This document shows, piece after piece, positions 1-64,000 of a stretch of DNA of 64,000 nucleotides. Origin of the DNA: Rhodoferax sp. BAB1 (GTDB taxonomy: Bacteria > Pseudomonadota > Gammaproteobacteria > Burkholderiales > Burkholderiaceae_C); contig NZ_CP054424.1 in the NCBI RefSeq assembly GCF_013334205.1, positions 2,996,001-3,060,000 of the forward strand. Reading direction: 5' to 3'. Under the pieces are notes generated by a model. The model searched no databases, was not told the origin of the DNA, and worked only from the letters and a program-made list of their open reading frames with translations. A program made the position numbers and the translations under genes. Numbering within the stretch: position 1 is the stretch's first letter; every line of letters begins with the position of its first letter.

Positions 1-130
1 GTCGGCTCGACGCTTCCTGCTGGCGGTCCGTACGCGGGTCAAAGCCTGCCACATGCTGCATGCCCAAGGACTGCAGATTGCGCACGCGGCGCTTGCCCAT
101 CGACCCCAGGCCAATCACGAGAAACTTCAT
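1..130 (-). CDS. Gfo/Idh/MocA-family oxidoreductase, N-terminal fragment (runs off the window)
   Basis: Only the first 43 codons are inside the window. They begin MKFLVIGLGSMGKRRVRNLQ, a classic Rossmann NAD(P)-binding start with a GxGxxG motif (residues 8-13), followed by the R-x-x-x-L pattern common in Gfo/Idh/MocA enzymes. The ATG overlaps the legF stop codon in an ATGA junction at 127-130, so it is the next gene of the sialic-acid-type operon and probably translationally coupled. Such oxidoreductases often accompany nonulosonic acid clusters, but the substrate cannot be told from this fragment. Family assignment is inference from the N-terminus only. Confidence 0.6.
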   Translation of the reverse strand, partial: MKFLVIGLGSMGKRRVRNLQSLGMQHVAGFDPRTDRQQEASSR

Positions 131-843
131 TTCAGATTCCATTCATGTTTCATGATGCTTTCGACGCACAGGAATCCGTAGATGTCGTCGATCTCGTAGT
201 TCTGGTACTGCTTGATCTTGAAGTGCGTGCAGCGCTTCGTGTAGAAGGTATTTTCCGCCAGCAACACATCAGTCTTGGCGATATAGGCCACGCCGTAGGG
301 GAAATAGGCCGGCTCATTGTCCTGGCGGCGCGTGGTCTGTTGCAGCTCCGGACAGAAAGGCTCGAGGTTCGGGCCGTTGAGACGGCGCACGATGGAAGGG
401 TGCTCGTCGACCTCGCCGACGCTGATGATGGAATCGAAGTCGGCCGCATTGCCGACCAGCTGCTCCAGCATCCTGTCGATGTCATCGTCCTCGCGCAGCG
501 GCGAGGTGGGTTCGAGCAACACCACGTAATCGAAAGTCTTGTCTTCCTTTTCCTGCAAAAAAGTCAGCGCGTGACGAATCGCATCGTAGGTCGACGACTT
601 GTCGGTGGCCAGCTCGGCAGGGCGCAAGAAGGGTACATGCGCGCCGGCCGCCTTGGCGATGTCGGCAATTTCCTGGCTGTCGGTCGTGACCAGCACGGTA
701 TCCACGTGCTTTGACTTGAGCCCCTTGTCCACGCTCCAGGCGATCAGCGGCTTGCCGCAGATCGGCAGGATATTCTTGCGCGGCAGGCCCTTGCTCCCGC
801 CGCGGGCAGGAATCAAAGCCAAAATCTTCTTGCCGTTGATCAC
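127..843 (-). CDS. legF: CMP-legionaminic acid synthetase (acylneuraminate cytidylyltransferase family)
   Basis: This enzyme activates a nonulosonic acid with CTP to give the CMP-sugar donor for glycosyltransferases. The protein (238 aa) opens with the family motif LIPARGGSKGLPRKN at residues 10-24, the nucleotide-binding loop of NeuA-type synthetases, followed by LEPTSPLR in mid-protein. I chose a GTG start at 843 because it gives the motif its usual near-N-terminal position and forms a GTGA overlap with the stop of the upstream nucleotidyltransferase gene. A longer reading frame to 927 adds an arginine-rich leader unlike the family. The legB-C-H-I-G context favours legionaminic acid over pseudaminic or N-acetylneuraminic acid; that substrate choice is inference. 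Confidence 0.88.
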   Translation of the reverse strand: MINGKKILALIPARGGSKGLPRKNILPICGKPLIAWSVDKGLKSKHVDTVLVTTDSQEIADIAKAAGAHVPFLRPAELATDKSSTYDAIRHALTFLQEKEDKTFDYVVLLEPTSPLREDDDIDRMLEQLVGNAADFDSIISVGEVDEHPSIVRRLNGPNLEPFCPELQQTTRRQDNEPAYFPYGVAYIAKTDVLLAENTFYTKRCTHFKIKQYQNYEIDDIYGFLCVESIMKHEWNLK

Positions 844-1919
844 CGACCATCTCCTTGCTTGCCATTGGAGGGCGCAACCGCATGGTGAGCTTTTTCCAGA
901 TCGTCGGGGCGGCCTACGTCGAGCCATGGTTCATGCATCGGGTAGGCAACTGTACGCAATGTGCGGGCCTGCAGGCGCTCGAACAAGGTTGGCATGTCGC
1001 ACAACAGGCCTCGCTCCAGTTCGCCGAGCGAGGATGGCGAGAGCACATACACGCCGGCGTTGATATGGCTTCTGGCGACCGGCTTTTCTTCAAAACCCGT
1101 GATATCAACCCCACGAGTCTGAACCACACCGTAGGGGTGCTGCCACTCGTGCGTACGCACCGCCATGGTAGCGCTGGCTTCATGGCGAATATGGAAGTCC
1201 AGCAGGTCGCCGTAGCGGATATCGGTAACGACGTCACCGTTGGTCACAACGAAAGGTTCATCCGGACGCGGCTGCAACAGACTCAAGGCGCCGGCAGTTC
1301 CGAGCGGGCTGTCTTCACGCAAATATTCGACACTGACGCCGAAACGCGAACCGTCGCCGAAATGCTCCTCGATCATGTGGCCAAGATAGTGGATGGCCAG
1401 CACGAAGTCGGTGAAGCCCTCTTGCTTCGCTCTTTCAATAATATGTTCCAGCATGGGCTTGCCAGCGACCGGAACCAGGGGCTTGGGACAGTTTTCGGTG
1501 AAAGGACGCAGGCGCGTTCCCTTGCCGCCGGCCATGATGACCATGCGATTCGAGCGCGAAGGTGGCGTGCTGATCTCATCCCACAGATGCAGCCCGATGA
1601 TTCTCTGCTGCTCGTCCACCACGGGAATCTGCTGGATCTTGTTGGCCACCATAAGTTGCAGCACCATGTCGCGACTCATGTTCGGGGGAACGACCAGCGC
1701 GCCGCGATGGATCACACTTTCGATCGGACTGTCGATATTCAAGCCCTTGAGCAAGCCGCGGCGAATATCGCCATCGGAGATCGTGCCTTCGAGCTCATCA
1801 CGTGCGTTGACCACCAGCACGATGCGCAGCGACGACATGTTCATGTTACCAATGACATCGCGCAGAGTGGAGTCCAGAGGCAGGATGCCTTTGCGCCAGG
1901 CGTTGTCGTTGGTCTTCAT
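840..1919 (-). CDS. ptmE: CBS-domain sugar nucleotidyltransferase, PtmE-like (glucosamine-1-phosphate guanylyltransferase)
   Basis: A 359-aa protein with a pair of CBS motifs at about residues 10-120 and then a nucleotidyltransferase domain that starts at residues 127-137 with the GGKGTRLRP signature and PLVPVAGKPMLEH. The same CBS plus NTP-transferase architecture is found in Campylobacter jejuni PtmE, which makes GDP-glucosamine in the GDP-linked legionaminic acid route. Its place between legG and legF supports that role, so the pathway here may run on GDP- rather than UDP-linked intermediates. The start at 1919 was chosen because it begins with the family-like MKTNDNAWRKGILP and lies 7 bases after the legG stop. 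An upstream ATG at 1955 would overlap legG by 29 bases. Confidence 0.8.
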   Translation of the reverse strand: MKTNDNAWRKGILPLDSTLRDVIGNMNMSSLRIVLVVNARDELEGTISDGDIRRGLLKGLNIDSPIESVIHRGALVVPPNMSRDMVLQLMVANKIQQIPVVDEQQRIIGLHLWDEISTPPSRSNRMVIMAGGKGTRLRPFTENCPKPLVPVAGKPMLEHIIERAKQEGFTDFVLAIHYLGHMIEEHFGDGSRFGVSVEYLREDSPLGTAGALSLLQPRPDEPFVVTNGDVVTDIRYGDLLDFHIRHEASATMAVRTHEWQHPYGVVQTRGVDITGFEEKPVARSHINAGVYVLSPSSLGELERGLLCDMPTLFERLQARTLRTVAYPMHEPWLDVGRPDDLEKAHHAVAPSNGKQGDGR

Positions 1920-1926
1920 TGCCGGC

Positions 1927-3096
1927 TCATGCGCCCATCCCGTTGGGAAGGTCATAAAAGGATTTCTTGGTAATGTTGTCGATGTTGAAATGCTTTAGAA
2001 CATCGATGATTTTTTCACTGGCACCGCCGTCGCCGTAGGGGCTTTGGACATTTTCCAGGCTGGCCTGGAATGACGGCGAATAGAGTGTGCAGATGGCGGC
2101 AACGATGCTGGCACAGTCCGGCTCGCAGTCGATGACGCTCGCAGCTTTCAAGCGTCCACGCTGGCGATCGCCAATGTTGACTGTGCCCTTCCTGAAGCTC
2201 GGCGCTTCGGCCAGGCCGCTGGACGAGTTGCCGACGACGCCGTCGACATGCGCCATGCAGGACAGATAGCGCAGCTGCCCCAGCGATGTGTAGGCACGGG
2301 CATGCGGCCGGCTCACCGCAAAGTCTTCGATCATGCGGATCAGCTCGCGGCTGCCGGTGTCAGCGTTTGGCAGAGTCAGGATCAGATGCGTTTCCTTCAG
2401 ACTGTCGAGCGCTTTGAGCAGCTCGGCCATCTGCGCCGGCGCAGTGTCCTTCTCCAGCGTGACCGGATGGAAGGTGACCAGCAGATTTTTCTTGCCAAGC
2501 TTGAAGTCGAGCGTAGCTTCAAGCGCGTCGCGGTCGAGCAGGCGGGTCTTGCGTATGGTGTCCACACCCAGGCCGCCCGTCAGAAAGACGCGCTCGGGTG
2601 CCTCGCCGAGCTGGATCACGCGCTGGCGGTAAGGTTCGGCGGCCACAAAATGCAGATGCGACATCTTGGTAATGGAGTGGCGGATCGCATCGTCGAACGC
2701 GCCTTCCGTGATTTCGCCGCCGTGCAGATGCGCCAGCGGCAGGCCGGCGATCAGTGCGGCAGTGGCAGCGGCAAGTATCTCGAAGCGGTCGCCAAGCAGC
2801 ACAACGACATCCGGCCTGAGTTCGGCGTAGGCATCGGCAAAGGCGATCACGCCGCGGCCGATCGCCTTGGTCACGCCAACCGGCGTGTCGTCCGCCGTCA
2901 GGATATCCAGCTTGCGGTCGATGGCGAAACCGTCCGCCTCAATCTCGCGATAGGTCATGCCGAACTCGGCCGACAGGTGCGTGCCGGTGGCGGCGATCTG
3001 CAGCCGCAGCATCGGGTCGCGGCGTATGCCGTCCATGACCCATTGCAACAGCCCGTAGTCGGCACGCGTACCGGTAACGACGCAGATGGTTCTCAT
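1927..3096 (-). CDS. legG: NeuC/LegG-type hydrolysing UDP(GDP)-sugar 2-epimerase
   Basis: A 389-aa protein of the UDP-N-acetylglucosamine 2-epimerase family. It begins with TGTRADYGLLQWVM near residue 8, and carries the HGGEITEGAFDDAIRH stretch and C-terminal nucleotide-binding segments such as VVGNSSSGLAEAP. Members of the NeuC branch hydrolyse the nucleotide while inverting C2, here expected to release 2,4-diacetamido-2,4,6-trideoxymannose from a nucleotide-diacetylbacillosamine. The gene starts in an ATGA overlap with legI and is followed after 7 bases by the PtmE-like gene. Neighbouring aminotransferase, dehydratase and NeuB-type genes make the Leg assignment more likely than plain NeuC. 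Confidence 0.88.
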   Translation of the reverse strand: MRTICVVTGTRADYGLLQWVMDGIRRDPMLRLQIAATGTHLSAEFGMTYREIEADGFAIDRKLDILTADDTPVGVTKAIGRGVIAFADAYAELRPDVVVLLGDRFEILAAATAALIAGLPLAHLHGGEITEGAFDDAIRHSITKMSHLHFVAAEPYRQRVIQLGEAPERVFLTGGLGVDTIRKTRLLDRDALEATLDFKLGKKNLLVTFHPVTLEKDTAPAQMAELLKALDSLKETHLILTLPNADTGSRELIRMIEDFAVSRPHARAYTSLGQLRYLSCMAHVDGVVGNSSSGLAEAPSFRKGTVNIGDRQRGRLKAASVIDCEPDCASIVAAICTLYSPSFQASLENVQSPYGDGGASEKIIDVLKHFNIDNITKKSFYDLPNGMGA

Positions 3097-4097
3097 AGGC
3101 TGAGGAACTCGTCGGGCTCAAAGTCACGCGGTGCGGCAGTGCCGATCACCTCATCCCAGCGCATGGGCGAAATGCCTGTGCCCGGGCGCTTGGCCACCAC
3201 ATTAGTCGCCGTAAACACCTCGCCGGCCTTGATTGCCCGCGCAGCCACCAAGGATCGGCGCGCAATCGGCTTGTTGCGCAGCTCGCTTGGACTGGGGCCC
3301 TTGACCGGACTGCCTAACGCCTGTTCGATGTGACGGATGGCAACCACCATGTTGCGGAAAGGTTCGGGCTCCAAGCTAGCCTTGTGGTCGGGCCCGGGCA
3401 GATCGCAATCCAGAGTCAGATGCTTTTCGATCACACAAGCCCCCATCGCCACAGCTGCCACAGCCACCTCGATGCCCACCGTATGATCGGAATAGCCCAC
3501 GGCCACGCCAAAACTATCTGCGATGGTCTGCATGGCACGCAGGTTCACTTCTCGCATGGGCGCCGGATATTCGGTAGTGCAATGCAAGACCGTGATTCGC
3601 TGGCGCTGCGTGCCAGATGCTTCGAACACCGAGATCGCCGCACCGATCTCATCCAGCGTGGACATTCCCGTGGAAATGATGACTTCATCCGCTAATTGCG
3701 CCATGCGCCGCAGATACGGCAGATTGGTGATCTCGCCAGAAGGCACTTTGAAACGCTTTAATCCTTTTGCCGCGAGTAGGCTTAAGCTGTCTTCGTCGAA
3801 GGCCGTAGACATGAATTCAATGCCGCGTATCGAGGCGTGCGCGATCAGATCATCGTGCATTGACGGGGTGAGTTCCAAGCGGCTAAGCATTTCGTACTGC
3901 GACTCGGATGCCCCGGTGGTTTCGACCTGGTAGTCAGCCTTGGCTGCACTCCGGGTCACCAGCCGATCAGCAGCGAAGGTCTGAAACTTGACGATGTCAG
4001 CACCAGACTCTGCGGCGGCATCGATCAGGCGACGGGCGAGCTGCATGTCGCCATTGTGGTTCACCCCCGCCTCCGCAATGATCAGCACCTTGCTCAT
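3093..4097 (-). CDS. legI: N,N'-diacetyllegionaminic acid synthase (NeuB family)
   Basis: A 334-aa NeuB-family synthase, which condenses a 6-carbon N-acetyl sugar with phosphoenolpyruvate to form the 9-carbon nonulosonic acid. The N-terminus reads AEAGVNHNGDMQLARRLID, then SGADIVKFQTF, the hallmark of the NeuB barrel. A C-terminal SAF (antifreeze-like) domain occupies roughly residues 275-334 (IARRSLVAARAIKAGEVF and following). Length is typical of the family. It overlaps legH upstream and legG downstream by ATGA junctions. Sequence alone does not separate a legionaminate synthase from a neuraminate synthase; the aminotransferase and acetyltransferase neighbours decide it. Confidence 0.9.
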   Translation of the reverse strand: MSKVLIIAEAGVNHNGDMQLARRLIDAAAESGADIVKFQTFAADRLVTRSAAKADYQVETTGASESQYEMLSRLELTPSMHDDLIAHASIRGIEFMSTAFDEDSLSLLAAKGLKRFKVPSGEITNLPYLRRMAQLADEVIISTGMSTLDEIGAAISVFEASGTQRQRITVLHCTTEYPAPMREVNLRAMQTIADSFGVAVGYSDHTVGIEVAVAAVAMGACVIEKHLTLDCDLPGPDHKASLEPEPFRNMVVAIRHIEQALGSPVKGPSPSELRNKPIARRSLVAARAIKAGEVFTATNVVAKRPGTGISPMRWDEVIGTAAPRDFEPDEFLSL

Positions 4098-4717
4098 GCC
4101 TGTTTCCCCGTCCAGAACACCGATCCATCAGACAAGGTTTGCCTCAACACAGAGCCCATGCCCACCAGGCAGCGTGCGCCGATTGAAACACCTTGTTTGA
4201 CCATGGTGCCGCTGCCCACAAAGCTGGCACCTCCGACAGACACCTCGCCATTGAGAATCGCCCCGGTAGAAACATGGCAGTGGTCACCCACCAGCACATC
4301 ATGCTCGACGACGGCGCGAGTGTTAATAATGCAGTTGCAACCAATACGGGCGTTGGCATTCACCACCGCACCATGCATGATGATGCTGCCTTCGCCGATC
4401 TGCGCGTGCCTGGACACATAAGCGTGAGGTGACACCAACACAGGCAGGGTGAAACCGGCATCACGTGCCTGCTGGTGGAGATTTATGCGTATCCTGGCAG
4501 ACCGTATCTGTCCGACGGTGATCATGGCATGTTCATATTCTTTTGCGAGCCATGGCATGTCTTGGTCTGTGGCAATAACCTCGTAACCGGTAAAGCGTTG
4601 ATGCAATTCGTGCTCCAGGCCTACCAGGCCGACGATGCGGAACTGCCCGTGCGTTTCGATTACATCGATGCATGATGCAGCGTGGCCACCTGCTCCGATT
4701 AGTACGATGTCTTTCAT
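4094..4717 (-). CDS. legH: NeuD/PglD-type sugar O/N-acetyltransferase (LegH-like)
   Basis: A 207-aa protein of the NeuD/PglD group. The N-terminal Rossmann-like part begins MKDIVLIGAGGHAASCIDVI. The C-terminal half is a left-handed beta-helix of hexapeptide repeats (IGEGSIIMHGAVVNANARIG and similar) with the probable catalytic His in VVEHDV. In the legionaminic acid pathway LegH acetylates the C4 amine put in place by LegC. It is fully coupled within the operon: its start overlaps the legC stop and its stop overlaps the legI start, both as ATGA. Function follows from family and context. Confidence 0.85.
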   Translation of the reverse strand: MKDIVLIGAGGHAASCIDVIETHGQFRIVGLVGLEHELHQRFTGYEVIATDQDMPWLAKEYEHAMITVGQIRSARIRINLHQQARDAGFTLPVLVSPHAYVSRHAQIGEGSIIMHGAVVNANARIGCNCIINTRAVVEHDVLVGDHCHVSTGAILNGEVSVGGASFVGSGTMVKQGVSIGARCLVGMGSVLRQTLSDGSVFWTGKQA

Positions 4718-5922
4718 CGCGCCCCTCTTGCGCCGAGTCCCGAGCTGCTAGGCAGATTGATCAATCGCTGCTCTAGGGAGGAGGTCACGGTTAGTTCCAT
4801 GCGCGGACAACCAACATAGGGTTGCAACTTATGCATGGGCCTCCAGATTGGGCGTGTCATGTAACCGGCTGCGTTGGTAGCCTCAAGAATGGCATCGCGC
4901 AGGGCCATGTTTTCGCGTTCCAGTTTGAGGGTCTGCAGCCAGAAGTTGCTCTGGCTGTAAGCGGGCTCTCGAACGATGTGCATGCCCGGCAGATCGGCAC
5001 ATGCTTTGCGATAGGCATCAAATAACTGGCGCTTAGCACTCAACATGCCGGGCAGTTGCTCCAGTTGCGCACAGCCCAGCGCAGCATTCAGGTTGGGCAT
5101 GCGGTAGTTGTAGCCAATCTGATCGTGCTCATAGGCCCAGCGGTGTGGTAGCTTGGCGGTGGTGGTCAGGTGTTTGCCATGGCGCGCCAAGCTCTCGTCA
5201 TCGGTGATGATGGCACCGCCGCCGCCCGTGGTGATGGTCTTGTTGCCATTGAAGCTGAGTGTGCCCATGCGACCGAAGGTGCCTGTGTGACGCCCATGGT
5301 AAAAGCTGCCGAGCGATTCGGCCGCGTCTTCCACCATCACCAGCTTGAAGTCGTGCGCTACAGCCATCAGACCGTCAAGATCGACAGGATGTCCAAAGGT
5401 GTGCATCGGCACAATGGCACGGATGGGTCTGCCAGACTGACGGTTTATACACACGCCGTGGTGCAACTCCGCCACGGATTGCAGATACTCTCGCAGCGCA
5501 ACAGCCGACATGCCCAACGTGGCTTCTTCGCAATCGACGAAATGCGGAATCGCGTTGCAATAACTCACAGCATTGGCCGTGGCCACAAAAGTCAGTGCAG
5601 GCGTGAGTACCTCATCGCCAGCTTGTACGCCCGCAAGTTTCAATGCGATGTGCAACGCCGCAGTGCCATTGACCACGGCCACCGAGTATCGCGCCCCCGT
5701 GTAATCGGCGAGGTCCTTCTCAAAGCGGTCGACGAATTTCCCCACAGACGAAACGAATGTGGAATCAAGACACTCCTTGAGGTATTCCCATTCATTGCCT
5801 GCAAATTGCGGCTCATGCAGCACGGCGGGCGCCTCCCCGATCGCACGCGCAATGGCATTCACCACCTCGAGTGCCGTCAACTGCTCGGCGGTAACGGAGG
5901 CTGATGGCAGCACGGAGTTCAT
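4714..5922 (-). CDS. legC: LegC-type PLP-dependent sugar aminotransferase (DegT/DnrJ/EryC1 family)
   Basis: A 402-aa DegT/DnrJ/EryC1 aminotransferase that would transfer an amino group to C4 of the 4-keto sugar produced by LegB. The PLP-binding Lys is K228 in FNGNKTITTGGGG and the pyridine-N contacting Asp is D199 in VEDAAESLGS; both are intact. The long N-terminal segment before NGTAALHIAL (about 80 residues) is typical of LegC proteins. The start at 5922 forms an ATGA overlap with the legB stop; an upstream ATG at 5976 would run deep into legB and adds no conserved sequence. Confidence 0.88.
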   Translation of the reverse strand: MNSVLPSASVTAEQLTALEVVNAIARAIGEAPAVLHEPQFAGNEWEYLKECLDSTFVSSVGKFVDRFEKDLADYTGARYSVAVVNGTAALHIALKLAGVQAGDEVLTPALTFVATANAVSYCNAIPHFVDCEEATLGMSAVALREYLQSVAELHHGVCINRQSGRPIRAIVPMHTFGHPVDLDGLMAVAHDFKLVMVEDAAESLGSFYHGRHTGTFGRMGTLSFNGNKTITTGGGGAIITDDESLARHGKHLTTTAKLPHRWAYEHDQIGYNYRMPNLNAALGCAQLEQLPGMLSAKRQLFDAYRKACADLPGMHIVREPAYSQSNFWLQTLKLERENMALRDAILEATNAAGYMTRPIWRPMHKLQPYVGCPRMELTVTSSLEQRLINLPSSSGLGARGAR

Positions 5923-6935
5923 AAGTTGTAAATGTTGGCCTTGTACTGACGCAGATTGTCGGCTTGGACAAACCATTGCACGGTTTCATTCAAGCCACGC
6001 TTGAAACCGTCGAGGCCACCATACGCAGGCTGCCAGCCAAAGAGCTCGCGCGCCTTGCCGTTGGCTGCCCAGAGGCGCTCCACTTCAGAGTTTACAGGGC
6101 GTAGCCTTTGCTCGTCGGTGACGATTTCCACCTCGACATTCATCGCCTCGGCAATTGCTCGCGCTGTGTCGCCGATGGAAATTTCGAAGTTGCTGCCGAA
6201 ATTCACCACTTCGCCCAAGCCCTTGTCAGACTGCAGGGCTGCAATGAACGCGGCCACTGTGTCTTGAACATAGTTGAAGTCACGTGTGGGAGACACCGCA
6301 CCAAGCTTGATCTGGCGTTTGCCGTTGGCAATCTGCGTAATGATGGTGGGTATTACCGCACGAGCCGACTGGCGCGGACCATAGGTATTAAAGGGCCGTG
6401 CAATCACTACCGGCAAGCCAAACGACGCATAGAAAGAATAGGCCAACTGGTCGGCAGCAATCTTGGTGGCTGAGTACGGCGACTGGCCCTGCAAAGGATG
6501 CTCTTCGGTAATGGGTACAAACCGTGCCGTGCCATAGACCTCACTCGTGGACGTGTGAATCACACGATTGACACCCAATTCACGCGCCGCCTGCAATACG
6601 TTCAACGTGCCTTTGACATTGGTATCGACATAAGTATCGGGCGAATGATAGGAAAAGGGGATGGCAATAAGCGCCGCCAGATGCAAAACTGCACCGCAGC
6701 CCTTCATCGCTTCTTTGACGCCATGCGGATCACGTATGTCACCAGCGAACACCTCGAACTGACCCTTGACTTCGGGGCTGCAGTGGTCGAGCCACCCCCA
6801 AGAATTGAAGGAGTTGTAGAGAACGAAGGCTCGGACTTTATGCCCCTTACGAACCAATGCTTCTGTAAGATGGGAGCCAATAAAGCCATCAGCACCGGTG
6901 ATTAAAATAGTGGGATGGCCTGTCGTTGATTTCAT
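5919..6935 (-). CDS. legB: LegB-type nucleotide-sugar 4,6-dehydratase (extended SDR)
   Basis: A 338-aa extended short-chain dehydrogenase. The NAD-binding motif TGADGFIGSHL sits at about residues 12-22, and the active-site elements are TSTSEVYG and YSATK (Tyr-x-x-x-Lys). LegB enzymes remove water from a nucleotide-linked GlcNAc to give the 4-keto-6-deoxy intermediate, the first committed step toward legionaminic acid. The start at 6935 overlaps the stop of the flippase gene as ATGA; the alternative ATG at 6959 lies inside that gene. It heads the leg set in the transcript legB-C-H-I-G-ptmE-legF. Confidence 0.88.
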   Translation of the reverse strand: MKSTTGHPTILITGADGFIGSHLTEALVRKGHKVRAFVLYNSFNSWGWLDHCSPEVKGQFEVFAGDIRDPHGVKEAMKGCGAVLHLAALIAIPFSYHSPDTYVDTNVKGTLNVLQAARELGVNRVIHTSTSEVYGTARFVPITEEHPLQGQSPYSATKIAADQLAYSFYASFGLPVVIARPFNTYGPRQSARAVIPTIITQIANGKRQIKLGAVSPTRDFNYVQDTVAAFIAALQSDKGLGEVVNFGSNFEISIGDTARAIAEAMNVEVEIVTDEQRLRPVNSEVERLWAANGKARELFGWQPAYGGLDGFKRGLNETVQWFVQADNLRQYKANIYNL

Positions 6936-8716
6936 TGATTTATAGCCACTTGATTGCAAAATTCTGGATAACTACCGATACGCATGATCCCACCATTACC
7001 TAATTCAACTATCTGCGTGCAATTCTTTAGAGTCGTAACGCGATGGGCAATGATAAGTAAGGTCAGGTCTTGACCAAGCCCATCGATGGCTTGCATGACA
7101 GCTTGTTCAGTTTCACTATCCAGCGCGCTAGTAGCCTCATCAAATATGATGACGTCCGCTTGTTTATAAAGTGCACGTGCGATGCCAATGCGTTGGCGTT
7201 GACCGCCAGAAAGACGGACTCCTCGTTCACCGACAACAGTTTGATATTTCTCTGGCCACGACTCTATACTTTCGGCGATTTTGGCCTGTAGCGCAGCTTT
7301 ACGGACCCTCTCATGATCGATCAGTTCTTTAGGAACGCCAAAGGCAATATTTTCTTCAATGCTACTGTCAGTCAGAAAAATAACTTGCGGCACATGGGCA
7401 ATATGAGCTTGCCAAGCACGACTGTTGGCAAGAGTTATAGATTGCCCATCTACCTCTATCGAACCATCGGTTGGCGGCAACAACCCCATTACTACATCAA
7501 GCAGCGTACTCTTACCGCTGCCAGTGGTTCCGACGAAGCCAATACGGCTGCCTTTAGGAATAATGAGGTTGAGCTCCTTTAATACGTAGGGGGTTTGCAG
7601 GCCGTAACGGAAACCAAGTTGCTTGAGACAGATGTTGCGGCTAAAGGGAAGTGCTGCGGTGACTGACTCTTCGGCATGATCGGGCAACGGTTGGTCTAAT
7701 AGCTCGAGCGTGTCTTGCAGTGAAGCCTGACCACCTTTAATGCTACTCCAAGACCCATAGGCTTGCTGCAAAGCCGGCAGTAAACGCTGCGCGCCAATAG
7801 CTAAAGCACCCAGTATCGGAATTGCTCTCCCGATGCCGTCGGGTTGCTGTGCAATCGAGTACGCCAGCGCGGCGATCAGTAGCATCCCGAGCGATTCCAT
7901 CGCGTACCGCGGGCTTGCCCCAATGAAGACACTGTTTCCTTGAGCGCGGCGCAAGGCCAGATCAGAAGTGGCGTAGGTCTGACAATAGGTAGATTGGCTA
8001 CCATCTATTAGAACATCGCGGATACCACCCAACCCTTCTTGCAAGGATTTAATAGTTTGAACAGACTCACGGGCCACACACTGGCTATTGGCCAGTAACT
8101 TTTTCCGAGTTAACCCGATGATCAAAAAGTAGATCGAACCAAACCCTCCTAATGCCCAAATAGCAACAATAGGCTCGATAAAAAATAGGGTGCAAACAAT
8201 GGCGATCAGAATCACAATTGCGCTAATCAGCATCAATGCAGGAACAATAATATTGTGAGTCAAATTACTAGCTTTGCTGGATATGCCGCTGATAACTTCA
8301 CTACTGTTGCGGGCACAGTGAACTGCATATGGCTGATACAAGGTGCGACGATAGATGCTGATGCTGAGCTCAGCCCCAGTGCTAAATGAGAGGCGAGTTG
8401 TGGCCCAGAGCAACAACAAGCGCATGCCTCCGGCAATAAGTGCCGCCAAACAAAAAGCAACGGTGAGAGGCAACACCAGTTGCTCTGATGAAGTTATTCC
8501 AAGTGCTTGGATGACTGGCTGCACAGCGGGATTCACAAATATACGCTCCGGTGCTGTTAAAACACCAAGAAAGGGCAACACCGCCCCGATACTAAGAATT
8601 TCGGCGAACGAGGCAAGCAGCATCAACACCAATAGCAGTCCGAATTGGGTACGACGGCGCGGATTGATGTGGCACCAGAGGCGCTTAAGGAGGGTTGTTA
8701 TCGGTTGGCTAGTCAC
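6932..8716 (-). CDS. ABC transporter with fused membrane and ATPase domains, PglK/MsbA-like lipid-linked glycan flippase
   Basis: A 594-aa half-transporter. Its N-terminal ~330 residues contain about six membrane segments (for example LLLVLMLLASFAEILSIGAV), and its C-terminal ATPase carries Walker A GTTGSGKST, signature LSGGQRQR and Walker B VIIFDEATSALD. Such proteins flip lipid-linked sugars or lipid A; Campylobacter PglK is the closest functional precedent next to nonulosonic acid genes. The start is a GTG at 8716 with no convincing Shine-Dalgarno sequence. The gene is clearly AT-richer than the rfb and leg genes around it, which suggests separate acquisition. An export role for a legionaminic-acid-containing glycan is inference from position. 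Confidence 0.75.
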   Translation of the reverse strand: MTSQPITTLLKRLWCHINPRRRTQFGLLLVLMLLASFAEILSIGAVLPFLGVLTAPERIFVNPAVQPVIQALGITSSEQLVLPLTVAFCLAALIAGGMRLLLLWATTRLSFSTGAELSISIYRRTLYQPYAVHCARNSSEVISGISSKASNLTHNIIVPALMLISAIVILIAIVCTLFFIEPIVAIWALGGFGSIYFLIIGLTRKKLLANSQCVARESVQTIKSLQEGLGGIRDVLIDGSQSTYCQTYATSDLALRRAQGNSVFIGASPRYAMESLGMLLIAALAYSIAQQPDGIGRAIPILGALAIGAQRLLPALQQAYGSWSSIKGGQASLQDTLELLDQPLPDHAEESVTAALPFSRNICLKQLGFRYGLQTPYVLKELNLIIPKGSRIGFVGTTGSGKSTLLDVVMGLLPPTDGSIEVDGQSITLANSRAWQAHIAHVPQVIFLTDSSIEENIAFGVPKELIDHERVRKAALQAKIAESIESWPEKYQTVVGERGVRLSGGQRQRIGIARALYKQADVIIFDEATSALDSETEQAVMQAIDGLGQDLTLLIIAHRVTTLKNCTQIVELGNGGIMRIGSYPEFCNQVAINQ

Positions 8717-8899
8717 GATAGATTTGATAGTCTGTGCAATTGCAGTTTTGGATTATTTTCCAAAGATGGTCTGCACAACCACCGCTGACGCGACGATTAG
8801 ACAGACCCGTTTCATCTGACGCAATAAAGCGTCGGTTTTTCATCCCGAATCGGGCCATTTGCGCCCCTTCACAGGGGCATCCCGGGATTGCGGGCGCAC
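8717..8899. other. Intergenic tail of the IS remnant and upstream region of the flippase-leg transcript
   Basis: This spacer lies between the flippase start and the transposase remnant. Its flippase-proximal ~60 bases are AT-rich and could hold the leg promoter, but I cannot name clear -35/-10 elements. A 77-codon minus-strand frame across 8709-8942 has no recognisable features and straddles IS-derived sequence, so it is not called as a gene. No terminal inverted repeat of the IS could be identified. Confidence 0.4.
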
Positions 8900-9305
8900 T
8901 CATCCCCGCAACTCCTGCAACAGCGTTCGGCGCATCATCCACAGATTGGACTGCGCGAACAAGGTGTGGAGTTGCTGAGTGTTTTTGTTCAACCCCCGGT
9001 AACGCACCTTCACGTACCCGAATTGGCGCTTGATGAACCGAAAGAGATGCTCCAGTTTAGCCCGCATGCTGGCCTTGAGCTTTTCCGCCTGCTCCATCAG
9101 ATTACCCCAAGGTGTTTGCTTGTGCTGCTTTCGCTTGCCCGGACACATCGCCACGTGCCAGGTCGCGCCGGTGACCTCTTCTCGCTTGTCGGCGCTTTGG
9201 TAGCCCACATCGACAAACACGCCCTGCTCTTCACCATGGAACATGGGCATGGCCCTGGGGCACGTCATTGACGTTGGTGGCCGTTCCAATCAACGTGTGT
9301 ACTAG
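8900..9305 (-). pseudogene. IS5-family transposase remnant, truncated and frameshifted
   Basis: Translation on the minus strand gives the C-terminal part of an IS5-group DDE transposase, including HGEEQGVFVDVGYQ, then GATWHVAMCPGKRK, a RFIKRQFGYVKVRYRGL block with the catalytic-region Glu segment, and the family end LHTLFAQSNLWMMRR. Upstream, in another frame, the expected preceding sequence [17 protein letters not shown] is readable, so a frameshift lies near 9243-9256. Everything further 5' is missing, replaced by fcl. It is therefore a dead fragment of about 400 bp. The fcl reading frame runs into it and stops at a TGA inside the transposase sequence (9265-9267). Confidence 0.85.
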
Positions 9306-10281
9306 CTCCACCTTGTTGCTGTTGCATGTCCTGATATGCCAGGCTCAGGCCCTGCTCGAGCCCGACCCGCGCCTGCCACCCCAGCGCATTCTGGCGCCCC
9401 AAATCCATGAGCTTGCGCGGCGTGCCGTCGGGCTTGCTGCGGTCGTAGCTGATGCGGCCTTCATACCCCACCACGCGCGCCACCGTGGCGGCCAACTCGG
9501 CAATGGTCACATCCGAGCCAAACCCCACATTGATGTGGCTGAGCTGGGGCTGCACCTGGGCCTGGTAGATCTCAGGCGGCAGGTTCATCACAAAGACGCT
9601 GGCGGCGGCCATGTCGTCCACATAGAGAAACTCGCGCCGTGCCGTGCCACTGCCCCAGACGCTCACCTCTTGCGCACCGGCCTGCTTGGCAGCATGGAAG
9701 CGTCGCAGCAGCGCGGGGATGACGTGGCTGTTTTCCGGGTGGTAGTTGTCGCCCGGACCGTAGAGATTGGTGGGCATGACACTGCGATAGTCGCGCCCGT
9801 ACTGGCGGTTGTAGCTTTCGCACAGCTTGATGCCGGCGATCTTGGCAACAGCATAGGGCTCGTTGGTGGGCTCCAACGTGCCGGTCAGCAAGGCGCTTTC
9901 GGCCATGGGCTGCGGCGCCAGCTTGGGATAGATGCAGCTGGAACCGAGAAAAAGCAGTTGCTGCACGCCGTGCACATGGGCGGCATGGATCACATTCGCC
10001 TGCACCATCAGGTTCTCGTAGATGAACTCGGCGGGATAGGTGTTATTCGCATGGATACCACCTACCTTGGCCGCAGCCAGATAAACCCGGCCGGGTTTTT
10101 CCTTGGCAAAGAATTCCTGAACAGCGGACTGGTCTGTCAGATCCAGTTCAGCGTGACTGCGCGTGACAATATTGGCTGCATCAACACCCTGCGCCAGCAG
10201 GGTGCGCACAATAGCGCCACCAACCATTCCGCGATGACCGGCGACATAGATTTTCTCGGGATTGGGCACAGTGGCACTCAC
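9265..10281 (-). CDS. fcl: GDP-L-fucose synthase
   Basis: A 338-aa SDR enzyme that epimerises and reduces GDP-4-keto-6-deoxymannose to GDP-L-fucose. The dinucleotide motif is [11 protein letters not shown] near residue 15, the catalytic Ser segment is GSSCIYP, and the Tyr/Lys pair is in YAVAK. The start overlaps the gmd stop (ATGA at 10278-10281). The last dozen or so residues (from about STHVDWN) are read out of the IS5-family fragment in a different frame from the transposase, so the native C-terminus has been replaced. The conserved core is complete, and activity is plausible but not certain. Confidence 0.88.
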
Positions 10282-11423
10282 TTTTCCTTGCTGACCTGAA
10301 CGACATACCCATGCTTTTGGAGCAGCGCATGCTGACGAGCCTGCTCCAGGTCATGAGCCACCATCTCCTGCACCATTTCGTCCAGGGTGATCTGCGGAAT
10401 CCAGCCCAGATCCTGCTTGGCCAGGCCGGGGTCGCCGAGCAGGGTTTCCACCTCGGCAGGGCGAAAGTAGTGGGGGTCGACCCGCACGATGACGTCTCCG
10501 ACCTTCAGGGCCGGTGCCTTGTCGCCCTGGACAGAGGCCACCACGGCCACCTCGTCCACACCCCCGCCCTCGAAGCGCAGCGTGACGCCAAGCTGGGCGG
10601 CGGATTTCTCGATGAACTGGCGCACGCTGTACTGCACGCCGGTGGCGATGACGTAGTCCTTCGGCGCATCCTGCTGCAACATCATCCACTGCATGCGCAC
10701 GTAGTCCTTGGCATGGCCCCAGTCGCGCAGGGCATCCATATTGCCCATGTAGAGGCACTTGTCCAGACCTTGGGCGATGTTGCACAGGCCGCGCGTGATC
10801 TTGCGGGTGACGAAGGTCTCGCCGCGGCGCGGGCTCTCGTGGTTGAACAGGATCCCGTTGCAGGCATACATGCCGTAGGCTTCACGGTAGTTCACCGTGA
10901 TCCAGTAGGCATAGAGCTTGGCCACGCCATAGGGGCTGCGCGGATAGAAAGGTGTTGTTTCTTTCTGCGGAATTTCCTGCACGAGGCCGTAGAGTTCAGA
11001 GGTGCTGGCCTGGTAGAAGCGGGTTTTCTTCTCCAGGCCCAGGATACGGATGGCTTCCAGCAGGCGTAGGGCGCCGATGGCGTCCACGTCAGCCGTGTAT
11101 TCCGGGCTCTCGAAGCTCACGGCCACGTGGCTCTGGGCGCCCAGGTTGTAGACCTCGTCGGGCTGCACCTGCTGCATGATGCGCACCAGGTTGCTGGTGT
11201 CGGTCAGATCGCCATAGTGCAGCACGAAGTTGCGGTGGTCGATGTGCGGGTCCTGGTACAGATGGTCCACCCGCGCCGTGTTGAACAGGCTGGCACGGCG
11301 CTTGATGCCATGCACGATATAGCCTTTGGCGAGCAGGAATTCGGCCAAGTAGGAGCCGTCCTGGCCAGTGATGCCTGTGATGAGGGCAACCTTTGGTGTC
11401 ATGTCATTTACTCGTTTGCTCAT
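10278..11423 (-). CDS. gmd: GDP-mannose 4,6-dehydratase
   Basis: A 381-aa extended SDR that converts GDP-D-mannose to GDP-4-keto-6-deoxymannose. Visible motifs are the NADP-binding [10 protein letters not shown], the active-site TSELYG, and the Tyr/Lys segment YGVAK preceded by PFYPRSP. It acts before Fcl and after ManC in GDP-L-fucose synthesis. The start at 11423 forms an ATGA overlap with the manC stop, which is why it is preferred over an internal ATG at 11402. Length fits the family (about 345-380 aa). Confidence 0.93.
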
Positions 11424-12847
11424 TTACGTCCGTAACTGTCTTCGAAGCGGACGATATCGTCCTCTCCCAGATACGCACCGCTCTGCACCTCGATGATCTC
11501 CAGCGGGACCTTGCCCGGGTTGGCCAGGCGGTGCACCTGGCCGATGGGGATGTAGGTGCTCTGGTTCTCGCTCAACACCATGACCTTGTCGCCGTTGGTC
11601 ACCTCGGCGGTGCCGCTGACCACCACCCAGTGCTCGGCACGGTGGTGGTGTTTCTGCAGCGAGAGCGAGGCGCCGGGCTTGACCATGATGCGCTTGACCT
11701 GGTGGCGGGGCCCGAGGTCGATGCTGTCGTACCAGCCCCAGGGCCGCGCCACACGGCGGTGCTGCACGGCCTGGGTCGCGTCCAGCGTCTCCAGCTTGGC
11801 CACCACTTCCTTGACGGCCTCGGCATGGGACGCATCGGCCACCAGCAGCGCGTCGGGGGTGTCGATGACCAGCAAGCCCCGGGTGCCCAGGGCCACCACG
11901 GGGCGCTGGCCACCCGCATGGATGTAGGTGTCTTGCGCGCGCAGGTGGTGGGCATGCTGCACCTCGCCGCCCGCACGGTTGCCGTCGGCGTCCGGCTCGG
12001 CCAGTTGCGCCACGGCATTCCAGCTGCCCACGTCGCTCCAGACGCCGGCAAAGGGATAGACGCTGACGTTGCCGGCGCGCTCCATCACGGCGTAGTCGAT
12101 GGACTGGCTGCGGCAGCCCGCGAAAACCTGCGCATCGGGGCGCAGGAACAGGCCGTCGCGCTGCGGTTGCTGCATGGCCTGGCGACAGACATCCAGGATA
12201 TCGGGCGCATGGACTTGCAGCGCGTCGAGCAGCGCTTGTGCACGCATCAGGAAAATGCCGGCATTCCAGAGGTACTGGCCACTGGCCAGGAACTCAAGCG
12301 CCTTGTCCTGCGCGGGCTTCTCGACGAAACGGGCCACCTCGAAGCCGGCGCCGGTCGCTGCGCCCTTCTGGATGTAGCCGTAGGCCGTACTGGGAAAGCT
12401 GGGCAGCACGCCGAAGGTCACCAGCCGGCCGGCCTGTGCCGCCGGGGCCGCGCCCTGCACCATGGCGCAAAAGGCCTGGGCGTCGGGGATGTGGTGATCG
12501 GCCGGGCAGAAGAGCAGCAGCGCATCGGTGGGTGCCGCCAGCGCGGCCAGGGCCATGGCGGCGGCCGTGTTCCTGGCCTGCGGCTCGAGGATCTGCCGGA
12601 CAGACAGGCCGGCTTGCGTCGCCACGTCAGCCACCAGGAAACGATGCTCTTCGGCCGCCACGCAGGTGATGGCCTCTGCCTGGCCCCGGGCCAGGGGCGC
12701 CACACGCTCCAGCGTCAGCTGCAGCAGGGACTTCTCGCCGATCAGCGGAATGAACTGCTTGGGGAAAGCCTTGCGCGACAGCGGCCACAGCCGCGTGCCG
12801 CTACCGCCGCAAAGAATGACCGGGCGGATCGAAAAAACTGCCGTCAT
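11420..12847 (-). CDS. manC: Bifunctional mannose-1-phosphate guanylyltransferase / mannose-6-phosphate isomerase
   Basis: A 475-aa type II PMI-GMP enzyme. The N-terminal nucleotidyltransferase begins with [20 protein letters not shown], and the C-terminal ~110 residues form the cupin isomerase domain ([12 protein letters not shown], then [19 protein letters not shown] with metal-binding histidines). It supplies GDP-mannose to Gmd. The ATG at 12847 overlaps the rfbC stop (ATGA); the reading frame stays open upstream to 13060, but that extension is a shadow of rfbC. No phosphomannomutase gene is present in this window. Confidence 0.92.
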
Positions 12848-13389
12848 GCGTATACCTCGGCTTGCGCCAACAACTTGCCTTGCTGATCCTTGCCGGAGAG
12901 CTGCGGAGGACCACCGACAGGCCACTCGATGCCTATGGCCGGATCGTTCCAGGCGATGCAACGCTCGTGCTCGGGCGCGTAGTAATCGGTGGTCTTGTAG
13001 AGGAAGTCGGCCGACTCGCTGGTGACCAGGAAGCCGTGTGCAAAGCCGGGTGGCACCCACAACTGGCGGTGGTTGTGCTCGCTCAGTTCCACCCCCACCC
13101 AGCGGCCGAAGGTAGGTGAGGATTTGCGCAGGTCTACCGCCACGTCAAAGACGCTGCCGCGCACCACACGCACCAGCTTGCCCTGCGACTGCTGCAGCTG
13201 ATAGTGCAGGCCGCGCAACACCCCCTTGGCGCTGCGGCTGTGGTTGTCCTGCACAAAACGCTGTGTCACGCCCGTGGCCTGGGCGAAAGCACGCTCGTTG
13301 AAGCTCTCGAAGAAAAAGCCCCGTGCGTCGCCGAACACCTTGGGTTCGATGATCAGCACATCGGGGATCGCGCCAGGGATGACTTGCAT
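12844..13389 (-). CDS. rfbC: dTDP-4-dehydrorhamnose 3,5-epimerase
   Basis: A 181-aa cupin-fold epimerase of the dTDP-L-rhamnose pathway. Family landmarks are GFFFESFNERAF near the N-terminus, RGLHYQ containing the catalytic His, and VRVVRGSVFDVAVDLR. Length matches RfbC. It follows rfbA by 14 bases and overlaps manC by ATGA, so the rhamnose and fucose sets form one transcript. Confidence 0.94.
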   Translation of the reverse strand: MQVIPGAIPDVLIIEPKVFGDARGFFFESFNERAFAQATGVTQRFVQDNHSRSAKGVLRGLHYQLQQSQGKLVRVVRGSVFDVAVDLRKSSPTFGRWVGVELSEHNHRQLWVPPGFAHGFLVTSESADFLYKTTDYYAPEHERCIAWNDPAIGIEWPVGGPPQLSGKDQQGKLLAQAEVYA

Positions 13390-13403
13390 GGTGTTTGACC
13401 CGC

Positions 13404-14291
13404 TCAGGCGAGGCGCTTTTCCTTCAACAGGCGCTGCAGGTACTGCCCGTAGCCGTTCTTGGCCAGCGGCTGCGCCAGCCTCTCCAGCTGGGCATCATCG
13501 ATCCAGCCATGGCGCCAGGCGATCTCTTCCGGGCAGGCGATCTTCAGGCCCTGGCGGTGTTCCAGCGTGGCGATGAACTGGCTGGCCTCCAGCAGGCTGT
13601 CATGGGTGCCGGTATCCAGCCAGGCGTAACCGCGCCCCATCATCTGCACGCTGAGCTGGCCGCGGTCCAGGTACATCTGGTTGACCGTCGTGATCTCCAG
13701 TTCGCCGCGGGCGCTGGGCTTGACGGCCTTGGCGATGTCCACCACCTGCTGGTCGTAGAAATACAGGCCGGTGACGGCGTAGTTGCTCTTCGGGACCTTG
13801 GGCTTTTCCTCGATGCTGCTGGCCTGGCCCCGTGCATCGAAGGCCACCACGCCGTAGCGCTCGGGGTCGGTCACGTGATAGGCAAAGACGGTGGCGCCGC
13901 TCGTCTTCGCATCGGCGGCGCCCAGCAGTCCGTGGAAGTCGTGGCCGTAGTAGATGTTGTCGCCCAGCACCAGCGCGCTCGGGCTGTTGCCCACGAAATG
14001 CTCGCCGATGATGAAGGCCTGCGCCAAGCCGTCCGGACTGGGCTGCACGGCGTATTGCAGGTTCAGCCCCCACTGGCTGCCGTCGCCCAGCAACTGCTCG
14101 AAGCGCGGCGTGTCCTGCGGCGTGCTGATGAGCAGGATGTCGCGCATGCCCGCCAGCATCAGCGTGGTGAGCGGGTAATACACCATGGGCTTGTCGTAGA
14201 CCGGCAGCAGCTGTTTGCTGATGGCCAGGGTGGCCGGGTGCAGCCGGGTGCCGGAGCCACCAGCCAGGATGATGCCCTTGCGTTGTGTCAT
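13404..14291 (-). CDS. rfbA: Glucose-1-phosphate thymidylyltransferase
   Basis: A 295-aa enzyme making dTDP-glucose from dTTP and glucose-1-phosphate. It begins [20 protein letters not shown], with the nucleotide-binding GGSGTRL at residues 11-17, followed by [16 protein letters not shown], which is nearly invariant in RfbA. Length is typical. The gene sits between rfbD (20-base gap) and rfbC (14-base gap). Confidence 0.95.
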
Positions 14292-14311
14292 GGTCGTTAT
14301 CTCAGAGTGCG

Positions 14312-15208
14312 TCAGAGGGTTTCTGCCAGCATGCGCCTCACCCCGTCCTGCCAGTGCGGCAGCGTCAGGCCGAAGGTGTTTTGCAGCAGCGTGGTGTCCA
14401 AGCGTGAATTGTGCGGCCGTTTGGCCGGTGTCGGATAGGCCGCGGTCGGGATCGGTTTGACCTGCTCCGGCCCCGCCTTCAGGGCCATGCCGGCCTCTTG
14501 CGCCTGCTGCAGCACGAAGCGTGCATAACCGTGCCAGCTGGTCTCGCCCGCCGCCGCCACATGGTAGACCCCCGAAGGCGTCAGGTCGTTGCGCCGCATG
14601 GGGGGCAACACATGGCGGATGGCATGGGCCGTCACGTCGGCCAGCAGATCGGCCCCGGTGGGCGCGCCGATCTGGTCGTCGATCACCGTGAGCTGCTCAC
14701 GCTCGCCTGCCAGGCGCAGCATGGTCTTGGCGAAATTGCCGCCACGTGCGCCGTAGACCCAGCTGGTCCGAAAGACCAGGTGCTGACAGCCGCTGGCGGC
14801 GATCATCTGTTCACCTTCGAGCTTGGTGCGACCGTAGACGCTCAGGGGCGCCGTGGCATCGGTTTCTTTCCAGGGCCGGTTGCCGCTGCCATCGAATACA
14901 TAGTCGGTGCTGTAGTGGACGAGCCAGGCCCCCAGTTGGCGCGCCTCCTGCGCCAGCAACTGCGGCGCGAGTGCGTTGATGGCGCGCGCCAGGTCAGGCT
15001 CGCTCTCGGCCTTGTCGACGGCCGTGTGCGCCGCCGCATTGACGATCACCTGCGGCTGCACGCTGCGCACGGTCTGCGCCAGCCCCGCCAGATCGCTGAG
15101 GTCGCCGACCCCTTGGCGGTCCAGCGCCACCACCTCGCCCAGCACGGCCAGGGAACGCTGCAGTTCCCAGCCGACCTGGCCGTTCTTGCCGAGCAGAAGA
15201 ATTTTCAT
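14312..15208 (-). CDS. rfbD: dTDP-4-dehydrorhamnose reductase
   Basis: A 298-aa SDR that performs the final reduction to dTDP-L-rhamnose. Motifs are [10 protein letters not shown] near the N-terminus, YSTDYVFDG, and the Tyr-x-x-x-Lys segment [10 protein letters not shown]. The ATG at 15208 overlaps the rfbB stop (ATGA); a longer frame to 15469 only reads through rfbB. Typical length for the family. Confidence 0.94.
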
Positions 15209-16260
15209 TGGTACTGTTTGCTGACCCAGTCGCGGTAGGCGCCAGACAACACGTGCGCCACCCAGTCCGGATGCTCCAGGTACCACGCCACGGTCTTGCG
15301 GATGCCGGTCTCGAAGGTCTCGGCCGGCTTCCAGCCCAGCGCCTGCTCCAGCTTGCGCGCATCGATGGCGTAGCGCCGGTCGTGGCCGGGGCGGTCCTTC
15401 ACGTAAGTGATCTGCTCGCGGTAGCTCTTGCCATCGGTGCGCGGGCGCAGTTCGTCCAGCAGCGCGCACAGTGTCATCACGATCTCGATGTTGGGCTTCT
15501 CGTTCCAGCCGCCCACGTTGTAGACCTCGCCCAGCTGGCCGGCGGCCAGCACGCGGCGGATGGCGCTGCAGTGGTCCTTGACGTAAAGCCAGTCGCGGAT
15601 CTGCATGCCATCGCCGTACACCGGCAGGGGCTTGCCCGCCAGGGCGTTGACGATCATCAACGGGATGAGCTTTTCGGGGAAGTGGTAGGGGCCGTAGTTG
15701 TTGGAACAGTTGGTGGTGAGCACCGGCAGGCCGTAGGTGTGGTGGTAGGCGCGCACCAGGTGGTCGCTGGCGGCCTTGCTGGCGCTGTAGGGGCTGTTGG
15801 GCTCGTAGCGGTGGAGTTCGGTGAAGGCCGGCTCCCCGGGGGCCAGCGAACCGTAGACCTCGTCCGTGGACACGTGCAGGAAGCGGAAGGCGGCCTTGCC
15901 CGCCGCGTCCAGCCCACCCCAGTGGGCCCGCACGGCCTCCAGCAGGCGGAAGCTGCCGACAATATTGGTCTGGATGAAGTCCTCCGGGCCGTGGATGGAG
16001 CGGTCCACATGCGATTCGGCGGCGAAGTTGATGACAGCGCGCGGCCGGTGCTCGGCCAGCAGGCGCGCCACCAGGGCGCCGTCGGCGATGTCTCCCTGGA
16101 TAAAGACGTGGCGCGGGTCGCCTTGCAGCGAAGCCAGGTTTTCCAGATTGCCGGCGTAGGTGAGCTTGTCGAGGTTGAGCACCGGCTCATCGCTCTGAGC
16201 CAGCCAGTCCAGCACGAAATTGGCACCGATAAAACCGGCGCCGCCAGTGACAAGAATCAT
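15205..16260 (-). CDS. rfbB: dTDP-glucose 4,6-dehydratase
   Basis: A 351-aa extended SDR and the first gene of the glycan-precursor transcript. It starts [19 protein letters not shown] with the NAD-binding GGAGFIG, and has STDEVYGS and YSASKAASD in the active site. The start at 16260 has a good Shine-Dalgarno (AGGGGA) a few bases upstream. The frame remains open to 17502, but that extension runs through the phasin gene on the other strand and is not coding. The pathway order rfbB-D-A-C is complete. Confidence 0.95.
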
Positions 16261-16428
16261 GGAATCCCCTGTGGCCCGGTGGACCCGCTTCAGGCCGGCC
16301 CCAGGCTGTATGTGAACGCTTAAGTTTATCGCATGGGCCCCTGCCAACACCTGCCGCCCGGGCACTGGCGCACCGGCCTGACTGGGCGTACAGTCCCGTT
16401 CATACCGGCTTTTCAGGAGTACCGCACC
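16261..16428. promoter_or_regulatory. Divergent promoter region between rfbB and the phasin gene
   Basis: The 168-base gap must carry the promoter of the rfb-manC-gmd-fcl transcript (minus) and that of the phasin gene (plus). On the minus strand TAAACT (16328-16323) is a possible -10 element about 60 bases before rfbB. On the plus strand AGGAG at 16414-16418 is the phasin ribosome-binding site. Exact promoter elements are uncertain. Confidence 0.4.
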
Positions 16429-16917
16429 ATGAGCAGCAAATCGACCTCGCGCAGCGCCCCCCCGCCCTCCTCCGAAACCGATTCTGTGCGCGACTCGGCG
16501 CACCAGATCTGGCTGGCCGGCCTGGGCGCCTTCACCAAGGCGCAGCAGGAAGGCGGCAAGGTCTTCGACGCCCTGGTGCAGGAAGGCCTGACCATGCAGC
16601 GCAAGGCCCAGACCACGGCCGAGGCCAAGCTCAATGAGGCCAGCCAGAAGATCAGCAGCATGGCCCAGGATCTCGGTACCCGTGCCACCGGCCAGTGGGA
16701 CAAGCTCGAAGGCCTGTTCGAGGACCGTGTGGCCCGTGCCCTGGAACGCCTGGGCATCCCCTCGGCCCGCGACGTGCAGCATCTGAATGCGCGTCTGGCC
16801 GAGCTGGAAAAGCAGTTGCAGGCCCGCCCGGCGCGCAGCACTCCGGCCAGGAAGGCCGCTCCCGCCAAAAAGGCGGCCCCTGCGAAAAAAGCGGCTGCGC
16901 GCAAGAAAGCCGGCTGA
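16429..16917 (+). CDS. Phasin-family polyhydroxyalkanoate granule protein with lysine/alanine-rich tail
   Basis: A 162-aa protein. Residues about 20-120 resemble PhaI/PhaF-type granule-associated proteins: [27 protein letters not shown] is followed by a helical, coiled-coil-prone segment. The C-terminus is a histone H1-like string of APAKKA repeats, as in PhaF, which binds both PHA granules and DNA. The start at 16429 is set by AGGAG 10 bases upstream. The TetR regulator follows 12 bases downstream, and an acyl-CoA-binding protein and a PHA-system protein are next, so this is a PHA-related group. The quoted motif is split here for length; the family call is firm and the DNA-binding role of the tail is inference. 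Confidence 0.82.
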
Positions 16918-16929
16918 CAGGGCTGGCCG

Positions 16930-17610
16930 ATGGCCAAAAAGGCGCCACGCCGCACCGCCCAGCGCATCCAGGAGGCGGCGCTGGCGCTGTTCAACCGCTA
17001 TGGCGAGCCCAACGTCTCCACCACCCAGATTGCCGGCGAACTGGGCATCAGCCCGGGCAACCTCTACTACCACTACCCGGCCAAGGATGGCCTGGTCAAC
17101 GCCCTGTTCGAGCAGTACGAACAGGCCCTGGCCGGCCTGCTGCCGGCCGCCGGGGACGTGCGCGACGTGGAGGGCGCCTGGTTTTTCATGCACAGCCTGT
17201 TCGAGCGCATCTGGGACTACCGCTTCCTCTACCGCGACCTCAACCTGCTGCTCAGCCGCAACCGCCGGCTCGAAGCCGGCATCCAGCAGGCCCTGCACGA
17301 CCAGACCGTGGCGCTGAGCACCCTGCTGGCCCGGCTGCAGGGCAGCGGCGCCCTGCAGATCGCGGCCGAGGATGCGGCCGGCCTGGCCACGCGCCAGGTC
17401 GTGCTGCTGAGCTACTGGCTGAGTTTCGAGTACGCGCTGGACCCGCGCCACGCGCTGGAGCCCGAAGGCCTGCAGGCTGCCGTGCTGCGCGGCGCCGGGC
17501 ATGCGCTCGGTTTGCTGCTACCCTATCTGGTTCCCGCGCAGCAGGCCTATCTGCGCCAACTGCTGCGCGCTTACCACCCCACAGAGAACCCCGGAGCCTC
17601 ACATGAGTGA
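16930..17610 (+). CDS. TetR-family transcriptional regulator
   Basis: A 226-aa protein with an N-terminal TetR helix-turn-helix at about residues 10-60 ([14 protein letters not shown], then [19 protein letters not shown]). The ligand-binding C-terminal part is unassigned. It lies 12 bases after the phasin gene and overlaps the acyl-CoA-binding protein gene by 8 bases, so it is cotranscribed with them. Regulation of PHA or acyl-CoA metabolism is a reasonable guess from position only. No operator could be identified. Confidence 0.85.
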
Positions 17611-17857
17611 CCTGAAAGCCCGTTTCGAAGCCGCTGTCGCCGCTTCCAAAGACCTGAGCGAGCGTCCCGACAACATGACCCTGCTCAAGATCTACGCCCT
17701 GTACAAGCAGGCCAGCGCCGGCGCGCCGACCGATCCGCGCCCCGGTTTTTCCGACATGGTGGGCCGCGCCAAGTGGGACGCCTGGAACGCCCTCAAGGAC
17801 AAGAGCCAGGACGAGGCCATGCAGGACTACATCGACCTGATCGAATCGCTGAGCTGA
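17603..17857 (+). CDS. Acyl-CoA-binding protein (ACBP family)
   Basis: An 84-aa protein matching the ACBP family: LLKIYALYKQAS is followed by the PGFSDMVGRAKWDAWNAL segment, containing the residues that hold the CoA phosphate and the acyl chain. It would buffer long-chain acyl-CoA esters in the cytoplasm. The ATG at 17603 overlaps the end of the TetR gene by 8 bases, which suggests coupled translation. A T-rich hairpin follows directly. Confidence 0.92.
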   Translation: MSDLKARFEAAVAASKDLSERPDNMTLLKIYALYKQASAGAPTDPRPGFSDMVGRAKWDAWNALKDKSQDEAMQDYIDLIESLS

Positions 17858-17860
17858 TCC

Positions 17861-17892
17861 GGCCTGCGCCCTAGCTGGCGCGGCCTTTTTTT
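17861..17892 (+). terminator. Intrinsic terminator after the phasin-tetR-ACBP transcript
   Basis: GGCC-TGCGCC, a CTAGCT loop, GGCGC-GGCC and a run of seven T form a rho-independent terminator right behind the ACBP stop. It overlaps the 3' end of the converging PHA-system gene. Confidence 0.7.
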
Positions 17893-18215
17893 CCCGTCGA
17901 CCCCGGCTGGCCCAGGGGGTCCTGGCCCGAAGCCAGCAACTCGTCGAGGTAGCTGGTGATGCCGGCCTCGATGCGGTCCTTGAAGGCCGCCACCAGCAAA
18001 CCCAGCCTGGCGTCGAGTTCGAAGCGATCCCTGGTCACGAGCAGGGTGCCCGTGACGCCAGCGCGCTTGAAGTGGATCCGGTCGCCGTCACGGGCCGTCT
18101 CGCTGGTGCAGGTCATGTCCAGCCTGTCCTCCACCTGCGTCATCCAGCCCTGGGCGATCTTGCGCGCGGCCGCCAGTCCGAGCGCGTGTTCCCTCACCAT
18201 GTGGACATCTGCCAT
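17871..18215 (-). CDS. Polyhydroxyalkanoic-acid-system family protein
   Basis: A 114-aa protein resembling the small PHA granule region family (PHA_gran_rgn): HMVREHALGLAAARKIAQGW at the N-terminus and an MTCTSETARDGDRIHFKRAG middle part. The exact biochemical role of the family is unknown; it is usually found beside phasin and PHA genes, as here. The ATG at 18215 has AAGGAAG 6-8 bases upstream. The frame extends to 18356 but the extra part is a shadow of the CaiB gene. It converges on the ACBP gene. Confidence 0.75.
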   Translation of the reverse strand: MADVHMVREHALGLAAARKIAQGWMTQVEDRLDMTCTSETARDGDRIHFKRAGVTGTLLVTRDRFELDARLGLLVAAFKDRIEAGITSYLDELLASGQDPLGQPGSTGKKGRAS

Positions 18216-18247
18216 CGCCGCTTCCTTGAAGCCTCCGTGGGCGCCCG

Positions 18248-19480
18248 CTATGCCACCACGCCGCGCGCGCGCAGCGTGGCGATCTGGGCATCCGTCAGTC
18301 CCACCTCGCGCAGCACGGCCTCGCTGTCCTGCCCGAGGGCCGGCGCCCGCCGCCACTGGCCGCCCGGCGTGGACGACAGCCTGGGCACCACGCCCGGCAC
18401 CGTGAGCGCGCTGCCGTCGTCCATCGTCACCGTCTGCAGCATGCCGCGCGCCGCGTAATGCGGGTCGGCCGCGATATCGGCCACCGTGTAGATCTTGCCG
18501 GCCGGCACCTGCGCCGCGTCGAGCGCGGCCAGCACCTCATTCACCGGTCGCGTTGCCGCCCAGGCCCCGATGGCGGCGTCCAGTTCCTGCACGCGAGCCA
18601 CCCGGCCCGCGTTGTCGGCCAGCGCCGGATCTTGCCCCAGGTCGTCGCGGGCTATGCAGTGCATCAGACGCTTGAAGATGCTGTCGCCATTGCCGGCAAT
18701 CAGGGCGTAGCCGCCATCAGCGCAGCGGTAGGCGTTGGTCGGCGCGATACCCGGCATGGCGCTGCCGGCCGGGCCGCGTACCGCACCAAAGGCGCTGTAT
18801 TCGGGCAGCAGGCTTTCCATGCAGTTGAACACCGCCTCGTACAGCGCCACGTCGATCACCTGGCCGCGCCCTTTCGGTGCCTCAGGGCTCACGGTGGCAT
18901 GGCGGTGCTGCAGCGCCAGCAGGATGCCGATGACGCCATGCAGCGAAGCCAGCGTATCGCCGATCGACACGCCCACACGCACCGGCACGCGCCCGGGCTC
19001 GGCCGTCAGGTGGCGCAGGCCGCCCATGGCCTCGGCCACCACGCCGAAACCGGGCCGGTCGCGGTAGGGGCCGGTCTGGCCGTAGCCGCTGATGCGCAGC
19101 ATGATGAGCCCCGGGTTGAGTGCCTGCAGCGCAGCCGGCCCCAGGCCCCAGCCCTCCAGGGCGCCGGGGCGGAAGTTCTCGATCAGCACGTCGGCTTCCG
19201 CGGCCAGCCTGCGCACGATGTCCTGCGCTTCGGGCTGTTTCAGGTCCAGCGCCAGCGAGCGCTTGTTGCGCGACTGCACCTGCCACCAGACCGAGGTGCC
19301 GTCCTTGAGCAGGCGCCACTTGCGCAGCGGGTCACCCGCACCGGGCGGCTCGATCTTGATCACCTCGGCACCGAAGTCGGCCAGGGTCTTGGCCGCAAAG
19401 GGGCCGGCGATCAGCTGCCCCATCTCCACCACCTTGAGGCCCACGAGCGGACCGCGGGGCTTGTTGTCTTGAGTCTCCAT
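18248..19480 (-). CDS. CaiB/BaiF-family (class III) CoA transferase
   Basis: A 410-aa family III CoA transferase. N-terminal landmarks are LKVVEMGQLIAGPFAAKTLADFG and VIKIEPPG, followed by the RNKRSLALDLK block and a DVLIENFRPG segment preceding the catalytic-loop region. Such enzymes move CoA between carboxylic acids; the substrate cannot be named. The start ATG at 19480 lies only 7 bases behind a TAGCAT -10-like hexamer, which suggests a leaderless transcript. A longer frame to 19522 would start upstream of that hexamer. Confidence 0.88.
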   Translation of the reverse strand: METQDNKPRGPLVGLKVVEMGQLIAGPFAAKTLADFGAEVIKIEPPGAGDPLRKWRLLKDGTSVWWQVQSRNKRSLALDLKQPEAQDIVRRLAAEADVLIENFRPGALEGWGLGPAALQALNPGLIMLRISGYGQTGPYRDRPGFGVVAEAMGGLRHLTAEPGRVPVRVGVSIGDTLASLHGVIGILLALQHRHATVSPEAPKGRGQVIDVALYEAVFNCMESLLPEYSAFGAVRGPAGSAMPGIAPTNAYRCADGGYALIAGNGDSIFKRLMHCIARDDLGQDPALADNAGRVARVQELDAAIGAWAATRPVNEVLAALDAAQVPAGKIYTVADIAADPHYAARGMLQTVTMDDGSALTVPGVVPRLSSTPGGQWRRAPALGQDSEAVLREVGLTDAQIATLRARGVVA

Positions 19481-19520
19481 GCCCCGCATGCTACCCTTGA
19501 GCGGCCCCCCTGGAAGCACC

Positions 19521-19847
19521 ATGCTCTACAAGTTCAAGTCCCGCGCCACCCCCGACCTCATCATGCTCGAGCCCAATGGCCGGCGCGTGCTGCAGCTCAT
19601 CGGCAAGCCGGTGGACGAGAAACAGGGCATCCTGCAACCGGCCGCCATGCCGGCTGCCATCGCCGCGCTGGAAGCGGCCATTGCGCAGGAGGAAACCGAA
19701 CGCCGCGCGGCCGAAGCCGAGGCTGCCGAGAAGGGCGAGACACTGCCCGAACAGGAGGGCGTGACGCTGCGTCAGCGCGCCGCCCCCTTCATCGAGATGC
19801 TGCGTCGCTGCCAGCAGGCCGGCAAGGACATCGTCTGGGGCGTTTAG
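19521..19847 (+). CDS. DUF1840-family protein
   Basis: A 108-aa cytoplasmic protein beginning MLYKFKSRATPDLIMLEPNG, the conserved opening of the DUF1840 family, with an acidic/alanine-rich middle (EETERRAAEAEAAEKGE) and a conserved C-terminus (FIEMLRRCQQAGKDIVWGV). Function is unknown. It is divergent from the CaiB gene, with about 40 bases between starts. It was recognised from the family pattern rather than from any catalytic motif. Confidence 0.75.
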   Translation: MLYKFKSRATPDLIMLEPNGRRVLQLIGKPVDEKQGILQPAAMPAAIAALEAAIAQEETERRAAEAEAAEKGETLPEQEGVTLRQRAAPFIEMLRRCQQAGKDIVWGV

Positions 19848-19897
19848 CACCCGCGTCGTCAACGCTGATGGGCCACGCCTGAAGGAGCCGAACCGCA

Positions 19898-19958
19898 GAA
19901 CGCCGTGGAACCGGCTTTGCCGGGCCACTGGCGTTGCCCCCTCTTTAGGGGGGTGGCG
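19898..19958 (+). repeat. Interspersed palindromic repeat, copy 1
   Basis: The core is AACGCC-GTGG-AA-CCGGC-TTT-GCCGG-G-CCAC-T-GGCGTT, a two-part stem-loop, followed by a C-run/G-run palindrome. The same unit occurs at 23696, 28289 (inverted) and 44400, all in spacers next to transport genes. Confidence 0.85.
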
Positions 19959-19987
19959 TAGCGAACGTAGGGAGCGAAGCCTGGGGG

Positions 19988-20989
19988 TTAATCCACTTTC
20001 GCGCCTGAAGCTTTCACCACCGCCGCCCACTTCTTGTGCTCGGCGTCGATGAAGCGCGTGAACTCCGCCGGCGTGTTGCCGCTGGGAATGGCGCCCAGTG
20101 CGAGCAGCCGCTCCTTCATGGCCGGCGTGGCCAGGGCCCGGGCCACCTCCTGCTGGATGCGGTTGACGATGTCGGGCGCGGTGCCGGCCGGTGCCAGCAG
20201 GCCGAACCAGCTGCTGGCCTCGAAACCCTTGAGCCTGGCCGCCTCCTCGATGGTCGGCAGTTCGGGCAAGGTGGCCGAGCGCTGGCCGCTGGTCACGGCA
20301 AAGGCCTTGAGCTTGCCGGACTTGATGTGCGGCATGGAGGACGGCAGGTTGTCGAACATGACGTCCATATTGCCGCCCACCATGTCCAGCAGCGCCGGGC
20401 CCGAACCGCGGTAGGGGATGTGGGTCATGAAGATGCCGTTCATGGACTTGAACAGCTCGCCGGCCAGGTGGATGGACGTGCCGTTGCCGCTGGAGGCCAT
20501 GTTGAGCTTGCCCGGGTTGGCGCGGGCGTACTTGATGAAGTCCGGCACCGTGTTGATGTTCAGTGCCCGCGCCTTGTCGGCGTTCATCACCATCACATTG
20601 GGCACACCGGCCACCAGGGTGATGGGGGCGAAATCCTTCTGCGGATCGAAACCCAGCTTGGCGTAGAGGGCCTTGTTGATGCCGTGCGTGCCCACCGTGC
20701 CCATGAAGATCGTGTAACCGTCGTTGGGCGACTTGGCCACCAGTTCCGCGCCCACATTGCCGCCGGCGCCGGCCTTGTTCTCGACGATGAAGGGCTGGCC
20801 GAAGGCCTTGCTCAGGTCCGGCGCAATCGCCCGGGCCAGGATGTCGGTGGTGCCCCCCGGGGCGAAAGGCACGACGATCTTCACCGGCTTGCTGGGCCAG
20901 GCGCCCTGGGCCCAGGCGGCTGGCGCCAGGGCCAGCAGCGTTGCGGCTGCGAGCAGGTGGCGGCGGTTCGAGGCGAAGAGCTTGCGCAT
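19988..20989 (-). CDS. Bug/TctC-family periplasmic solute-binding protein
   Basis: A 333-aa secreted protein of the Bug (Bordetella uptake gene) family, the binding component of tripartite tricarboxylate-type systems. It has a signal peptide ending AWAQG, then the family signatures [18 protein letters not shown] and [18 protein letters not shown], plus [17 protein letters not shown]. No tctA/tctB membrane genes are next to it, as is usual for the expanded Bug sets of Burkholderiales. The ATG at 20989 is chosen because it begins the signal peptide. Ligand unknown, probably a carboxylate. Confidence 0.92.
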
Positions 20990-21133
20990 GGTGTTGTCTC
21001 CTGGATTTGATGCATCCCAGTGTAGGTAGCCTTGGGTTCGCTGTGACCTAGGGTTTGTCACCAGACGGCCCTCCACGTGTCGCGTTGGCGGCTTTGCCCA
21101 TTACCTTGTCGAGTACCCGCTGTGCGGGCGTGG

Positions 21134-21222
21134 CGAGCCGGGATCTGCGCCCGGCAGCGCAGTAACTTTCTCTTGCGTGCCCAAGAGAAAGTGAGTCGCC
21201 CGCCGGGGCGAGACCCGGCTCG
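21134..21222. repeat. Nested palindromic element in the spacer between two Bug genes
   Basis: Outer arms CGAGCCGGG (21134-21142) and CCCGGCTCG (21214-21222) enclose an inner 11-bp inverted repeat ACTTTCTCTTG / CAAGAGAAAGT (21165-21175 and 21182-21192). It looks like a REP/BIME-type interspersed element and not a gene. Confidence 0.7.
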
Positions 21223-21246
21223 CAACGAACGCAAAAACATACCGCA

Positions 21247-21275
21247 GAAAAAGAAAAAGCCACCTGAACGGTGGC
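21247..21275 (-). terminator. Intrinsic terminator of the second Bug gene
   Basis: On the minus strand GCCACC, a GTTCA loop, GGTGGC and a T-rich tail (TTTTTCTTTTT) form a strong rho-independent terminator about 30 bases after the stop codon. Confidence 0.85.
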
Positions 21276-21304
21276 CTTTCCAGCAGTGGGGCAGGACGCT
21301 GCAA

Positions 21305-22279
21305 TCAGTCCGCGTAAACGCCCGCCGCCTTGATGACCGGATCCCACTTGGCGATCTCGTCGGCCACGAATTTCTTGTGCTCGACCGGATCCACCCGCTT
21401 GTCGCTCACGACCACCGCGCCCAGGCCTTCCTGCTTCTTGATGAAGTCCGGGTCCTTCAGCGCGACTTTCAGGGCGGCGTTGATCTTGCTTGCCACGTCG
21501 GCCGGCACACCCTTGGGTGCATACAGGCCGTGCCAGATCGTCACTTCGAAGCCCTTGAGACCGGACTCCTGCAGCGTCGGCAGGTCCTTGAGGGCAGGCG
21601 TGGAGAGCCGCTTGGCCGTGGTCACGGCAAAAGCCTTGACCTTCTTGCCCTCGATCTGCGCGGTGGTGTTGGTGGTCTGGTCGCACAGCAGGTCGATCTG
21701 GCCGCCGATCAGGTCGGTGATGGCTGGCGCCGTGCCCTTGTAAGGCACGGTGGTCATGTCGATTTTCAGCGCGTTCTGGAACATCAGGCCGCACAGATGC
21801 GACGCGGCGCCCAGGCCGGCATTGCCCAGGTTGATCTTGCCCTTGTTGTCATTGATCCAGGCGCTGAGTTCCTTGTAGTTGGCCGCCGGCAGGCTGGGGC
21901 GGCCGATCAGGGTCATGGGCACGTCGTTGACCATGCCCAGGTAGGTGAAGTCGTTCGGCACCGAGTAGGGCAGCTTGCGGTAGAGGATGGGGCTGGTCGC
22001 CATGCCGATGTGGTGCAGGAACAGGGTGTGACCATCCGGGTTGGCCTTGGCCACCTTGTTGCCGGCAATGGTGCCGCCGGCACCGGCCACGTTCTCGATC
22101 ACGATGGTGGCGCCGCCCAGGGGCTTGCGCATGGCCTCGGCCAGGTCACGCGCCACGCGGTCGGTCGGTCCGCCAGCCGCGAAGGGCACGACGATGGTGA
22201 TGGGCTTGGTGCCGGGGAAGGATTGGGCCTGGGCCGCAAAGGCGGTCACGGCAGCGGCGATCAGTAGCAGACGTTTCAT
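21305..22279 (-). CDS. Bug/TctC-family periplasmic solute-binding protein
   Basis: A 324-aa Bug-family protein with a signal peptide MKRLLLIAAAVTAFAAQAQ, then ITIVVPFAAGGPTDRVARDLAE and VIENVAGAGGTIAGNKVAK, and TVPYKGTAPAITDLIGGQID. A strong Shine-Dalgarno (AGGAGG) precedes the ATG. It follows the PaaK-like ligase gene on the same strand after about 90 bases and ends at its own terminator. It may share a carboxylic acid substrate theme with the neighbouring ligases, but this is inference. Confidence 0.92.
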   Translation of the reverse strand: MKRLLLIAAAVTAFAAQAQSFPGTKPITIVVPFAAGGPTDRVARDLAEAMRKPLGGATIVIENVAGAGGTIAGNKVAKANPDGHTLFLHHIGMATSPILYRKLPYSVPNDFTYLGMVNDVPMTLIGRPSLPAANYKELSAWINDNKGKINLGNAGLGAASHLCGLMFQNALKIDMTTVPYKGTAPAITDLIGGQIDLLCDQTTNTTAQIEGKKVKAFAVTTAKRLSTPALKDLPTLQESGLKGFEVTIWHGLYAPKGVPADVASKINAALKVALKDPDFIKKQEGLGAVVVSDKRVDPVEHKKFVADEIAKWDPVIKAAGVYAD

Positions 22280-22372
22280 GGTGGTTCCTCCTGGGGTATG
22301 GCAAGAAGTCTAATCCCGCCGGCCCGGCCCACCCGTTCGGAAAATACTTAGACTCGCCCCGGCAGGACCCGC

Positions 22373-23644
22373 CTATTTGTAACTGCGCGCATCCTCGATC
22401 ACCTTGCCGTCATTGGGCAGGCTGCCGGGCAGCAGCAGTTCCACCTCGCCGCGCAGCTTGGTCACGTCGCGCACGGTTTCGGCAATGCGCAGCGCCAGTT
22501 CGCCCGGCCCGCTGCAGGCGGTCTCCACCTTGAGTGTCATGGTGTCCTGGGCCATCTCGCCGGCCACCACCAGGCGCGCGCGCACCACTTCCGGGTAGCG
22601 CTTGACGATCTCGGCGATCTGGCCCGGGTGCACGAACATGCCGCGCACCTTGGTGGTCTGGTCGGCACGCCCCAGCCAGCCCCTGATACGGGTGTTGGTC
22701 CGCCCGGTCGGGCAGGTGTCGGGCAGGATGGCCGAGAGATCGCCGGTGCCGAAGCGGATCAGCGGGTAATCGGGGTTGAGCACGGTCACCACCACCTCAC
22801 CCACTTCGCCCTCAGCCACCGGGTCGCCGGTGCCGGGACGCACGATCTCCAGGACAATGCCCTCGTCCAGCAGCAGACCCTGACGCGCCTGGGTCTCGTA
22901 GGCGATCAGGCCGGCATCGGCCGTGGCGTAGCACTGGTAAGCGGCAATACCGCGCTCGGCCAGCCAGTCACGCAGGCTGGGCGGAAAGGCCTCGCCGCTG
23001 ACCAGGGCCTTGGTGAAGGACAGCTTGGCGCCCGCCTCCTGCGCCTTCTCGACCAGGATCTTCAGGAAGCTGGGCGTGCCGGCATAGGCCACCGGCCGCA
23101 GGTCGGTCATGGCCGACAGCTGCTGCTCGGTATTGCCCGTGCCGCCGGGAAAGACGGTGCAGCCCAGGGCCTGGGCGCCGGCTTCCATGATCCAGGCGCC
23201 GGGCGTGAGGTGGTAGCTGAAGCAGTTGTGCACCAGGTCACCCGCCTCGAAACCGGCCGCGGCAAAAGCACGGGCGCTGCGCCAGTAATCCGCCGCACCG
23301 CCTTCCGGCTCGTAGATCGGGCCGGGCGACTGGTAGACGCGCCGCGCCCCCGTACCGCGCAACAGGCCGCGCCAGCCGATGGCAGAGAAACCGCCAAAAG
23401 GATCACTGGCATCCCGCGCACGGGCCGCCTGCTGGCGCTCCAGCAATTCGTGCTTGCGCGTCACCGGCAGCTTGGCCAGCGCCGCACGTGTGGTGACGGC
23501 TGCGGCATCCACACCGCGCAGGATCTCGGCAAAAGCCGGGGCCGAGCGCTGGGCCTGTGCCACATGGCCCGGCAGGGCCGCCAGCAGGGCGGCCTCGCGC
23601 AACGCCGGGTCGCGTGTTTCGAGCGCGTCGTAATGTTTGCTCAT
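22373..23644 (-). CDS. Phenylacetate-CoA ligase-family AMP-forming enzyme (PaaK-like)
   Basis: A 423-aa adenylate-forming protein. Features include DPFGGFSAIGWRGLLRGTGAR (P-loop-like region), YAGTPSFLKILVEKAQEAG and the adenylation motif LIRFGTGDLSAILP, then an RGWLGRADQTTKVRGMFV segment typical of PaaK C-terminal domains. Members activate aryl- or alkyl-carboxylates to CoA thioesters. The start at 23644 gives MSKHYDALETRDPALREAAL, which fits the family; the longer frame to 23770 runs through the repeat element. It comes after livF, so it may process the imported substrate. Confidence 0.85.
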   Translation of the reverse strand: MSKHYDALETRDPALREAALLAALPGHVAQAQRSAPAFAEILRGVDAAAVTTRAALAKLPVTRKHELLERQQAARARDASDPFGGFSAIGWRGLLRGTGARRVYQSPGPIYEPEGGAADYWRSARAFAAAGFEAGDLVHNCFSYHLTPGAWIMEAGAQALGCTVFPGGTGNTEQQLSAMTDLRPVAYAGTPSFLKILVEKAQEAGAKLSFTKALVSGEAFPPSLRDWLAERGIAAYQCYATADAGLIAYETQARQGLLLDEGIVLEIVRPGTGDPVAEGEVGEVVVTVLNPDYPLIRFGTGDLSAILPDTCPTGRTNTRIRGWLGRADQTTKVRGMFVHPGQIAEIVKRYPEVVRARLVVAGEMAQDTMTLKVETACSGPGELALRIAETVRDVTKLRGEVELLLPGSLPNDGKVIEDARSYK

Positions 23645-23695
23645 CTCAGTCGTCCCTGTTACGTACTCCGCCTTGAGCCGAGGTGTCTTGATCGG

Positions 23696-23756
23696 GAACG
23701 CCGTGGAACCGGCTTCGCCGGGCCACTGGCGTTGCCCCCTTGAGGGGGGAGGCGGC
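23696..23756 (+). repeat. Interspersed palindromic repeat, copy 2
   Basis: Same unit as at 19898 with a CCGGC-TTC-GCCGG inner hairpin and AACGCC/GGCGTT outer stem, followed by CCCCCTTGAGGGGG. It lies between the PaaK-like gene and livF. Confidence 0.85.
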
Positions 23757-23779
23757 CTCAGGGCCGCCACGGGGGTGCT

Positions 23780-24589
23780 TCACGCCAACCAACGCTTGCG
23801 GCGTTTATAACTTTTCACGTCACGGAAACTCTTGCGCTCACCGCCGCCCATGCCGAGGTAGAACTCCTTCACGTCCTCGTTGCTGGCCAGGTCGCTGGCG
23901 ACGCCGTCCATCACGATACGACCCGACTCCATGATGTAGCCGTAGTCCGAGTACTTCAGCGCCATATTGGTGTTCTGCTCGGCCAGCAGGAAGGTCACGC
24001 GCTCCTTCTGGTTCAGGTCCTTGACGATCTCGAAGACCTCTTCCACGATCTGCGGCGCCAGGCCCATGGAGGGCTCGTCCAGCAGCACCATGCTGGGGTG
24101 GGCCATGAGCGCGCGGCCGATGGCGCACATCTGCTGCTCGCCGCCCGAGGTGTAGGCGGCCTGGGAGGTGCGGCGCGTCTTGAGGCGCGGAAAGTAGGCA
24201 TAGACCTTCTCCAGGCCGGCGGCCACCTCGGCCTTGCTCTTGCGCGTATAGGCCCCGGTCAGCAGGTTTTCCTCGATCGTGAGGTGGGCAAAACAGTGCC
24301 GCCCCTCCATCACCTGCACCACGCCGCGCTTGACCAGATCGGAAGGCGTCAGGTTCTCGATGCGCTCGCCGCGCAGCTCGATGCTGCCCTTGGTCACCTC
24401 ACCGCGCTCGCCCTTGAGCAGGTTGGAGATGGCGCGCAGCGTCGTGGTCTTGCCCGCGCCGTTGCCACCCAGCAGCGCCACGATGCCCCCCTCGGGCACC
24501 TGCAGCGACACCCCCTTGAGCACCAGGATCACGTGGTTGTAGATGACCTCGATGCCGTTGACGTTCAAAACAATGTTCTTGGAGTCCAT
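23780..24589 (-). CDS. livF: Branched-chain-amino-acid-type ABC transporter ATP-binding protein LivF
   Basis: A 269-aa ATPase of the LivF group. Walker A is LLGGNGAGKTTT, the signature is TSGGEQQMCAIGRAL (first Leu replaced by Thr), and Walker B is MVLLDEPSMGLAP, followed by LLAEQNTNMAL with the switch His position as Asn. The extra basic tail RDVKSYKRRKRWLA is slightly longer than usual. It is the last Liv component of the operon, separated from livK by 150 bases of stem-loops. The co-encoded CoA ligases suggest an organic acid rather than leucine as substrate; that is inference. Confidence 0.9.
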   Translation of the reverse strand: MDSKNIVLNVNGIEVIYNHVILVLKGVSLQVPEGGIVALLGGNGAGKTTTLRAISNLLKGERGEVTKGSIELRGERIENLTPSDLVKRGVVQVMEGRHCFAHLTIEENLLTGAYTRKSKAEVAAGLEKVYAYFPRLKTRRTSQAAYTSGGEQQMCAIGRALMAHPSMVLLDEPSMGLAPQIVEEVFEIVKDLNQKERVTFLLAEQNTNMALKYSDYGYIMESGRIVMDGVASDLASNEDVKEFYLGMGGGERKSFRDVKSYKRRKRWLA

Positions 24590-24605
24590 GAATGGCCCTT
24601 CTTCA

Positions 24606-24746
24606 CCAAATGAAAGACCCGCGAAGCGGCCCTTTCATTTGGCGGCTCCACCAGGTGGAGCCGCTGCCCCTCCCGCCGGGCGGGAGGGGTTGGGGGTGGG
24701 TGCCGACATGACAGACAAGGTCTTGATCGGCACAGCCGATCAAGAC
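24606..24746. repeat. Four consecutive near-perfect stem-loops between livK and livF
   Basis: Arms: CCAAATGAAAG/CTTTCATTTGG (24606-24642), GCGGCTCCACC/GGTGGAGCCGC (24642-24664), CCCCTCCCGCC/GGCGGGAGGGG (24667-24689) and GTCTTGATCGGC/GCCGATCAAGAC (24720-24746). The last one embraces the livK stop codon. They probably protect or attenuate the mRNA downstream of livK. Confidence 0.85.
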
Positions 24747-26077
24747 TGACAGTCAGCGCCACCCCGACGTGTCAGCTTCTTCTCGGCCGCGTACTTGTCG
24801 GCCGCGTTCTTCACCATGGGCTTGATGATCTGCTCGTCAGCCTGGTACCAGTCGGAACTCCAGACGAACTTGGCGCCGTCCCAGGTGTGCACGCGGGCCC
24901 AGGAAGCGCCCATGTGGTCCTGGCAGCTGGTGGAGATCGGGCGCATCACACCCTTGAAGCCCAGCGCATCGAGCTTGGCCTGTGTCAGGTTCAGGTTCTC
25001 GTAGCCCCAGCGCGCCTGCTCGCCGGTCACCCACTTGCCCTTGCCGTAGCGCTCCTGCGCGGCGCGCGCGCCCTCCACAGCGAACATCGCTGCCTGCAGG
25101 CCGCGCATGTACAGCACCTGGCCCACTTCTTCCTTCGGGCCCGTGCCCTGGCCCTTGGCGTGCACCTTGTCCAGGATCTCCTTGACCACGGCAGCGTTCG
25201 GCTCGGCGCCGTGCTGCATCATGATGGCGTTGTAGCCCTTGGCACCGGCCCCCACGTCCTTGACGTCGGGCTCGGCACCGGCCCACCACACGCCGTACAT
25301 CTTCTCGCGCGGGTAGCCGGTGGCCTGGGCCTCCTTGAGCGCGGTGGAATTCATCACGCCCCAGCCCCAGTTGAGCACGTAGTCGGGACGGTTCTGGCGG
25401 ATCTGCAGCCAGGTGGCCTTCTGCTCCACACCCGGGTGGGTCACGGGCAAGAGGCTGAGCTGGAAGCCGTGCATGGCGGCGCGCTCCTGCAGCAGCGGAA
25501 TGGGTTCCTTGCCGAAGGGGCTGTCGTGGTAGACCAGCGCGATCTTCTTGCCCTTGAGCTTGTCGTAGCCGCCTTCCTTCTTGGCGATGTGCTGGATCAG
25601 CGTATCAGCCGCCACCCAGTAGGTGCCCGACAGCGGGAAGTTCCACTTGAAGACCATGCCGTCGGCCGACTCGCTGCGGCCGTAGCCGGCGGTGATCAGC
25701 GGGATCTTGTCGCCCGGGGCCTTCTCGGTCAGCGCGAAGGTGATGCCGGTGGACAGGGGCTGGAACACGGTGGCGCCACCGTTCTTGCCCTTGAGGCGCT
25801 CGTAGCACTCCACGCCGCGGTCGGTGGCGTAGCCGGTCTCGCACTCCTCGTAGGAGACTTTCACGCCGTTGATGCCGCCGCGCGCGTTGGTGAGCTTGAG
25901 GTAGTCGACGTAGCCGTTGGCGAAGGGCACGCCGTTGGGCGCGTAGGCGCCGGTGCGGTAGACCAGCACGGGGAAAAACTGTTCCTTGGCCTGCGCGAAC
26001 GCGGCCGTGGAACAAAGCGCACCCGTGACGGCGGCGGCCGTCAGCGAGGCGGCGAGGGCGAGTTGACGAAGCTTCAT
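24740..26077 (-). CDS. livK: LivK-type periplasmic substrate-binding protein
   Basis: A 445-aa type I periplasmic binding protein with a signal peptide (MKLRQLALAASLTAAAVTG to about AFAQ). Hallmarks are VLVYRTGAYAPNGVPFANGY, NARGGINGVKVSYEECETGY and IALVYHDSPFGKEPIPLLQE. It is longer than classical LivK (about 370 aa), like the binding proteins of Burkholderiales urea/aromatic-acid-type Liv systems. Shine-Dalgarno AGGAGA precedes the ATG. A ten-base G/C tract lies 41-50 bases upstream of the start. Ligand not predictable from sequence. Confidence 0.88.
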   Translation of the reverse strand: MKLRQLALAASLTAAAVTGALCSTAAFAQAKEQFFPVLVYRTGAYAPNGVPFANGYVDYLKLTNARGGINGVKVSYEECETGYATDRGVECYERLKGKNGGATVFQPLSTGITFALTEKAPGDKIPLITAGYGRSESADGMVFKWNFPLSGTYWVAADTLIQHIAKKEGGYDKLKGKKIALVYHDSPFGKEPIPLLQERAAMHGFQLSLLPVTHPGVEQKATWLQIRQNRPDYVLNWGWGVMNSTALKEAQATGYPREKMYGVWWAGAEPDVKDVGAGAKGYNAIMMQHGAEPNAAVVKEILDKVHAKGQGTGPKEEVGQVLYMRGLQAAMFAVEGARAAQERYGKGKWVTGEQARWGYENLNLTQAKLDALGFKGVMRPISTSCQDHMGASWARVHTWDGAKFVWSSDWYQADEQIIKPMVKNAADKYAAEKKLTRRGGADCQS

Positions 26078-26143
26078 GGTTTGTCTCCTGTAGGTAGATG
26101 GAATGGTTGAAGCACGCGGGGGGGGGGAATCAGAACAACGGTG

Positions 26144-27220
26144 TCAGTGCGGGAAGGGCCACAGGCGCAGCTTCTGCTTGCCTATGCTCCACAGCTTGGC
26201 CAGGCCGTGCGGCTCGACGATCAGGAACCAGACGATCAGTGCGCCGAAGACCATGAATTCGGTGTGGGAGATGGCCGCCGTGGAAATCTCCACGCCGACC
26301 AGGCTGCCCAGCGCCGGCAGCAGCTGGTTGAGCACGATGGGCAGCACGACGATGAAGGCCGCGCCGAAGAAGCTGCCCATGATGGAGCCCAGGCCGCCGA
26401 TGATGACCATGAACAGCAGCTGGAAGGAACGGTCCACCGAGAAGGCGGCCGGCTCCCAGGCACCCAGGTGCACGAAGCCCCAGAGCGCGCCGGCCACGCC
26501 GATGATGAAGGAGCTCACGGCAAAGGCGCTGAGCTTGGCGTACATGGGGCGGATGCCGATCACGGCCGCGGCCACGTCCATGTCGCGGATGGCCATCCAC
26601 TCGCGGCCGATGGCACTGCGCACCAGGTTCTTGGCCAGCAGCGCGAACAGCACCAGCAGCGCCAGGCAGAACAGGTACTTCTGCAGCGGCGACTCCACCG
26701 GCAGGCCGAAGACTTGCAGGTTGGACACCGAGACCGAACCCGAAGGGTTGCCGTGGGTGAACCAGCCGATGCGCAGGAAGGCCCAGTCGCAGAAGAACTG
26801 CGCGGCCAGCGTGGCCACGGCCAGGTACAGGCCCTTGACCCGCAGGCTGGGGATGCCGAAGAAGATGCCCACCAGCGTGGCGAAGAAACCGCCCGACAAG
26901 AGGGCCACGAGCAGCGGCATGCCCTCGATGCGCACGAAGGTGTTGTAGGCCGCGTAGGCCCCCACGGCCATGAAAGCCCCCGAACCCAGCGAGATCTGGC
27001 CGCAGTAGCCGACCAGGATGTTCACGCCCACCGCCGCCAGCGCCAGGATAAGGAAAGGGATGAAGATGGCGCGGAACAGGTATTCATCGGCCAGCATGGG
27101 CACGCCGATGAAGGCAAAAGCGATCAGCGCCAGGATGGCCCAGCGGTCCTGCGCGATCGCAAAGATCTGCTGGTCCGCCGTGTAGGTGGTCTTGAACTGG
27201 CCGTTTTCTCTGTAGAACAT
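26144..27220 (-). CDS. livM: Liv-type ABC transporter permease LivM
   Basis: A 358-aa inner-membrane permease with about nine hydrophobic segments. The LivM landmark VGYCGQISLGSGAFMAVGAY occurs after residue 80, and PSLRVKGLYLAVATLA and EPAAFSVDRSFQLLFMVIIGG-type segments follow. It sits between livH and livK on the same strand. The N-terminus (MFYRENGQFKTTYTAD) is hydrophilic and family-typical. Confidence 0.9.
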   Translation of the reverse strand: MFYRENGQFKTTYTADQQIFAIAQDRWAILALIAFAFIGVPMLADEYLFRAIFIPFLILALAAVGVNILVGYCGQISLGSGAFMAVGAYAAYNTFVRIEGMPLLVALLSGGFFATLVGIFFGIPSLRVKGLYLAVATLAAQFFCDWAFLRIGWFTHGNPSGSVSVSNLQVFGLPVESPLQKYLFCLALLVLFALLAKNLVRSAIGREWMAIRDMDVAAAVIGIRPMYAKLSAFAVSSFIIGVAGALWGFVHLGAWEPAAFSVDRSFQLLFMVIIGGLGSIMGSFFGAAFIVVLPIVLNQLLPALGSLVGVEISTAAISHTEFMVFGALIVWFLIVEPHGLAKLWSIGKQKLRLWPFPH

Positions 27221-27300
27221 ATCAACTACCGATCAATGATCTTTTGGCTTCAGCCGCTCACTTCGTTCGCTTAACTTGCTGCGCAAGTCAACTTTCACCG

Positions 27301-27339
27301 GAAGATCATCGCCCGCGTCATACGCGGTCGATGATCTTC
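27301..27339. repeat. Long inverted repeat embracing the livH stop codon
   Basis: Outer arms GAAGATCATCG / CGATGATCTTC (27301-27311 and 27329-27339) and inner arms CCGCGT / ACGCGG (27313-27318 and 27322-27327) make a 39-base hairpin. The livH stop (27318-27320) lies at its tip. Likely an mRNA 3'-end structure. Confidence 0.85.
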
Positions 27340-28247
27340 TCCCCAAACAAGCCCTGCGGCCGGAACAGCAGGAACACCAGCGCCAGCATGTAGGCGAACC
27401 AGATCTCGATGCCGCCGCCGACAAAGGGGCCCAGGTAGACCTCAGACAGCTTCTCGCCCACGCCGATGATCAGGCCGCCGATGATGGCGCCGGGCACCGA
27501 GGTCAGCCCGCCCAGGATGATCACCGGCAGCGCACGCAGCGCCACCGTGGCCAGCGAGAACTGCACGCCCAGCTTGGAGCCCCAGATCATCCCGGCCACC
27601 AGCGCCACCACACCCGCCACGCACCAGACGATGACCCAGATGCGGTTGAGCGGAATGCCGATGCTCTGCGCGGCCTGGTGGTCGTCAGCCACGGCACGCA
27701 GCGCGCGCCCGGTGGCCGTCTTCTGGAAAAACACCGACAGGCCGGCCACCAGCACGGCGGCAATGGCCGCGGCGATCAGGTCTTCCTGGTTGATCAGGAT
27801 GCCGCCCTCGAACACCGATGCGAAAGCGAAGATCGGCTCCTTGGGCATGCCGATGTCGATCTTGTAGATGTCGCTGCCGAACAGGGTCTGGCCCAGGCCT
27901 TCCATGAAATAGGTGATGCCCAGCGTGGCCATCAGCAGCGTGGCCGCCTCCTGGTTGACCAGGTGGCGCAGCACCAGACGCTCCACCAGCCAGGCCACCA
28001 CGAACATCACGGCGCCGGCCAGCACGAAAGCCACCGTGTTAGCCAGCCAGCGGCTTTCGATGCCAGTCCACTGCGGGATCCATTCGGCAAAACGCGCCAT
28101 GGCCAGGGCCGCGAACAGCACCATGGCGCCCTGCGCGAAGTTGAACACGCCCGAGGCCTTGAAGATCAGCACGAAGCCCAGCGCCACCAGCGAATACAGC
28201 ATGCCGGCCATGAGGCCGTTCAGCAGAGTCTCAAGAAAGAATGCCAT
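27318..28247 (-). CDS. livH: Liv-type ABC transporter permease LivH
   Basis: A 309-aa permease with about eight membrane segments. It begins MAFFLETLLNGLMAGMLYSL, typical of LivH, and contains FKASGVFNFAQGAMVLFAAL and TATGRALRAVADDHQAA (the loop that contacts the ATPase). It ends GLFGEKIIDRV, with the stop inside a 39-base hairpin. It is separated from livG by a spacer carrying an interspersed repeat. Confidence 0.9.
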   Translation of the reverse strand: MAFFLETLLNGLMAGMLYSLVALGFVLIFKASGVFNFAQGAMVLFAALAMARFAEWIPQWTGIESRWLANTVAFVLAGAVMFVVAWLVERLVLRHLVNQEAATLLMATLGITYFMEGLGQTLFGSDIYKIDIGMPKEPIFAFASVFEGGILINQEDLIAAAIAAVLVAGLSVFFQKTATGRALRAVADDHQAAQSIGIPLNRIWVIVWCVAGVVALVAGMIWGSKLGVQFSLATVALRALPVIILGGLTSVPGAIIGGLIIGVGEKLSEVYLGPFVGGGIEIWFAYMLALVFLLFRPQGLFGEKIIDRV

Positions 28248-28288
28248 CAGATACTCCCCCCCGTGGCTCGCTCACTGCGTGTAGCGGC

Positions 28289-28345
28289 CTCCCCCCTCAA
28301 GGGGGCGATGCCAGCGGCCCGGCGAAGCCGGTTCCACGGCATCCC
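28289..28345 (-). repeat. Interspersed palindromic repeat, copy 3 (inverted)
   Basis: On the minus strand the outer stem is ATGCC/GGCAT instead of AACGCC/GGCGTT, a compensatory change that keeps pairing. The inner hairpin CCGGC-TTC-GCCGG is the same as in copy 2. It lies between livG and livH. Confidence 0.82.
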
Positions 28346-28407
28346 CCGGTTGGCATCTTGTGCGCCTAAGGCACGGATTTCAACGTAATGCATCTTCATC
28401 CGCTCCA

Positions 28408-29193
28408 TCAGTGAGATGTGCCCAGATAGGCCCGGATCACTTCCTCGTTGTTGCGCACGGCATCGGGGGTGCCGTCGCCGATCTTCTTGCCGTAGTCCAG
28501 CACCACCACGCGGTCGCTGATGTCCATCACCACGCCCATGTCGTGCTCGATCAGCACCACGGTCGTGCCGAACTCGTCGTTGATGTCGAGCACGAAGCGG
28601 CACATGTCCTGTTTCTCTTCCACGTTCATGCCGGCCATGGGTTCGTCCAGCAGCAGCACCTGCGGCTCCATGGCCAGGGCGCGGCCCAGGTCCACGCGCT
28701 TTTGCAGGCCGTAGGGCAGCTGGCCCACGGGCGTCTTGCGATGCGCCTGGATCTCCAGGAAGTCGATGATGTGCTCGACGAACTCGCGGTGGCGGATCTC
28801 CTCGCGCTGGGCCGGGCCGATGCGCAGCGCCTGCAGCAGGATGTTGCTGCGGATCTTCAGGTTGCGCCCGGTCATGATGTTGTCCAGCACGCTCATGCCC
28901 TTGAACAGGGCCAGGTTCTGGAAGGTGCGCGCCACGCCCATCTCGGCCACCTGGCGGCTGTTCATGTGGTCGAAGGTCTGGCCGCGGAAGGTGATGGTGC
29001 CGTGCTGCGGCGTGTAGACGCCGTTGATGCAGTTGAGCATGGAGCTCTTGCCCGCGCCGTTGGGGCCGATGATGGCGCGGATCTCGTGCTCGCGCACGTC
29101 GAAGGAAATGTCGGTCAGCGCCTTCACGCCGCCGAAGGCCAGCGAGATGTTCTTCACATCCAGGATCACGTCGCCCAGTTTTCTTTGCGTCAT
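28408..29193 (-). CDS. livG: Liv-type ABC transporter ATP-binding protein LivG
   Basis: A 261-aa ATPase of the LivG group: Walker A IIGPNGAGKSS, signature region LPYGLQKRVDLGRAL (degenerate, as usual in LivG), Walker B VLLLDEPMAGMN, and switch His in LIEHDMGVVM. The start at 29193 (MTQRKLGDVILDVKNIS) lies 16 bases after the ligase stop; an ATG at 29250 lies inside the ligase gene. Together with LivF it would energise LivH/LivM. Confidence 0.9.
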   Translation of the reverse strand: MTQRKLGDVILDVKNISLAFGGVKALTDISFDVREHEIRAIIGPNGAGKSSMLNCINGVYTPQHGTITFRGQTFDHMNSRQVAEMGVARTFQNLALFKGMSVLDNIMTGRNLKIRSNILLQALRIGPAQREEIRHREFVEHIIDFLEIQAHRKTPVGQLPYGLQKRVDLGRALAMEPQVLLLDEPMAGMNVEEKQDMCRFVLDINDEFGTTVVLIEHDMGVVMDISDRVVVLDYGKKIGDGTPDAVRNNEEVIRAYLGTSH

Positions 29194-29209
29194 TTGATCT
29201 TCACTCTTC

Positions 29210-31147
29210 TCAGGCGACCTTGGCCGCGCCCGGGTAGCGTTTGGCGTCACGGATGGGCAGCGTGGCCGAGACGGTGCCGGTGCGGCCGTCCTCGAACTTC
29301 ACCTGCGTTTCGATGAACTGTTCCTTGCGACCCTCGTACAGGGCCTCGATCAGCACCGCGTACTTGTCGCCGATGAAACCGCGGCGCACCTTGCGTGTGC
29401 GGGTCAGCTCGTCGTCGTCGGGGTCCAGTTCCTTGTGCAGCACCAGGAAACGGGCAATCTGCGTGTCGGCCATACCGGCCTCGGCCGCCAGGTCCACGTT
29501 GACCTGCTGCACGCAGTCGGCCAGCATGTCCAGCACCGCCGGCTTGCTCGCCAGGTCCACGTAACCGCTGTAGGGCAGGCCCTGGCGTTCGGCCCAGTTG
29601 CCCACCGCCTCGAAGTCGATGTTGATGAAGGCGCAGACCTGACCGCGGCCGTGGCCGAAGCACACCGCCTCCTTGATCTGCGGGAAGAACTTGAGCTTGT
29701 TCTCGATGTAGTTGGGCGCAAAGATGGCGCCGCTGGCCATCTTGCCCACGTCCTTGGCCCGGTCGATGATGATCAGGTGGCCATCCGGGTCGATCACGCC
29801 GGCGTCGCCGGTGTGGAAATAACCCTCGACATCCATCACCTCGGCGGTGGCATCGGGTCGTTTGTAGTACTCCTTGAGCACCGAAACGCCACGCACCAGC
29901 ACTTCGCCGTTGTCGGCAATCTTGATCTCGATGCCCGGCGCCGCCTCGCCCACGCTGTTGAGCTTGACGCGGCCGTTCTTCTGGATGCAGACGTAGGCGC
30001 AGGTCTCGGTCTGGCCGTAGAGCTGCTTGAGGTTGATGCCGATGGAGCGGTAGAAGCGGAACAGGTCCGGCCCGATGGCCGCGCCCGCCGTGTAGGCCAC
30101 CCGGATGCGCGAGAGGCCCAGCACATTGCGCAGCGGGCCGTAGACCAGCGCATTGCCCAGGGCGTAGAGCAGGCGGTCCGTGAACGACACCTTGTGCCCG
30201 TCCAGGATCTCGGCGCCGCAGCGCCGCGCCACGTCCATGAACTGTTTGTAGAGCCAGCGTTTCGGGGCCGCGGCGTCTTCCATGCGGATGGAGACCGAGG
30301 TCAGCATGCTCTCGAACACCCGCGGGGGCGCGAAGTAATAACTCGGCCCGATCTCGCGCAGATCAATGCTCACCGTCTCGGCCGACTCGGGGCAGTTGGT
30401 GGTGAAACCCGCCACCAGCCACTGGGCGATGGAGAAGAGGTGGTCACCCACCCAGGCCGGCGGCAGGTAGGAAATGATGTTGTCCTCGGGCACCAGGCCG
30501 TCCACCAGCACGCCGCCCCGGGCCGCCTCGATGAAACTCTGGTGCGTCTGGCACACGCCCTTGGGCCGGCCCGTCGTGCCCGAGGTGTAGAGGATGACCG
30601 AGACGTCGGAAGGCTGGCCCGATTCGACTGAGTTCCGATAGAAGTCCGGGTGCTGCTGCTCGTACTGGCGCCCCAGCTCGAACAGGCGGGCTATGCTGAT
30701 CAGCCCTTCGTGCTGGTAGTTGCGCAGGCCGCGCGGGTCATCGAAAACGATGTGCTGCAGCAGGCCGGGCACGCTCTCGCGCAGCTCCAGCAGCTTGTCG
30801 ACCTGCTCCTGGTTTTCGGCGAAGGCGAAATGGATTTCCGCGTCTTCCAGCACAAAGGCCATCTCGCTGGCGATGGCGTCCTGGTACATGGGCACGGGCA
30901 CACCGCGCAGGCTTTGCGCCGCAATGAAGGCCTGGTAGAGGTGCGGCCGGTTGTCGCCCACGATGGCCAGGTTCTGCCCGGGCTGGAAACCCAGCGCCGC
31001 CAGGCCGCAGCTCATGAGGCGCACGTCCTCGGCGGCGCGCGCCCAACTCCAGGTCTGCCAGATGCCGTATTCCTTCTCGCGCATGGCCGGGGCCTCGGGC
31101 CGCTGCGCCGCATGCTGCATCAGAAGTCTGGGAAAAGTCGTCTGCAT
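29210..31147 (-). CDS. AMP-dependent acyl-CoA synthetase/ligase (long-chain type)
   Basis: A 645-aa adenylate-forming ligase. The AMP-binding motif is ILYTSGTTGRPKGV, the A5 region LKQLYGQTET and the A7/A8 elements GYFHTGDAG and RAKDVGKMASG, in the usual order. Long-chain or aryl-CoA synthetases of this length are common at the head of Liv operons in Burkholderiales. It is the first gene of the minus-strand operon and is divergent from a Crp/Fnr regulator 145 bases away. Its substrate is probably the acid brought in by the Liv system (inference). Confidence 0.88.
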   Translation of the reverse strand: MQTTFPRLLMQHAAQRPEAPAMREKEYGIWQTWSWARAAEDVRLMSCGLAALGFQPGQNLAIVGDNRPHLYQAFIAAQSLRGVPVPMYQDAIASEMAFVLEDAEIHFAFAENQEQVDKLLELRESVPGLLQHIVFDDPRGLRNYQHEGLISIARLFELGRQYEQQHPDFYRNSVESGQPSDVSVILYTSGTTGRPKGVCQTHQSFIEAARGGVLVDGLVPEDNIISYLPPAWVGDHLFSIAQWLVAGFTTNCPESAETVSIDLREIGPSYYFAPPRVFESMLTSVSIRMEDAAAPKRWLYKQFMDVARRCGAEILDGHKVSFTDRLLYALGNALVYGPLRNVLGLSRIRVAYTAGAAIGPDLFRFYRSIGINLKQLYGQTETCAYVCIQKNGRVKLNSVGEAAPGIEIKIADNGEVLVRGVSVLKEYYKRPDATAEVMDVEGYFHTGDAGVIDPDGHLIIIDRAKDVGKMASGAIFAPNYIENKLKFFPQIKEAVCFGHGRGQVCAFINIDFEAVGNWAERQGLPYSGYVDLASKPAVLDMLADCVQQVNVDLAAEAGMADTQIARFLVLHKELDPDDDELTRTRKVRRGFIGDKYAVLIEALYEGRKEQFIETQVKFEDGRTGTVSATLPIRDAKRYPGAAKVA

Positions 31148-31224
31148 CCCGTTTCCTTGTCTACTCGCCTGAGGTCACTCTGGACCCCGCTTGCAGCCAT
31201 GGTAGGGAGCGATTTGACGTTATG

Positions 31225-31242
31225 TTGTCGTTGCGACGACAA
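31225..31242. promoter_or_regulatory. Perfect inverted repeat between the ligase operon and the Crp/Fnr gene; candidate operator
   Basis: TTGTCGT-TGCG-ACGACAA has 7-bp perfect arms and a 4-base spacer. It lies 51 bases before the Crp/Fnr start and 78 bases before the ligase start. Size and symmetry suit a Crp/Fnr dimer, so autoregulation and control of the Liv operon are plausible. A second small palindrome AGGGT-AG-ACCCT follows at 31246-31257. Confidence 0.6.
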
Positions 31243-31292
31243 TTCAGGGTAGACCCTAGGTGGTATTTTCCCGCCCACACCCCGATGACGCC

Positions 31293-32003
31293 ATGAGCAC
31301 AGAACCCAGCCTGCACCAGCGCCGGCGCGCGCCCACCGAGGCCGAACTCGCCGGCATCCCCTGGCTGTCGCGCCTCACCCCCGAGGAGCGCGCCATCGCC
31401 CTGGCCGACCTGCAGATCAGCGAGGCCCAGGCCGGTGACCTGGTCTGCCGCCTCGGCCGCCCCGTCACCTATTGGTTCGGCGTGGTCGACGGCCTGCTCA
31501 AGATGAGCGGGGGCAGCGCCGACGGCCAGGCCATGACCTTCACCGGTGTGCCGCCGGGCGGCTGGTTCGGCGAAGGCACGGCGCTCAAGCGCGAGGCCTA
31601 CCGCTACAACATCCAGGCCCTGCGCAAGAGCCTGGTGGCCGGCCTGCCGGTGGACACCTTCCACCGCCTGCTGGACCAGTCCATCGGCTTCAACCGCTTT
31701 GTCATGAACCAGCTCAACGAGCGCCTGGGTCAGTTCATCGCGGCGCGCGAGATCGACCGCATGAACAGCCCCGATCTACGCGTCGCGCGCAGCCTGGCCG
31801 CGCTCTTCAACCCCGTGCTCTACCCCGGCGTGGGCGAGGTGCTGCGCATCACGCAGCAGGAACTGGCCTACCTGGTGGGCCTGTCACGCCAGCGCGTCAA
31901 CGAGGCCCTGGCCAACCTGCAGGCGCGCGGCCTGATCCGCATCGAGTACGGCGGCCTGCGCGTGCTCGACCTGGAAGGCCTGCGCTCGCAGCGGCCGACC
32001 TGA
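31293..32003 (+). CDS. Crp/Fnr-family transcriptional regulator
   Basis: A 236-aa protein with a cyclic-nucleotide-binding-like beta-barrel (about residues 40-150, containing VTYWFGVVDGLLKMSGG and WFGEGTAL) and a C-terminal winged helix (RITQQELAYLVGLSRQRVNEAL). It has no N-terminal cysteine cluster, so it is not an Fe-S sensing FNR; the effector is unknown. It is divergent from the ligase-liv operon and likely controls it through the inverted repeat at 31225-31242. Start MSTEPSLHQRRRAPTEAEL chosen because the upstream ATG at 31260 precedes the probable promoter. Confidence 0.88.
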   Translation: MSTEPSLHQRRRAPTEAELAGIPWLSRLTPEERAIALADLQISEAQAGDLVCRLGRPVTYWFGVVDGLLKMSGGSADGQAMTFTGVPPGGWFGEGTALKREAYRYNIQALRKSLVAGLPVDTFHRLLDQSIGFNRFVMNQLNERLGQFIAAREIDRMNSPDLRVARSLAALFNPVLYPGVGEVLRITQQELAYLVGLSRQRVNEALANLQARGLIRIEYGGLRVLDLEGLRSQRPT

Positions 32004-32005
32004 AG

Positions 32006-34129
32006 TCAAAGCGGCACATCCAGGCGCGCACCCAACGTCCAGTTGCGGCCGGGTGCCGGCTCGTAGAACTGGCTGGCCGCCTGATTGACGATGACCGAAC
32101 CAACGTAGCGCTCGCCCCCCGCGTTGTCGATGCGCGCATAGGCCGTCAGCCGGCCCCGGCCCGCGGCCCAGGCCTGGCTGGCCTTGAGGTTGAACACGGT
32201 GTAGCCCTCGGCGCTCGCGGTGTTGGTGTCATTGGCGTAGAGGCGCCCGGCGCTGACGATCTCTACGCCGGCCCGCGTGCCCATACGCTGCGCCGCACGT
32301 GCGGACGGTTGCGCCTGGCTGGTCCACAGCAACTCGGAAAAGATGAAGTTCTGGGGAATGCCAGGCAGCCGGTTGTCAGCCAGCACAGTGAAAGGGGTGC
32401 CCGCGCTGATGTAGGTGAATGACTGCGAGTAGCGCGCGTCTATGGCCGTCGCCGCCAGCGACAGGCTCACCTTCGGGTGGACCAGTGTTCGCCCGGAGAG
32501 TTCCACCCCGCGCCGCTCAGTGCCAGGCGCGTTGGTGTACGCCGTCTGGCCGAAGCTGTTGCGTGCCACCACCACCTCATCCGAGGTGGTGATGTGGAAC
32601 ACAGTGAAATCCAGCCGCGAACCGGCGGTCGGCACCCACTTCAGCCCCGCCTCGTAGTGCCGGCTGGTCGCAGCCCTGAGCGTCGGATTGAACTCGGCCA
32701 GCACGGCGCCGCCGCTCTCCCGGTAGGCCACCTCGGCCAAGGTCGGCGTCTCGAAACCCTTGCCATAGTTGGCATAGAGGTTCATGGTATCGGCCGCATG
32801 CCAGGTCACCCCCAGAACCGGGTTGCTCGCCTGATAACTCACTTGACCTGAGCCGTCTCGCCCGTCCGCCAGGTAATAGTCTTCGCTGACAAAACGCACC
32901 GTGCTGTGGCGCAACCCGCCCACCATCGACCAGCGTTCCGACAGCAAGGCCGTGCCCTGCACGAAGACATCGCTGTTCTCGGCCTGGTTGTCCTCGCTGC
33001 GCGTGGTGCTGGTCTTCTCGCCCAGCGCCGCCACACCGCCCTCGCGGTATTCACGCGAACGGTCGAACTCGTAGCCCGCCACCCAGCGCATCGGCGTGGC
33101 GCCCAACCGCGATAGCGCGTTGTACTGCAGGCCCAAACCATAGTAGCCACGGTCCAGGCCGACCCAGGTGTTACCGGACTGGAACTGCAGGTTGTCGCGC
33201 GCACCGTAGTAGACACGCGCCGTGACCGAGCGGTCCGCGCCAAGTTGGTGGATCACCGAGGTGCCGACCTGACTTTGCGTCACGATCTTGCGCACCCGGC
33301 GGTCGACAGCATTGGTCCCCGCCTGCGTCGGATCCGCCGCCAGCTGCGCCGCCGTCAGGCCCAGCGGGTCCTCGGCCAGCGGCATGTCGAACTGGTTGAA
33401 AACCACATTCACGCGCGTGCCTGCGTCCGGCCCGAAACTCAGCTTGCCGTTGAACTGCTTGCGTTCGGCGGCGCTGTTGTCGCGGTAGCCATCGGTGCTG
33501 AAAGTGCCGTAGTCGGCCACCAGGCCCACGCCGCCAGGACCCGCACCAAGACGGCCTGCGTATTGCCAGTCGGTCCGGCGCATGTCGTAAGAGCCCGTGT
33601 AGAGCTGCGCACCGAACTCCGGCACCTCGGGCGCCTCGCGCGTGAAGGCCTGGATCACGCCGCCGGCCGAGTTGCCGTACATCAGGGCCAGCGGCCCGCG
33701 CAGCACCTCGATGCGTTCGGTGGACGTCAGCGCGATGGACGAGCCCTGGCCTTGCCCGTCGGGTGTGGTGGCCGGGATGCCGTCGATCAGCAGGCGGATG
33801 CCGCGGATGCCGAAGGCCGAGCGCGCGCCGAAGCCGCGGATCGAGACCTGCAGGTCCTGCGCATAGTTCTGCCGGTTCAGGATGGTCAGGCCCGGCACGC
33901 GATTGAGCGACTCCGACAGGTTGATCTGCGGGCCGGCATTCTGGATGGTCTCGCGCTCCACCGCCTCGATGGCCGCCGGTGCGTCGAAGCTGCGCTGCTG
34001 CGCGCGCGAGGCCGAGATCACCACGTCCTCCAGCGTCTGGCCCCAGGCCGGCACGGCGCCCAGGCCGGTCACCAGCAGCGCCAGCGCCGTGCGCATCGGC
34101 CGCAGGCCCGGTTTGTTTGTCTGTTTCAT
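32006..34129 (-). CDS. pqqU: TonB-dependent receptor, PqqU (YncD)-like PQQ importer
   Basis: A 707-aa outer-membrane receptor with a signal peptide ending VPAWGQ, a TonB box (LEDVVISA), a plug domain and a 22-strand barrel. I recognise blocks nearly identical to E. coli YncD: INLSESL-x-x-VPGL, NRQNYAQDLQ-x-SIRGFG, FGIRGIRLLIDGIPAT, TPDGQGQ and the C-terminal YVGSVIVN ... YYEP/FYEPAPGRN. YncD is the established pyrroloquinoline-quinone receptor PqqU. The gene follows a cytochrome c gene and a PQQ-dehydrogenase gene, which fits. Start at 34129 (MKQTNKPG) has GAG upstream; ATG 34150 is an alternative. Confidence 0.85.
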   Translation of the reverse strand: MKQTNKPGLRPMRTALALLVTGLGAVPAWGQTLEDVVISASRAQQRSFDAPAAIEAVERETIQNAGPQINLSESLNRVPGLTILNRQNYAQDLQVSIRGFGARSAFGIRGIRLLIDGIPATTPDGQGQGSSIALTSTERIEVLRGPLALMYGNSAGGVIQAFTREAPEVPEFGAQLYTGSYDMRRTDWQYAGRLGAGPGGVGLVADYGTFSTDGYRDNSAAERKQFNGKLSFGPDAGTRVNVVFNQFDMPLAEDPLGLTAAQLAADPTQAGTNAVDRRVRKIVTQSQVGTSVIHQLGADRSVTARVYYGARDNLQFQSGNTWVGLDRGYYGLGLQYNALSRLGATPMRWVAGYEFDRSREYREGGVAALGEKTSTTRSEDNQAENSDVFVQGTALLSERWSMVGGLRHSTVRFVSEDYYLADGRDGSGQVSYQASNPVLGVTWHAADTMNLYANYGKGFETPTLAEVAYRESGGAVLAEFNPTLRAATSRHYEAGLKWVPTAGSRLDFTVFHITTSDEVVVARNSFGQTAYTNAPGTERRGVELSGRTLVHPKVSLSLAATAIDARYSQSFTYISAGTPFTVLADNRLPGIPQNFIFSELLWTSQAQPSARAAQRMGTRAGVEIVSAGRLYANDTNTASAEGYTVFNLKASQAWAAGRGRLTAYARIDNAGGERYVGSVIVNQAASQFYEPAPGRNWTLGARLDVPL

Positions 34130-34154
34130 GTCGCTCTTTGTTCTTGTCATGGCT

Positions 34155-34469
34155 TCACTGTGACTCGACCCGCAGCTGCAGCGAGGCATACCACTGGGCC
34201 AGGTTGTCGATGTCCTGATTGCTCAGGGGTTTGGCGATCACGCCCATCACCTCGTGCGTGCGCTTGCCGCTGCGGTAGTTGCGCAGCTGCTCCACCAGGT
34301 AGACCTCGGGCTGGCCGGCCAGATGGGGCACGTTGGGCTGCTGGGACAGGCCCAGCGGCCCGTGGCAGACCGCGCAGGCCGTCGCCGCGCGGGCTTTGCC
34401 GGCGGCCACGTCGGCCCAGGCAACGGTGGCGGCCCACAGCAGGAGGCCGCCCACGAGCATGCTTTTCAT
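34155..34469 (-). CDS. Monohaem c-type cytochrome (c553-like)
   Basis: A 104-aa exported protein: signal peptide MKSMLVGGLLLWAATVAWA, one haem attachment site CAVCH shortly after it, and a distal Met candidate in THEVMGVIA. The PNVPHLAGQPEVYLVEQLRNYRSGKR block is typical of cytochrome c553/c4 domains. It probably takes electrons from the PQQ dehydrogenase encoded upstream. The ATG at 34469 has AAGGGA about 8 bases upstream; a GTG at 34484 would lie before it. The gene starts right after an intrinsic terminator. Confidence 0.88.
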   Translation of the reverse strand: MKSMLVGGLLLWAATVAWADVAAGKARAATACAVCHGPLGLSQQPNVPHLAGQPEVYLVEQLRNYRSGKRTHEVMGVIAKPLSNQDIDNLAQWYASLQLRVESQ

Positions 34470-34486
34470 TCGGAATCCCTTCACTC

Positions 34487-34514
34487 AAAAAAACGGAGAT
34501 CGTGCGATCTCCGT
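34487..34514 (-). terminator. Intrinsic terminator between the PQQ dehydrogenase and cytochrome genes
   Basis: On the minus strand ACGGAGATCG-CA-CGATCTCCGT is followed by seven T. It ends only some 15 bases before the cytochrome start, so it may attenuate rather than fully separate the two parts. Confidence 0.85.
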
Positions 34515-34525
34515 CGGGTCTCGGA

Positions 34526-34551
34526 CCGGTGCCGCGCTCGCGCGGCACCGG
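34526..34551. repeat. GC-rich hairpin after the PQQ dehydrogenase stop
   Basis: Arms CCGGTGCCGCG and CGCGGCACCGG (11 bp) enclose a 4-base loop. Together with the terminator at 34487-34514 it forms a double stem-loop behind the dehydrogenase gene. Confidence 0.75.
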
Positions 34552-34560
34552 GTGCAACGC

Positions 34561-35841
34561 TCAGTGGGCGTGGGTCACGCGGTAGATGGCCCCAACGTAG
34601 TCATCCGAGATCAGCAGTGAGCCGTCCTTCATCACGGCCACGTCCACCGGGCGGCCCTTGTAGACGCCGTTCGCATCGAGCCAGCCCTCGGCAAAGACCT
34701 CGGAGGCGCCGGCCGTTCCGTCAGCCTTGACCGGCACGAAGTTGATCAGCGCGCCGCTGGCCTTGGTGCGGTTCCAGGAACCGTGGGCCGCCACGAAGAT
34801 GCCGCCACGGTATTTGGCCGGGAACATGCTGCCGTTGTAGAACGTCATGCCCAGCTGCGCCTGGTGCGCCGGAAACTCCACCTGCGGCCGGGTCCAGCTG
34901 GCCGGTGCCTTCATGTCCTTGAGGTCCGGCGCCGCCCCCGTCCCGGCGATCTGGGTGCTGTTGCCGTGGATGTAGGGGTAGCCGAAGTGCTCGCCCCCAG
35001 CCTTGGTGATACGGTTGAGCTCGCCCGGCGGAATGTCGTCACCCATGCCGTCGGTCTGGTTGTCGGTGAACCAGACCGTCTTGTCCCTGGGGTTGATATC
35101 CATGCCCACCGAATTGCGCACGCCCACGGCCACCACCTCGCGTTTGGAGCCGTCGAAGGGGTCGAGGCGGATCATGCCGCCGATGCCCAGCTTCTCGTAC
35201 ATCGCCACCTTGCCCGCGGGCTGCACGTTGTAGGGCTGGCCCAGGGTGATGTGCAGCTTGCCGTCATCGCTGATGCGGCAAGTGCGCGCGCCGTGGTTGA
35301 AGGACTCCTCCTCCTCGGGAACCAGCTTGCCCTGCGGCACCACCTCGATCACCGCCACGTCCGGGCCTTCGTAGAAGAACTCGGCGGCCGGGAAGTTGAG
35401 CACGCGGTTGTGCTCCGCGACGATCAGGAAGCCGTCCTTGGTCCAGCACACACCATTGGGCACCTTGAAATTGAGCGAAGGCGCAAAGGCCTTGACCTCG
35501 TCGGCCGTGCCATCGCCGTTGCGGTCGGTCACCGCCCAGACCTTGGTCTTGCGCGTGCCCACGAAGAGCATATTGGTCGAAGGCGCCACCGCCATGTGGC
35601 GCGCGTCGGGCACCACGGCGAACAGCTCGATCTTGAAACCCGGCGGCATCTTGATGTTCTTCAGGTTGGCGCGGATCGCCTCGGCGTTGCGCCCTTCCTG
35701 GGGCACCAGCGGAATGTTCAGGTCGGTGGTGGCGACCTTCATCTGCTTGAGTGTGGAGAGATTGTCCTTGCCCGACTGCGCGCTTGCGGCGACGGCGAAC
35801 CCCGCCGCCAGCAGGGCCAGCCCCAGCTTGCGTGTGATCAT
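34561..35841 (-). CDS. PQQ-dependent sugar (sorbosone-type) dehydrogenase, periplasmic
   Basis: A 426-aa exported beta-propeller enzyme of the soluble glucose/sorbosone dehydrogenase family. After a signal peptide ending ASAQSG it shows MPPGFKIELFAVVPDARHMAV, NGVCWTKDGFLIVAEHNRVL, the VGVRNSVGMDINPRDKTVWFT strand, DDIPPGELNRI and a final LLISDDYVGAIYRV. Such enzymes oxidise sugars in the periplasm with PQQ and pass electrons to a cytochrome. A paralogue is encoded divergently at 36184. The exact sugar is not predictable. Confidence 0.88.
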   Translation of the reverse strand: MITRKLGLALLAAGFAVAASAQSGKDNLSTLKQMKVATTDLNIPLVPQEGRNAEAIRANLKNIKMPPGFKIELFAVVPDARHMAVAPSTNMLFVGTRKTKVWAVTDRNGDGTADEVKAFAPSLNFKVPNGVCWTKDGFLIVAEHNRVLNFPAAEFFYEGPDVAVIEVVPQGKLVPEEEESFNHGARTCRISDDGKLHITLGQPYNVQPAGKVAMYEKLGIGGMIRLDPFDGSKREVVAVGVRNSVGMDINPRDKTVWFTDNQTDGMGDDIPPGELNRITKAGGEHFGYPYIHGNSTQIAGTGAAPDLKDMKAPASWTRPQVEFPAHQAQLGMTFYNGSMFPAKYRGGIFVAAHGSWNRTKASGALINFVPVKADGTAGASEVFAEGWLDANGVYKGRPVDVAVMKDGSLLISDDYVGAIYRVTHAH

Positions 35842-36183
35842 GGTGAGCTCCTCTGACTGTTTTTGCTGTCATCCGGCCCGCCGACCGGTGGACCGTAGGC
35901 AGGATTAAGCCGAGGGACCTGCGCCCGTGCAAGCCGCAGCGCAGCATTTCCTGTGCGGCGTAAGGCTGTTGCCCCTGGCGCGCGCCGTGTCGGGTCGCCA
36001 GGGTGTCGCGTTTTGAGTCACTCCCGTCTGCGGCATGCCAACAAACGCAGCCCTTCATCACGGTTGCTTATATCGCTTAGTGGCCGAAGCGCATAAATCT
36101 TCAGTGGAAACCCTAGGCAGACCAATAAACACCATGCCTAGCATTGAACGGTTCTGCACAACAACACATCACGGAGACTCCCC
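35842..36183. promoter_or_regulatory. 342-base divergent regulatory region between the two PQQ dehydrogenase genes
   Basis: No gene is visible. Near the plus-strand gene there is CCTAGG at 36112-36117 and a TAGCAT -10-like hexamer at 36139-36144, which puts the CCTAGG about 36 bases before the likely transcription start. ACGGAGA just before 36184 is the ribosome-binding site. The part nearer the minus-strand gene has no clear promoter that I can name. Confidence 0.5.
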
Positions 36184-37452
36184 ATGCGCAAGCTCATTCC
36201 CCTGGCAGGTGTCCTGCTGGCCGCCGTGCTGGCCGGCTGCCAGTCCACCCCGCCGCAATCCGGCGCCACCACCACCTTCTCGGCTGCGCCGCCGGCCGGC
36301 CAGCCCGGCTGGAAGCAGGGCATGCCCGCCGCCCTGGCCAACTCCACCCTGGCGCCGCTGGCTGGCAAGAACACCGCCACCCCCGCCGCCGAGATCCCGG
36401 TCGACAAGCTCAGGCTGCCTCCGGGTTTCAAGGTGGAGGTCTGGTCCACCGGCACGCCCGGCATCCGCGCCATCTCACGCGGCGAAAGCGGCAAGGTCTA
36501 TGGCGGCACCCGCGGCCTGGGCCGTGTCTATGAGATCAGCGACAACGGCAGCGCCCGCACGAGCCGCGTCGTGGTGGACAAGCTCAAGCAGCCCGCTGCC
36601 ACCATCCACAACGGCAACCTTTATGTGATGGCCATCGACAAGGTGCTGCGTTTCGACGGCATCGAGAAGAACCCCAATGTGGCCCCGGTGGACATGACGG
36701 CCGCCTTCAAGCTGCCACCGCTGGAGCACCACAACTGGAAGTACATCCGCTTCGGGCCGGACGGCAAGCTCTACGTGCCCTTCGGCGCACCGTGCAACAT
36801 CTGCACCCTGCCCAGCGACGAGTACGCGCAGATCCGCCGTTACAACGCCGACGGCACGGGCATGGAAGTCATCGCCACAGGTGTGCGCAACACCGTGGGC
36901 TTCGACTTCCACCCGGTCACCGGCGAACTCTGGTTCACCGACCACGGCCGCGACTGGATGGGCGACAACACCCCCGAGGACGAACTCAACCGCATTCCCG
37001 GCAAGCCCTGGTACCAGTTCGGCATGGGTGGCACGCCCTTCTTCGGCTTCCCCTACTGTCATGCCAATGGCGTGGCCGACCCGGACGTGAAGAAAGCCAA
37101 CCCCTGTGACGGTGTGACCCTGCCCGTGAGCACCATGGGCCCGCACGCCGCCAACATGGGTCTGCAGTTCTACACCGGCAACATGTTCCCGGCCGAGTAC
37201 AAGAACGCGATGTTCGTGGCGCGCAAGGGTTCGTGGAACCGCAGCACCAAGATGGGCTACGACATCGTCATGGTGAAGGCCGACGCCGACGGCAAGAACG
37301 CCAAGGTCACGCCCTTCATGACCGGCTTCGCCGATACGGCCGCCAACACCTTCTGGGGCCGTCCGGCCTACATCCTGCAGATGCCCGACGGCGCGCTCTT
37401 GGTGTCGGACGAGCAGCTCGGTGCCATCTACCGCATCTCGTATGCCAGGTAA
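36184..37452 (+). CDS. PQQ-dependent sugar dehydrogenase, lipoprotein form
   Basis: A 422-aa paralogue of the enzyme at 34561. It has a lipoprotein signal (LAAVLAGC, Cys at about residue 19) and then a proline/alanine linker before the propeller, so it is anchored to a membrane and not free in the periplasm. The family strands are there: LPPGFKVEVWSTGTPGIRAI, EHHNWKYIRFGPDGKLYVPFG, VRNTVGFDFHPVTGELWFT, DNTPEDELNRI and LLVSDEQLGAIYRI. The dihaem cytochrome gene starts inside its 3' end (11-base overlap), making an electron-transfer pair. Confidence 0.88.
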   Translation: MRKLIPLAGVLLAAVLAGCQSTPPQSGATTTFSAAPPAGQPGWKQGMPAALANSTLAPLAGKNTATPAAEIPVDKLRLPPGFKVEVWSTGTPGIRAISRGESGKVYGGTRGLGRVYEISDNGSARTSRVVVDKLKQPAATIHNGNLYVMAIDKVLRFDGIEKNPNVAPVDMTAAFKLPPLEHHNWKYIRFGPDGKLYVPFGAPCNICTLPSDEYAQIRRYNADGTGMEVIATGVRNTVGFDFHPVTGELWFTDHGRDWMGDNTPEDELNRIPGKPWYQFGMGGTPFFGFPYCHANGVADPDVKKANPCDGVTLPVSTMGPHAANMGLQFYTGNMFPAEYKNAMFVARKGSWNRSTKMGYDIVMVKADADGKNAKVTPFMTGFADTAANTFWGRPAYILQMPDGALLVSDEQLGAIYRISYAR

Positions 37453-38035
37453 GACGCCGCCTTTCATCGGCACAAGCAGGGCCCTGGTAGCAGCGGCCCT
37501 GCTTTTTTTCGTGGGCGCCCCGCAGGCACAGCAACCCCTGCGGCTGGAGCTGTGCATGGCCTGTCACGGCCCGCAGGGCAACTCGCAGAACCCGCAGATC
37601 CCCTCGCTGGCCGGGCAACCGAAGATCTTCGTGGAGAACCAGCTGGTGCTGATCCGCGAAGGCCTGCGCGACATCCCGCCCATGAAAGGCACACTCGACG
37701 GCCTGAGCGACGCCGACCTCATCGTGCTGGCCCAGTACTTCACCGCACAGACTCCCGTGCCAGTCCTGGCCGGCCCGGTGGACACGGCCCGCTACGAACG
37801 CGGCCGGGCGCTGGCGGCCTCCATGCTCTGCGGCAGCTGCCACCTGCCGACCTACCGGGGCCGGGAACAGATCCCCCGCCTGGCAGGCCAGCACGAAAGC
37901 TTCCTGCGCACCGTCATGCAGGAATACCGCGACAAACCCGGCCCCGGCCGCGACACGGTCATGACCAACGCCCTGCTCGGCGTGAAGAACGATCAGCTCG
38001 ACGACCTGGCGCATTTCCTGGCCCACTTCAAATAG
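37442..38035 (+). CDS. Dihaem c-type cytochrome (c4-like)
   Basis: A 197-aa exported protein with two cytochrome domains, haem sites CMACH and CGSCH, and Met ligand candidates in the PPMKGTL and DTVMTNA segments. It has a signal peptide ending PQAQQ. The ATG at 37442 overlaps the dehydrogenase gene by 11 bases, which is why this start is chosen over 37421. It is likely the electron acceptor for the lipoprotein PQQ dehydrogenase and would pass electrons to a terminal oxidase. Confidence 0.9.
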   Translation: MPGKTPPFIGTSRALVAAALLFFVGAPQAQQPLRLELCMACHGPQGNSQNPQIPSLAGQPKIFVENQLVLIREGLRDIPPMKGTLDGLSDADLIVLAQYFTAQTPVPVLAGPVDTARYERGRALAASMLCGSCHLPTYRGREQIPRLAGQHESFLRTVMQEYRDKPGPGRDTVMTNALLGVKNDQLDDLAHFLAHFK

Positions 38036-38096
38036 GCCTTGAAAGGTCGAGGCCCAGGCCGCCCTGAATTTCAGCCGGGCCTAGAATCGGCGTCTG

Positions 38097-38996
38097 ATGA
38101 AAGACAGCCCACCTCCCGAGAAGCCCACCCTGCGCCGCGCGCCACGCCCCGAGGGTGTGCCTGCGCCCAAGCCGGGCGGCGCCGCCGCCACCAGCCGCAT
38201 CAACAAACGCATGGCCGAACTCGGCCTGTGCTCACGCCGCGAGGCCGACGCCTGGGTCGAAAACGGCTGGGTCAAGGTCAACGGCAAGACCGCCGAGATG
38301 GGCCAGCAGGTCACGCCCAGCGACCGCATCGAGGTCGACAAACAGGCCCAGAACCAGCAGGCCACGCAGGTCACCATCCTGCTCAATAAACCCATCGGTT
38401 ACGTCAGCGGCCAGGCCGAGGACGGGCACGAACCCGCCGTGGTGCTGGTGCAGCCGCAGAACCGCTGGCGCGACGACAACGCCCGTTTCTTCTTCAACGG
38501 CGCGCAATTGCGTGGCCTGGCGCCCGCCGGCCGGCTCGACATCGACTCCACCGGCCTGCTCGTGCTCACCCAGGACGGCCGGGTGGCGCGCCAGCTCATC
38601 GGCGAAGACTCGGTGATGGAAAAGGAATACCTGGTGCGGGTGGTCTACCTGGGCACACCCGCCGCCGCGGCGGCGCCCACCCAACTCACGCGCATCGACG
38701 ACGACGACCCCATTTCCACCAATGTGCAGGCCGTTTTCCCCGCCGCCATGCTGGCCAAGCTGCGCCACGGCCTGAGCCTGGACGGCCAGGCCCTCAAACC
38801 CGCCAAAGTGGACTGGGAGAACCCCGAGCAGCTGCGCTTCGTACTGACCGAAGGGAAGAAGCGCCAGATCCGCCGCATGTGCGAACTGGTGGGGCTGAAG
38901 GTCGTGGGGCTGAAACGCGTGCGCATCGGCCGGGTCATGCTGGGCCAGCTGCCCGTGGGCCAGTGGCGCTACCTGGCGCCGCACGAGAAGTTCTAA
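38097..38996 (+). CDS. 23S rRNA pseudouridine synthase (RluB/RluF type)
   Basis: A 299-aa protein with an N-terminal S4 RNA-binding domain (RINKRMAELGLCSRREADAW, then VKVNGKTAEMGQ) and a catalytic domain with the Asp-containing motif GRLDIDSTGLLVLT. The C-terminal block EGKKRQIRRMCELVGLKVVGL is also diagnostic. The S4 domain resembles RluF more than RluB, but I leave the symbol open. A basic/proline-rich N-terminal extension of ~30 residues precedes the S4 domain. TAGAAT at 38082-38087 lies 9 bases before the ATG, so the message may be nearly leaderless. Confidence 0.87.
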   Translation: MKDSPPPEKPTLRRAPRPEGVPAPKPGGAAATSRINKRMAELGLCSRREADAWVENGWVKVNGKTAEMGQQVTPSDRIEVDKQAQNQQATQVTILLNKPIGYVSGQAEDGHEPAVVLVQPQNRWRDDNARFFFNGAQLRGLAPAGRLDIDSTGLLVLTQDGRVARQLIGEDSVMEKEYLVRVVYLGTPAAAAAPTQLTRIDDDDPISTNVQAVFPAAMLAKLRHGLSLDGQALKPAKVDWENPEQLRFVLTEGKKRQIRRMCELVGLKVVGLKRVRIGRVMLGQLPVGQWRYLAPHEKF

Positions 38997-39012
38997 GCAC
39001 CCGCCCCGGGGC

Positions 39013-39040
39013 CTTGAAACCCCGGCCCCCCGCCCATAAT
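39013..39040 (+). promoter_or_regulatory. Sigma32-like heat-shock promoter of htpG
   Basis: CTTGAA (39013-39018), 13 bases, then GCCCAT (39032-39037) closely matches the heat-shock consensus CTTGAA-N13-14-CCCCAT. The start would be near 39047, leaving a leader of about 50 bases to htpG. Confidence 0.65.
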
Positions 39041-39096
39041 TCCCGTTTTTGCCGGCCCACCCGGGCCTTCTGATTTTTGTACCGGTATCTGATCCC

Positions 39097-41052
39097 ATGA
39101 GCAAACAAACCCATTCCTTCCAGGCCGAAGTCGCGCAACTGCTGCACCTGGTCACCCACTCCCTGTACTCGAACAAGGAGATCTTCCTGCGCGAGCTGGT
39201 CTCCAACGCTTCGGATGCCTGCGACAAGCTGCGTTACGAAGCGCTGAACAACAGCGCGCTCTACGAAGATGCGCCCGAGCTGCGCGTGCGCATCGCCTTC
39301 GACCCAACCGCCAAGACACTGACCATCACGGACAACGGCATCGGCATGAGCGCGCAGGAGGCCATCGACCACCTGGGCACCATCGCCAAGAGCGGCACCA
39401 AGGACTTCATGAGCCGCCTGGGCGCCGAGAAGCAGGCCGACGCCAAGGAGCAGGGCCAGCTGATCGGCCAGTTCGGCGTGGGCTTCTACTCGGGTTTCAT
39501 CGTCGCCGACAAGATCACCGTCGAGTCGCGCCGCGCCGGCCTCAAGCCCGAAGAGGGCGTGCGCTGGGTCAGCGGCGGCACGGGCGACTTCGAGGTGGAG
39601 GCCATCACCCGGCCAGAGCGCGGCACCAGCGTCATCCTGCACCTGCGTGAAGACGCGGGCGACTACCTGCAGGCCTGGAAGGTCAAGGGCATCATCGCCA
39701 AATACTCCGACCACATCGCCCTGCCCATCCAGATGCCCAAGGAAGAGTGGAAGGACGGCGACGTCATCGAAGGTGACCCCTCCGGTGGTCGCCAGCCCGG
39801 TGCGATGGTGCAGACCGGCGAATGGGAAACCGTCAACAAGGCCAGCGCCCTGTGGAGCCGCCCCAAGAAGGACATCACGCAGGAAGAGTACGAAAGCTTC
39901 TACCAGGGCATCAGCCACGACTACGAGCCCCCGCTGGCCTGGAGCCACAACCGCGTGGAAGGCAGCACCGAATACACCCAACTGCTGTTCGTGCCGGCCA
40001 AGGCCCCGTTTGACCTGTGGAACCGCGACAAGAAGGGCGGCCTCAAGCTCTACGTCAAGCGCGTCTTCATCATGGACGAGGCCGAGGCTCTGCTGCCCAA
40101 CTACCTGCGTTTCGTCAAAGGCGTGGTGGACAGCGCCGACCTGCCGCTCAACGTGAGCCGCGAACTGCTGCAGGAAAGCCGCGACGTGCGCGCCATCCGC
40201 GAGGGCAACACCAAACGCGTGCTGACCCTGCTGGAAAACCTGGCCCAGCACGACGTGCCGGCCGCGGACGCCAGCGAAGAAGACAAGGCCGACGCCGGCA
40301 AATACACCAAGTTCTACGCCGAGTTCGGCAGCGTGCTGAAAGAAGGCCTGGGTGAAGACTTCGGCAACCGCGAGCGCCTGGCCAAATTGCTGCGCTTTGC
40401 CAGCACCAGCAGCGACACGGCCAACGTGTCCCTGGCCGACTACAAGGCCCGCATGAAAGAAGGCCAGGCCGCCATCTACTACATCACCGCCGACACCCTG
40501 GCCGCCGCCAGGAACAGCCCGCAGCTCGAAGTGTTCAAGAAGAAGGGCATCGAGGTGCTGCTCATGAGCGAGCGCGTGGACGAGTGGGCCCTGAGCCACC
40601 TGCCCGAGTTCGACGGCACGCCGCTGCAAAGCGTGGCCAAGGGCGCGGTGGATCTGGGCACCCTGCAGGACGAAGCCGAGAAGAAAGCCGCCGAGGAAGC
40701 CGCCGAAGCCTTCAAGCCCGTGCTGGCCAAACTGAAAGAGGCGCTGAAGGACAAGGCCGAGGACGTGCGCGTCACCACCCGCCTGGTCGATTCACCGGCC
40801 TGCCTGGTGGTAAAGGAAGGCGACATGAGCAACCAGCTCGCCCGCCTGCTCAAACAGGCCGGCCAGAAGGCGCCCGACAGCAAACCCGTGCTGGAAGTGA
40901 ACCCCGAACACGCGCTGGTGAAAAAGCTCGACGGCTCAGTGCATTTCAATGACCTGGCCCACATCCTGTTCGACCAGGCCCTGCTGGCCGAAGGCGGGCT
41001 GCCGGAGGATCCGGCGGCGTATGTGAAGCGGGTGAATGCATTGCTGGTTTGA
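39097..41052 (+). CDS. htpG: Molecular chaperone HtpG (Hsp90)
   Basis: A 651-aa Hsp90. The N-terminal ATPase domain has [21 protein letters not shown] (residues about 20-40), DNGIGMS and the lid region [17 protein letters not shown]. The middle domain has [11 protein letters not shown] and NVSRELLQ, and the C-terminal dimerisation domain is complete. Length is slightly above the E. coli protein (624 aa). It has a sigma32-like promoter upstream and an intrinsic terminator downstream, so it is a single-gene transcript. Confidence 0.97.
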
Positions 41053-41073
41053 GTGCTTGACGCCCATGACAAA

Positions 41074-41100
41074 AAAACCGCCTTCGGGCGGTTTTTGTTT
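41074..41100 (+). terminator. Intrinsic terminator of htpG
   Basis: AAAACCGCC-TTCG-GGCGGTTTTT with a T-rich tail. A stable UUCG-type tetraloop hairpin some 20 bases after the stop codon. Confidence 0.92.
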
Positions 41101-41156
41101 TTGATACAGGAGGGACGCTGTCAGCGTTGGGGTGCTTTCCCTTCTGGCTTTCGTCG

Positions 41157-41564
41157 TCAGCTTTCGGCTTGCTTCAGCGACTGAACGTGATCCGCGTAGG
41201 CCACACCATGGCCCAGTGACCAGTCCATGCGCGTGTTCTCCACGAGGGCGATCATGACGTCATCGGGGCGGAAGCCGGCCTCGACGGCGCGCGCCGTCAG
41301 CCGCTTGTACAGCTGCCGCTTCTGCTCATCCGTGCGCCCCTGGAGAAAGGTGATCTCCACGATGCAGGCGTCTTGCGAGCGACTCACACCGCCGAAGGTG
41401 GGATCAAGAATCATCTCTTCGGCGTCAAAGCGCGCCAGCAGCTGGAAGAGGTCGTTGGGCGGGACATTGCAGGTGCTGACCAGCGCTTCTTGCGCCGCGT
41501 CGGCCAGCGCCTTGACCTTGGCGTGGGGCAGATGTCTGGGGGCGGAGATGCGGGTCAGTGGCAT
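41157..41564 (-). CDS. Tautomerase-family protein
   Basis: A 135-aa protein of the tautomerase/MIF superfamily. It starts MPLTRISAP, giving the catalytic N-terminal proline after Met removal, and has two beta-alpha-beta units: the first runs to about residue 55 and the second includes IVEITFLQGRTDEQKRQLYK. Longer than 4-oxalocrotonate tautomerase (62 aa), close to the double-length subfamily. Substrate unknown. It stands alone, converging on htpG. Confidence 0.82.
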   Translation of the reverse strand: MPLTRISAPRHLPHAKVKALADAAQEALVSTCNVPPNDLFQLLARFDAEEMILDPTFGGVSRSQDACIVEITFLQGRTDEQKRQLYKRLTARAVEAGFRPDDVMIALVENTRMDWSLGHGVAYADHVQSLKQAES

Positions 41565-41632
41565 GAGTTAGTCCTGAGGTGGCTCTGACGAACCAGAGAT
41601 GCAACAAAGTCAGTTACGCAAACGAGATGGAC

Positions 41633-42076
41633 TCAGCGCGGCGCACGGTTCTCGGGTCGCGGCTCAACGACTGCTCCGTTCATGAGAACGACGGCAATGA
41701 ATTGCCCGCCATACATGCGTTGTCCACTGACCACCGGCTGAAAATCAATCCGATAGAACCAGCGTTCGTCGCCCGAAACACAGCACCCGGCTCGAACAAA
41801 CGAAAGAGACGACGAATCAAACTGTTTTACATCGGGGTGACGCTTCTTGATCCACGCACTGCCAATCTCTAGCGCCTTATTCACGGCAAGCGGCGGCGAT
41901 CCATCCGCTGGGCTCCACTTAGGCAGTGCCTCGTACTGCTTCCGAGGAACCTCCCAGTTGTGCATGGTCGTCATGTCTCCTTGCCCAAGAAGAAACACTG
42001 GGCTTGAAGATTGCGCATTCGCAGCAAAGGCACCCATCACACCGAAGATGACAAAGACCAGGCGAAGAGCATGCAT
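41633..42076 (-). CDS. Secreted protein of unknown function
   Basis: A 147-aa protein with a clear signal peptide (MHALRLVFVIFGVMGAFA, cleavage near NAQ). The mature part has a KALEIGSAWIKKRHPDVKQF helix, a Cys-Cys pair (GCCVSGDERWFYRIDFQ) and a FIAVVLMNG strand. I do not recognise the family. Its promoter region has a TAGAAT -10 (minus strand, near 42137) with an 18-bp palindrome at 42162-42179 placed just as in front of the lipoprotein gene at 45685. This suggests shared regulation. Confidence 0.7.
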   Translation of the reverse strand: MHALRLVFVIFGVMGAFAANAQSSSPVFLLGQGDMTTMHNWEVPRKQYEALPKWSPADGSPPLAVNKALEIGSAWIKKRHPDVKQFDSSSLSFVRAGCCVSGDERWFYRIDFQPVVSGQRMYGGQFIAVVLMNGAVVEPRPENRAPR

Positions 42077-42161
42077 GCGACCAGTTCCTCTGATAGTGAG
42101 CGCAAAGTGCGGTACCTCGCACGAATAACGGAAATTCTAGGCAAGCCTGAACGCGCGGCCC

Positions 42162-42179
42162 ATCCCCCAAACGGGGGAT
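42162..42179. promoter_or_regulatory. 18-bp palindrome upstream of the secreted unknown, site 1
   Basis: ATCCCCCAAACGGGGGAT. On the minus strand 22 bases separate it from TAGAAT, the likely -10 of the gene at 41633-42076. A near-identical site is at 46453-46470. Confidence 0.65.
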
Positions 42180-42206
42180 GCCGCCACACTCACTGACTGT
42201 GAGCAA

Positions 42207-43589
42207 TCAGTACGTCAGCTCCAGCACCGTCACCCGTTGCTGCGTCGCCGGCCAGACCCGGCCCCCCAGCTTTTCGCCATTGAACTCCGCCGCGATGGAA
42301 CGGTCTGCGGCGCTGGGCAGCTTGAGTTTGGAACTGGACACCCCCGCACCGGCCGGGGGCACGCCGGGCGGCAAGGCCTGGCCGTCGAAGCTCAAGCGAT
42401 CCCGTTGCGCATCAAAGTAGCCCCGCGGCCGCGTGAAGATGGCCAGGGCCTGGGCGTCCTGGTCAGCCGCAGCAATGCGCTCGGGCCGCAGGTTGACGAT
42501 GGCGCTGGAACGCGCAAAGGCGCTGCGGTAGATGTGGGTGGTGGCGTAACCGGGCGCCTTGATCTCGAATTCGTAGGCCATGCCGGCCTGGGCCGTGAAA
42601 GGCCCCCAGCGGCCGTCGGCACCCACCTTGCGCGTGTAAGCCGCAGCGCCCAGGCGCTGGCCCGTGCTGGCATCGGTGGCGTAGATGGTCAGTTCGGCGC
42701 TGGGCTGGGGCAGGTTGTTGGCGAAGTTGCCGGTAGCCGGGTTGAGCGGATCCACGCCCTGGCCGGTGATGGTGCCGCCGAGTTCGATGCGCGGCTCGGG
42801 GGTGATGTCTGCGGCCGGCGCGCGGCCCGTGAGGAAACGGTAGGCGGCCGCGAAGGCGGCGGGCGAAAAGGAAGTCTCGCGGTGGTCGATACGCGGGATG
42901 ACCACGTTGCTGGCGCCCTTGAGTTCGGGGCCGGCATACGTCACGTTGGTGGGCTTGCCTTTGGCACCGATCCACAGGCCGTCGGGCTGGGCGAACTTGT
43001 CGTTGTTGTCGCTGCGGATGGTGAGCCAGCGCACCGGGCCCGTGACCTCGTCGCCATTCGCGTTCTTGGGGGCGTTCAGGCCGGTGAGGAAGGGGCCGGT
43101 GCCCGAGAACTCGTTGCCCTCACGGAAGCCCTTGATGGCCCAGACGCCGTGGTTGGGTGTGCCGCCCAGGATGGCGTGCGAGACGGTGGCCGCGCCGCCG
43201 CCGTTCTGGATGTAGTTGCGGATGGCGTTGCCACCACGCGAGTTGCCGAACAGCACGACCTGGCTGGCACCGGTGGCGCGCAAGACTTTCTCCACCTCGG
43301 TTTTTAGGAAGGCCATGTGCTCGGCCGTGGAGCTGCGGCCGGCTTGCGCCTTGCTGTCGTCGTCCCGCGCCAGGGGATAGGGCAGCTCAATGGCGTGCAG
43401 GCGCTCGCGTGGCCAGCCATTGGACTCAAAACGCCAGAGTGTGGTCAACCACAGGGCGGCACTGTCGCCGTTGCCGTGCACGAAGACGATGGGCGGCGCC
43501 TCGCGCAGCGTTGGCGGCGGCGCCGTGGCGCACCCGGCCAGCAGGGCCAGGCTGGCCAGCAGGCCCAGGAGATGACGACGGATCAACAT
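42207..43589 (-). CDS. Alpha/beta-hydrolase (lipase-like) lipoprotein
   Basis: A 460-aa protein with a lipoprotein signal (LLASLALLAGC) and a lipase-like fold: IVFVHGNGDSAALW gives the oxyanion strand and LFGNSRGGNAIRNY the nucleophile elbow (GNSRG, Ser). The C-terminal ~190 residues look like a beta-rich carboxypeptidase-regulatory/Ig-like domain (ELTIYATDASTGQRLGAAAY and following). It is probably an outer-membrane-anchored triacylglycerol or polyester hydrolase. Start at 43589 (MLIRRHLLGLLASL) chosen because it begins the signal sequence; the frame is open to 43622. Confidence 0.8.
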   Translation of the reverse strand: MLIRRHLLGLLASLALLAGCATAPPPTLREAPPIVFVHGNGDSAALWLTTLWRFESNGWPRERLHAIELPYPLARDDDSKAQAGRSSTAEHMAFLKTEVEKVLRATGASQVVLFGNSRGGNAIRNYIQNGGGAATVSHAILGGTPNHGVWAIKGFREGNEFSGTGPFLTGLNAPKNANGDEVTGPVRWLTIRSDNNDKFAQPDGLWIGAKGKPTNVTYAGPELKGASNVVIPRIDHRETSFSPAAFAAAYRFLTGRAPAADITPEPRIELGGTITGQGVDPLNPATGNFANNLPQPSAELTIYATDASTGQRLGAAAYTRKVGADGRWGPFTAQAGMAYEFEIKAPGYATTHIYRSAFARSSAIVNLRPERIAAADQDAQALAIFTRPRGYFDAQRDRLSFDGQALPPGVPPAGAGVSSSKLKLPSAADRSIAAEFNGEKLGGRVWPATQQRVTVLELTY

Positions 43590-43628
43590 GGCTCTCTCCT
43601 TTGTGCCGGCGCGCGGCGGCACCGGCGT

Positions 43629-44324
43629 CTATTCGAAGCCGCCAGCGCGGCGCAACTCTGCCGCGGCCGGTGCGGCCATGAGGTCGATCATCATGCGCGC
43701 GGCCTGCGGCTGCTCGGCCTTGGCCGCCACGGCGGCGGTGTAGACCGTGGCCAGCTCGAATTCCCTGGGCAGCAGGCTGATGAGTTGCACACCCGGGGTG
43801 TAGAGGATTTCCGTGACCTGGGTGCAGCCGATCAGGCCGGCACCGCTGGCAGCGGCCATTTCCTTCATGGCGGTGGCGCCATTGGGAAAGGGGCGCAACG
43901 CGCCGGCCACCTGGCCATCGATGCCGAGCTTCTTGAGCACGTTCATGAAGTGGATGCCGGCCGTGGCCTTGACCGGGTCGGGGAAGTAGATGCCCTTGGC
44001 GGCCAGCAGCGCGGCCTTGAGGGCCTCGGGGGTGTCCACTTTCGGTTGCGGCTCGCCGCTCTTCACGGCCACACCGGTCTTCACCACACCCAGGGGCGTG
44101 GCGCTGCCGGTCTGTACGTAGCCGCTCTTGGTGAGCTCGTCGATCAGCGCCTGGGTCAGGATGACGACGTCGCAGGGTTCACCCGCGAGCAGCTTGTCGC
44201 GCATGAGGCCCACTGCGCCGAAGCCGCCTTCGACGGCGCGGCCGGTTTCGTTGTAGATGGCGCCGCGCAGCTGGTTGACCAGCCCCTGGGCCGCGCCGCC
44301 GCTCAGAATGTGCAAAGAACTCAT
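43629..44324 (-). CDS. ModA-like substrate-binding-domain protein without a signal peptide
   Basis: A 231-aa protein of the molybdate-binding-protein-like family (LHILSGGAAQGLVNQLRGAI, then GLMRDKLLAGEPCDVVILT and KGIYFPDPVKATAGIHFMNV). Family members that carry oxyanions are exported, but here the first residues MSSLHILSGGAA are directly the first beta strand and no signal peptide is visible. It may be a cytoplasmic sensor-like or recruited version. An alternative start at 44339 adds only five residues and no signal either. No modB/modC genes are nearby. Confidence 0.75.
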   Translation of the reverse strand: MSSLHILSGGAAQGLVNQLRGAIYNETGRAVEGGFGAVGLMRDKLLAGEPCDVVILTQALIDELTKSGYVQTGSATPLGVVKTGVAVKSGEPQPKVDTPEALKAALLAAKGIYFPDPVKATAGIHFMNVLKKLGIDGQVAGALRPFPNGATAMKEMAAASGAGLIGCTQVTEILYTPGVQLISLLPREFELATVYTAAVAAKAEQPQAARMMIDLMAAPAAAELRRAGGFE

Positions 44325-44399
44325 GTATCGAACCGTCAAAGTGAAAGCGCTAAAACGCCTGAAAAATTCGCGCTCTTGCGCTCAACGTGACTATACGGG

Positions 44400-44450
44400 G
44401 AACGCCGTGGAACCGGCTCCGCCGGGCCACTGGCGTTGTCCCCCTGGGGG
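44400..44450 (+). repeat. Interspersed palindromic repeat, copy 4, with further hairpins behind it
   Basis: Same unit as copies 1-3, inner hairpin CCGGC-TCC-GCCGG. Between 44470 and 44550 there are more stem-loops (for example CCACAGCCT-CA-GGCTGTGG). It lies between the ModA-like gene and the third Bug gene. Confidence 0.82.
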
Positions 44451-44553
44451 CTGAGGGCTGCGGCTCCCAGGCTGCCTGCGCAGCTTGGGACAGCTCCGAA
44501 GAGCCACAGCCTCAGGCTGTGGCCCCGGACGGCGCCAGCCGGCTCAGGGGGGA

Positions 44554-45519
44554 TCAATCCACTTTAATGCCGGCGCTCTTGATCACCTTGGCCCATTTCT
44601 CGATATCACCGCGCATGTACTTGTCGAACTCCTGCGGGTTCATCTTCATGGCCACGGCGCCCTGCTTGGTCCAGAGCTGGTTCACCTCGGGCTGGCTCAC
44701 GATCTTGCTCACCGCCTCGTTGAGCTGCTGCACGATGGCCGGCGGCGTGCCCTTGGGCGCCATCAGGCCGAGCCAGATGGTGGCTTCGTAACCGGGCAGG
44801 CCGGCCTCGGCCAGGGTGGGCACATCGGGCAGCACGGCCGAGCGCTGGCGGCCGCTGGTGGCGATGGCGCGCACCTTGCCGGCGCGGGCCTGCTCGGCCA
44901 TGGTGGTGACGGCGTCGAACATCATGTCGACCTGGCCGCCGATGATGTCGGTGCGCGCGCCCGAGCTGCCACGGTAGGGAATGTGCACCAGGTAGATGCC
45001 GGCCATGCTCTTGAAGAGCTCGCCAGCCATGTGGTACGGCGTGCCATTGCCCGAGGAGGCGTAGTTGTACTTGCCGGGTTTGTCCTTGGCCAGCTTGAGG
45101 ATGTCCTGCAGGTTCTTGACCGGCAGCGAAGGGTGGGTGACCAGCACCAGGTCGGAATAGTTGACTGGCGCCACGGGCACGAAGTCGCGCATGAGCACGA
45201 AGGGTTTGCTGGGGATGAGGGTCTCGTTCACCGTGTGGGTGTTGGACATCATCAGCAGGGTGTAGCCGTCGGCCGGAGCCTTGGCCACGACGTCGGTACC
45301 GATGATGGAACCGGCACCGGGCTTGTTCTCCACCACGAAGGGCTGGCCCAGCGCGTCACCCAGGCGCTGACCGATGAAACGCGCGTAGTTGTCGGCCGGG
45401 CCTCCCGCCGCAAACGGCACGACGATGCGCACGGATTTGCTGGGGTAGTTCTGGGCCTGGGCCGCGGTGGTGGCGAGCAGCAGCACGGCGAGCAGGCCGC
45501 GCAGGATGGGGAAGCGCAT
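44554..45519 (-). CDS. Bug/TctC-family periplasmic solute-binding protein
   Basis: A 321-aa third Bug protein in the window. Signal peptide MRFPILRGLLAVLLLATTAAQAQ, then VRIVVPFAAGGPADNYARFIGQ, VENKPGAGSIIGTDVVAKAP and VHIPYRGSSGARTDIIGGQVD. The ATG at 45519 begins the signal peptide; the frame extends to 45672 without family sequence. No membrane subunits nearby. Ligand unknown. Confidence 0.92.
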   Translation of the reverse strand: MRFPILRGLLAVLLLATTAAQAQNYPSKSVRIVVPFAAGGPADNYARFIGQRLGDALGQPFVVENKPGAGSIIGTDVVAKAPADGYTLLMMSNTHTVNETLIPSKPFVLMRDFVPVAPVNYSDLVLVTHPSLPVKNLQDILKLAKDKPGKYNYASSGNGTPYHMAGELFKSMAGIYLVHIPYRGSSGARTDIIGGQVDMMFDAVTTMAEQARAGKVRAIATSGRQRSAVLPDVPTLAEAGLPGYEATIWLGLMAPKGTPPAIVQQLNEAVSKIVSQPEVNQLWTKQGAVAMKMNPQEFDKYMRGDIEKWAKVIKSAGIKVD

Positions 45520-45684
45520 GGTGTGGTCTCCTGATGGGTATGCATGCATGCTAGCCCCGGGCGCGCCGGGGCGCCCCCGGGCTATCCCGAACTTGGCTCG
45601 GATTGGTTGGGCAGCCCACAGAGATGCACGCCTGCCCGCCGGAGCAAGCAGGCCAGCTCCGCCCACTGGCAATCGGGGTGGTTT

Positions 45685-46374
45685 CTAGTTCGTGGCCCAC
45701 CACTGCTGCGCCTTGGCCCGGTCAAAGGCAGGCAAGACGGCTTTTTGAATGGTCACCCCGTTCAAAGCGGGGAACTTCGCGCGGAACGCAGCCTCGTCGC
45801 TTGCAAAACGGTCTGTGATTTCCACATCGAAAGTCCCACCCGATGCGCCTGCCACCGACTGATCGATCAGCGGCACCGAAGGACCGGCCTTGAATTCTTC
45901 GCCCTGGCGCTCGCGCACCGTTGCAGCGACATGCCCCAGGTAATACACGCCGGGCTTGCTGACGTCGAGCGGCGCATGCAGGGGTGCGAAGAACATGGCG
46001 ACGAAGGGGAACGACATGGACTGACTGGTCAGCCCCCGGATCTCGTAACGCCCGGCTTCGAGCTCCAGGCGCAGCAGATAGCTGTTGCCCGCATCGGCCG
46101 GAGCGGCCGTGTTTACCGCCTTGTCGTCCATCGTGAAATTGAGTCGGTCCGCGGCCTCTTTGGCCCCGGCTTTTTCCACATGCACAACAATCAGCTTCGG
46201 TTGGTAAGACAGCTTGTAGTTGTTCTTGATCGTTGCTGTCATCAGGAAAATGGGTTTGCTGGTTTCTGTCACCTTCTGGGCATCGTCCACAAATGCCATG
46301 TTGGTCCGGGTGGCACACCCCGTCAGCGTCAAGGCCAGAAAAGCCAGTGCCCAGACAATTACTCGTTCTTTCAT
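45685..46374 (-). CDS. Lipoprotein of unknown function
   Basis: A 229-aa protein with a lipobox LTGC (Cys20) after MKERVIVWALAFLALT. The mature part reads KPIFLMTATIKNNYKLSYQP and LLRLELEAGRYEIRGLTSQ, then beta-rich sequence (GVYYLGHVAATVRER). I do not recognise a family with confidence; the middle resembles small lipoproteins that carry a carbohydrate-like beta sandwich, but this is a weak impression. Upstream are a TAGGAT -10-like element (near 46430) and the palindrome at 46453-46470. Confidence 0.72.
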   Translation of the reverse strand: MKERVIVWALAFLALTLTGCATRTNMAFVDDAQKVTETSKPIFLMTATIKNNYKLSYQPKLIVVHVEKAGAKEAADRLNFTMDDKAVNTAAPADAGNSYLLRLELEAGRYEIRGLTSQSMSFPFVAMFFAPLHAPLDVSKPGVYYLGHVAATVRERQGEEFKAGPSVPLIDQSVAGASGGTFDVEITDRFASDEAAFRAKFPALNGVTIQKAVLPAFDRAKAQQWWATN

Positions 46375-46452
46375 GATGAATCAGGTCCCCGTATTTTTGT
46401 ACCTGCCAAGTGCAGGCCGGCGCATCCTAAAGGGATGCACCTCTGCCCGTCC

Positions 46453-46470
46453 ATCCCCCAAATGGGGGAT
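46453..46470. promoter_or_regulatory. 18-bp palindrome upstream of the unknown lipoprotein, site 2
   Basis: ATCCCCCAAATGGGGGAT. On the minus strand 23 bases separate it from TAGGAT, the likely -10. The sequence and spacing copy site 1 at 42162-42179. Confidence 0.65.
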
Positions 46471-46514
46471 AAGGAGACAAACCGCGACGAACCGCCCCAG
46501 CCCGGCAAACCTTG

Positions 46515-47543
46515 CTAGACCAACAGCGGTTCTTCCTGCATGGCCTCGATCTGGTCTTCCAGCATCTGCACCTGGCCCTGCCAGTAGTCGCTGCTGCCGA
46601 ACCAGGGAAAGTTGATGGGAAAGGTGGGGTCGTCCCAGCGGCGCGCCAGCCAGGCGCTGTAGTGGATCAGGCGCAGGGTGCGCAGCGGTTCGATCAGGGC
46701 GAGTTCGCGGCGGTCGAACTCCCGCATCTGTTCGTAGCCGTCGACCAGGCAACTGAGCTGGTAGGTGCGCTGCGCGCGGTCGCCGGAGAGCAGCATCCAC
46801 AGGTCCTGCACGGCCGGGCCCATGCGCGCGTCGTCCAGGTCCACGAAATGCGGCCCCGGCCCGGCGGCGGCGGGCACGTCCACCGGCGTCCACAGCACAT
46901 TGCCCGAGTGGCAGTCACCGTGCAGGCGCAGGCGGCGGATCTCGCTGGGTGCACCGGTCAGCACCGGCTGCTGCGCGATCAGGGCCAGCGCCTCTTCGCA
47001 CTTGCGCTGCCAGGTGGACTGCACGTCCAGCGGAATCATCTCGTGCTGCAGCAACCAGTCCATGGGCTCGCGCCCGAAGGAGGGCAGGTCCAGCGCTGGG
47101 CGGCTGGCAAAGGGGCGCGCCGCGCCCACGGTGTGCAGGCGGGCGAGGAAACGGCCGATCCACTCCAGCACCTCCTCGTCGTCCAGTTCGGGCGGGCGGC
47201 CACCGCGGCGCGGGCAGACCGAGAACATGAACCCGGCATGCCGGTGCAGGGTGCTGCCATTCAGTGTCAATGGCGCCACCACCGGCACCTCGGCGGCCAC
47301 CAGCTCGGCCGCAAAGGCGTGCTCTTCGAGGATCTGCGCCTCGCTCCAGCGCGCGGGGCGGTAGAACTTGGCCACCACCGCCTGCCCATCGTTCAGATGC
47401 ACCTGGTAAACCCGGTTCTCGTAGGAACTCAGGCCTTGCTGGCGACCGTCGCAGGACAGGCCCAGGCCCTCCAGCGCATCCATCACCACGTCGGGCGTGA
47501 GCTGCTCGAAGGGATGGCGTGCGGCGGCGTCGGAAATGGTCAT
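46515..47543 (-). CDS. srkA: Serine/threonine kinase SrkA (YihE-like)
   Basis: A 342-aa protein of the aminoglycoside-phosphotransferase-like kinase fold. It matches SrkA/YihE: LSSYENRVYQVHLNDGQAVVAKFYRP (nucleotide-binding lobe), catalytic loop RLHGDCHSGNVLW, metal-binding FVDLDDARMGPAVQDLW and an IHYSAWLARRW C-terminal segment. SrkA counters stress-induced death in E. coli. Minus-strand GACAAT lies 6 bases before the ATG, so the message may be leaderless. Confidence 0.9.
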   Translation of the reverse strand: MTISDAAARHPFEQLTPDVVMDALEGLGLSCDGRQQGLSSYENRVYQVHLNDGQAVVAKFYRPARWSEAQILEEHAFAAELVAAEVPVVAPLTLNGSTLHRHAGFMFSVCPRRGGRPPELDDEEVLEWIGRFLARLHTVGAARPFASRPALDLPSFGREPMDWLLQHEMIPLDVQSTWQRKCEEALALIAQQPVLTGAPSEIRRLRLHGDCHSGNVLWTPVDVPAAAGPGPHFVDLDDARMGPAVQDLWMLLSGDRAQRTYQLSCLVDGYEQMREFDRRELALIEPLRTLRLIHYSAWLARRWDDPTFPINFPWFGSSDYWQGQVQMLEDQIEAMQEEPLLV

Positions 47544-47632
47544 GCCCCGATTGTCGCCTGCACGATCAGTGTGCGATCTCGCTGGCGTTTTCCCTAGGCC
47601 GCACGCACGGGGCCATGGATAAACTGGGTCGC

Positions 47633-48889
47633 ATGTCTCCCATGCTGCCCTTCCACCGCAAGCTCGCCCTGGGCACCGCCGGTGTGGCGCTGGCCGTGGC
47701 CGCGCTGGCCGGCCTGGCGGCGGGGTTCATCGCGCACGACAAGGCCGAGGACACGCTGGTGGCGCAGGCCACCGAAGACACGCAGCGCCTGCTGCGCCAC
47801 GAGGGCTTCCGCCCCGAGGGCGTGCAGGCCACGCGCAATGCCCAGGCTGCGGCGCAGGCGCTGGTGGCAGCGCACTTCGACATCGTGCAGATCTACACCG
47901 CCGGCGGCCTGCTGATGGCCGAGCAGTTCAGCGCCGACGGCCGCGCGCTCGATGCCGAACTGCCAACGCGCGGCGCACGCGGCTACACCCAGCCCTGGTA
48001 CGAGCGGCGTTTCCTGCCCGGGCGCCGCCCGCTGCTGCGCCTGTTCATCCCGCTGCGCGGCGAGGGCCAGGCGCTGACCGGCTACCTGGAGGGTGCGCGC
48101 CTGGTGCCGGACGTTCAGCGCGAGCGCATGCTGGCCGATGCGCGGCGTGTGGGCCTGCTGGTGGCGCTGGCCGTGCTGGTGTGCAGCGCCGCGCTCTACC
48201 CGCTGGTGCTGCGCCTGAACCGCGACAGCCAGAACCGGCAGCGCGAGTTGCTGGAGTCGCACATCGCGATGATGGAGGCGCTGGGCCGAGCGATCGCGCG
48301 GCGCGACAGCGACAACGGCATCCACAACTACCGCGTGGCCTGGATCTCGGCCACGCTGGCCGAAGCGGTGGGCCTGCACGGCACGCGCATGCAGGAGCTG
48401 ATCGTGGGCAGCTTCCTGCATGACGTGGGCAAGATCGGCATCCCCGAACACATCCTGCTCAAGCCCGGCCCGCTGAGCCCCGAGGAAATGCTCATCATGC
48501 ACACGCACGTGGCGGCCGGCGAAGATATCGTCAGCGGCTCGGGCTGGCTGGCCGGTGGCCAGGCCGTGGTGGGCGGACACCACGAGAAATGGGACGGCAC
48601 CGGCTACCCGCGCGGCCTGGCGGGCACCGACATCCCGCTGGTGGCACGCATCTTCGCGATTGCCGACGTGTTCGACGCGCTGTGCTCGCGCCGCCCCTAC
48701 AAGGAACCGGTCCCCCTCGAAACCGCCATGCAAGCCCTGCGCTCGGAAGCCGGCAAGCACTTCGACCCGCACCTGGTGCAGGTCTTCGACCAGCAGGCCG
48801 CCACGGTCTACCGCACGCTGGTCGAGGCCGACGAGGAACAGCTGCAGGCCCTGCTGACACGCATGGTGCGCAAGCACTTCAGCCTGTAA
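47633..48889 (+). CDS. HD-GYP domain protein (putative cyclic-di-GMP phosphodiesterase) with membrane sensor
   Basis: A 418-aa protein: a transmembrane helix near residues 15-38, a periplasmic sensor of ~125 residues, a second helix around residues 165-185, then an HD-GYP domain with FLHDVGKIGIPEHIL, GGHHEKWDGTGYPRGL and an FAIADVFDALCSRRPYK tail. All metal and GYP residues are present. It would degrade cyclic-di-GMP in response to an outside signal. The ATG at 47633 is 7 bases behind TAAACT (leaderless layout); an ATG at 47615 is an alternative. It converges on and overlaps the kinase-USP gene by 11 bases. Confidence 0.87.
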   Translation: MSPMLPFHRKLALGTAGVALAVAALAGLAAGFIAHDKAEDTLVAQATEDTQRLLRHEGFRPEGVQATRNAQAAAQALVAAHFDIVQIYTAGGLLMAEQFSADGRALDAELPTRGARGYTQPWYERRFLPGRRPLLRLFIPLRGEGQALTGYLEGARLVPDVQRERMLADARRVGLLVALAVLVCSAALYPLVLRLNRDSQNRQRELLESHIAMMEALGRAIARRDSDNGIHNYRVAWISATLAEAVGLHGTRMQELIVGSFLHDVGKIGIPEHILLKPGPLSPEEMLIMHTHVAAGEDIVSGSGWLAGGQAVVGGHHEKWDGTGYPRGLAGTDIPLVARIFAIADVFDALCSRRPYKEPVPLETAMQALRSEAGKHFDPHLVQVFDQQAATVYRTLVEADEEQLQALLTRMVRKHFSL

Positions 48890-50318
48890 CGACCTCTGTC
48901 GCATCGGCCGCTACCACCGGCGGCTCGCAGGGCCGCGTGGGCTGGGCCAGGATGACGGTGCAGGGCGCGGCCATGGCCACCTGGACGGGCACGGTGGCCA
49001 GCAGGCGCCCGGGCTCCCGGCCCGGTGCGGCCGCCCCCATGACGATGGTGCTGACACGGTGCTCGCAAGCGTAGGCGATCAGGGCCTGCACTGTGTCATC
49101 GGACACCAGCACATGGCAGAAGGTCTGGTGCCCGGGCCCTTCCAGCGCCTGGGCCCACTGCCGCAACTGCAGCAGGTGGCGCCGCTGCAGGGTGCTGGCA
49201 GCAACACCGTTGGCCCCGGGGGCCAGCACCGTGACGCAGGCCAGGCGCGCACCGGGCCGCGTGCCCAGCGCGCGCGCGGTGGCCTGGCGCAGCGTGTGGA
49301 GCAGGGCATCACTCGCGTCCTGCGGCGGCACGGCCACCAGCACGATGGGTACCTCGGTGATCAGACGCTGCGCAGAGGGGCTGGGCTGGTAAGGCCTGCG
49401 GATCGCACGCCACCAGCGCCTGATCTGCATCCAGACAAGGGGGCCGCGCCGGCGCTCGCCGCGCGCGCCCAGGCGGACCTGCTCGGGGTGCTGAAGATCA
49501 AAGGCCAGGTGCGCGGCCGAGGGGTAACGCTGCGCGGCCTCGGGCGCCAGGCAGCGCAGCACCACCTCCTGCAGCCAGGCCGGCAGTTCGGGCCGCCAGT
49601 GGCGCGGCGGCGGCGGCTCGCGCCACAGGCGCTGGCGCAGGCCGGCGGCCGTCACGGGCGCGCCGAAGGGCAATTCAGCCGTGAGCAACTGGTAGAGCAG
49701 CACGCCGATGGCAAAGATGTCGCTGCGCGGATCGCCGCGCACGCCCAGCACCTGCTCGGGCGCGATCCAGGCCGGCGAGCCGACCGCACGGCGCTCCTGT
49801 CCGGCCAGCAGGTCGGGATAGTGCGCGTGACAGGCCAGGCCATAACCCAGCAACTGCACCCGGCCGTCCTCGCGCACCAGCACATGGGCGGGCTGCAGGT
49901 CCAGGTGCACGGTGTTCTGCTGGTGCAGGCTGTGCACGGCCTGGGTCAGGGCCACGCCCAGGCGCAGCACCTCGTCCACCGGCAGCGGCAGCGGCCCGAA
50001 CTGCGCCAGGGTACGCCCGGGCAGGTACTCCCTGACCAGCCAGGGCTGCTGCGCCAGGTCGCCGACTGCGACGAAACGCGGCACGTGCACGCCGCCCAGC
50101 GCCTGCAGGGTCTGCAGCTCGACCTCGAAGCGCACCAGGGCCTCATCCCCTTCGCCCTCCCCCTCACCCCGGCACGGCACTTTCATGAGCAGGGGGAAAC
50201 CGGGGTCCGGGGTGCCGGGGGCACAGTGCACGCGATACAGGTATGACTGGCTGCCCTGGTGGATGCAGCTGTCCACCACATAAGCATCCAGCGTGTCGCC
50301 CGGCGCCAGCAGCTTCAT
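48879..50318 (-). CDS. Kinase-like/universal-stress-protein fusion, probable pseudokinase
   Basis: A 479-aa protein: a Ser/Thr-kinase-like domain (about 15-280) and a C-terminal universal stress protein domain (about 320-470, with STIVMGAAAPGREPGRLL). The ATP Lys (K46, LLMKVP), the C-helix Glu and the catalytic-loop Asp (D140 in HLDLQ) remain. However, the loop Lys is Gln142, the metal-binding Asn is His145, and the DFG Asp is Gly158 (GYG). These losses are expected to abolish or greatly weaken phosphotransfer. The start overlaps the metallophosphoesterase stop (ATGA), so the two are coupled. A signalling or nucleotide-binding role is inferred. Confidence 0.82.
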   Translation of the reverse strand: MKLLAPGDTLDAYVVDSCIHQGSQSYLYRVHCAPGTPDPGFPLLMKVPCRGEGEGEGDEALVRFEVELQTLQALGGVHVPRFVAVGDLAQQPWLVREYLPGRTLAQFGPLPLPVDEVLRLGVALTQAVHSLHQQNTVHLDLQPAHVLVREDGRVQLLGYGLACHAHYPDLLAGQERRAVGSPAWIAPEQVLGVRGDPRSDIFAIGVLLYQLLTAELPFGAPVTAAGLRQRLWREPPPPRHWRPELPAWLQEVVLRCLAPEAAQRYPSAAHLAFDLQHPEQVRLGARGERRRGPLVWMQIRRWWRAIRRPYQPSPSAQRLITEVPIVLVAVPPQDASDALLHTLRQATARALGTRPGARLACVTVLAPGANGVAASTLQRRHLLQLRQWAQALEGPGHQTFCHVLVSDDTVQALIAYACEHRVSTIVMGAAAPGREPGRLLATVPVQVAMAAPCTVILAQPTRPCEPPVVAADATEVVTG

Positions 50319-51067
50319 CGGCCCAGCTCCAGGCGGTCGGCAAAGAAGTCGGGCAGGCCGGCATCGCGGATGGCCTCGGCCGCGGCGTGGTGGTCATAGG
50401 CCACGCGGTGGAAGGTCAGCTGCGCCTGGGCGGTGTCGAACAGGGCATACATGGCCTTGGGGCTGCCGTCGCGCGGCTGGCCGACCGAACCGATGGTGGC
50501 CAGCCAGTGCCGGTGTGCCGACACCGGCACTGCCACGCCGGCGGTGGGCACGAAGGGGATAAGCTGCTCGTCCAGGCCGCGGTAGTAGAGCGACTGGCGG
50601 TGCACGTGACCGCCGAAGACGTAACGCACGCCGTCGAACCTGCCAGCTGCCTCCAGGCTGAGGGCGGCAATCTGTGCGTCGTAGACATAGCGCCACAGCG
50701 TGGGTTCGTCGGCCGTGGCGTGCACCAGCAGCACACGCTCGTCCTGCACGGTCATGGGCAGGCCGGCCAGGAAGGCGCGCTGCACGGGGTCGAGCTGCTC
50801 GTGGGTCCACCAGGCCGTGCTCTCACCCAGGGTGCTGTTGCCGGCCGGCGGATGCGCTGCCATGTCGTCGTGGTTGCCCTTGAGCACCAGGGCCCCCTGG
50901 GCCGCCAGCACCATGATGCGATTCACCACGGGGCCCGGATCGGCACCGTAGCCGACCAGATCCCCGAGGAAGGCGATCCTGTCGGCGCCCTGTTGCTGGG
51001 CATGGGCCAGACAGGCTTCCAGGGCCTGGAGGTTGGCGTGGATGTCGGACAGCAGGGCCAGTCGCAT
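50315..51067 (-). CDS. Metallophosphoesterase (calcineurin-like)
   Basis: A 250-aa protein with all metal motifs of the calcineurin-like/YfcE group: SDIHANLQAL, GDLVGYGADP, GNHDD, LLVHAT and GGHVHRQ. Such proteins hydrolyse phosphodiesters or phosphoproteins/nucleotides using two metal ions. It is translationally coupled to the kinase-USP gene that follows. CATACT on the minus strand lies 6 bases before the ATG, again a leaderless-like arrangement, though GGAAG in between could also act as ribosome-binding site. Confidence 0.88.
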   Translation of the reverse strand: MRLALLSDIHANLQALEACLAHAQQQGADRIAFLGDLVGYGADPGPVVNRIMVLAAQGALVLKGNHDDMAAHPPAGNSTLGESTAWWTHEQLDPVQRAFLAGLPMTVQDERVLLVHATADEPTLWRYVYDAQIAALSLEAAGRFDGVRYVFGGHVHRQSLYYRGLDEQLIPFVPTAGVAVPVSAHRHWLATIGSVGQPRDGSPKAMYALFDTAQAQLTFHRVAYDHHAAAEAIRDAGLPDFFADRLELGR

Positions 51068-51197
51068 GCTTCCAGTATGCCCTGCCGGGCATGGTGCCGG
51101 CAGGCAAGTTTTGCACACTTCCGGCCCGAATGAGGGGTTCACCCGAGGCCCGCGCGGGCACAGGCCGGGCTAACATGCCGGCAACGGGAGACTGTCC

Positions 51198-52787
51198 ATG
51201 TACGACTACATCATCATCGGCGGCGGCTCGGCCGGCTGCGTGCTGGCGGCGCGCCTGTCGGAAGACCCGGGCGTGCAGGTGGCCCTGCTGGAGGCCGGCC
51301 CGCGCGACGACAGCGTGCTGATCCATTGCCCGGCCGGCCTGGCCCTGCTGGCCAAGAGCGGCCAGGCCAACTGGGGCCTGCACACCGTGCCGCAGGCCGG
51401 CCTGAACGGCCGGCGCGGTTACCAGCCGCGCGGCAAGGTGCTGGGGGGATCGAGTTCGGTCAACGCCATGATCTACACGCGCGGCCATCCGCGCGACTAC
51501 GACGACTGGGCCGCGCAGGGCAACCCGGGCTGGGCCTGGTCCGATGTGCTGCCCTTTTTCAAACGCGCCGAGCACAACGAGCGCGGCGCCGATGCCTTCC
51601 ACGGCAGCGGCGGCCCGCTCAACGTGATGGATCTGCGTTGCCCCAACCGCCACAGCCCGGACTTCGTGCAGGCCGGCGTGCAGGCCGGTTTTGCCCACAA
51701 CCCCGACTTCAACGGCGCCGGACAGGAAGGCGTGGGCCTGTACCAGGTCACGCACAAGAACGGCGAGCGCTACAGCGCCGCCAAGGCCTACCTCACGCCC
51801 AACCGTACACGCGCCAACCTGCACGTGCTCACCGGTGCGCATGCCACGCGCATCCTGCTGGAAGGAAAGCGTGCCGTGGGCGTGGCGTTCGTGCAGGACG
51901 GCCAGCAGCGCGAACTGCGCGCCAGCCGCGAGGTGCTGCTGAGCGCCGGCGCCCTGCTCTCGCCGCAGCTGCTGATGCTCTCGGGCATCGGCGCAGCAGA
52001 CGAACTGCGCGCACACGGCATCACGCCGCTGCACGAGCTGCCGGGCGTGGGCCGCCACCTGCAGGACCATGTGGACGTGGTGCTGGTCTATGACGCGCCG
52101 CGGCTGACCGATCTCTTCGGCCTGTCCTTCGCTGGCGCGCTCAAGGTGCTGCGCGGCATCTTCGAGTGGCGGCGCCAGCGCAGCGGCATGCTGACCACCA
52201 ACTTTGCCGAGGCCGGCGGTTTCATCCGCAGCCAGGCCGGCGAGGCCATTCCCGACCTGCAGCTGCACTTCGTGATCGGCAAGCTGGTGGACCACGGCCG
52301 CACCACGACCTTCGGCCACGGCTACTCCTGCCACGTCTGCCTGCTGCGCCCGAAGAGCCGCGGCAGCGTGCGACTGGCCAGCGCCGATCCGCTGGCCGCG
52401 CCGCTGATCGACCCCGCCTTCCTGGCCGAGCGCGACGACATGGACCGGCTGGTGCGCGGCTTCAAGCTGATGCGCCACATCATGGCGCAACCGGCGCTGG
52501 CGCGCTTCGGCGCGCGCGAGCTGCCGGCCTCGGCGGGCGCGCAAAGCGACGCAGAGATCGAAGCGTTCATCCGCAACCACGCCGACACCATCTACCACCC
52601 CGTGGGCAGCTGCCGCATGGGGCCGGGCGAGATGGACGTGGTGGACGCGCAGCTGCGCGTGCATGGCCTGCAGGGCCTGCGGGTGGTGGATGCCTCGGTC
52701 ATGCCCAGCCTGGTGGGCGGCAACACCAATGCACCGGTGATCATGATGGCGGAAAAGGCCGCCGAACTGATACGCACGGGGGCTTGA
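51198..52787 (+). CDS. GMC-family FAD oxidoreductase (choline/alcohol dehydrogenase-like)
   Basis: A 529-aa flavoenzyme. FAD-binding motif YDYIIIGGGSAGCVLAARLSE at residues 2-22 (split here: YDYIIIGGGSAGC and following), GMC signature 1 RGKVLGGSSSVNAMIY and signature 2 in GALLSPQLLMLSGIG. Active-site residues are at the C-terminus: HPVGSCRMG and GGNTNAPVIMMAEKAA. The BetA/AlkJ-like group oxidises alcohols; the substrate is not clear. GGGAGA is the ribosome-binding site. Confidence 0.9.
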   Translation: MYDYIIIGGGSAGCVLAARLSEDPGVQVALLEAGPRDDSVLIHCPAGLALLAKSGQANWGLHTVPQAGLNGRRGYQPRGKVLGGSSSVNAMIYTRGHPRDYDDWAAQGNPGWAWSDVLPFFKRAEHNERGADAFHGSGGPLNVMDLRCPNRHSPDFVQAGVQAGFAHNPDFNGAGQEGVGLYQVTHKNGERYSAAKAYLTPNRTRANLHVLTGAHATRILLEGKRAVGVAFVQDGQQRELRASREVLLSAGALLSPQLLMLSGIGAADELRAHGITPLHELPGVGRHLQDHVDVVLVYDAPRLTDLFGLSFAGALKVLRGIFEWRRQRSGMLTTNFAEAGGFIRSQAGEAIPDLQLHFVIGKLVDHGRTTTFGHGYSCHVCLLRPKSRGSVRLASADPLAAPLIDPAFLAERDDMDRLVRGFKLMRHIMAQPALARFGARELPASAGAQSDAEIEAFIRNHADTIYHPVGSCRMGPGEMDVVDAQLRVHGLQGLRVVDASVMPSLVGGNTNAPVIMMAEKAAELIRTGA

Positions 52788-52930
52788 GCGGGGGCGCTGT
52801 CAGGCGCAGCAGAGGTGCTTGTCAGGCAAATTCCGACACGTGAAACCGGCAGATGCCGATTCAAGTTGGCTGACACGGGGCCTAGAGTGATTGCACCACA
52901 TCCGGAAATGATGTGATGCAAGGAAAACAC

Positions 52931-53140
52931 GTGAGAACCAACCCCATTTCGCTCAACCCCTTCAGCCTCATGATGGAGCCGGAGATCGTGCTCCAGGCCA
53001 TGGAGCATTCCAAGTCATTGCGCGCGCTGCGCCGCCACAAGCTGCGCCCGCTGGACAAGCCCCTGATTCCCTACGCCGTCGACCCGGTCGACGAGGAACT
53101 GGACGAAGAGACCATCCCTGGCGAGCTCAGCAGCCACTGA
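52931..53140 (+). CDS. Small protein of unknown function
   Basis: A 69-aa protein beginning with GTG (VRTNPISLNPFSLMMEPEIV); AAGGAA lies 6 bases upstream. The frame also has ATG codons at 52913/52916 without a good ribosome-binding site. It has a basic middle (SLRALRRHKLRPLDKP) and an acidic end (DPVDEELDEETIPGEL). TAGAGT at about 52882 is a candidate -10. No family recognised. Coding is supported by codon use and position but not by homology. Confidence 0.55.
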   Translation: MRTNPISLNPFSLMMEPEIVLQAMEHSKSLRALRRHKLRPLDKPLIPYAVDPVDEELDEETIPGELSSH

Positions 53141-53179
53141 GCCGGTGGCGCGGCCCGCGGTGCTGCTAGCATCGGGCGC

Positions 53180-54157
53180 ATGCATATCCCGTCCTGGCTC
53201 CTGCGTTTTCCTGTTGGTCTTTTTGCCATCCCCGTGGGCCTGCTGGCGCTCGGCGGCGCCTGGCGCCGTGCCACGCAATTCGGCTGGGCCTGGGCCCGGG
53301 GCGTCGGCGACCTGCTGGCCTGGTCCGCCCTGGCCGTCCTCGCTGTCCTGCTGCTGATCTATCTGGCCAAATGCCTGCGGCATCCGCAGACCATCGCCGC
53401 CGAGTTCACCCACCCGCTGGCCGGCTCGCTGATGGCGCTGGTGCCGCTGTCCATCCTGCTGTGCATCATCTATTTCGGCACACCCGGCCATGCCGGCTGG
53501 CTGCTCCTGCTGCTGGCCACGCTGGTGGTGCAGGGCGTGATTGCCATCCGCATCGTGGCCATCATCACCAACGCCTCCTTGCCCGCCGGTGCGGTCACCC
53601 CGGCACTCTATGTGCCACCGGTCGCCGGCGGTTATGTGGGCGGCATGGCCCTGCAGGTGCTGGGCTACCCCGGCTGGGCCGCCCTGCTCCTGGGCATGGG
53701 CCTGGTCAGCTGGGCGCTGCTGGAGATCCGCGTGCTCAACCGCCTGTTCGAAGGCGCCATGCCCGAGGCGCTGCGCCCCACCATCGGTCTGGAGCTGGCG
53801 CCTGCCACGGTGGGCACGCTGACAGTAGCCACGCTGTGGCCGCAGCTGCCGGGTGAACTGCTCATCATCGGCCTGGGCATCGCGGCCGGGCCGCTGGTGG
53901 CGGTCATGGCGCGCTACAAGTGGTGGGGGCACCTGCCCTTCGCCATCGGTTTCTGGTCCTTTTCCTTCCCGGTGGCGGCTTTTGCCGCCGTCCTGATCGA
54001 GGTGGTCTACCGTGGCGCCTGGCCGCCGGCCGTCGCCGCCGTCGGCCTGGCCCTGGCCTCGGTGGTGATCGCCTTGCTCGCACTGTCCACGCTGCGCCTG
54101 CTGGCCCAGGGCCGGCTGATCCCCACCGCACCGGCACCGGCGGCGCCGAGGCCATGA
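53180..54157 (+). CDS. TehA/SLAC1-family membrane protein
   Basis: A 325-aa protein with about ten hydrophobic helices and the SLAC1/TehA pattern: FPVGLFAIPVGLLALGGAW at the start, HPLAGSLMALVPLSILL, and FAIGFWSFSFPVAAFA with the conserved Phe that gates the anion pore. TehA proteins are anion channels linked to tellurite resistance. TAGCAT lies 7 bases before the ATG (leaderless layout). Its stop overlaps the next gene by ATGA. Confidence 0.85.
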   Translation: MHIPSWLLRFPVGLFAIPVGLLALGGAWRRATQFGWAWARGVGDLLAWSALAVLAVLLLIYLAKCLRHPQTIAAEFTHPLAGSLMALVPLSILLCIIYFGTPGHAGWLLLLLATLVVQGVIAIRIVAIITNASLPAGAVTPALYVPPVAGGYVGGMALQVLGYPGWAALLLGMGLVSWALLEIRVLNRLFEGAMPEALRPTIGLELAPATVGTLTVATLWPQLPGELLIIGLGIAAGPLVAVMARYKWWGHLPFAIGFWSFSFPVAAFAAVLIEVVYRGAWPPAVAAVGLALASVVIALLALSTLRLLAQGRLIPTAPAPAAPRP

Positions 54158-55212
54158 ACTTCTGGCCTTCCTGCGGTTACGACCGCCTGCAGCGCAATGC
54201 GCAGGGCTGGCTGGCCATCACGCCGGATTACCCGCGCCTTTTCCTCGACCGGCCCGAGCTGGCCCTGGTGCCCGAGTCCTGCAAGGCCGAGCGCAAGCTG
54301 CATACGGCCCTGCAAGACGATCCGCTACAGTCCGTCGCGCCGGAAACACTGTCGCGCTTCAAGGATGCCGATGCGCGTGACAACTACCAGCTCTTCCTGA
54401 ACTTCCGCGACGCCCTGCTGGCCGCCGGCACGCTGGAGGCCTACTACCTGCAGTTGCTGCGCAGCGGCCGCATCACCATCCCGCCGCTGTTCATCGACCT
54501 CATGGTGCAGGCCATGCTGCGCGGCCTGCTGGCGGACAACGAAGACGCACAGCAGCTGCGCGCGGCCGAACTGCTGTTTCGCCCGCAGCGCCTGACCGTG
54601 CAGGAAGGCCAGGTGCTGGCAGCCGACCAGGCCGTGGTGGACCTGTACAGCGAGAACGCCGGCCTGGGCGAGATCGGCCGCCTGCTGATGGAAAACAAGT
54701 CCCGGCTGCGCGAGGCCGAGCTGGCGGTGCTCGACGCATCCAACGCCGCGCGTTACTGGGAACGCAGCGAGCGCTACCACTACCTGCTGGACCTCACGCA
54801 CGAGGTTCAGCAGGAGCTGAGCCATGGCCTGACCCTGCGCATGACCCGTGCGCGCAGTGGCCTGAAGGCGCTGGCGCGGGTGCTGGAGCTCTGGGTGCAG
54901 CACCTGCTGGGTGTGGAAGTGACGATCGAGCCGCTGGCACGTGTGGACGACGCGGCCTGGCGCTGGCATATCGGACTGGATACCGAGGCCACGGCCATCC
55001 TCAACGATCTGTACGAAGAGCAGGCCGTGGAGCCCGAGCGCATGCAGCGCCTGGTCAGCCTGTTCCGTCTGAGTTTTGCCGACCCGGCCCAGATGCAGGC
55101 CGAACTGGCGGGCAAACCGGTCTACCTGGGCCTGGCCATGAACGCGCAAGGCCTGCTACGCCTGAAGCCGCAGAACCTGTTGCTCAACCTGCCGCTGGCC
55201 GCGCAGCAATAA
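54154..55212 (+). CDS. Conserved protein of unknown function
   Basis: A 352-aa cytoplasmic protein, all helical in appearance. It begins MNFWPSCGYDRLQRNAQGWL, then PDYPRLFLDRPELALVPESC, and has a central helical bundle (EIGRLLMENKSRLREAELAV and DLTHEVQQELSHGLTLRMT). I think it belongs to a Burkholderiales conserved family (possibly DUF6352), but this is from memory and weak. It is coupled to the TehA-like gene by ATGA and ends 3 bases from the converging icmF. Confidence 0.7.
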   Translation: MNFWPSCGYDRLQRNAQGWLAITPDYPRLFLDRPELALVPESCKAERKLHTALQDDPLQSVAPETLSRFKDADARDNYQLFLNFRDALLAAGTLEAYYLQLLRSGRITIPPLFIDLMVQAMLRGLLADNEDAQQLRAAELLFRPQRLTVQEGQVLAADQAVVDLYSENAGLGEIGRLLMENKSRLREAELAVLDASNAARYWERSERYHYLLDLTHEVQQELSHGLTLRMTRARSGLKALARVLELWVQHLLGVEVTIEPLARVDDAAWRWHIGLDTEATAILNDLYEEQAVEPERMQRLVSLFRLSFADPAQMQAELAGKPVYLGLAMNAQGLLRLKPQNLLLNLPLAAQQ

Positions 55213-55215
55213 ACG

Positions 55216-58200
55216 CTACATATTGCGTCGGTACTGGCCGCCGACCTCGAACAACGCGGTCGTGATCTGGCCCAGGGAGCAGACACGCACGGCGTCCATC
55301 AGCACCTCGAACACGTTCCTGTTTTCGATCACGGCCTGCTGCAGGCGCTGCAACTGCGCCGGCGCCGCGGCTGCATGGCGCGCGTGGAAATCGGCCAGGC
55401 GCTGGAGCTGGCTCTGTTTTTCCTCTTCGGTCGAGCGCGCCAGTTCCAGCTTCTCCATCACGGTGTCGCCGTGCGGGTTGCGGAAGGTGTTGACGCCGAT
55501 GATGGGCAGCTCGCCGGTGTGCTTGAGCATCTCGTAGGTCATGCTCTCGTCCTGGATCTTGCCGCGCTGGTAACCCGTCTCCATGGCGCCCAGCACACCA
55601 CCGCGCTCGCTGATGCGCTCGAACTCGGCCAGCACGGCCTCCTCCACCAGCTCGGTCAGCTCCTCGATGATGAAGGCGCCCTGGCTGGGGTTCTCGTTCT
55701 TGGCCAGCCCCCACTCGCGGTTGATGATGAGCTGGATGGCCATGGCACGGCGCACGGAATCTTCGGTGGGCGTGGTGATGGCCTCGTCGAAGGCGTTGGT
55801 GTGCAGGCTGTTGCAGTTGTCGTAGATGGCGATCAGCGCCTGCAGCGTGGTACGGATGTCGTTGAACTGGATCTCCTGCGCGTGCAGGCTGCGGCCGCTG
55901 GTCTGGATGTGGTACTTCAACTTCTGCGAGCGTTCATTCGCACCGTACTTCTCCTTCATGGCCACGGCCCAGATGCGACGCGCGACACGGCCCATCACGG
56001 TGTACTCGGGGTCCATGCCGTTGGAGAAGAAGAAGGACAGGTTAGGCGCGAAGTCGTCGATGTGCATGCCGCGCGCGAGGTACGCCTCCACCAGCGTGAG
56101 GCCGTTGGACAGGGTGAAGGCCAGCTGGCTGATGGGGTTGGCGCCGGCTTCGGCGATGTGGTAACCGCTGATGGACACCGAGTAGAAGTTGCGCACGCCG
56201 TGGTGCACGAAAAACTCGGCGATGTCGCCCATCACCTTCAATGAAAACTCGGTCGAGAAGATGCAGGTGTTCTGGCCCTGGTCTTCCTTGAGGATGTCGG
56301 CCTGCACCGTGCCGCGCACGTTCTCCAGCACCCACTCACGGATCTTTTCCGACTCGGTGTCGGTGGGCGCGCGACCGTTGTCGGTCCTGAATTTTTCCAG
56401 GTACTGGTCGATGGCCGTGTTCATGAACATGGCCAGGATGGTGGGCGCCGGGCCGTTGATGGTCATGCTGACCGAGGTGGCCGGGTCGCAGAGGTCGAAG
56501 CCCTCGTAGAGCACCTTCATGTCGTCCAGGGTGGCGATGCTCACGCCCGAGTTGCCGACCTTGCCGTAGATATCGGGGCGCGGGTCGGGGTCGTTGCCGT
56601 AAAGCGTGACCGAGTCGAAGGCGGTGGACAGGCGCTTGGCCGGCATGCCCGAGCTGAGCAACTTGAAGCGCTTGTTGGTGCGGAAGGGATCACCCTCGCC
56701 CGCAAACATGCGCGTGGGGTCCTCGTTTTCGCGCTTGAAGGCAAAGGTGCCGGCGGTGTAGGGATAACTGCCGGGCACGTTGTCCAGCATCAGCCATTTG
56801 AGGATCTCGCCGTGGTCCTCGTATGGCGGCAGCGCCACCTTGCGGATGGTGGTGCCCGAGAGCGATTTGGTGGTCAGCGCGGTGCGGATCTCCTTGTCGC
56901 GGATCTTCACCACGTACTCGTCGCCGGCATAAGCCTGTTGCATGGCCGGCCACTGGGCCAGCAAGCGGCTGGCGTCGTCGTCCATCTGCAGCTCGCGCGA
57001 CTGCGCCAGATCGATCGCCGCCTCGGCGGCCTTGGCGCGGTCGGGCTTGTCCTGCTTGAGCATCGCCGCGGCGGCCTTGAGCTGCTGAACTTCGCGCGCC
57101 AGCCGGGCCTGCGCCCGCGCCCGGCGCTTGTAGCCGCGCACGGTGTCGGAAATTTCGGCCAGGTAACGCGTGCGGGCACCAGGCACGATGGGGCTCTGGT
57201 TGCTGCTGTGACGCACGGCCACGGCGGGCAGGCGCCCGGTCTCGAGTTTCAGGCCCAGCACGCCCAGCCGCACCTTGAGTGCCTGGTAGAGCGCGGTCAC
57301 GCCGTCGTCGTTGAAGCGCGCAGCCATGGTGCCGAAAACCGGCATCTGCTCGGGCGGCATACTCCAGGCCTCGCGGTTGCGCTGCACCTGCTTGGCCACG
57401 TCGCGCAGCGCGTCGGGCGCGCCCTTGCGGTCGAACTTGTTGATGGCCACGAACTCGGCGAAATCCAGCATGTCGATCTTTTCGAGCTGGCTGGCGGCGC
57501 CGAACTCGGGTGTCATCACGTAGAGTGGCACGTCCACATGCGGCACGATGGCGGCGTCGCCCTGGCCTATGCCCGAGGTCTCGACCACGATGAGGTCGAA
57601 GCCGGCACACTTGCAGGCGGCCACCACGTCGGGCAGGGCGGCGCTGATCTCGCTGCCCGCATCGCGTGTGGCGAGGGAGCGCATGAAAACCCTGGCACCC
57701 TGAGCCCAAGGGGAAATCGCGTTCATGCGGATGCGGTCGCCCAGCAGGGCGCCGCCGCTCTTGCGGCGCGAAGGGTCGATGCTGATCACGGCCACGCGCA
57801 GCACGTCGCCCTGGTCCAGGCGCAGGCGGCGGATCAGCTCATCGGTGAGCGAGCTCTTGCCAGCCCCGCCGGTGCCGGTGATGCCCAGCACAGGAACCTT
57901 CTTGGCTGCTGCTTGCTCGCGCAAGTGCGTGACCAGCCCCGCATCGGCACTGCCATTCTCGAGTGCGGTCATGAGCTGGGCCAGGGCGCGCCAGGCCGCT
58001 TCACCATGGCCCTGGAGGGTTTCGATTTTTTTCGGCGCCAGGGCGCTGATGTCCCGGTCACAGCGCATGACCATTTCGCCGATCATGCCGGCCAGGCCCA
58101 TGCGCTGGCCGTCCTCCGGGCTGTAGATGCGCGTCACGCCGTAGGCCTGCAGCTCGCGGATCTCGCTGGGCACGATGACCCCGCCGCCGCCTCCGAAAAC

Positions 58201-58509
58201 CTGGATGTGCGCGCCGCCGCGCGCCTTGAGCAGGTCCATCATGTACTTGAAGTACTCGACGTGGCCGCCCTGGTAGGAGCTGATCGCGATGCCCTGCACG
58301 TCTTCCTGCAGCGCGGCGGTGACGACCTCGTCCACGCTGCGGTTGTGCCCCAGGTGAATGACCTCGGCGCCCATGCCCTGCAGGATGCGCCGCATGATGT
58401 TGATGGCCGCGTCGTGCCCGTCGAACAGGCTGGCCGCGGTGACAAAACGCACCTTGTGGGTCGGACGGTAATTCGCGAGGGCCTTGAAGTCGGCGGACAG
58501 GTCGGTCAT
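55216..58509 (-). CDS. icmF: Fused isobutyryl-CoA mutase IcmF (B12-binding, GTPase and mutase domains)
   Basis: A 1097-aa three-part enzyme. Residues 1-~150 are the cobalamin domain with [20 protein letters not shown] (DxHxxG-type motif). About 200-430 is the MeaI/ArgK-like chaperone GTPase with Walker [17 protein letters not shown] and [14 protein letters not shown]. About 530-1097 is the mutase with [20 protein letters not shown] and [20 protein letters not shown]. It interconverts isobutyryl-CoA and butyryl-CoA. A perfect 22-bp palindrome lies 13 bases upstream of the start. Confidence 0.94.
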
Positions 58510-58521
58510 GGTGAGCCCACG

Positions 58522-58543
58522 TTGACGTTTACGTAAACGTCAA
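58522..58543. promoter_or_regulatory. Perfect 22-bp palindrome upstream of icmF, candidate operator
   Basis: Half-site TTGACGTTTAC followed by its exact complement, giving an ACGT-centred palindrome. It lies 13 bases before the icmF ATG. ACGT-centred sites of this kind are described for MerR-type LiuR regulators of branched-chain acyl-CoA genes; that regulator assignment is inference. Confidence 0.72.
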
Positions 58544-58570
58544 TCTTAACGGTTCCCGGCCTCGCGGCCA

Positions 58571-58597
58571 AGAAAAAGGGGCGCAAATGCGCCCCTT
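58571..58597 (-). terminator. Intrinsic terminator of the TRAP transporter operon
   Basis: On the minus strand AAGGGGCGC, loop ATTT, GCGCCCCTTTTTCTT: a GC stem with a T-tail 27 bases after the dctM stop. Confidence 0.88.
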
Positions 58598-58623
58598 GAT
58601 CCTTCCGCGGAAATCAGTGCTGA

Positions 58624-60528
58624 TTACTTGTACAGCACCTGCGGCAGCCACATGCCGATGCCGGGGAAGTTGTACAGGATGATGATGGCAATCACCTGGA
58701 TGCCCATGAAGGGCAGCATGCCGGCAAAGATCTGGTTCAGCGTCACGTGCGGCGGGCTCACACCCTTCAGGTAGAAGGCCGCCATGGCCACCGGCGGGCT
58801 CAGGAAGGCGGTCTGCAGATTCAGCGCCACGAGCAAGCCGAAGAACAGCGGATCGACCCCGAAGTTGTCCAGCAGCGGGATGAAGATGGGCATGAAGATC
58901 ACGATGATCTCGGTCCACTCCAGCGGCCAGCCCAGGATGAAGATGATGACCTGGCTGAGCACCAGGAACTGGGTCTTGGTGAGGTTCATGGACATGACCC
59001 AGTTCTCCACCAGCTCCTGGCCGCCCAGCAGGGCGAAGGCGGCAGAGAAGATGGCCGAGCCGACAAAGAGCCAGCACACCATGGCCGAGGTCTTGGCCGT
59101 GAGGAACACGCTTTCCTTGACCACCTCCAGCGTCAGTTGCCTGTAGGCCGCAGCCAGCAGGAAACCGCCCAGGGCGCCGACGGCGGCCGCTTCGGTCGGC
59201 GTGGCCAGGCCCATGACGATGGAACCCAGCACGGCAAGGATCAGCACCAGCAGCGGGAAGAAGCTGGTCAGCAGCATCTTGAACACTTCCAGCCGCGTGA
59301 AGCTCAGCAGGCCGTAATAGATCGCCATGGCCAGGGCGCCCACGCCCAGACCGATCCAGAAACCGGCGGGAGCCGGCTTGCTGGTCGCGGCCGGCTCGGC
59401 GCTGGCAGCAGCCACCGGCTCGGCCGCCGGTGCGGCCACCGCTTCGGCCGCAGCGGGTGCGGCGCTGGCGCTGTCTTCTTCCTCGGTCCCCGGAGGCACG
59501 GCAAGCCCGCCCTCCTCGTCATCGGCGGCCTCTTCGGCATTGCCTTCACCCATGCTTTGCAGCGTGGAGGTTTCTTCCAGCGGCGGCACGCTGGTGACAC
59601 CGGCGTAGCTCCACAGGGCCACGAACAGGAAAAGGACCAGGGGCGCCAGCACGACAGCCAGCTGCTTGAGGATGTAGCTGGTCGGCACGTCGGCATTGTT
59701 CCGGCCCTTGAGGGCCTTGAGCAGCGCCGGCAGGGCGCGCGCGGAGTGTGCGGGGGCGATCTTCTCCATCAGCGGCGGCAGCGGGATGTAGCGCTCCTTC
59801 TCCGACAGCGGGGGCGCCATATGGGGCTTGAGCTTGGCCACGATGATCACGTACAGGATGTACAGACCGGCCAGCATGAGCCCGGGGAAGAAGGCGCCGG
59901 CATACAGCTGCACCACGGAGACACCGGCGGTGGCGCCATAGACGATCAGCATGACCGAGGGCGGGATCAGGATGCCCAGGCAGCCGCCGGCCGTGATGGC
60001 CCCGGCCGACAGCTTGACGTCATAACCGGCGCGCAGCATCTGCGGCAGGGCCAGCAGGCCCATCAGCGTGACCACGGCACCGACGATGCCGGTGGCCGTG
60101 GCGAACACGGCACAGGTCACCAGGGTGGCCACGGCCAGGGCGCCGGGCAGGCGCGCCAGGGCCAGGTGCAGGCTGCGGAACAGCTTTTCGATCAGGTTGG
60201 CGCGCTCGACCAGGTAGCCCATGAAGACGAACAGCGGGATCGAAATCAGCACGTCGTTGCTCATGACCTTGAAGGCCGCGGACACCATCAGGTCCAGCGT
60301 CTTGGTCGTGTTTTCCTCGTAGGCGATCCAGGTGAAGATCATGCCCATGCCCATCAGCGTGAACGCCGTGGGGAAACCCAGCATGATGGCCACGACCACC
60401 AGCGAAAGCATCAGCAGGCCGATGTGGCCGTTGGTGATCTTCTCGGCGCCCAGCAGCATGCCGATGGCAGCCAGGATGATCAGCCCCATGAGGCTGAAGC
60501 CGAACCAGAGTTCTTTGCGGATCTTCAT
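58624..60528 (-). CDS. dctM: TRAP transporter large permease DctM with an acidic, alanine-rich insert
   Basis: A 634-aa integral membrane protein of the DctM family with about twelve helices. Family stretches are GFPTAFTLMGMGMIFTWIA, GILIPPSVMLIVYG and NLQTAFLSPPVAMAAFYLKG. The usual length is about 430 aa; the excess includes a hydrophilic loop at residues ~232-285 and an E/D/A/P-rich low-complexity segment at residues 318-388 (59365-59577). The ATG at 60528 overlaps the dctQ stop (ATGA); a longer frame to 60651 is spurious. Confidence 0.88.
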   Translation of the reverse strand: MKIRKELWFGFSLMGLIILAAIGMLLGAEKITNGHIGLLMLSLVVVAIMLGFPTAFTLMGMGMIFTWIAYEENTTKTLDLMVSAAFKVMSNDVLISIPLFVFMGYLVERANLIEKLFRSLHLALARLPGALAVATLVTCAVFATATGIVGAVVTLMGLLALPQMLRAGYDVKLSAGAITAGGCLGILIPPSVMLIVYGATAGVSVVQLYAGAFFPGLMLAGLYILYVIIVAKLKPHMAPPLSEKERYIPLPPLMEKIAPAHSARALPALLKALKGRNNADVPTSYILKQLAVVLAPLVLFLFVALWSYAGVTSVPPLEETSTLQSMGEGNAEEAADDEEGGLAVPPGTEEEDSASAAPAAAEAVAAPAAEPVAAASAEPAATSKPAPAGFWIGLGVGALAMAIYYGLLSFTRLEVFKMLLTSFFPLLVLILAVLGSIVMGLATPTEAAAVGALGGFLLAAAYRQLTLEVVKESVFLTAKTSAMVCWLFVGSAIFSAAFALLGGQELVENWVMSMNLTKTQFLVLSQVIIFILGWPLEWTEIIVIFMPIFIPLLDNFGVDPLFFGLLVALNLQTAFLSPPVAMAAFYLKGVSPPHVTLNQIFAGMLPFMGIQVIAIIILYNFPGIGMWLPQVLYK

Positions 60529-61145
60529 TTGTGGGCGCCTTCCTTCACGACGTACTTGTCCAGCGCCTGGATGTCTTCGTCTTTCACGTGGACCATTTCC
60601 TTGAGTTTCTCGACGTCGACTTCCTCCACGTCCTGCTCGCGCGCCGGCCACTCGCCGTCACGGATGCACAGGATGCAGCGGATGATCTCGACGATGCCCT
60701 GCAGCAGCAGGATGCCGCCCGAGAGCGGGATGATGAACTTGAAGGGGTACATCGGCAGCGGCTCGGCCGAGAAGGTCTGCTCGCGTATCACCAGGGATTC
60801 GTTGAAGTAGGTCCAGCCGGCCCAGGTCAGTGCCGTGATGCCCGGCAGGAAAAACACAAAGTAGAGGATCAGGTCCAGGGTGGCCTGCGTGCGCGGCCGG
60901 AAGAAGCCGTAGAGCACGTCGCCGCGCACATGGCCGTTCTTGGACAGGGTGTAGGCGCCCGCGGTCATGAACAGGGTGCCGTACATCATGATCTGGAAGT
61001 CCAGCATCCAGGCATGGGGCTGGTTCAGCACGTAGCGGGAGAACACTTCCCAGCTGATCATGAGGGTGAGGATGAGGGCGGTCCAGGCGAAGATCTTGCC
61101 TATCCAGGTGGACAGGCGATCGACCGCGAGCAGGAAGTTCTGCAT
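60525..61145 (-). CDS. dctQ: TRAP transporter small permease DctQ
   Basis: A 206-aa protein with four membrane helices (for example IFAWTALILTLMISWEVFSRY and FQIMMYGTLFMTAGAYTLS), the DctQ landmark W-E-V-F-x-R-Y, and a long charged C-terminal tail (EVDVEKLKEMVHVKDEDIQ). It pairs with DctM. It follows dctP by 105 bases with a hairpin between them. Confidence 0.88.
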   Translation of the reverse strand: MQNFLLAVDRLSTWIGKIFAWTALILTLMISWEVFSRYVLNQPHAWMLDFQIMMYGTLFMTAGAYTLSKNGHVRGDVLYGFFRPRTQATLDLILYFVFFLPGITALTWAGWTYFNESLVIREQTFSAEPLPMYPFKFIIPLSGGILLLQGIVEIIRCILCIRDGEWPAREQDVEEVDVEKLKEMVHVKDEDIQALDKYVVKEGAHK

Positions 61146-61209
61146 AGGGATTCCAGCAGTCAGAGTTGTTAGTCAGAATGAATTGAGGGCGCCATGGCTT
61201 GCACCACAG

Positions 61210-61224
61210 CGCCCTCGCAGGGCG
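61210..61224. promoter_or_regulatory. Hairpin between dctP and dctQ
   Basis: CGCCCT-CGC-AGGGCG, a 6-bp stem. It could lower expression of the permease genes relative to the binding protein, as is usual in binding-protein transport operons. No T-run follows. Confidence 0.5.
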
Positions 61225-61250
61225 GTCTCGGATTTTAACCGCTCAGATCA

Positions 61251-62372
61251 TCAGGCCTTCTTGGCCGGCTTCTTGCCGAAGTAGTGGTTGGAGGCCATCT
61301 TGAAGTCCACCGTGTAGTCGTTCTGCCACTGGGTGGCACGCTCGGCGTAGGCACGCTGCGAATCCAGCACCTTCTTGAACAATGCGTTCTCGCCGCCCTT
61401 CTTGGCCATGATCTTGTCCCAGGACGCCAGCTGCGCCTGCAGCACGGCGTTCGGGGTCTTGTAGAACTTGATGCCGGACTTCTTGAGCTCGATGTAGTCC
61501 TTCGAGTTGCGCTCGATGGCCTTCCAGCTCATGTCGGCGCTGGCGGCCTGCACGGCGTAGTCGATGATGGACTTGAGTTCGGCCGGCAGGGCGTTGAGCT
61601 TGCCCTTGTTGAACAGGATTTCGAACTGTTCGCCGGACTGGTGGAAGCTCTGCAGCATGCAGTTCTTCACCACGTCGGGGAAGCCCAGCAGGCGGTCGGA
61701 GGAAGCGTTGTTGAACTCGGCGCCGTCAATCAGGCCGCGGTCCAGGGCCGGCACGATCTCGCCGCCGGGCAGCGGGTTCACGGCAGCGCCCATGTCGGTG
61801 TACATGTCAACGGCCAGGCCCACGGTGCGGAACTTGGTGCCCTTGACGTCGGCGACCTTGGTGATCGGCTTCTTGAACCAGCCGAAGGGCTGGGTGGGCA
61901 TGGGGCCGTAGAGGTAGGAGACGACGTCCATGTTGATGGACTTGTAGATCTCTTCCAGCAGGGCCTTGCCGCCGCCGTAGTTGTGCCAGGCCAGCAGCAT
62001 GTTGGGGTCCATGCCGAAGGACGGGCCGGAGCCCCACAGGGCCAGGGCCGAGTTCTTGCCGTAGTGGTAGGCCACCACGCCATGGCCGCCGTCCAGCGTG
62101 CCCTTGTTCACGGCCTCGAGCAGCTGGAAGGCCGGCACGACGGAGCCTGCGGGCAGCACTTCGATCTTGAGCTTGCCGCTGGCCATGTCGTTGACCTTCT
62201 TGGCGAAGTCGCTGGCGTACTCGTGGAAGATGTCCTTGGACGGCCAGGTGCTCTGGAAGCGCAGGCTCGTGGTGGTCTGCGCAGTGGCAACCATGGGGGC
62301 AGCCATGGCGCCGGCGGCAACGGCAACGCCCTTGAGCAGGCTGCGACGGTTCGGGGATTTGTTATCGGTCAC
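61251..62372 (-). CDS. dctP: TRAP transporter substrate-binding protein DctP, Tat-exported
   Basis: A 373-aa periplasmic binding protein. Its signal sequence has a twin-arginine motif NRRSLLKG and ends APMVATAQ. The mature part has FQSTWPSKDIFHEYASDF, VLPAGSVVPAFQLLEAVNKG and GADLDRGLIDGAEFNNASSD-type segments of the mannitol/chloroaromatic-type DctP branch. The conserved Arg that binds the carboxylate is likely in the KFRTVGLAVD segment. It is first in the dctP-dctQ-dctM operon, divergent from an FAH-family gene. Ligand probably a 2-oxo or hydroxy acid. Confidence 0.9.
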   Translation of the reverse strand: MTDNKSPNRRSLLKGVAVAAGAMAAPMVATAQTTTSLRFQSTWPSKDIFHEYASDFAKKVNDMASGKLKIEVLPAGSVVPAFQLLEAVNKGTLDGGHGVVAYHYGKNSALALWGSGPSFGMDPNMLLAWHNYGGGKALLEEIYKSINMDVVSYLYGPMPTQPFGWFKKPITKVADVKGTKFRTVGLAVDMYTDMGAAVNPLPGGEIVPALDRGLIDGAEFNNASSDRLLGFPDVVKNCMLQSFHQSGEQFEILFNKGKLNALPAELKSIIDYAVQAASADMSWKAIERNSKDYIELKKSGIKFYKTPNAVLQAQLASWDKIMAKKGGENALFKKVLDSQRAYAERATQWQNDYTVDFKMASNHYFGKKPAKKA

Positions 62373-62459
62373 GGTGATCTCCTAGTGGGGGACAGAACAA
62401 TCAGTTTACTTACTGTCCGGCCGGATTCTCCTCCCGTACGCCGCGGAATCCACCTAGGG

Positions 62460-62506
62460 GTTTTCACCAGTATCTCGCGCGCTTGGTGAGAAACTGTTTT
62501 CACCAA
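62460..62506. promoter_or_regulatory. Near-palindromic operator candidate between dctP and the FAH-family gene
   Basis: TTGGTGAGAAAC-TGTTTTCACCAA (62483-62506) is an almost perfect 24-bp inverted repeat. A third half-site GTTTTCACCAG lies at 62460-62470. Both divergent genes could be controlled from here. CCTAGG at 62453-62458 abuts it. Confidence 0.6.
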
Positions 62507-62588
62507 TCGATACCCATTCCAGTCACGGCCCTGCTACAACGCTGCTGTGTTCACACACAACAAAAGCAATTCAAAAGAGGAGACTTCC

Positions 62589-63374
62589 ATGGATCGACGT
62601 CATTTTTTCCAGAACACGGCCCTGGTCACCACCGGTGCGCTGGCCGGTTGCGCCTTGCCCGGCGTGGCCCAGAACAAGGCCAGGACCCCGTTCGAGGTGA
62701 GCGACACCTACATCCCCATCGTCGGCAGCGATGAGATGTTCCCGGTGCGCCGCATCTATTGCATCGGCCGCAACTACAGAGCCCATGCGATTGAGATGGG
62801 TTCCAACCCGGACCGCGAACCGCCCTTCTTCTTCCAGAAACCGACCGACGCCATCCAGTACGTGGCCGCCGGCACCGTGGCCGACCACCCCTATCCCTCG
62901 CTGACCAAGAACTACCACTACGAGGCCGAACTGGTGGCCTGCCTGGGCAAGGGCGGGCGCAACATCCCCGTCGAGAAGGCGCTGGATCTGGTCTACGGCT
63001 ACACCCTGGGCCTGGACATGGCACGCCGCGATCTGCAGCGCGCCATGGGCGACCAGAAAAAGCCCTGGGAGATCGGCAAGAGCTTCGACAAATCTGCGCC
63101 CATCGGCCCGGTGCACAAGCTCGGCCGGGTCGAGCATTTCACCAAGGGCAACATCTGGCTCAAGGTCAACGGTCAGACCAAGCAGAACGCGAATCTGAAC
63201 CAGATGATCTGGAACGTGGCCGAGCAGATCAGCAAGCTGTCCGAAGCCAACGAACTCTTCCCCGGCGACATCATTTATTCGGGCACACCGGAGAACGTGG
63301 GCCCGGTGGTGCGTGGCGACGTGATCGAGATGCACATCGATGGCCTGCCCAACCTGAGCGTCAAGATCGTCTGA
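62589..63374 (+). CDS. Fumarylacetoacetate hydrolase-family protein with Tat/lipoprotein signal
   Basis: A 261-aa FAH-superfamily protein. Residues 1-28 are an export signal with a twin-arginine RRHFF and a lipobox LAGC (Cys21). The catalytic domain follows: IYCIGRNYRAHAIEM, metal-binding YEAELVACLGKG and YGYTLGLDMARRDLQ, then WEIGKSFDKSAPIGP and IIYSGTPENVGPV. FAH enzymes cleave C-C bonds in keto-acids and are normally cytoplasmic, so an exported form is unusual. AGAGGAGA precedes the ATG at 62589; the earlier ATG at 62547 lacks one. Divergent from the TRAP operon. Confidence 0.85.
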   Translation: MDRRHFFQNTALVTTGALAGCALPGVAQNKARTPFEVSDTYIPIVGSDEMFPVRRIYCIGRNYRAHAIEMGSNPDREPPFFFQKPTDAIQYVAAGTVADHPYPSLTKNYHYEAELVACLGKGGRNIPVEKALDLVYGYTLGLDMARRDLQRAMGDQKKPWEIGKSFDKSAPIGPVHKLGRVEHFTKGNIWLKVNGQTKQNANLNQMIWNVAEQISKLSEANELFPGDIIYSGTPENVGPVVRGDVIEMHIDGLPNLSVKIV

Positions 63375-63393
63375 GTCCAGACGGCCATCGGAC

Positions 63394-63437
63394 AGCGGGG
63401 CTTGCGTCAGGGGTCGTGACGCAAGCCCCGCTTTTTT
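63394..63437 (+). terminator. Intrinsic terminator of the FAH-family gene
   Basis: AGCGGGGCTTGCGTCA and TGACGCAAGCCCCGCT form a 16-bp stem with a 7-base loop, followed by TTTTTTG. Confidence 0.93.
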
Positions 63438-63487
63438 GCGTATCCTTGAGGCTACCCTGCGCTTCTGCACCGGATGTTGCCCGCACC

Positions 63488-64000
63488 ATGAACCCGATCC
63501 AGCTCTTCGACCCGGCCTCCAGCACCTACACCTACCTGCTCTTCGACGCAGACAGTCGGGAGGCGCTCATCATCGACCCGGTGGATGAGCAGCTCGAGCG
63601 CGACCTGGGCGTGCTGCGCGAATACGGCCTCAAGCTCATGCTGGTGGTGGAAACCCATGCCCATGCTGACCACGTCACCAGCGCCAGCCTGCTGGTGGAA
63701 CACACCGGCGCCAGGACGGCCGCCCCCGAGGCCTGTGGCATCCGCACGGCGGCCCTCCAGCTGCAGGACGGCGCCGAGCTCCGATTCGGCCGCCACCATA
63801 TCCGCGCGCTCCACACCCCTGGGCACACCGCCGGCAGCATGAGTTTTGTCTGGGCGTCCGAAGGCCAGCACCACGTCTTCACCGGCGACACCCTGCTCAT
63901 CAATGGTTGCGGTCGCACCGACTTCCAGTCGGGCAGTTCCGAGGCGCTCTACCGCAGCCTGACCCAGGTGCTGTTCACCTTGCCCGATGACACCGTGGTC
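63488..64000 (+). CDS. MBL-fold persulfide dioxygenase-like protein (ETHE1 type), 5' part
   Basis: The first 171 codons of a metallo-beta-lactamase-fold protein. Motifs are ETHAHADHVTSA (THxHxDH), HTPGHTAGSMSFV and FTGDTLLINGCGRTDFQSG. The G-C-G-R-T-D-F-Q segment is diagnostic for ETHE1/glutathione-persulfide dioxygenases rather than glyoxalase II. The role would be sulfide detoxification with one Fe(II). The gene runs off the end of the window. Confidence 0.88.
   Translation, partial: MNPIQLFDPASSTYTYLLFDADSREALIIDPVDEQLERDLGVLREYGLKLMLVVETHAHADHVTSASLLVEHTGARTAAPEACGIRTAALQLQDGAELRFGRHHIRALHTPGHTAGSMSFVWASEGQHHVFTGDTLLINGCGRTDFQSGSSEALYRSLTQVLFTLPDDTVV

Follow-up and report, generated by a model that had tools for sequence, protein, structure and literature searches.

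A pqqU gene adjoining two predicted PQQ-dependent dehydrogenases and two cytochromes c in Rhodoferax sp. BAB1

Gene content of the locus and of the genome

We analyzed a stretch of 64 000 nt from Rhodoferax sp. BAB1 (contig NZ_CP054424.1, hereafter the window) and observed five genes at positions 32006–38035: pqqU, a mono-haem cytochrome c (cytA), dehydrogenases A and B and a di-haem cytochrome c (cytB). All five are present as an earlier note on this DNA had described them, namely a receptor, two paralogous dehydrogenases and a mono- and a di-haem cytochrome. A minus-strand set composed of pqqU, cytA and dehydrogenase A faces a plus-strand set composed of dehydrogenase B and cytB. The features are as follows:

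32006..34150, minus strand: pqqU, TonB-dependent receptor, predicted PQQ importer (the longest open reading frame reaches 34189)
34155..34469, minus strand: cytA, secreted mono-haem cytochrome c (PF00034, one CxxCH, signal-like N terminus)
34487..34551, minus strand: two tandem hairpins in the gap between the dehydrogenase A gene and cytA; a run of seven T behind the second makes it terminator-like (terminator scan)
34561..35841, minus strand: dehydrogenase A, a secreted GSDH/AA12-like enzyme of the six-bladed type, predicted to depend on PQQ
35842..36183, no strand: intergenic region between the divergent gene sets (from the gene coordinates)
36184..37452, plus strand: dehydrogenase B, AA12-like lipoprotein paralogue (PF07995; N-terminal LAGC, which we take to be the lipobox)
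37421..38035, plus strand: cytB, di-haem cytochrome c (two CxxCH, PF00034 and PF13442; likely start at about 37442)

The likelier start of pqqU is 34150 or 34129, directly past the cytA stop at 34155, and 4 bases lie between this stop and the ATG at 34150. On the other strand, the 5′ part of cytB overlaps the 3′ end of the dehydrogenase B gene. The hairpin stretch has a fold z of −5.3, and hairpins were present in all five other A-type dehydrogenase–cytochrome gaps that we folded. A single five-gene operon is ruled out by the divergence of the two sets and by the hairpins with their T tract between dehydrogenase A and cytA. No sigma-70-like site was found in 35842..36183 by a consensus scan.

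The earlier note had held that a full pqq operon in the genome would speak against its reading. In the one-contig genome a profile search for pqqC and pqqE found neither gene; the same pqqC model detects its gene in 48 of the 250 order genomes searched. The only pqqE match (51.6 bits, cut-off 381) turned out to be MoaA instead (TIGR02666, 375 bits, cut-off 284). A PQQ producer is thus unsupported, and judged by these two genes the cell seems unable to make PQQ. Regarding possible users of the cofactor, A and B are the only GSDH-family genes of the genome. PF13360 gave two stretches above cut-off in one frame, which from its position beside a Der-type GTPase is presumably BamB, and one further match below cut-off.

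Identity of the receptor and of the two dehydrogenases

The best NCBIfam model for the receptor is PqqU (NF041535) with 488 bits, the runner-up reaching 152 bits, and the PDB chains matching at E ≤1e-20 are solely those of YncD/PqqU (E ~1e-110). The long near-identical blocks with YncD that had been claimed are found in the plug, where 63 of 90 positions are identical in block 60–149, but not over the whole receptor, which is just 38% identical to E. coli YncD (245 of 644 aligned positions). According to Munder et al. 2025 (PMC12124388), in the part of the article used here, the PqqU signature consists of Y, F or W at position 99, R304 and R365 in E. coli numbering; the window receptor carries F, R and R at these sites. 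Comparison with the PqqU structure, as the earlier note had proposed, showed that the key PQQ-binding residues of the solved complex are retained; of six further contacts, five (Q84, Q121, K274, Q308 and Q310) are unchanged and R536, described as semiconserved, is Q. By profile score, PDB matches and PQQ contacts the receptor sorts with YncD/PqqU and not with siderophore receptors. With 488 bits it misses the NF041535 equivalog cut-off of 1200 bits, which was reached by none of the 250 genomes of the order and none of 369 genomes of the class, and is reached by E. coli among 14 controls. The receptor is named PqqU here by a residue criterion applied to its sequence, not as an NCBIfam equivalog.

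The missed cut-off, the Q at R536 and the low overall identity to YncD would also suit a receptor with some other cargo, such as a siderophore or a different anionic compound, that stands beside the dehydrogenases incidentally. However, we consider this improbable, as the key PQQ-binding residues are retained, all other receptor models score at most 152 bits and at 47 of the 89 loci surveyed below pqqU has a candidate PQQ enzyme or a pqq gene no more than 7 kb away.

Dehydrogenases A and B share 34% identity with each other and score 44.8 and 39.3 bits against PF07995 (GSDH), both passing the gathering score of 25. Using scored alignments to TrAA12 and CcPDH we located the CcPDH PQQ contacts H363, R430, N431, H539, W563 and N564, all of which are present in A and B. 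Equivalents of R273 and R621 are R81 and R397 in A and R95 and R393 in B, assigned by means of a profile alignment to Asd and a motif, the R273 assignment being less sure as a stretch of negative score suggests another position. The calcium ligand D451 corresponds to D264 in A and D257 in B, and the position of S449, a backbone calcium ligand, holds Q or G, which is uninformative for a backbone ligand. At H560, reported as unique to AA12 in the source text used, A has H and B has K (K348). The model of A is predicted to have the AA12-type six-bladed fold, and in structural comparison A fits AA12 structures better than those of Asd/YliI and sGDH (Met1 is missing from the model of A and from alignments A1 and A2, so that their numbering is that of the protein minus one). 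We regard A and B as predicted PQQ-dependent dehydrogenases. Of the 'sugar oxidation' in the earlier note, GSDH/AA12-like membership stands, based on PF07995 and the ligand residues, whereas the sugar substrate is taken from the family label.

The modest PF07995 scores would also be consistent with A and B working without PQQ, as propeller lactonases or as different enzymes retaining the GSDH fold; lactonases share the fold of A at lower Z (~23–25), and the literature searched yielded no activity report for the A/B subgroup. Against this, 21 linked proteins retain the CcPDH ligands for PQQ and calcium, with exceptions at H560 and, in one case, at R273, the ligand positions are invariant in 58 aligned relatives in all cases but H560, and the cytochrome c neighbours of the AA12-linked proteins fit a dehydrogenase role. 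We hold this alternative to be unlikely.

Recurrence of the linkage and proposed mechanism

For the survey of the order we searched 250 genomes, calling genes in the compared genomes with a caller weighted by codon-position GC, and found 87 PqqU-bearing genomes with 89 pqqU loci; PqqU counts are lower bounds, as at most the four best candidates were scored per genome of the order and three per genome of the class. In 19 of the 87 genomes, the window included, pqqU lies within 2.2 kb of an AA12-like dehydrogenase gene, compared to a rough chance expectation of 0.2, so that the adjacency exceeds chance. These 19 genomes were counted without kinship correction and spread over nine families; one of them (G204) has a weak 124-bit match, and 18 are without pqqC. 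At six more loci pqqU stands beside a GSDH of the Asd/YliI type; the nearest PQQ gene is a GSDH at 25 of the 89 loci (19 AA12-like, 6 Asd type) and a pqq gene at 17, and at none of the 89 were both kinds observed within 7 kb. At half of the pqqU loci lacking pqqC (28 of 56) we saw no PQQ gene up to 7 kb away, although contigs are cut short at some of them. Beyond the order, linkage as a general trait is weak, with a pqqU–dehydrogenase link in just 2 of 32 PqqU-bearing genomes. A PF07995 gene occurs in all 32 of these genomes versus 46 of 80 without a PqqU match (Fisher p 1.5e-6), the 80 being taken at steps from genomes without a match at E 1e-90.

The self-contained unit of import and use put forward earlier gains support from the recurrence in nine families and from the 18 of 19 genomes without pqqC, in the form of two divergent sets and not of one operon. 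Since the receptor carries the signature, the enzymes retain their ligands and neither pqqC nor pqqE was found, PQQ is probably taken up by the cell and put to use at this locus. We consider it likely that the locus is a PQQ scavenging-and-use module. Gene content, the lack of pqqC and pqqE matches, ligand residues in receptor and enzymes, the fold of A and recurrence are computed observations, and we infer PQQ as actual ligand and cofactor, its import, electron flow, substrate and regulation. PqqU would capture traces of PQQ that other organisms produce and, driven by TonB, transfer it into the periplasm, where apo-A and apo-B would bind it together with calcium at an AA12-type six-bladed propeller site. 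The substrate that both enzymes then oxidise may be an aldose, an aldehyde or something similar, with electrons passing from A to the mono-haem CytA and from B to the di-haem CytB, and from there to the respiratory chain. Points against such a module are the missed NF041535 cut-off, Q for R536, K for H560 in B, the lack of kinship correction and the weak match of G204 in the survey, the pqqC-lacking loci that show no nearby PQQ gene, the scarce linkage beyond the order, and pairs of a type-A dehydrogenase and a cytochrome c that also occur elsewhere without a nearby TonB receptor. That imported PQQ serves mainly as an antioxidant with the enzymes secondary, one option offered in the part of Munder et al. 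2025 used here (PMC12124388), is very improbable with candidate enzymes of retained ligand residues adjoining pqqU.

Relation to known systems and to the published PqqU survey

A close parallel is E. coli PqqU (YncD) with the PQQ enzymes Gcd and YliI: here too a non-producer imports PQQ with high affinity and in dependence on TonB, and the receptor family and key residues are the same. The E. coli pqqU, Gcd and YliI genes are scattered over the genome, whereas in the window receptor, enzymes and cytochromes adjoin and the enzymes are AA12-like. The fungal AA12 pyranose dehydrogenases CcPDH and TrAA12 share the six-bladed fold, the residues for PQQ and calcium and the pairing with a cytochrome, which in CcPDH is its own cytochrome b domain (PMC6881789, in the part used). 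In contrast, the window enzymes are bacterial, have ~20% identity in structural alignment and have a separate cytochrome c as partner. A pqqU gene beside the pqq biosynthesis operon, noted for four Burkholderiales genomes in the part of Munder et al. 2025 used here (PMC12124388), likewise places pqqU among PQQ genes, but there for synthesis and in the window locus for use. We found no published account of a pqqU–dehydrogenase–cytochrome locus in the literature searched, judged by title or abstract start (further base, used in part: PMC7193533, PMC13088180, PMC6881810), in agreement with the earlier note, which knew of no description as one locus. The parts are known; for the arrangement no description was found in that literature.

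Many betaproteobacteria have similar groupings, and ammonia oxidisers have a related one; the family of the latter was reported, in the source text used, with the receptor but without the enzyme. Of the 51 loci titled Nitrosomonas, 37 have an Asd/YliI-type GSDH downstream of pqqU. Munder et al. 2025 (PMC12124388) described PqqU-bearing Nitrosomonadaceae and some other groups without any PQQ enzyme and left the purpose of PQQ open. The Pfam families named in the part of their survey used here are PF01011, PF13360 and PF13570, next to the dehydrogenase HMM of Diamond et al.; coverage by this HMM apart, GSDH (PF07995) is not among them. We see about even chances that many PqqU bacteria regarded as orphans are wrongly so called, that their PqqU feeds six-bladed GSDH quinoproteins uncounted in the survey, that Nitrosomonas are PQQ auxotrophs scavenging the vitamin for a sugar or aldehyde dehydrogenase in the periplasm, and that pqqU, GSDH and cytochrome c make up a portable vitamin-use module across Betaproteobacteria. 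The linked GSDH genes offer a direct candidate answer to the purpose of PQQ in PqqU bacteria without a known enzyme. If this reading is true, the chemolithoautotrophic ammonia oxidisers of Nitrosomonas would depend on a scavenged vitamin. The linked loci point to redox-vitamin cross-feeding in nitrifying and other communities, as well as to an uncharacterised quinoprotein family that is probably coupled to cytochromes.

Receptor and gene order at the locus

Window positions 32006-38035 hold two gene sets in divergent orientation, which comprise, together with a neighbouring regulator-type gene:

34561-35841, minus strand, dehydrogenase A, a predicted secreted PQQ enzyme
34155-34469, minus strand, mono-haem cytochrome c
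start at 34150 or 34129, minus strand, pqqU, 4 or 25 bases past the cytochrome stop
36184-37452, plus strand, dehydrogenase B, a lipoprotein
end at 38035, plus strand, cytochrome c with two haem motifs, overlapping B
31260-32003, Crp/Fnr-type gene, oriented towards pqqU from the opposite side

The closest named relative of A in a protein search was a Curvibacter sp. PAE-UM protein (92% identity). A separate minus-strand stretch (24740-31147) reads as a branched-chain amino-acid-type ABC transporter set with a large AMP-dependent CoA ligase; LivM and LivH were the best models for its two permeases, with scores under those models' cut-offs.

The window receptor scored 488 bits with the PqqU model versus 152 for the next-best model, and its PDB matches at E 1e-20 or better were YncD/PqqU chains only. 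Munder et al. 2025 (PMC12124388) recognise PQQ importers by Y/F/W99, R304 and R365, and we observed F, R and R at these positions; Q84, Q121, K274, Q308 and Q310 were present as well, and the position of R536 carries Q. Across the survey set (88 fetched loci plus the window, n = 89) this three-residue mark was found in 87 receptors, the other two (L137, L138) being fragments, a frequency that is no independent test because the set was picked by the PqqU model. Position 274 is E in five surveyed receptors (L092, L127, L131, L134, L135), a residue proposed to permit metal co-transport (Munder et al. 2025, PMC12124388), V in L100, L107, L108, L110-L113 and L124, R in L098, L104, L106, L128-L130, L132, L133 and L136, and L in L119.

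PQQ genes in the genome and in related bacteria

The lack of pqq synthesis genes that the earlier note had noticed in the window held for pqqC and pqqE when these two were sought throughout the genome (a single contig of 3,820,375 bases, 99.72% complete): no pqqC was detected by a model that was positive in 48 of 250 Burkholderiales genomes, and the sole pqqE match was MoaA. PF07995 matched A and B only, and the one frame over the PF13360 cut-off adjoins a Der-type GTPase and is, by that position, presumably BamB, which leaves A and B as the only PQQ enzyme candidates found.

In the order survey (250 genomes, this one counted in) PqqU was matched at E below 1e-60 in 87 genomes and an AA12-like dehydrogenase at 220 bits or more in 76. 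The two genes lie within 2.2 kb of each other in 19 genomes from nine families, one of them (G204) with a weak AA12-like match of 124 bits, and 18 of the 19 are missing pqqC. For the 88 pqqU hits outside the window about 7 kb per side was fetched, or up to the contig end, and the nearest PQQ gene within 7 kb was scored per locus, ignoring kinship. Among the 56 loci of pqqC-less genomes it was AA12-like in 18, of Asd type in 6, an eight-bladed alcohol dehydrogenase in 3, pqqB in 1 (a genome only 78% complete) and none in 28; for the 33 pqqC-bearing loci the counts were 16 pqq genes, 1 AA12-like, 2 eight-bladed and 14 none, both 'none' counts being upper bounds since contigs end early. In the 16 loci of pqqC-bearing genomes where pqq genes are nearest (L066, L067, L081, L082, L084, L088, L089, L092, L102, L104, L106, L119, L128, L130, L132, L133), pqqB or pqqC is no more than 7 kb from pqqU, and in 11 of them a pair of genes, apparently for a histidine kinase and for a LuxR-type regulator, stands ahead of pqqU. 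Munder et al. 2025 (PMC12124388) report pqqU next to pqq synthesis genes for four Burkholderiales genomes, fewer than the 16 loci found here. At L103 (genome G211) a receptor frame with an inner stop adjoins a short GSDH-like fragment and a di-haem cytochrome, so that the receptor-dehydrogenase-cytochrome unit may be decaying there.

Beyond the order, PqqU was matched at E below 1e-90 in 35 of 369 genomes of the class, 32 of them new relative to the order survey. Each of these 32 has a PF07995 gene, 13 have pqqC, and in two (G427, G288) pqqU adjoins the GSDH gene; for comparison, 80 genomes were sampled stepwise from the set lacking a PqqU match of that strength, and 46 of these have PF07995.

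Nitrosomonas and family f16

Munder et al. 2025 (PMC12124388) list Nitrosomonadaceae with PqqU and with no PQQ enzyme, and concede that their own search may have overlooked one. In survey family f16, five of six genomes examined match ammonia monooxygenase (PF02461), and none of the four PqqU-bearing genomes has pqqC. An Asd-type GSDH immediately follows pqqU in G015 and G214 (the latter without a PF02461 match) and lies 2.8 kb away in G146; none was found within 7 kb in G183. A scan of named genomes with the f16 PqqU gave 59 loci (L141-L199), 51 of them titled Nitrosomonas, titles that do not span all Nitrosomonadaceae. A same-strand Asd/YliI-type GSDH was observed downstream of pqqU in 42 of the 59 (37 of the 51), within 400 bases in 23 of the 42, and other frames intervene at four wider-gap loci inspected. 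In eleven loci at least 3 kb of sequence is available downstream and contains no Asd-type GSDH, and six end too early. The Nitrosomonas-type GSDH scored 361 and 320 bits against solved GDH/Asd chains and 479 bits with PF07995, and all 40 strong copies carry the HFGSR motif with the catalytic histidine. Directly behind the active-site arginine, 25 copies have S, 9 have H and 2 have N, the pattern leaving 4 unmatched; as E. coli Asd has N there, its replacement mostly by S or H makes the PQQ claim for Nitrosomonas somewhat weaker.

Predicted cytochrome partners and the reading of the locus

Of 7 A-type genes, 6 have a mono-haem cytochrome of a shared cluster no more than about 80 bases away, and a di-haem cytochrome overlaps or abuts 8 of 14 B or other genes; no mixed pairing occurs among these 7 and 14 genes. 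Further di-haem frames, outside the count of 8, are at or beside the L077, L078 and L079 genes and beside the L126 B gene. Such pairing is expected if electrons pass from enzyme to cytochrome. Each of the six folded gaps between A and its cytochrome (window 34487-34551; L123, L094, L121, L126, L064) contains a strong hairpin, with z between -2.8 and -5.3, and in four, including the window, a T run lies behind it. Partial termination at this hairpin would yield more enzyme than cytochrome and receptor.

The dehydrogenase-cytochrome pair is not exclusive to pqqU: at L237, on plasmid p1 of Caballeronia sp. Sq4a, an A-type dehydrogenase and a cytochrome c lie a few genes from modABC, and none of the 17 annotated features around the A-type gene is a TonB receptor. 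Taken together, the arrangement of pqqU, dehydrogenase and cytochrome is real, recurrent and made of known parts, and our findings strongly predict, in a form open to experiment, that PQQ is both imported and used at this locus.
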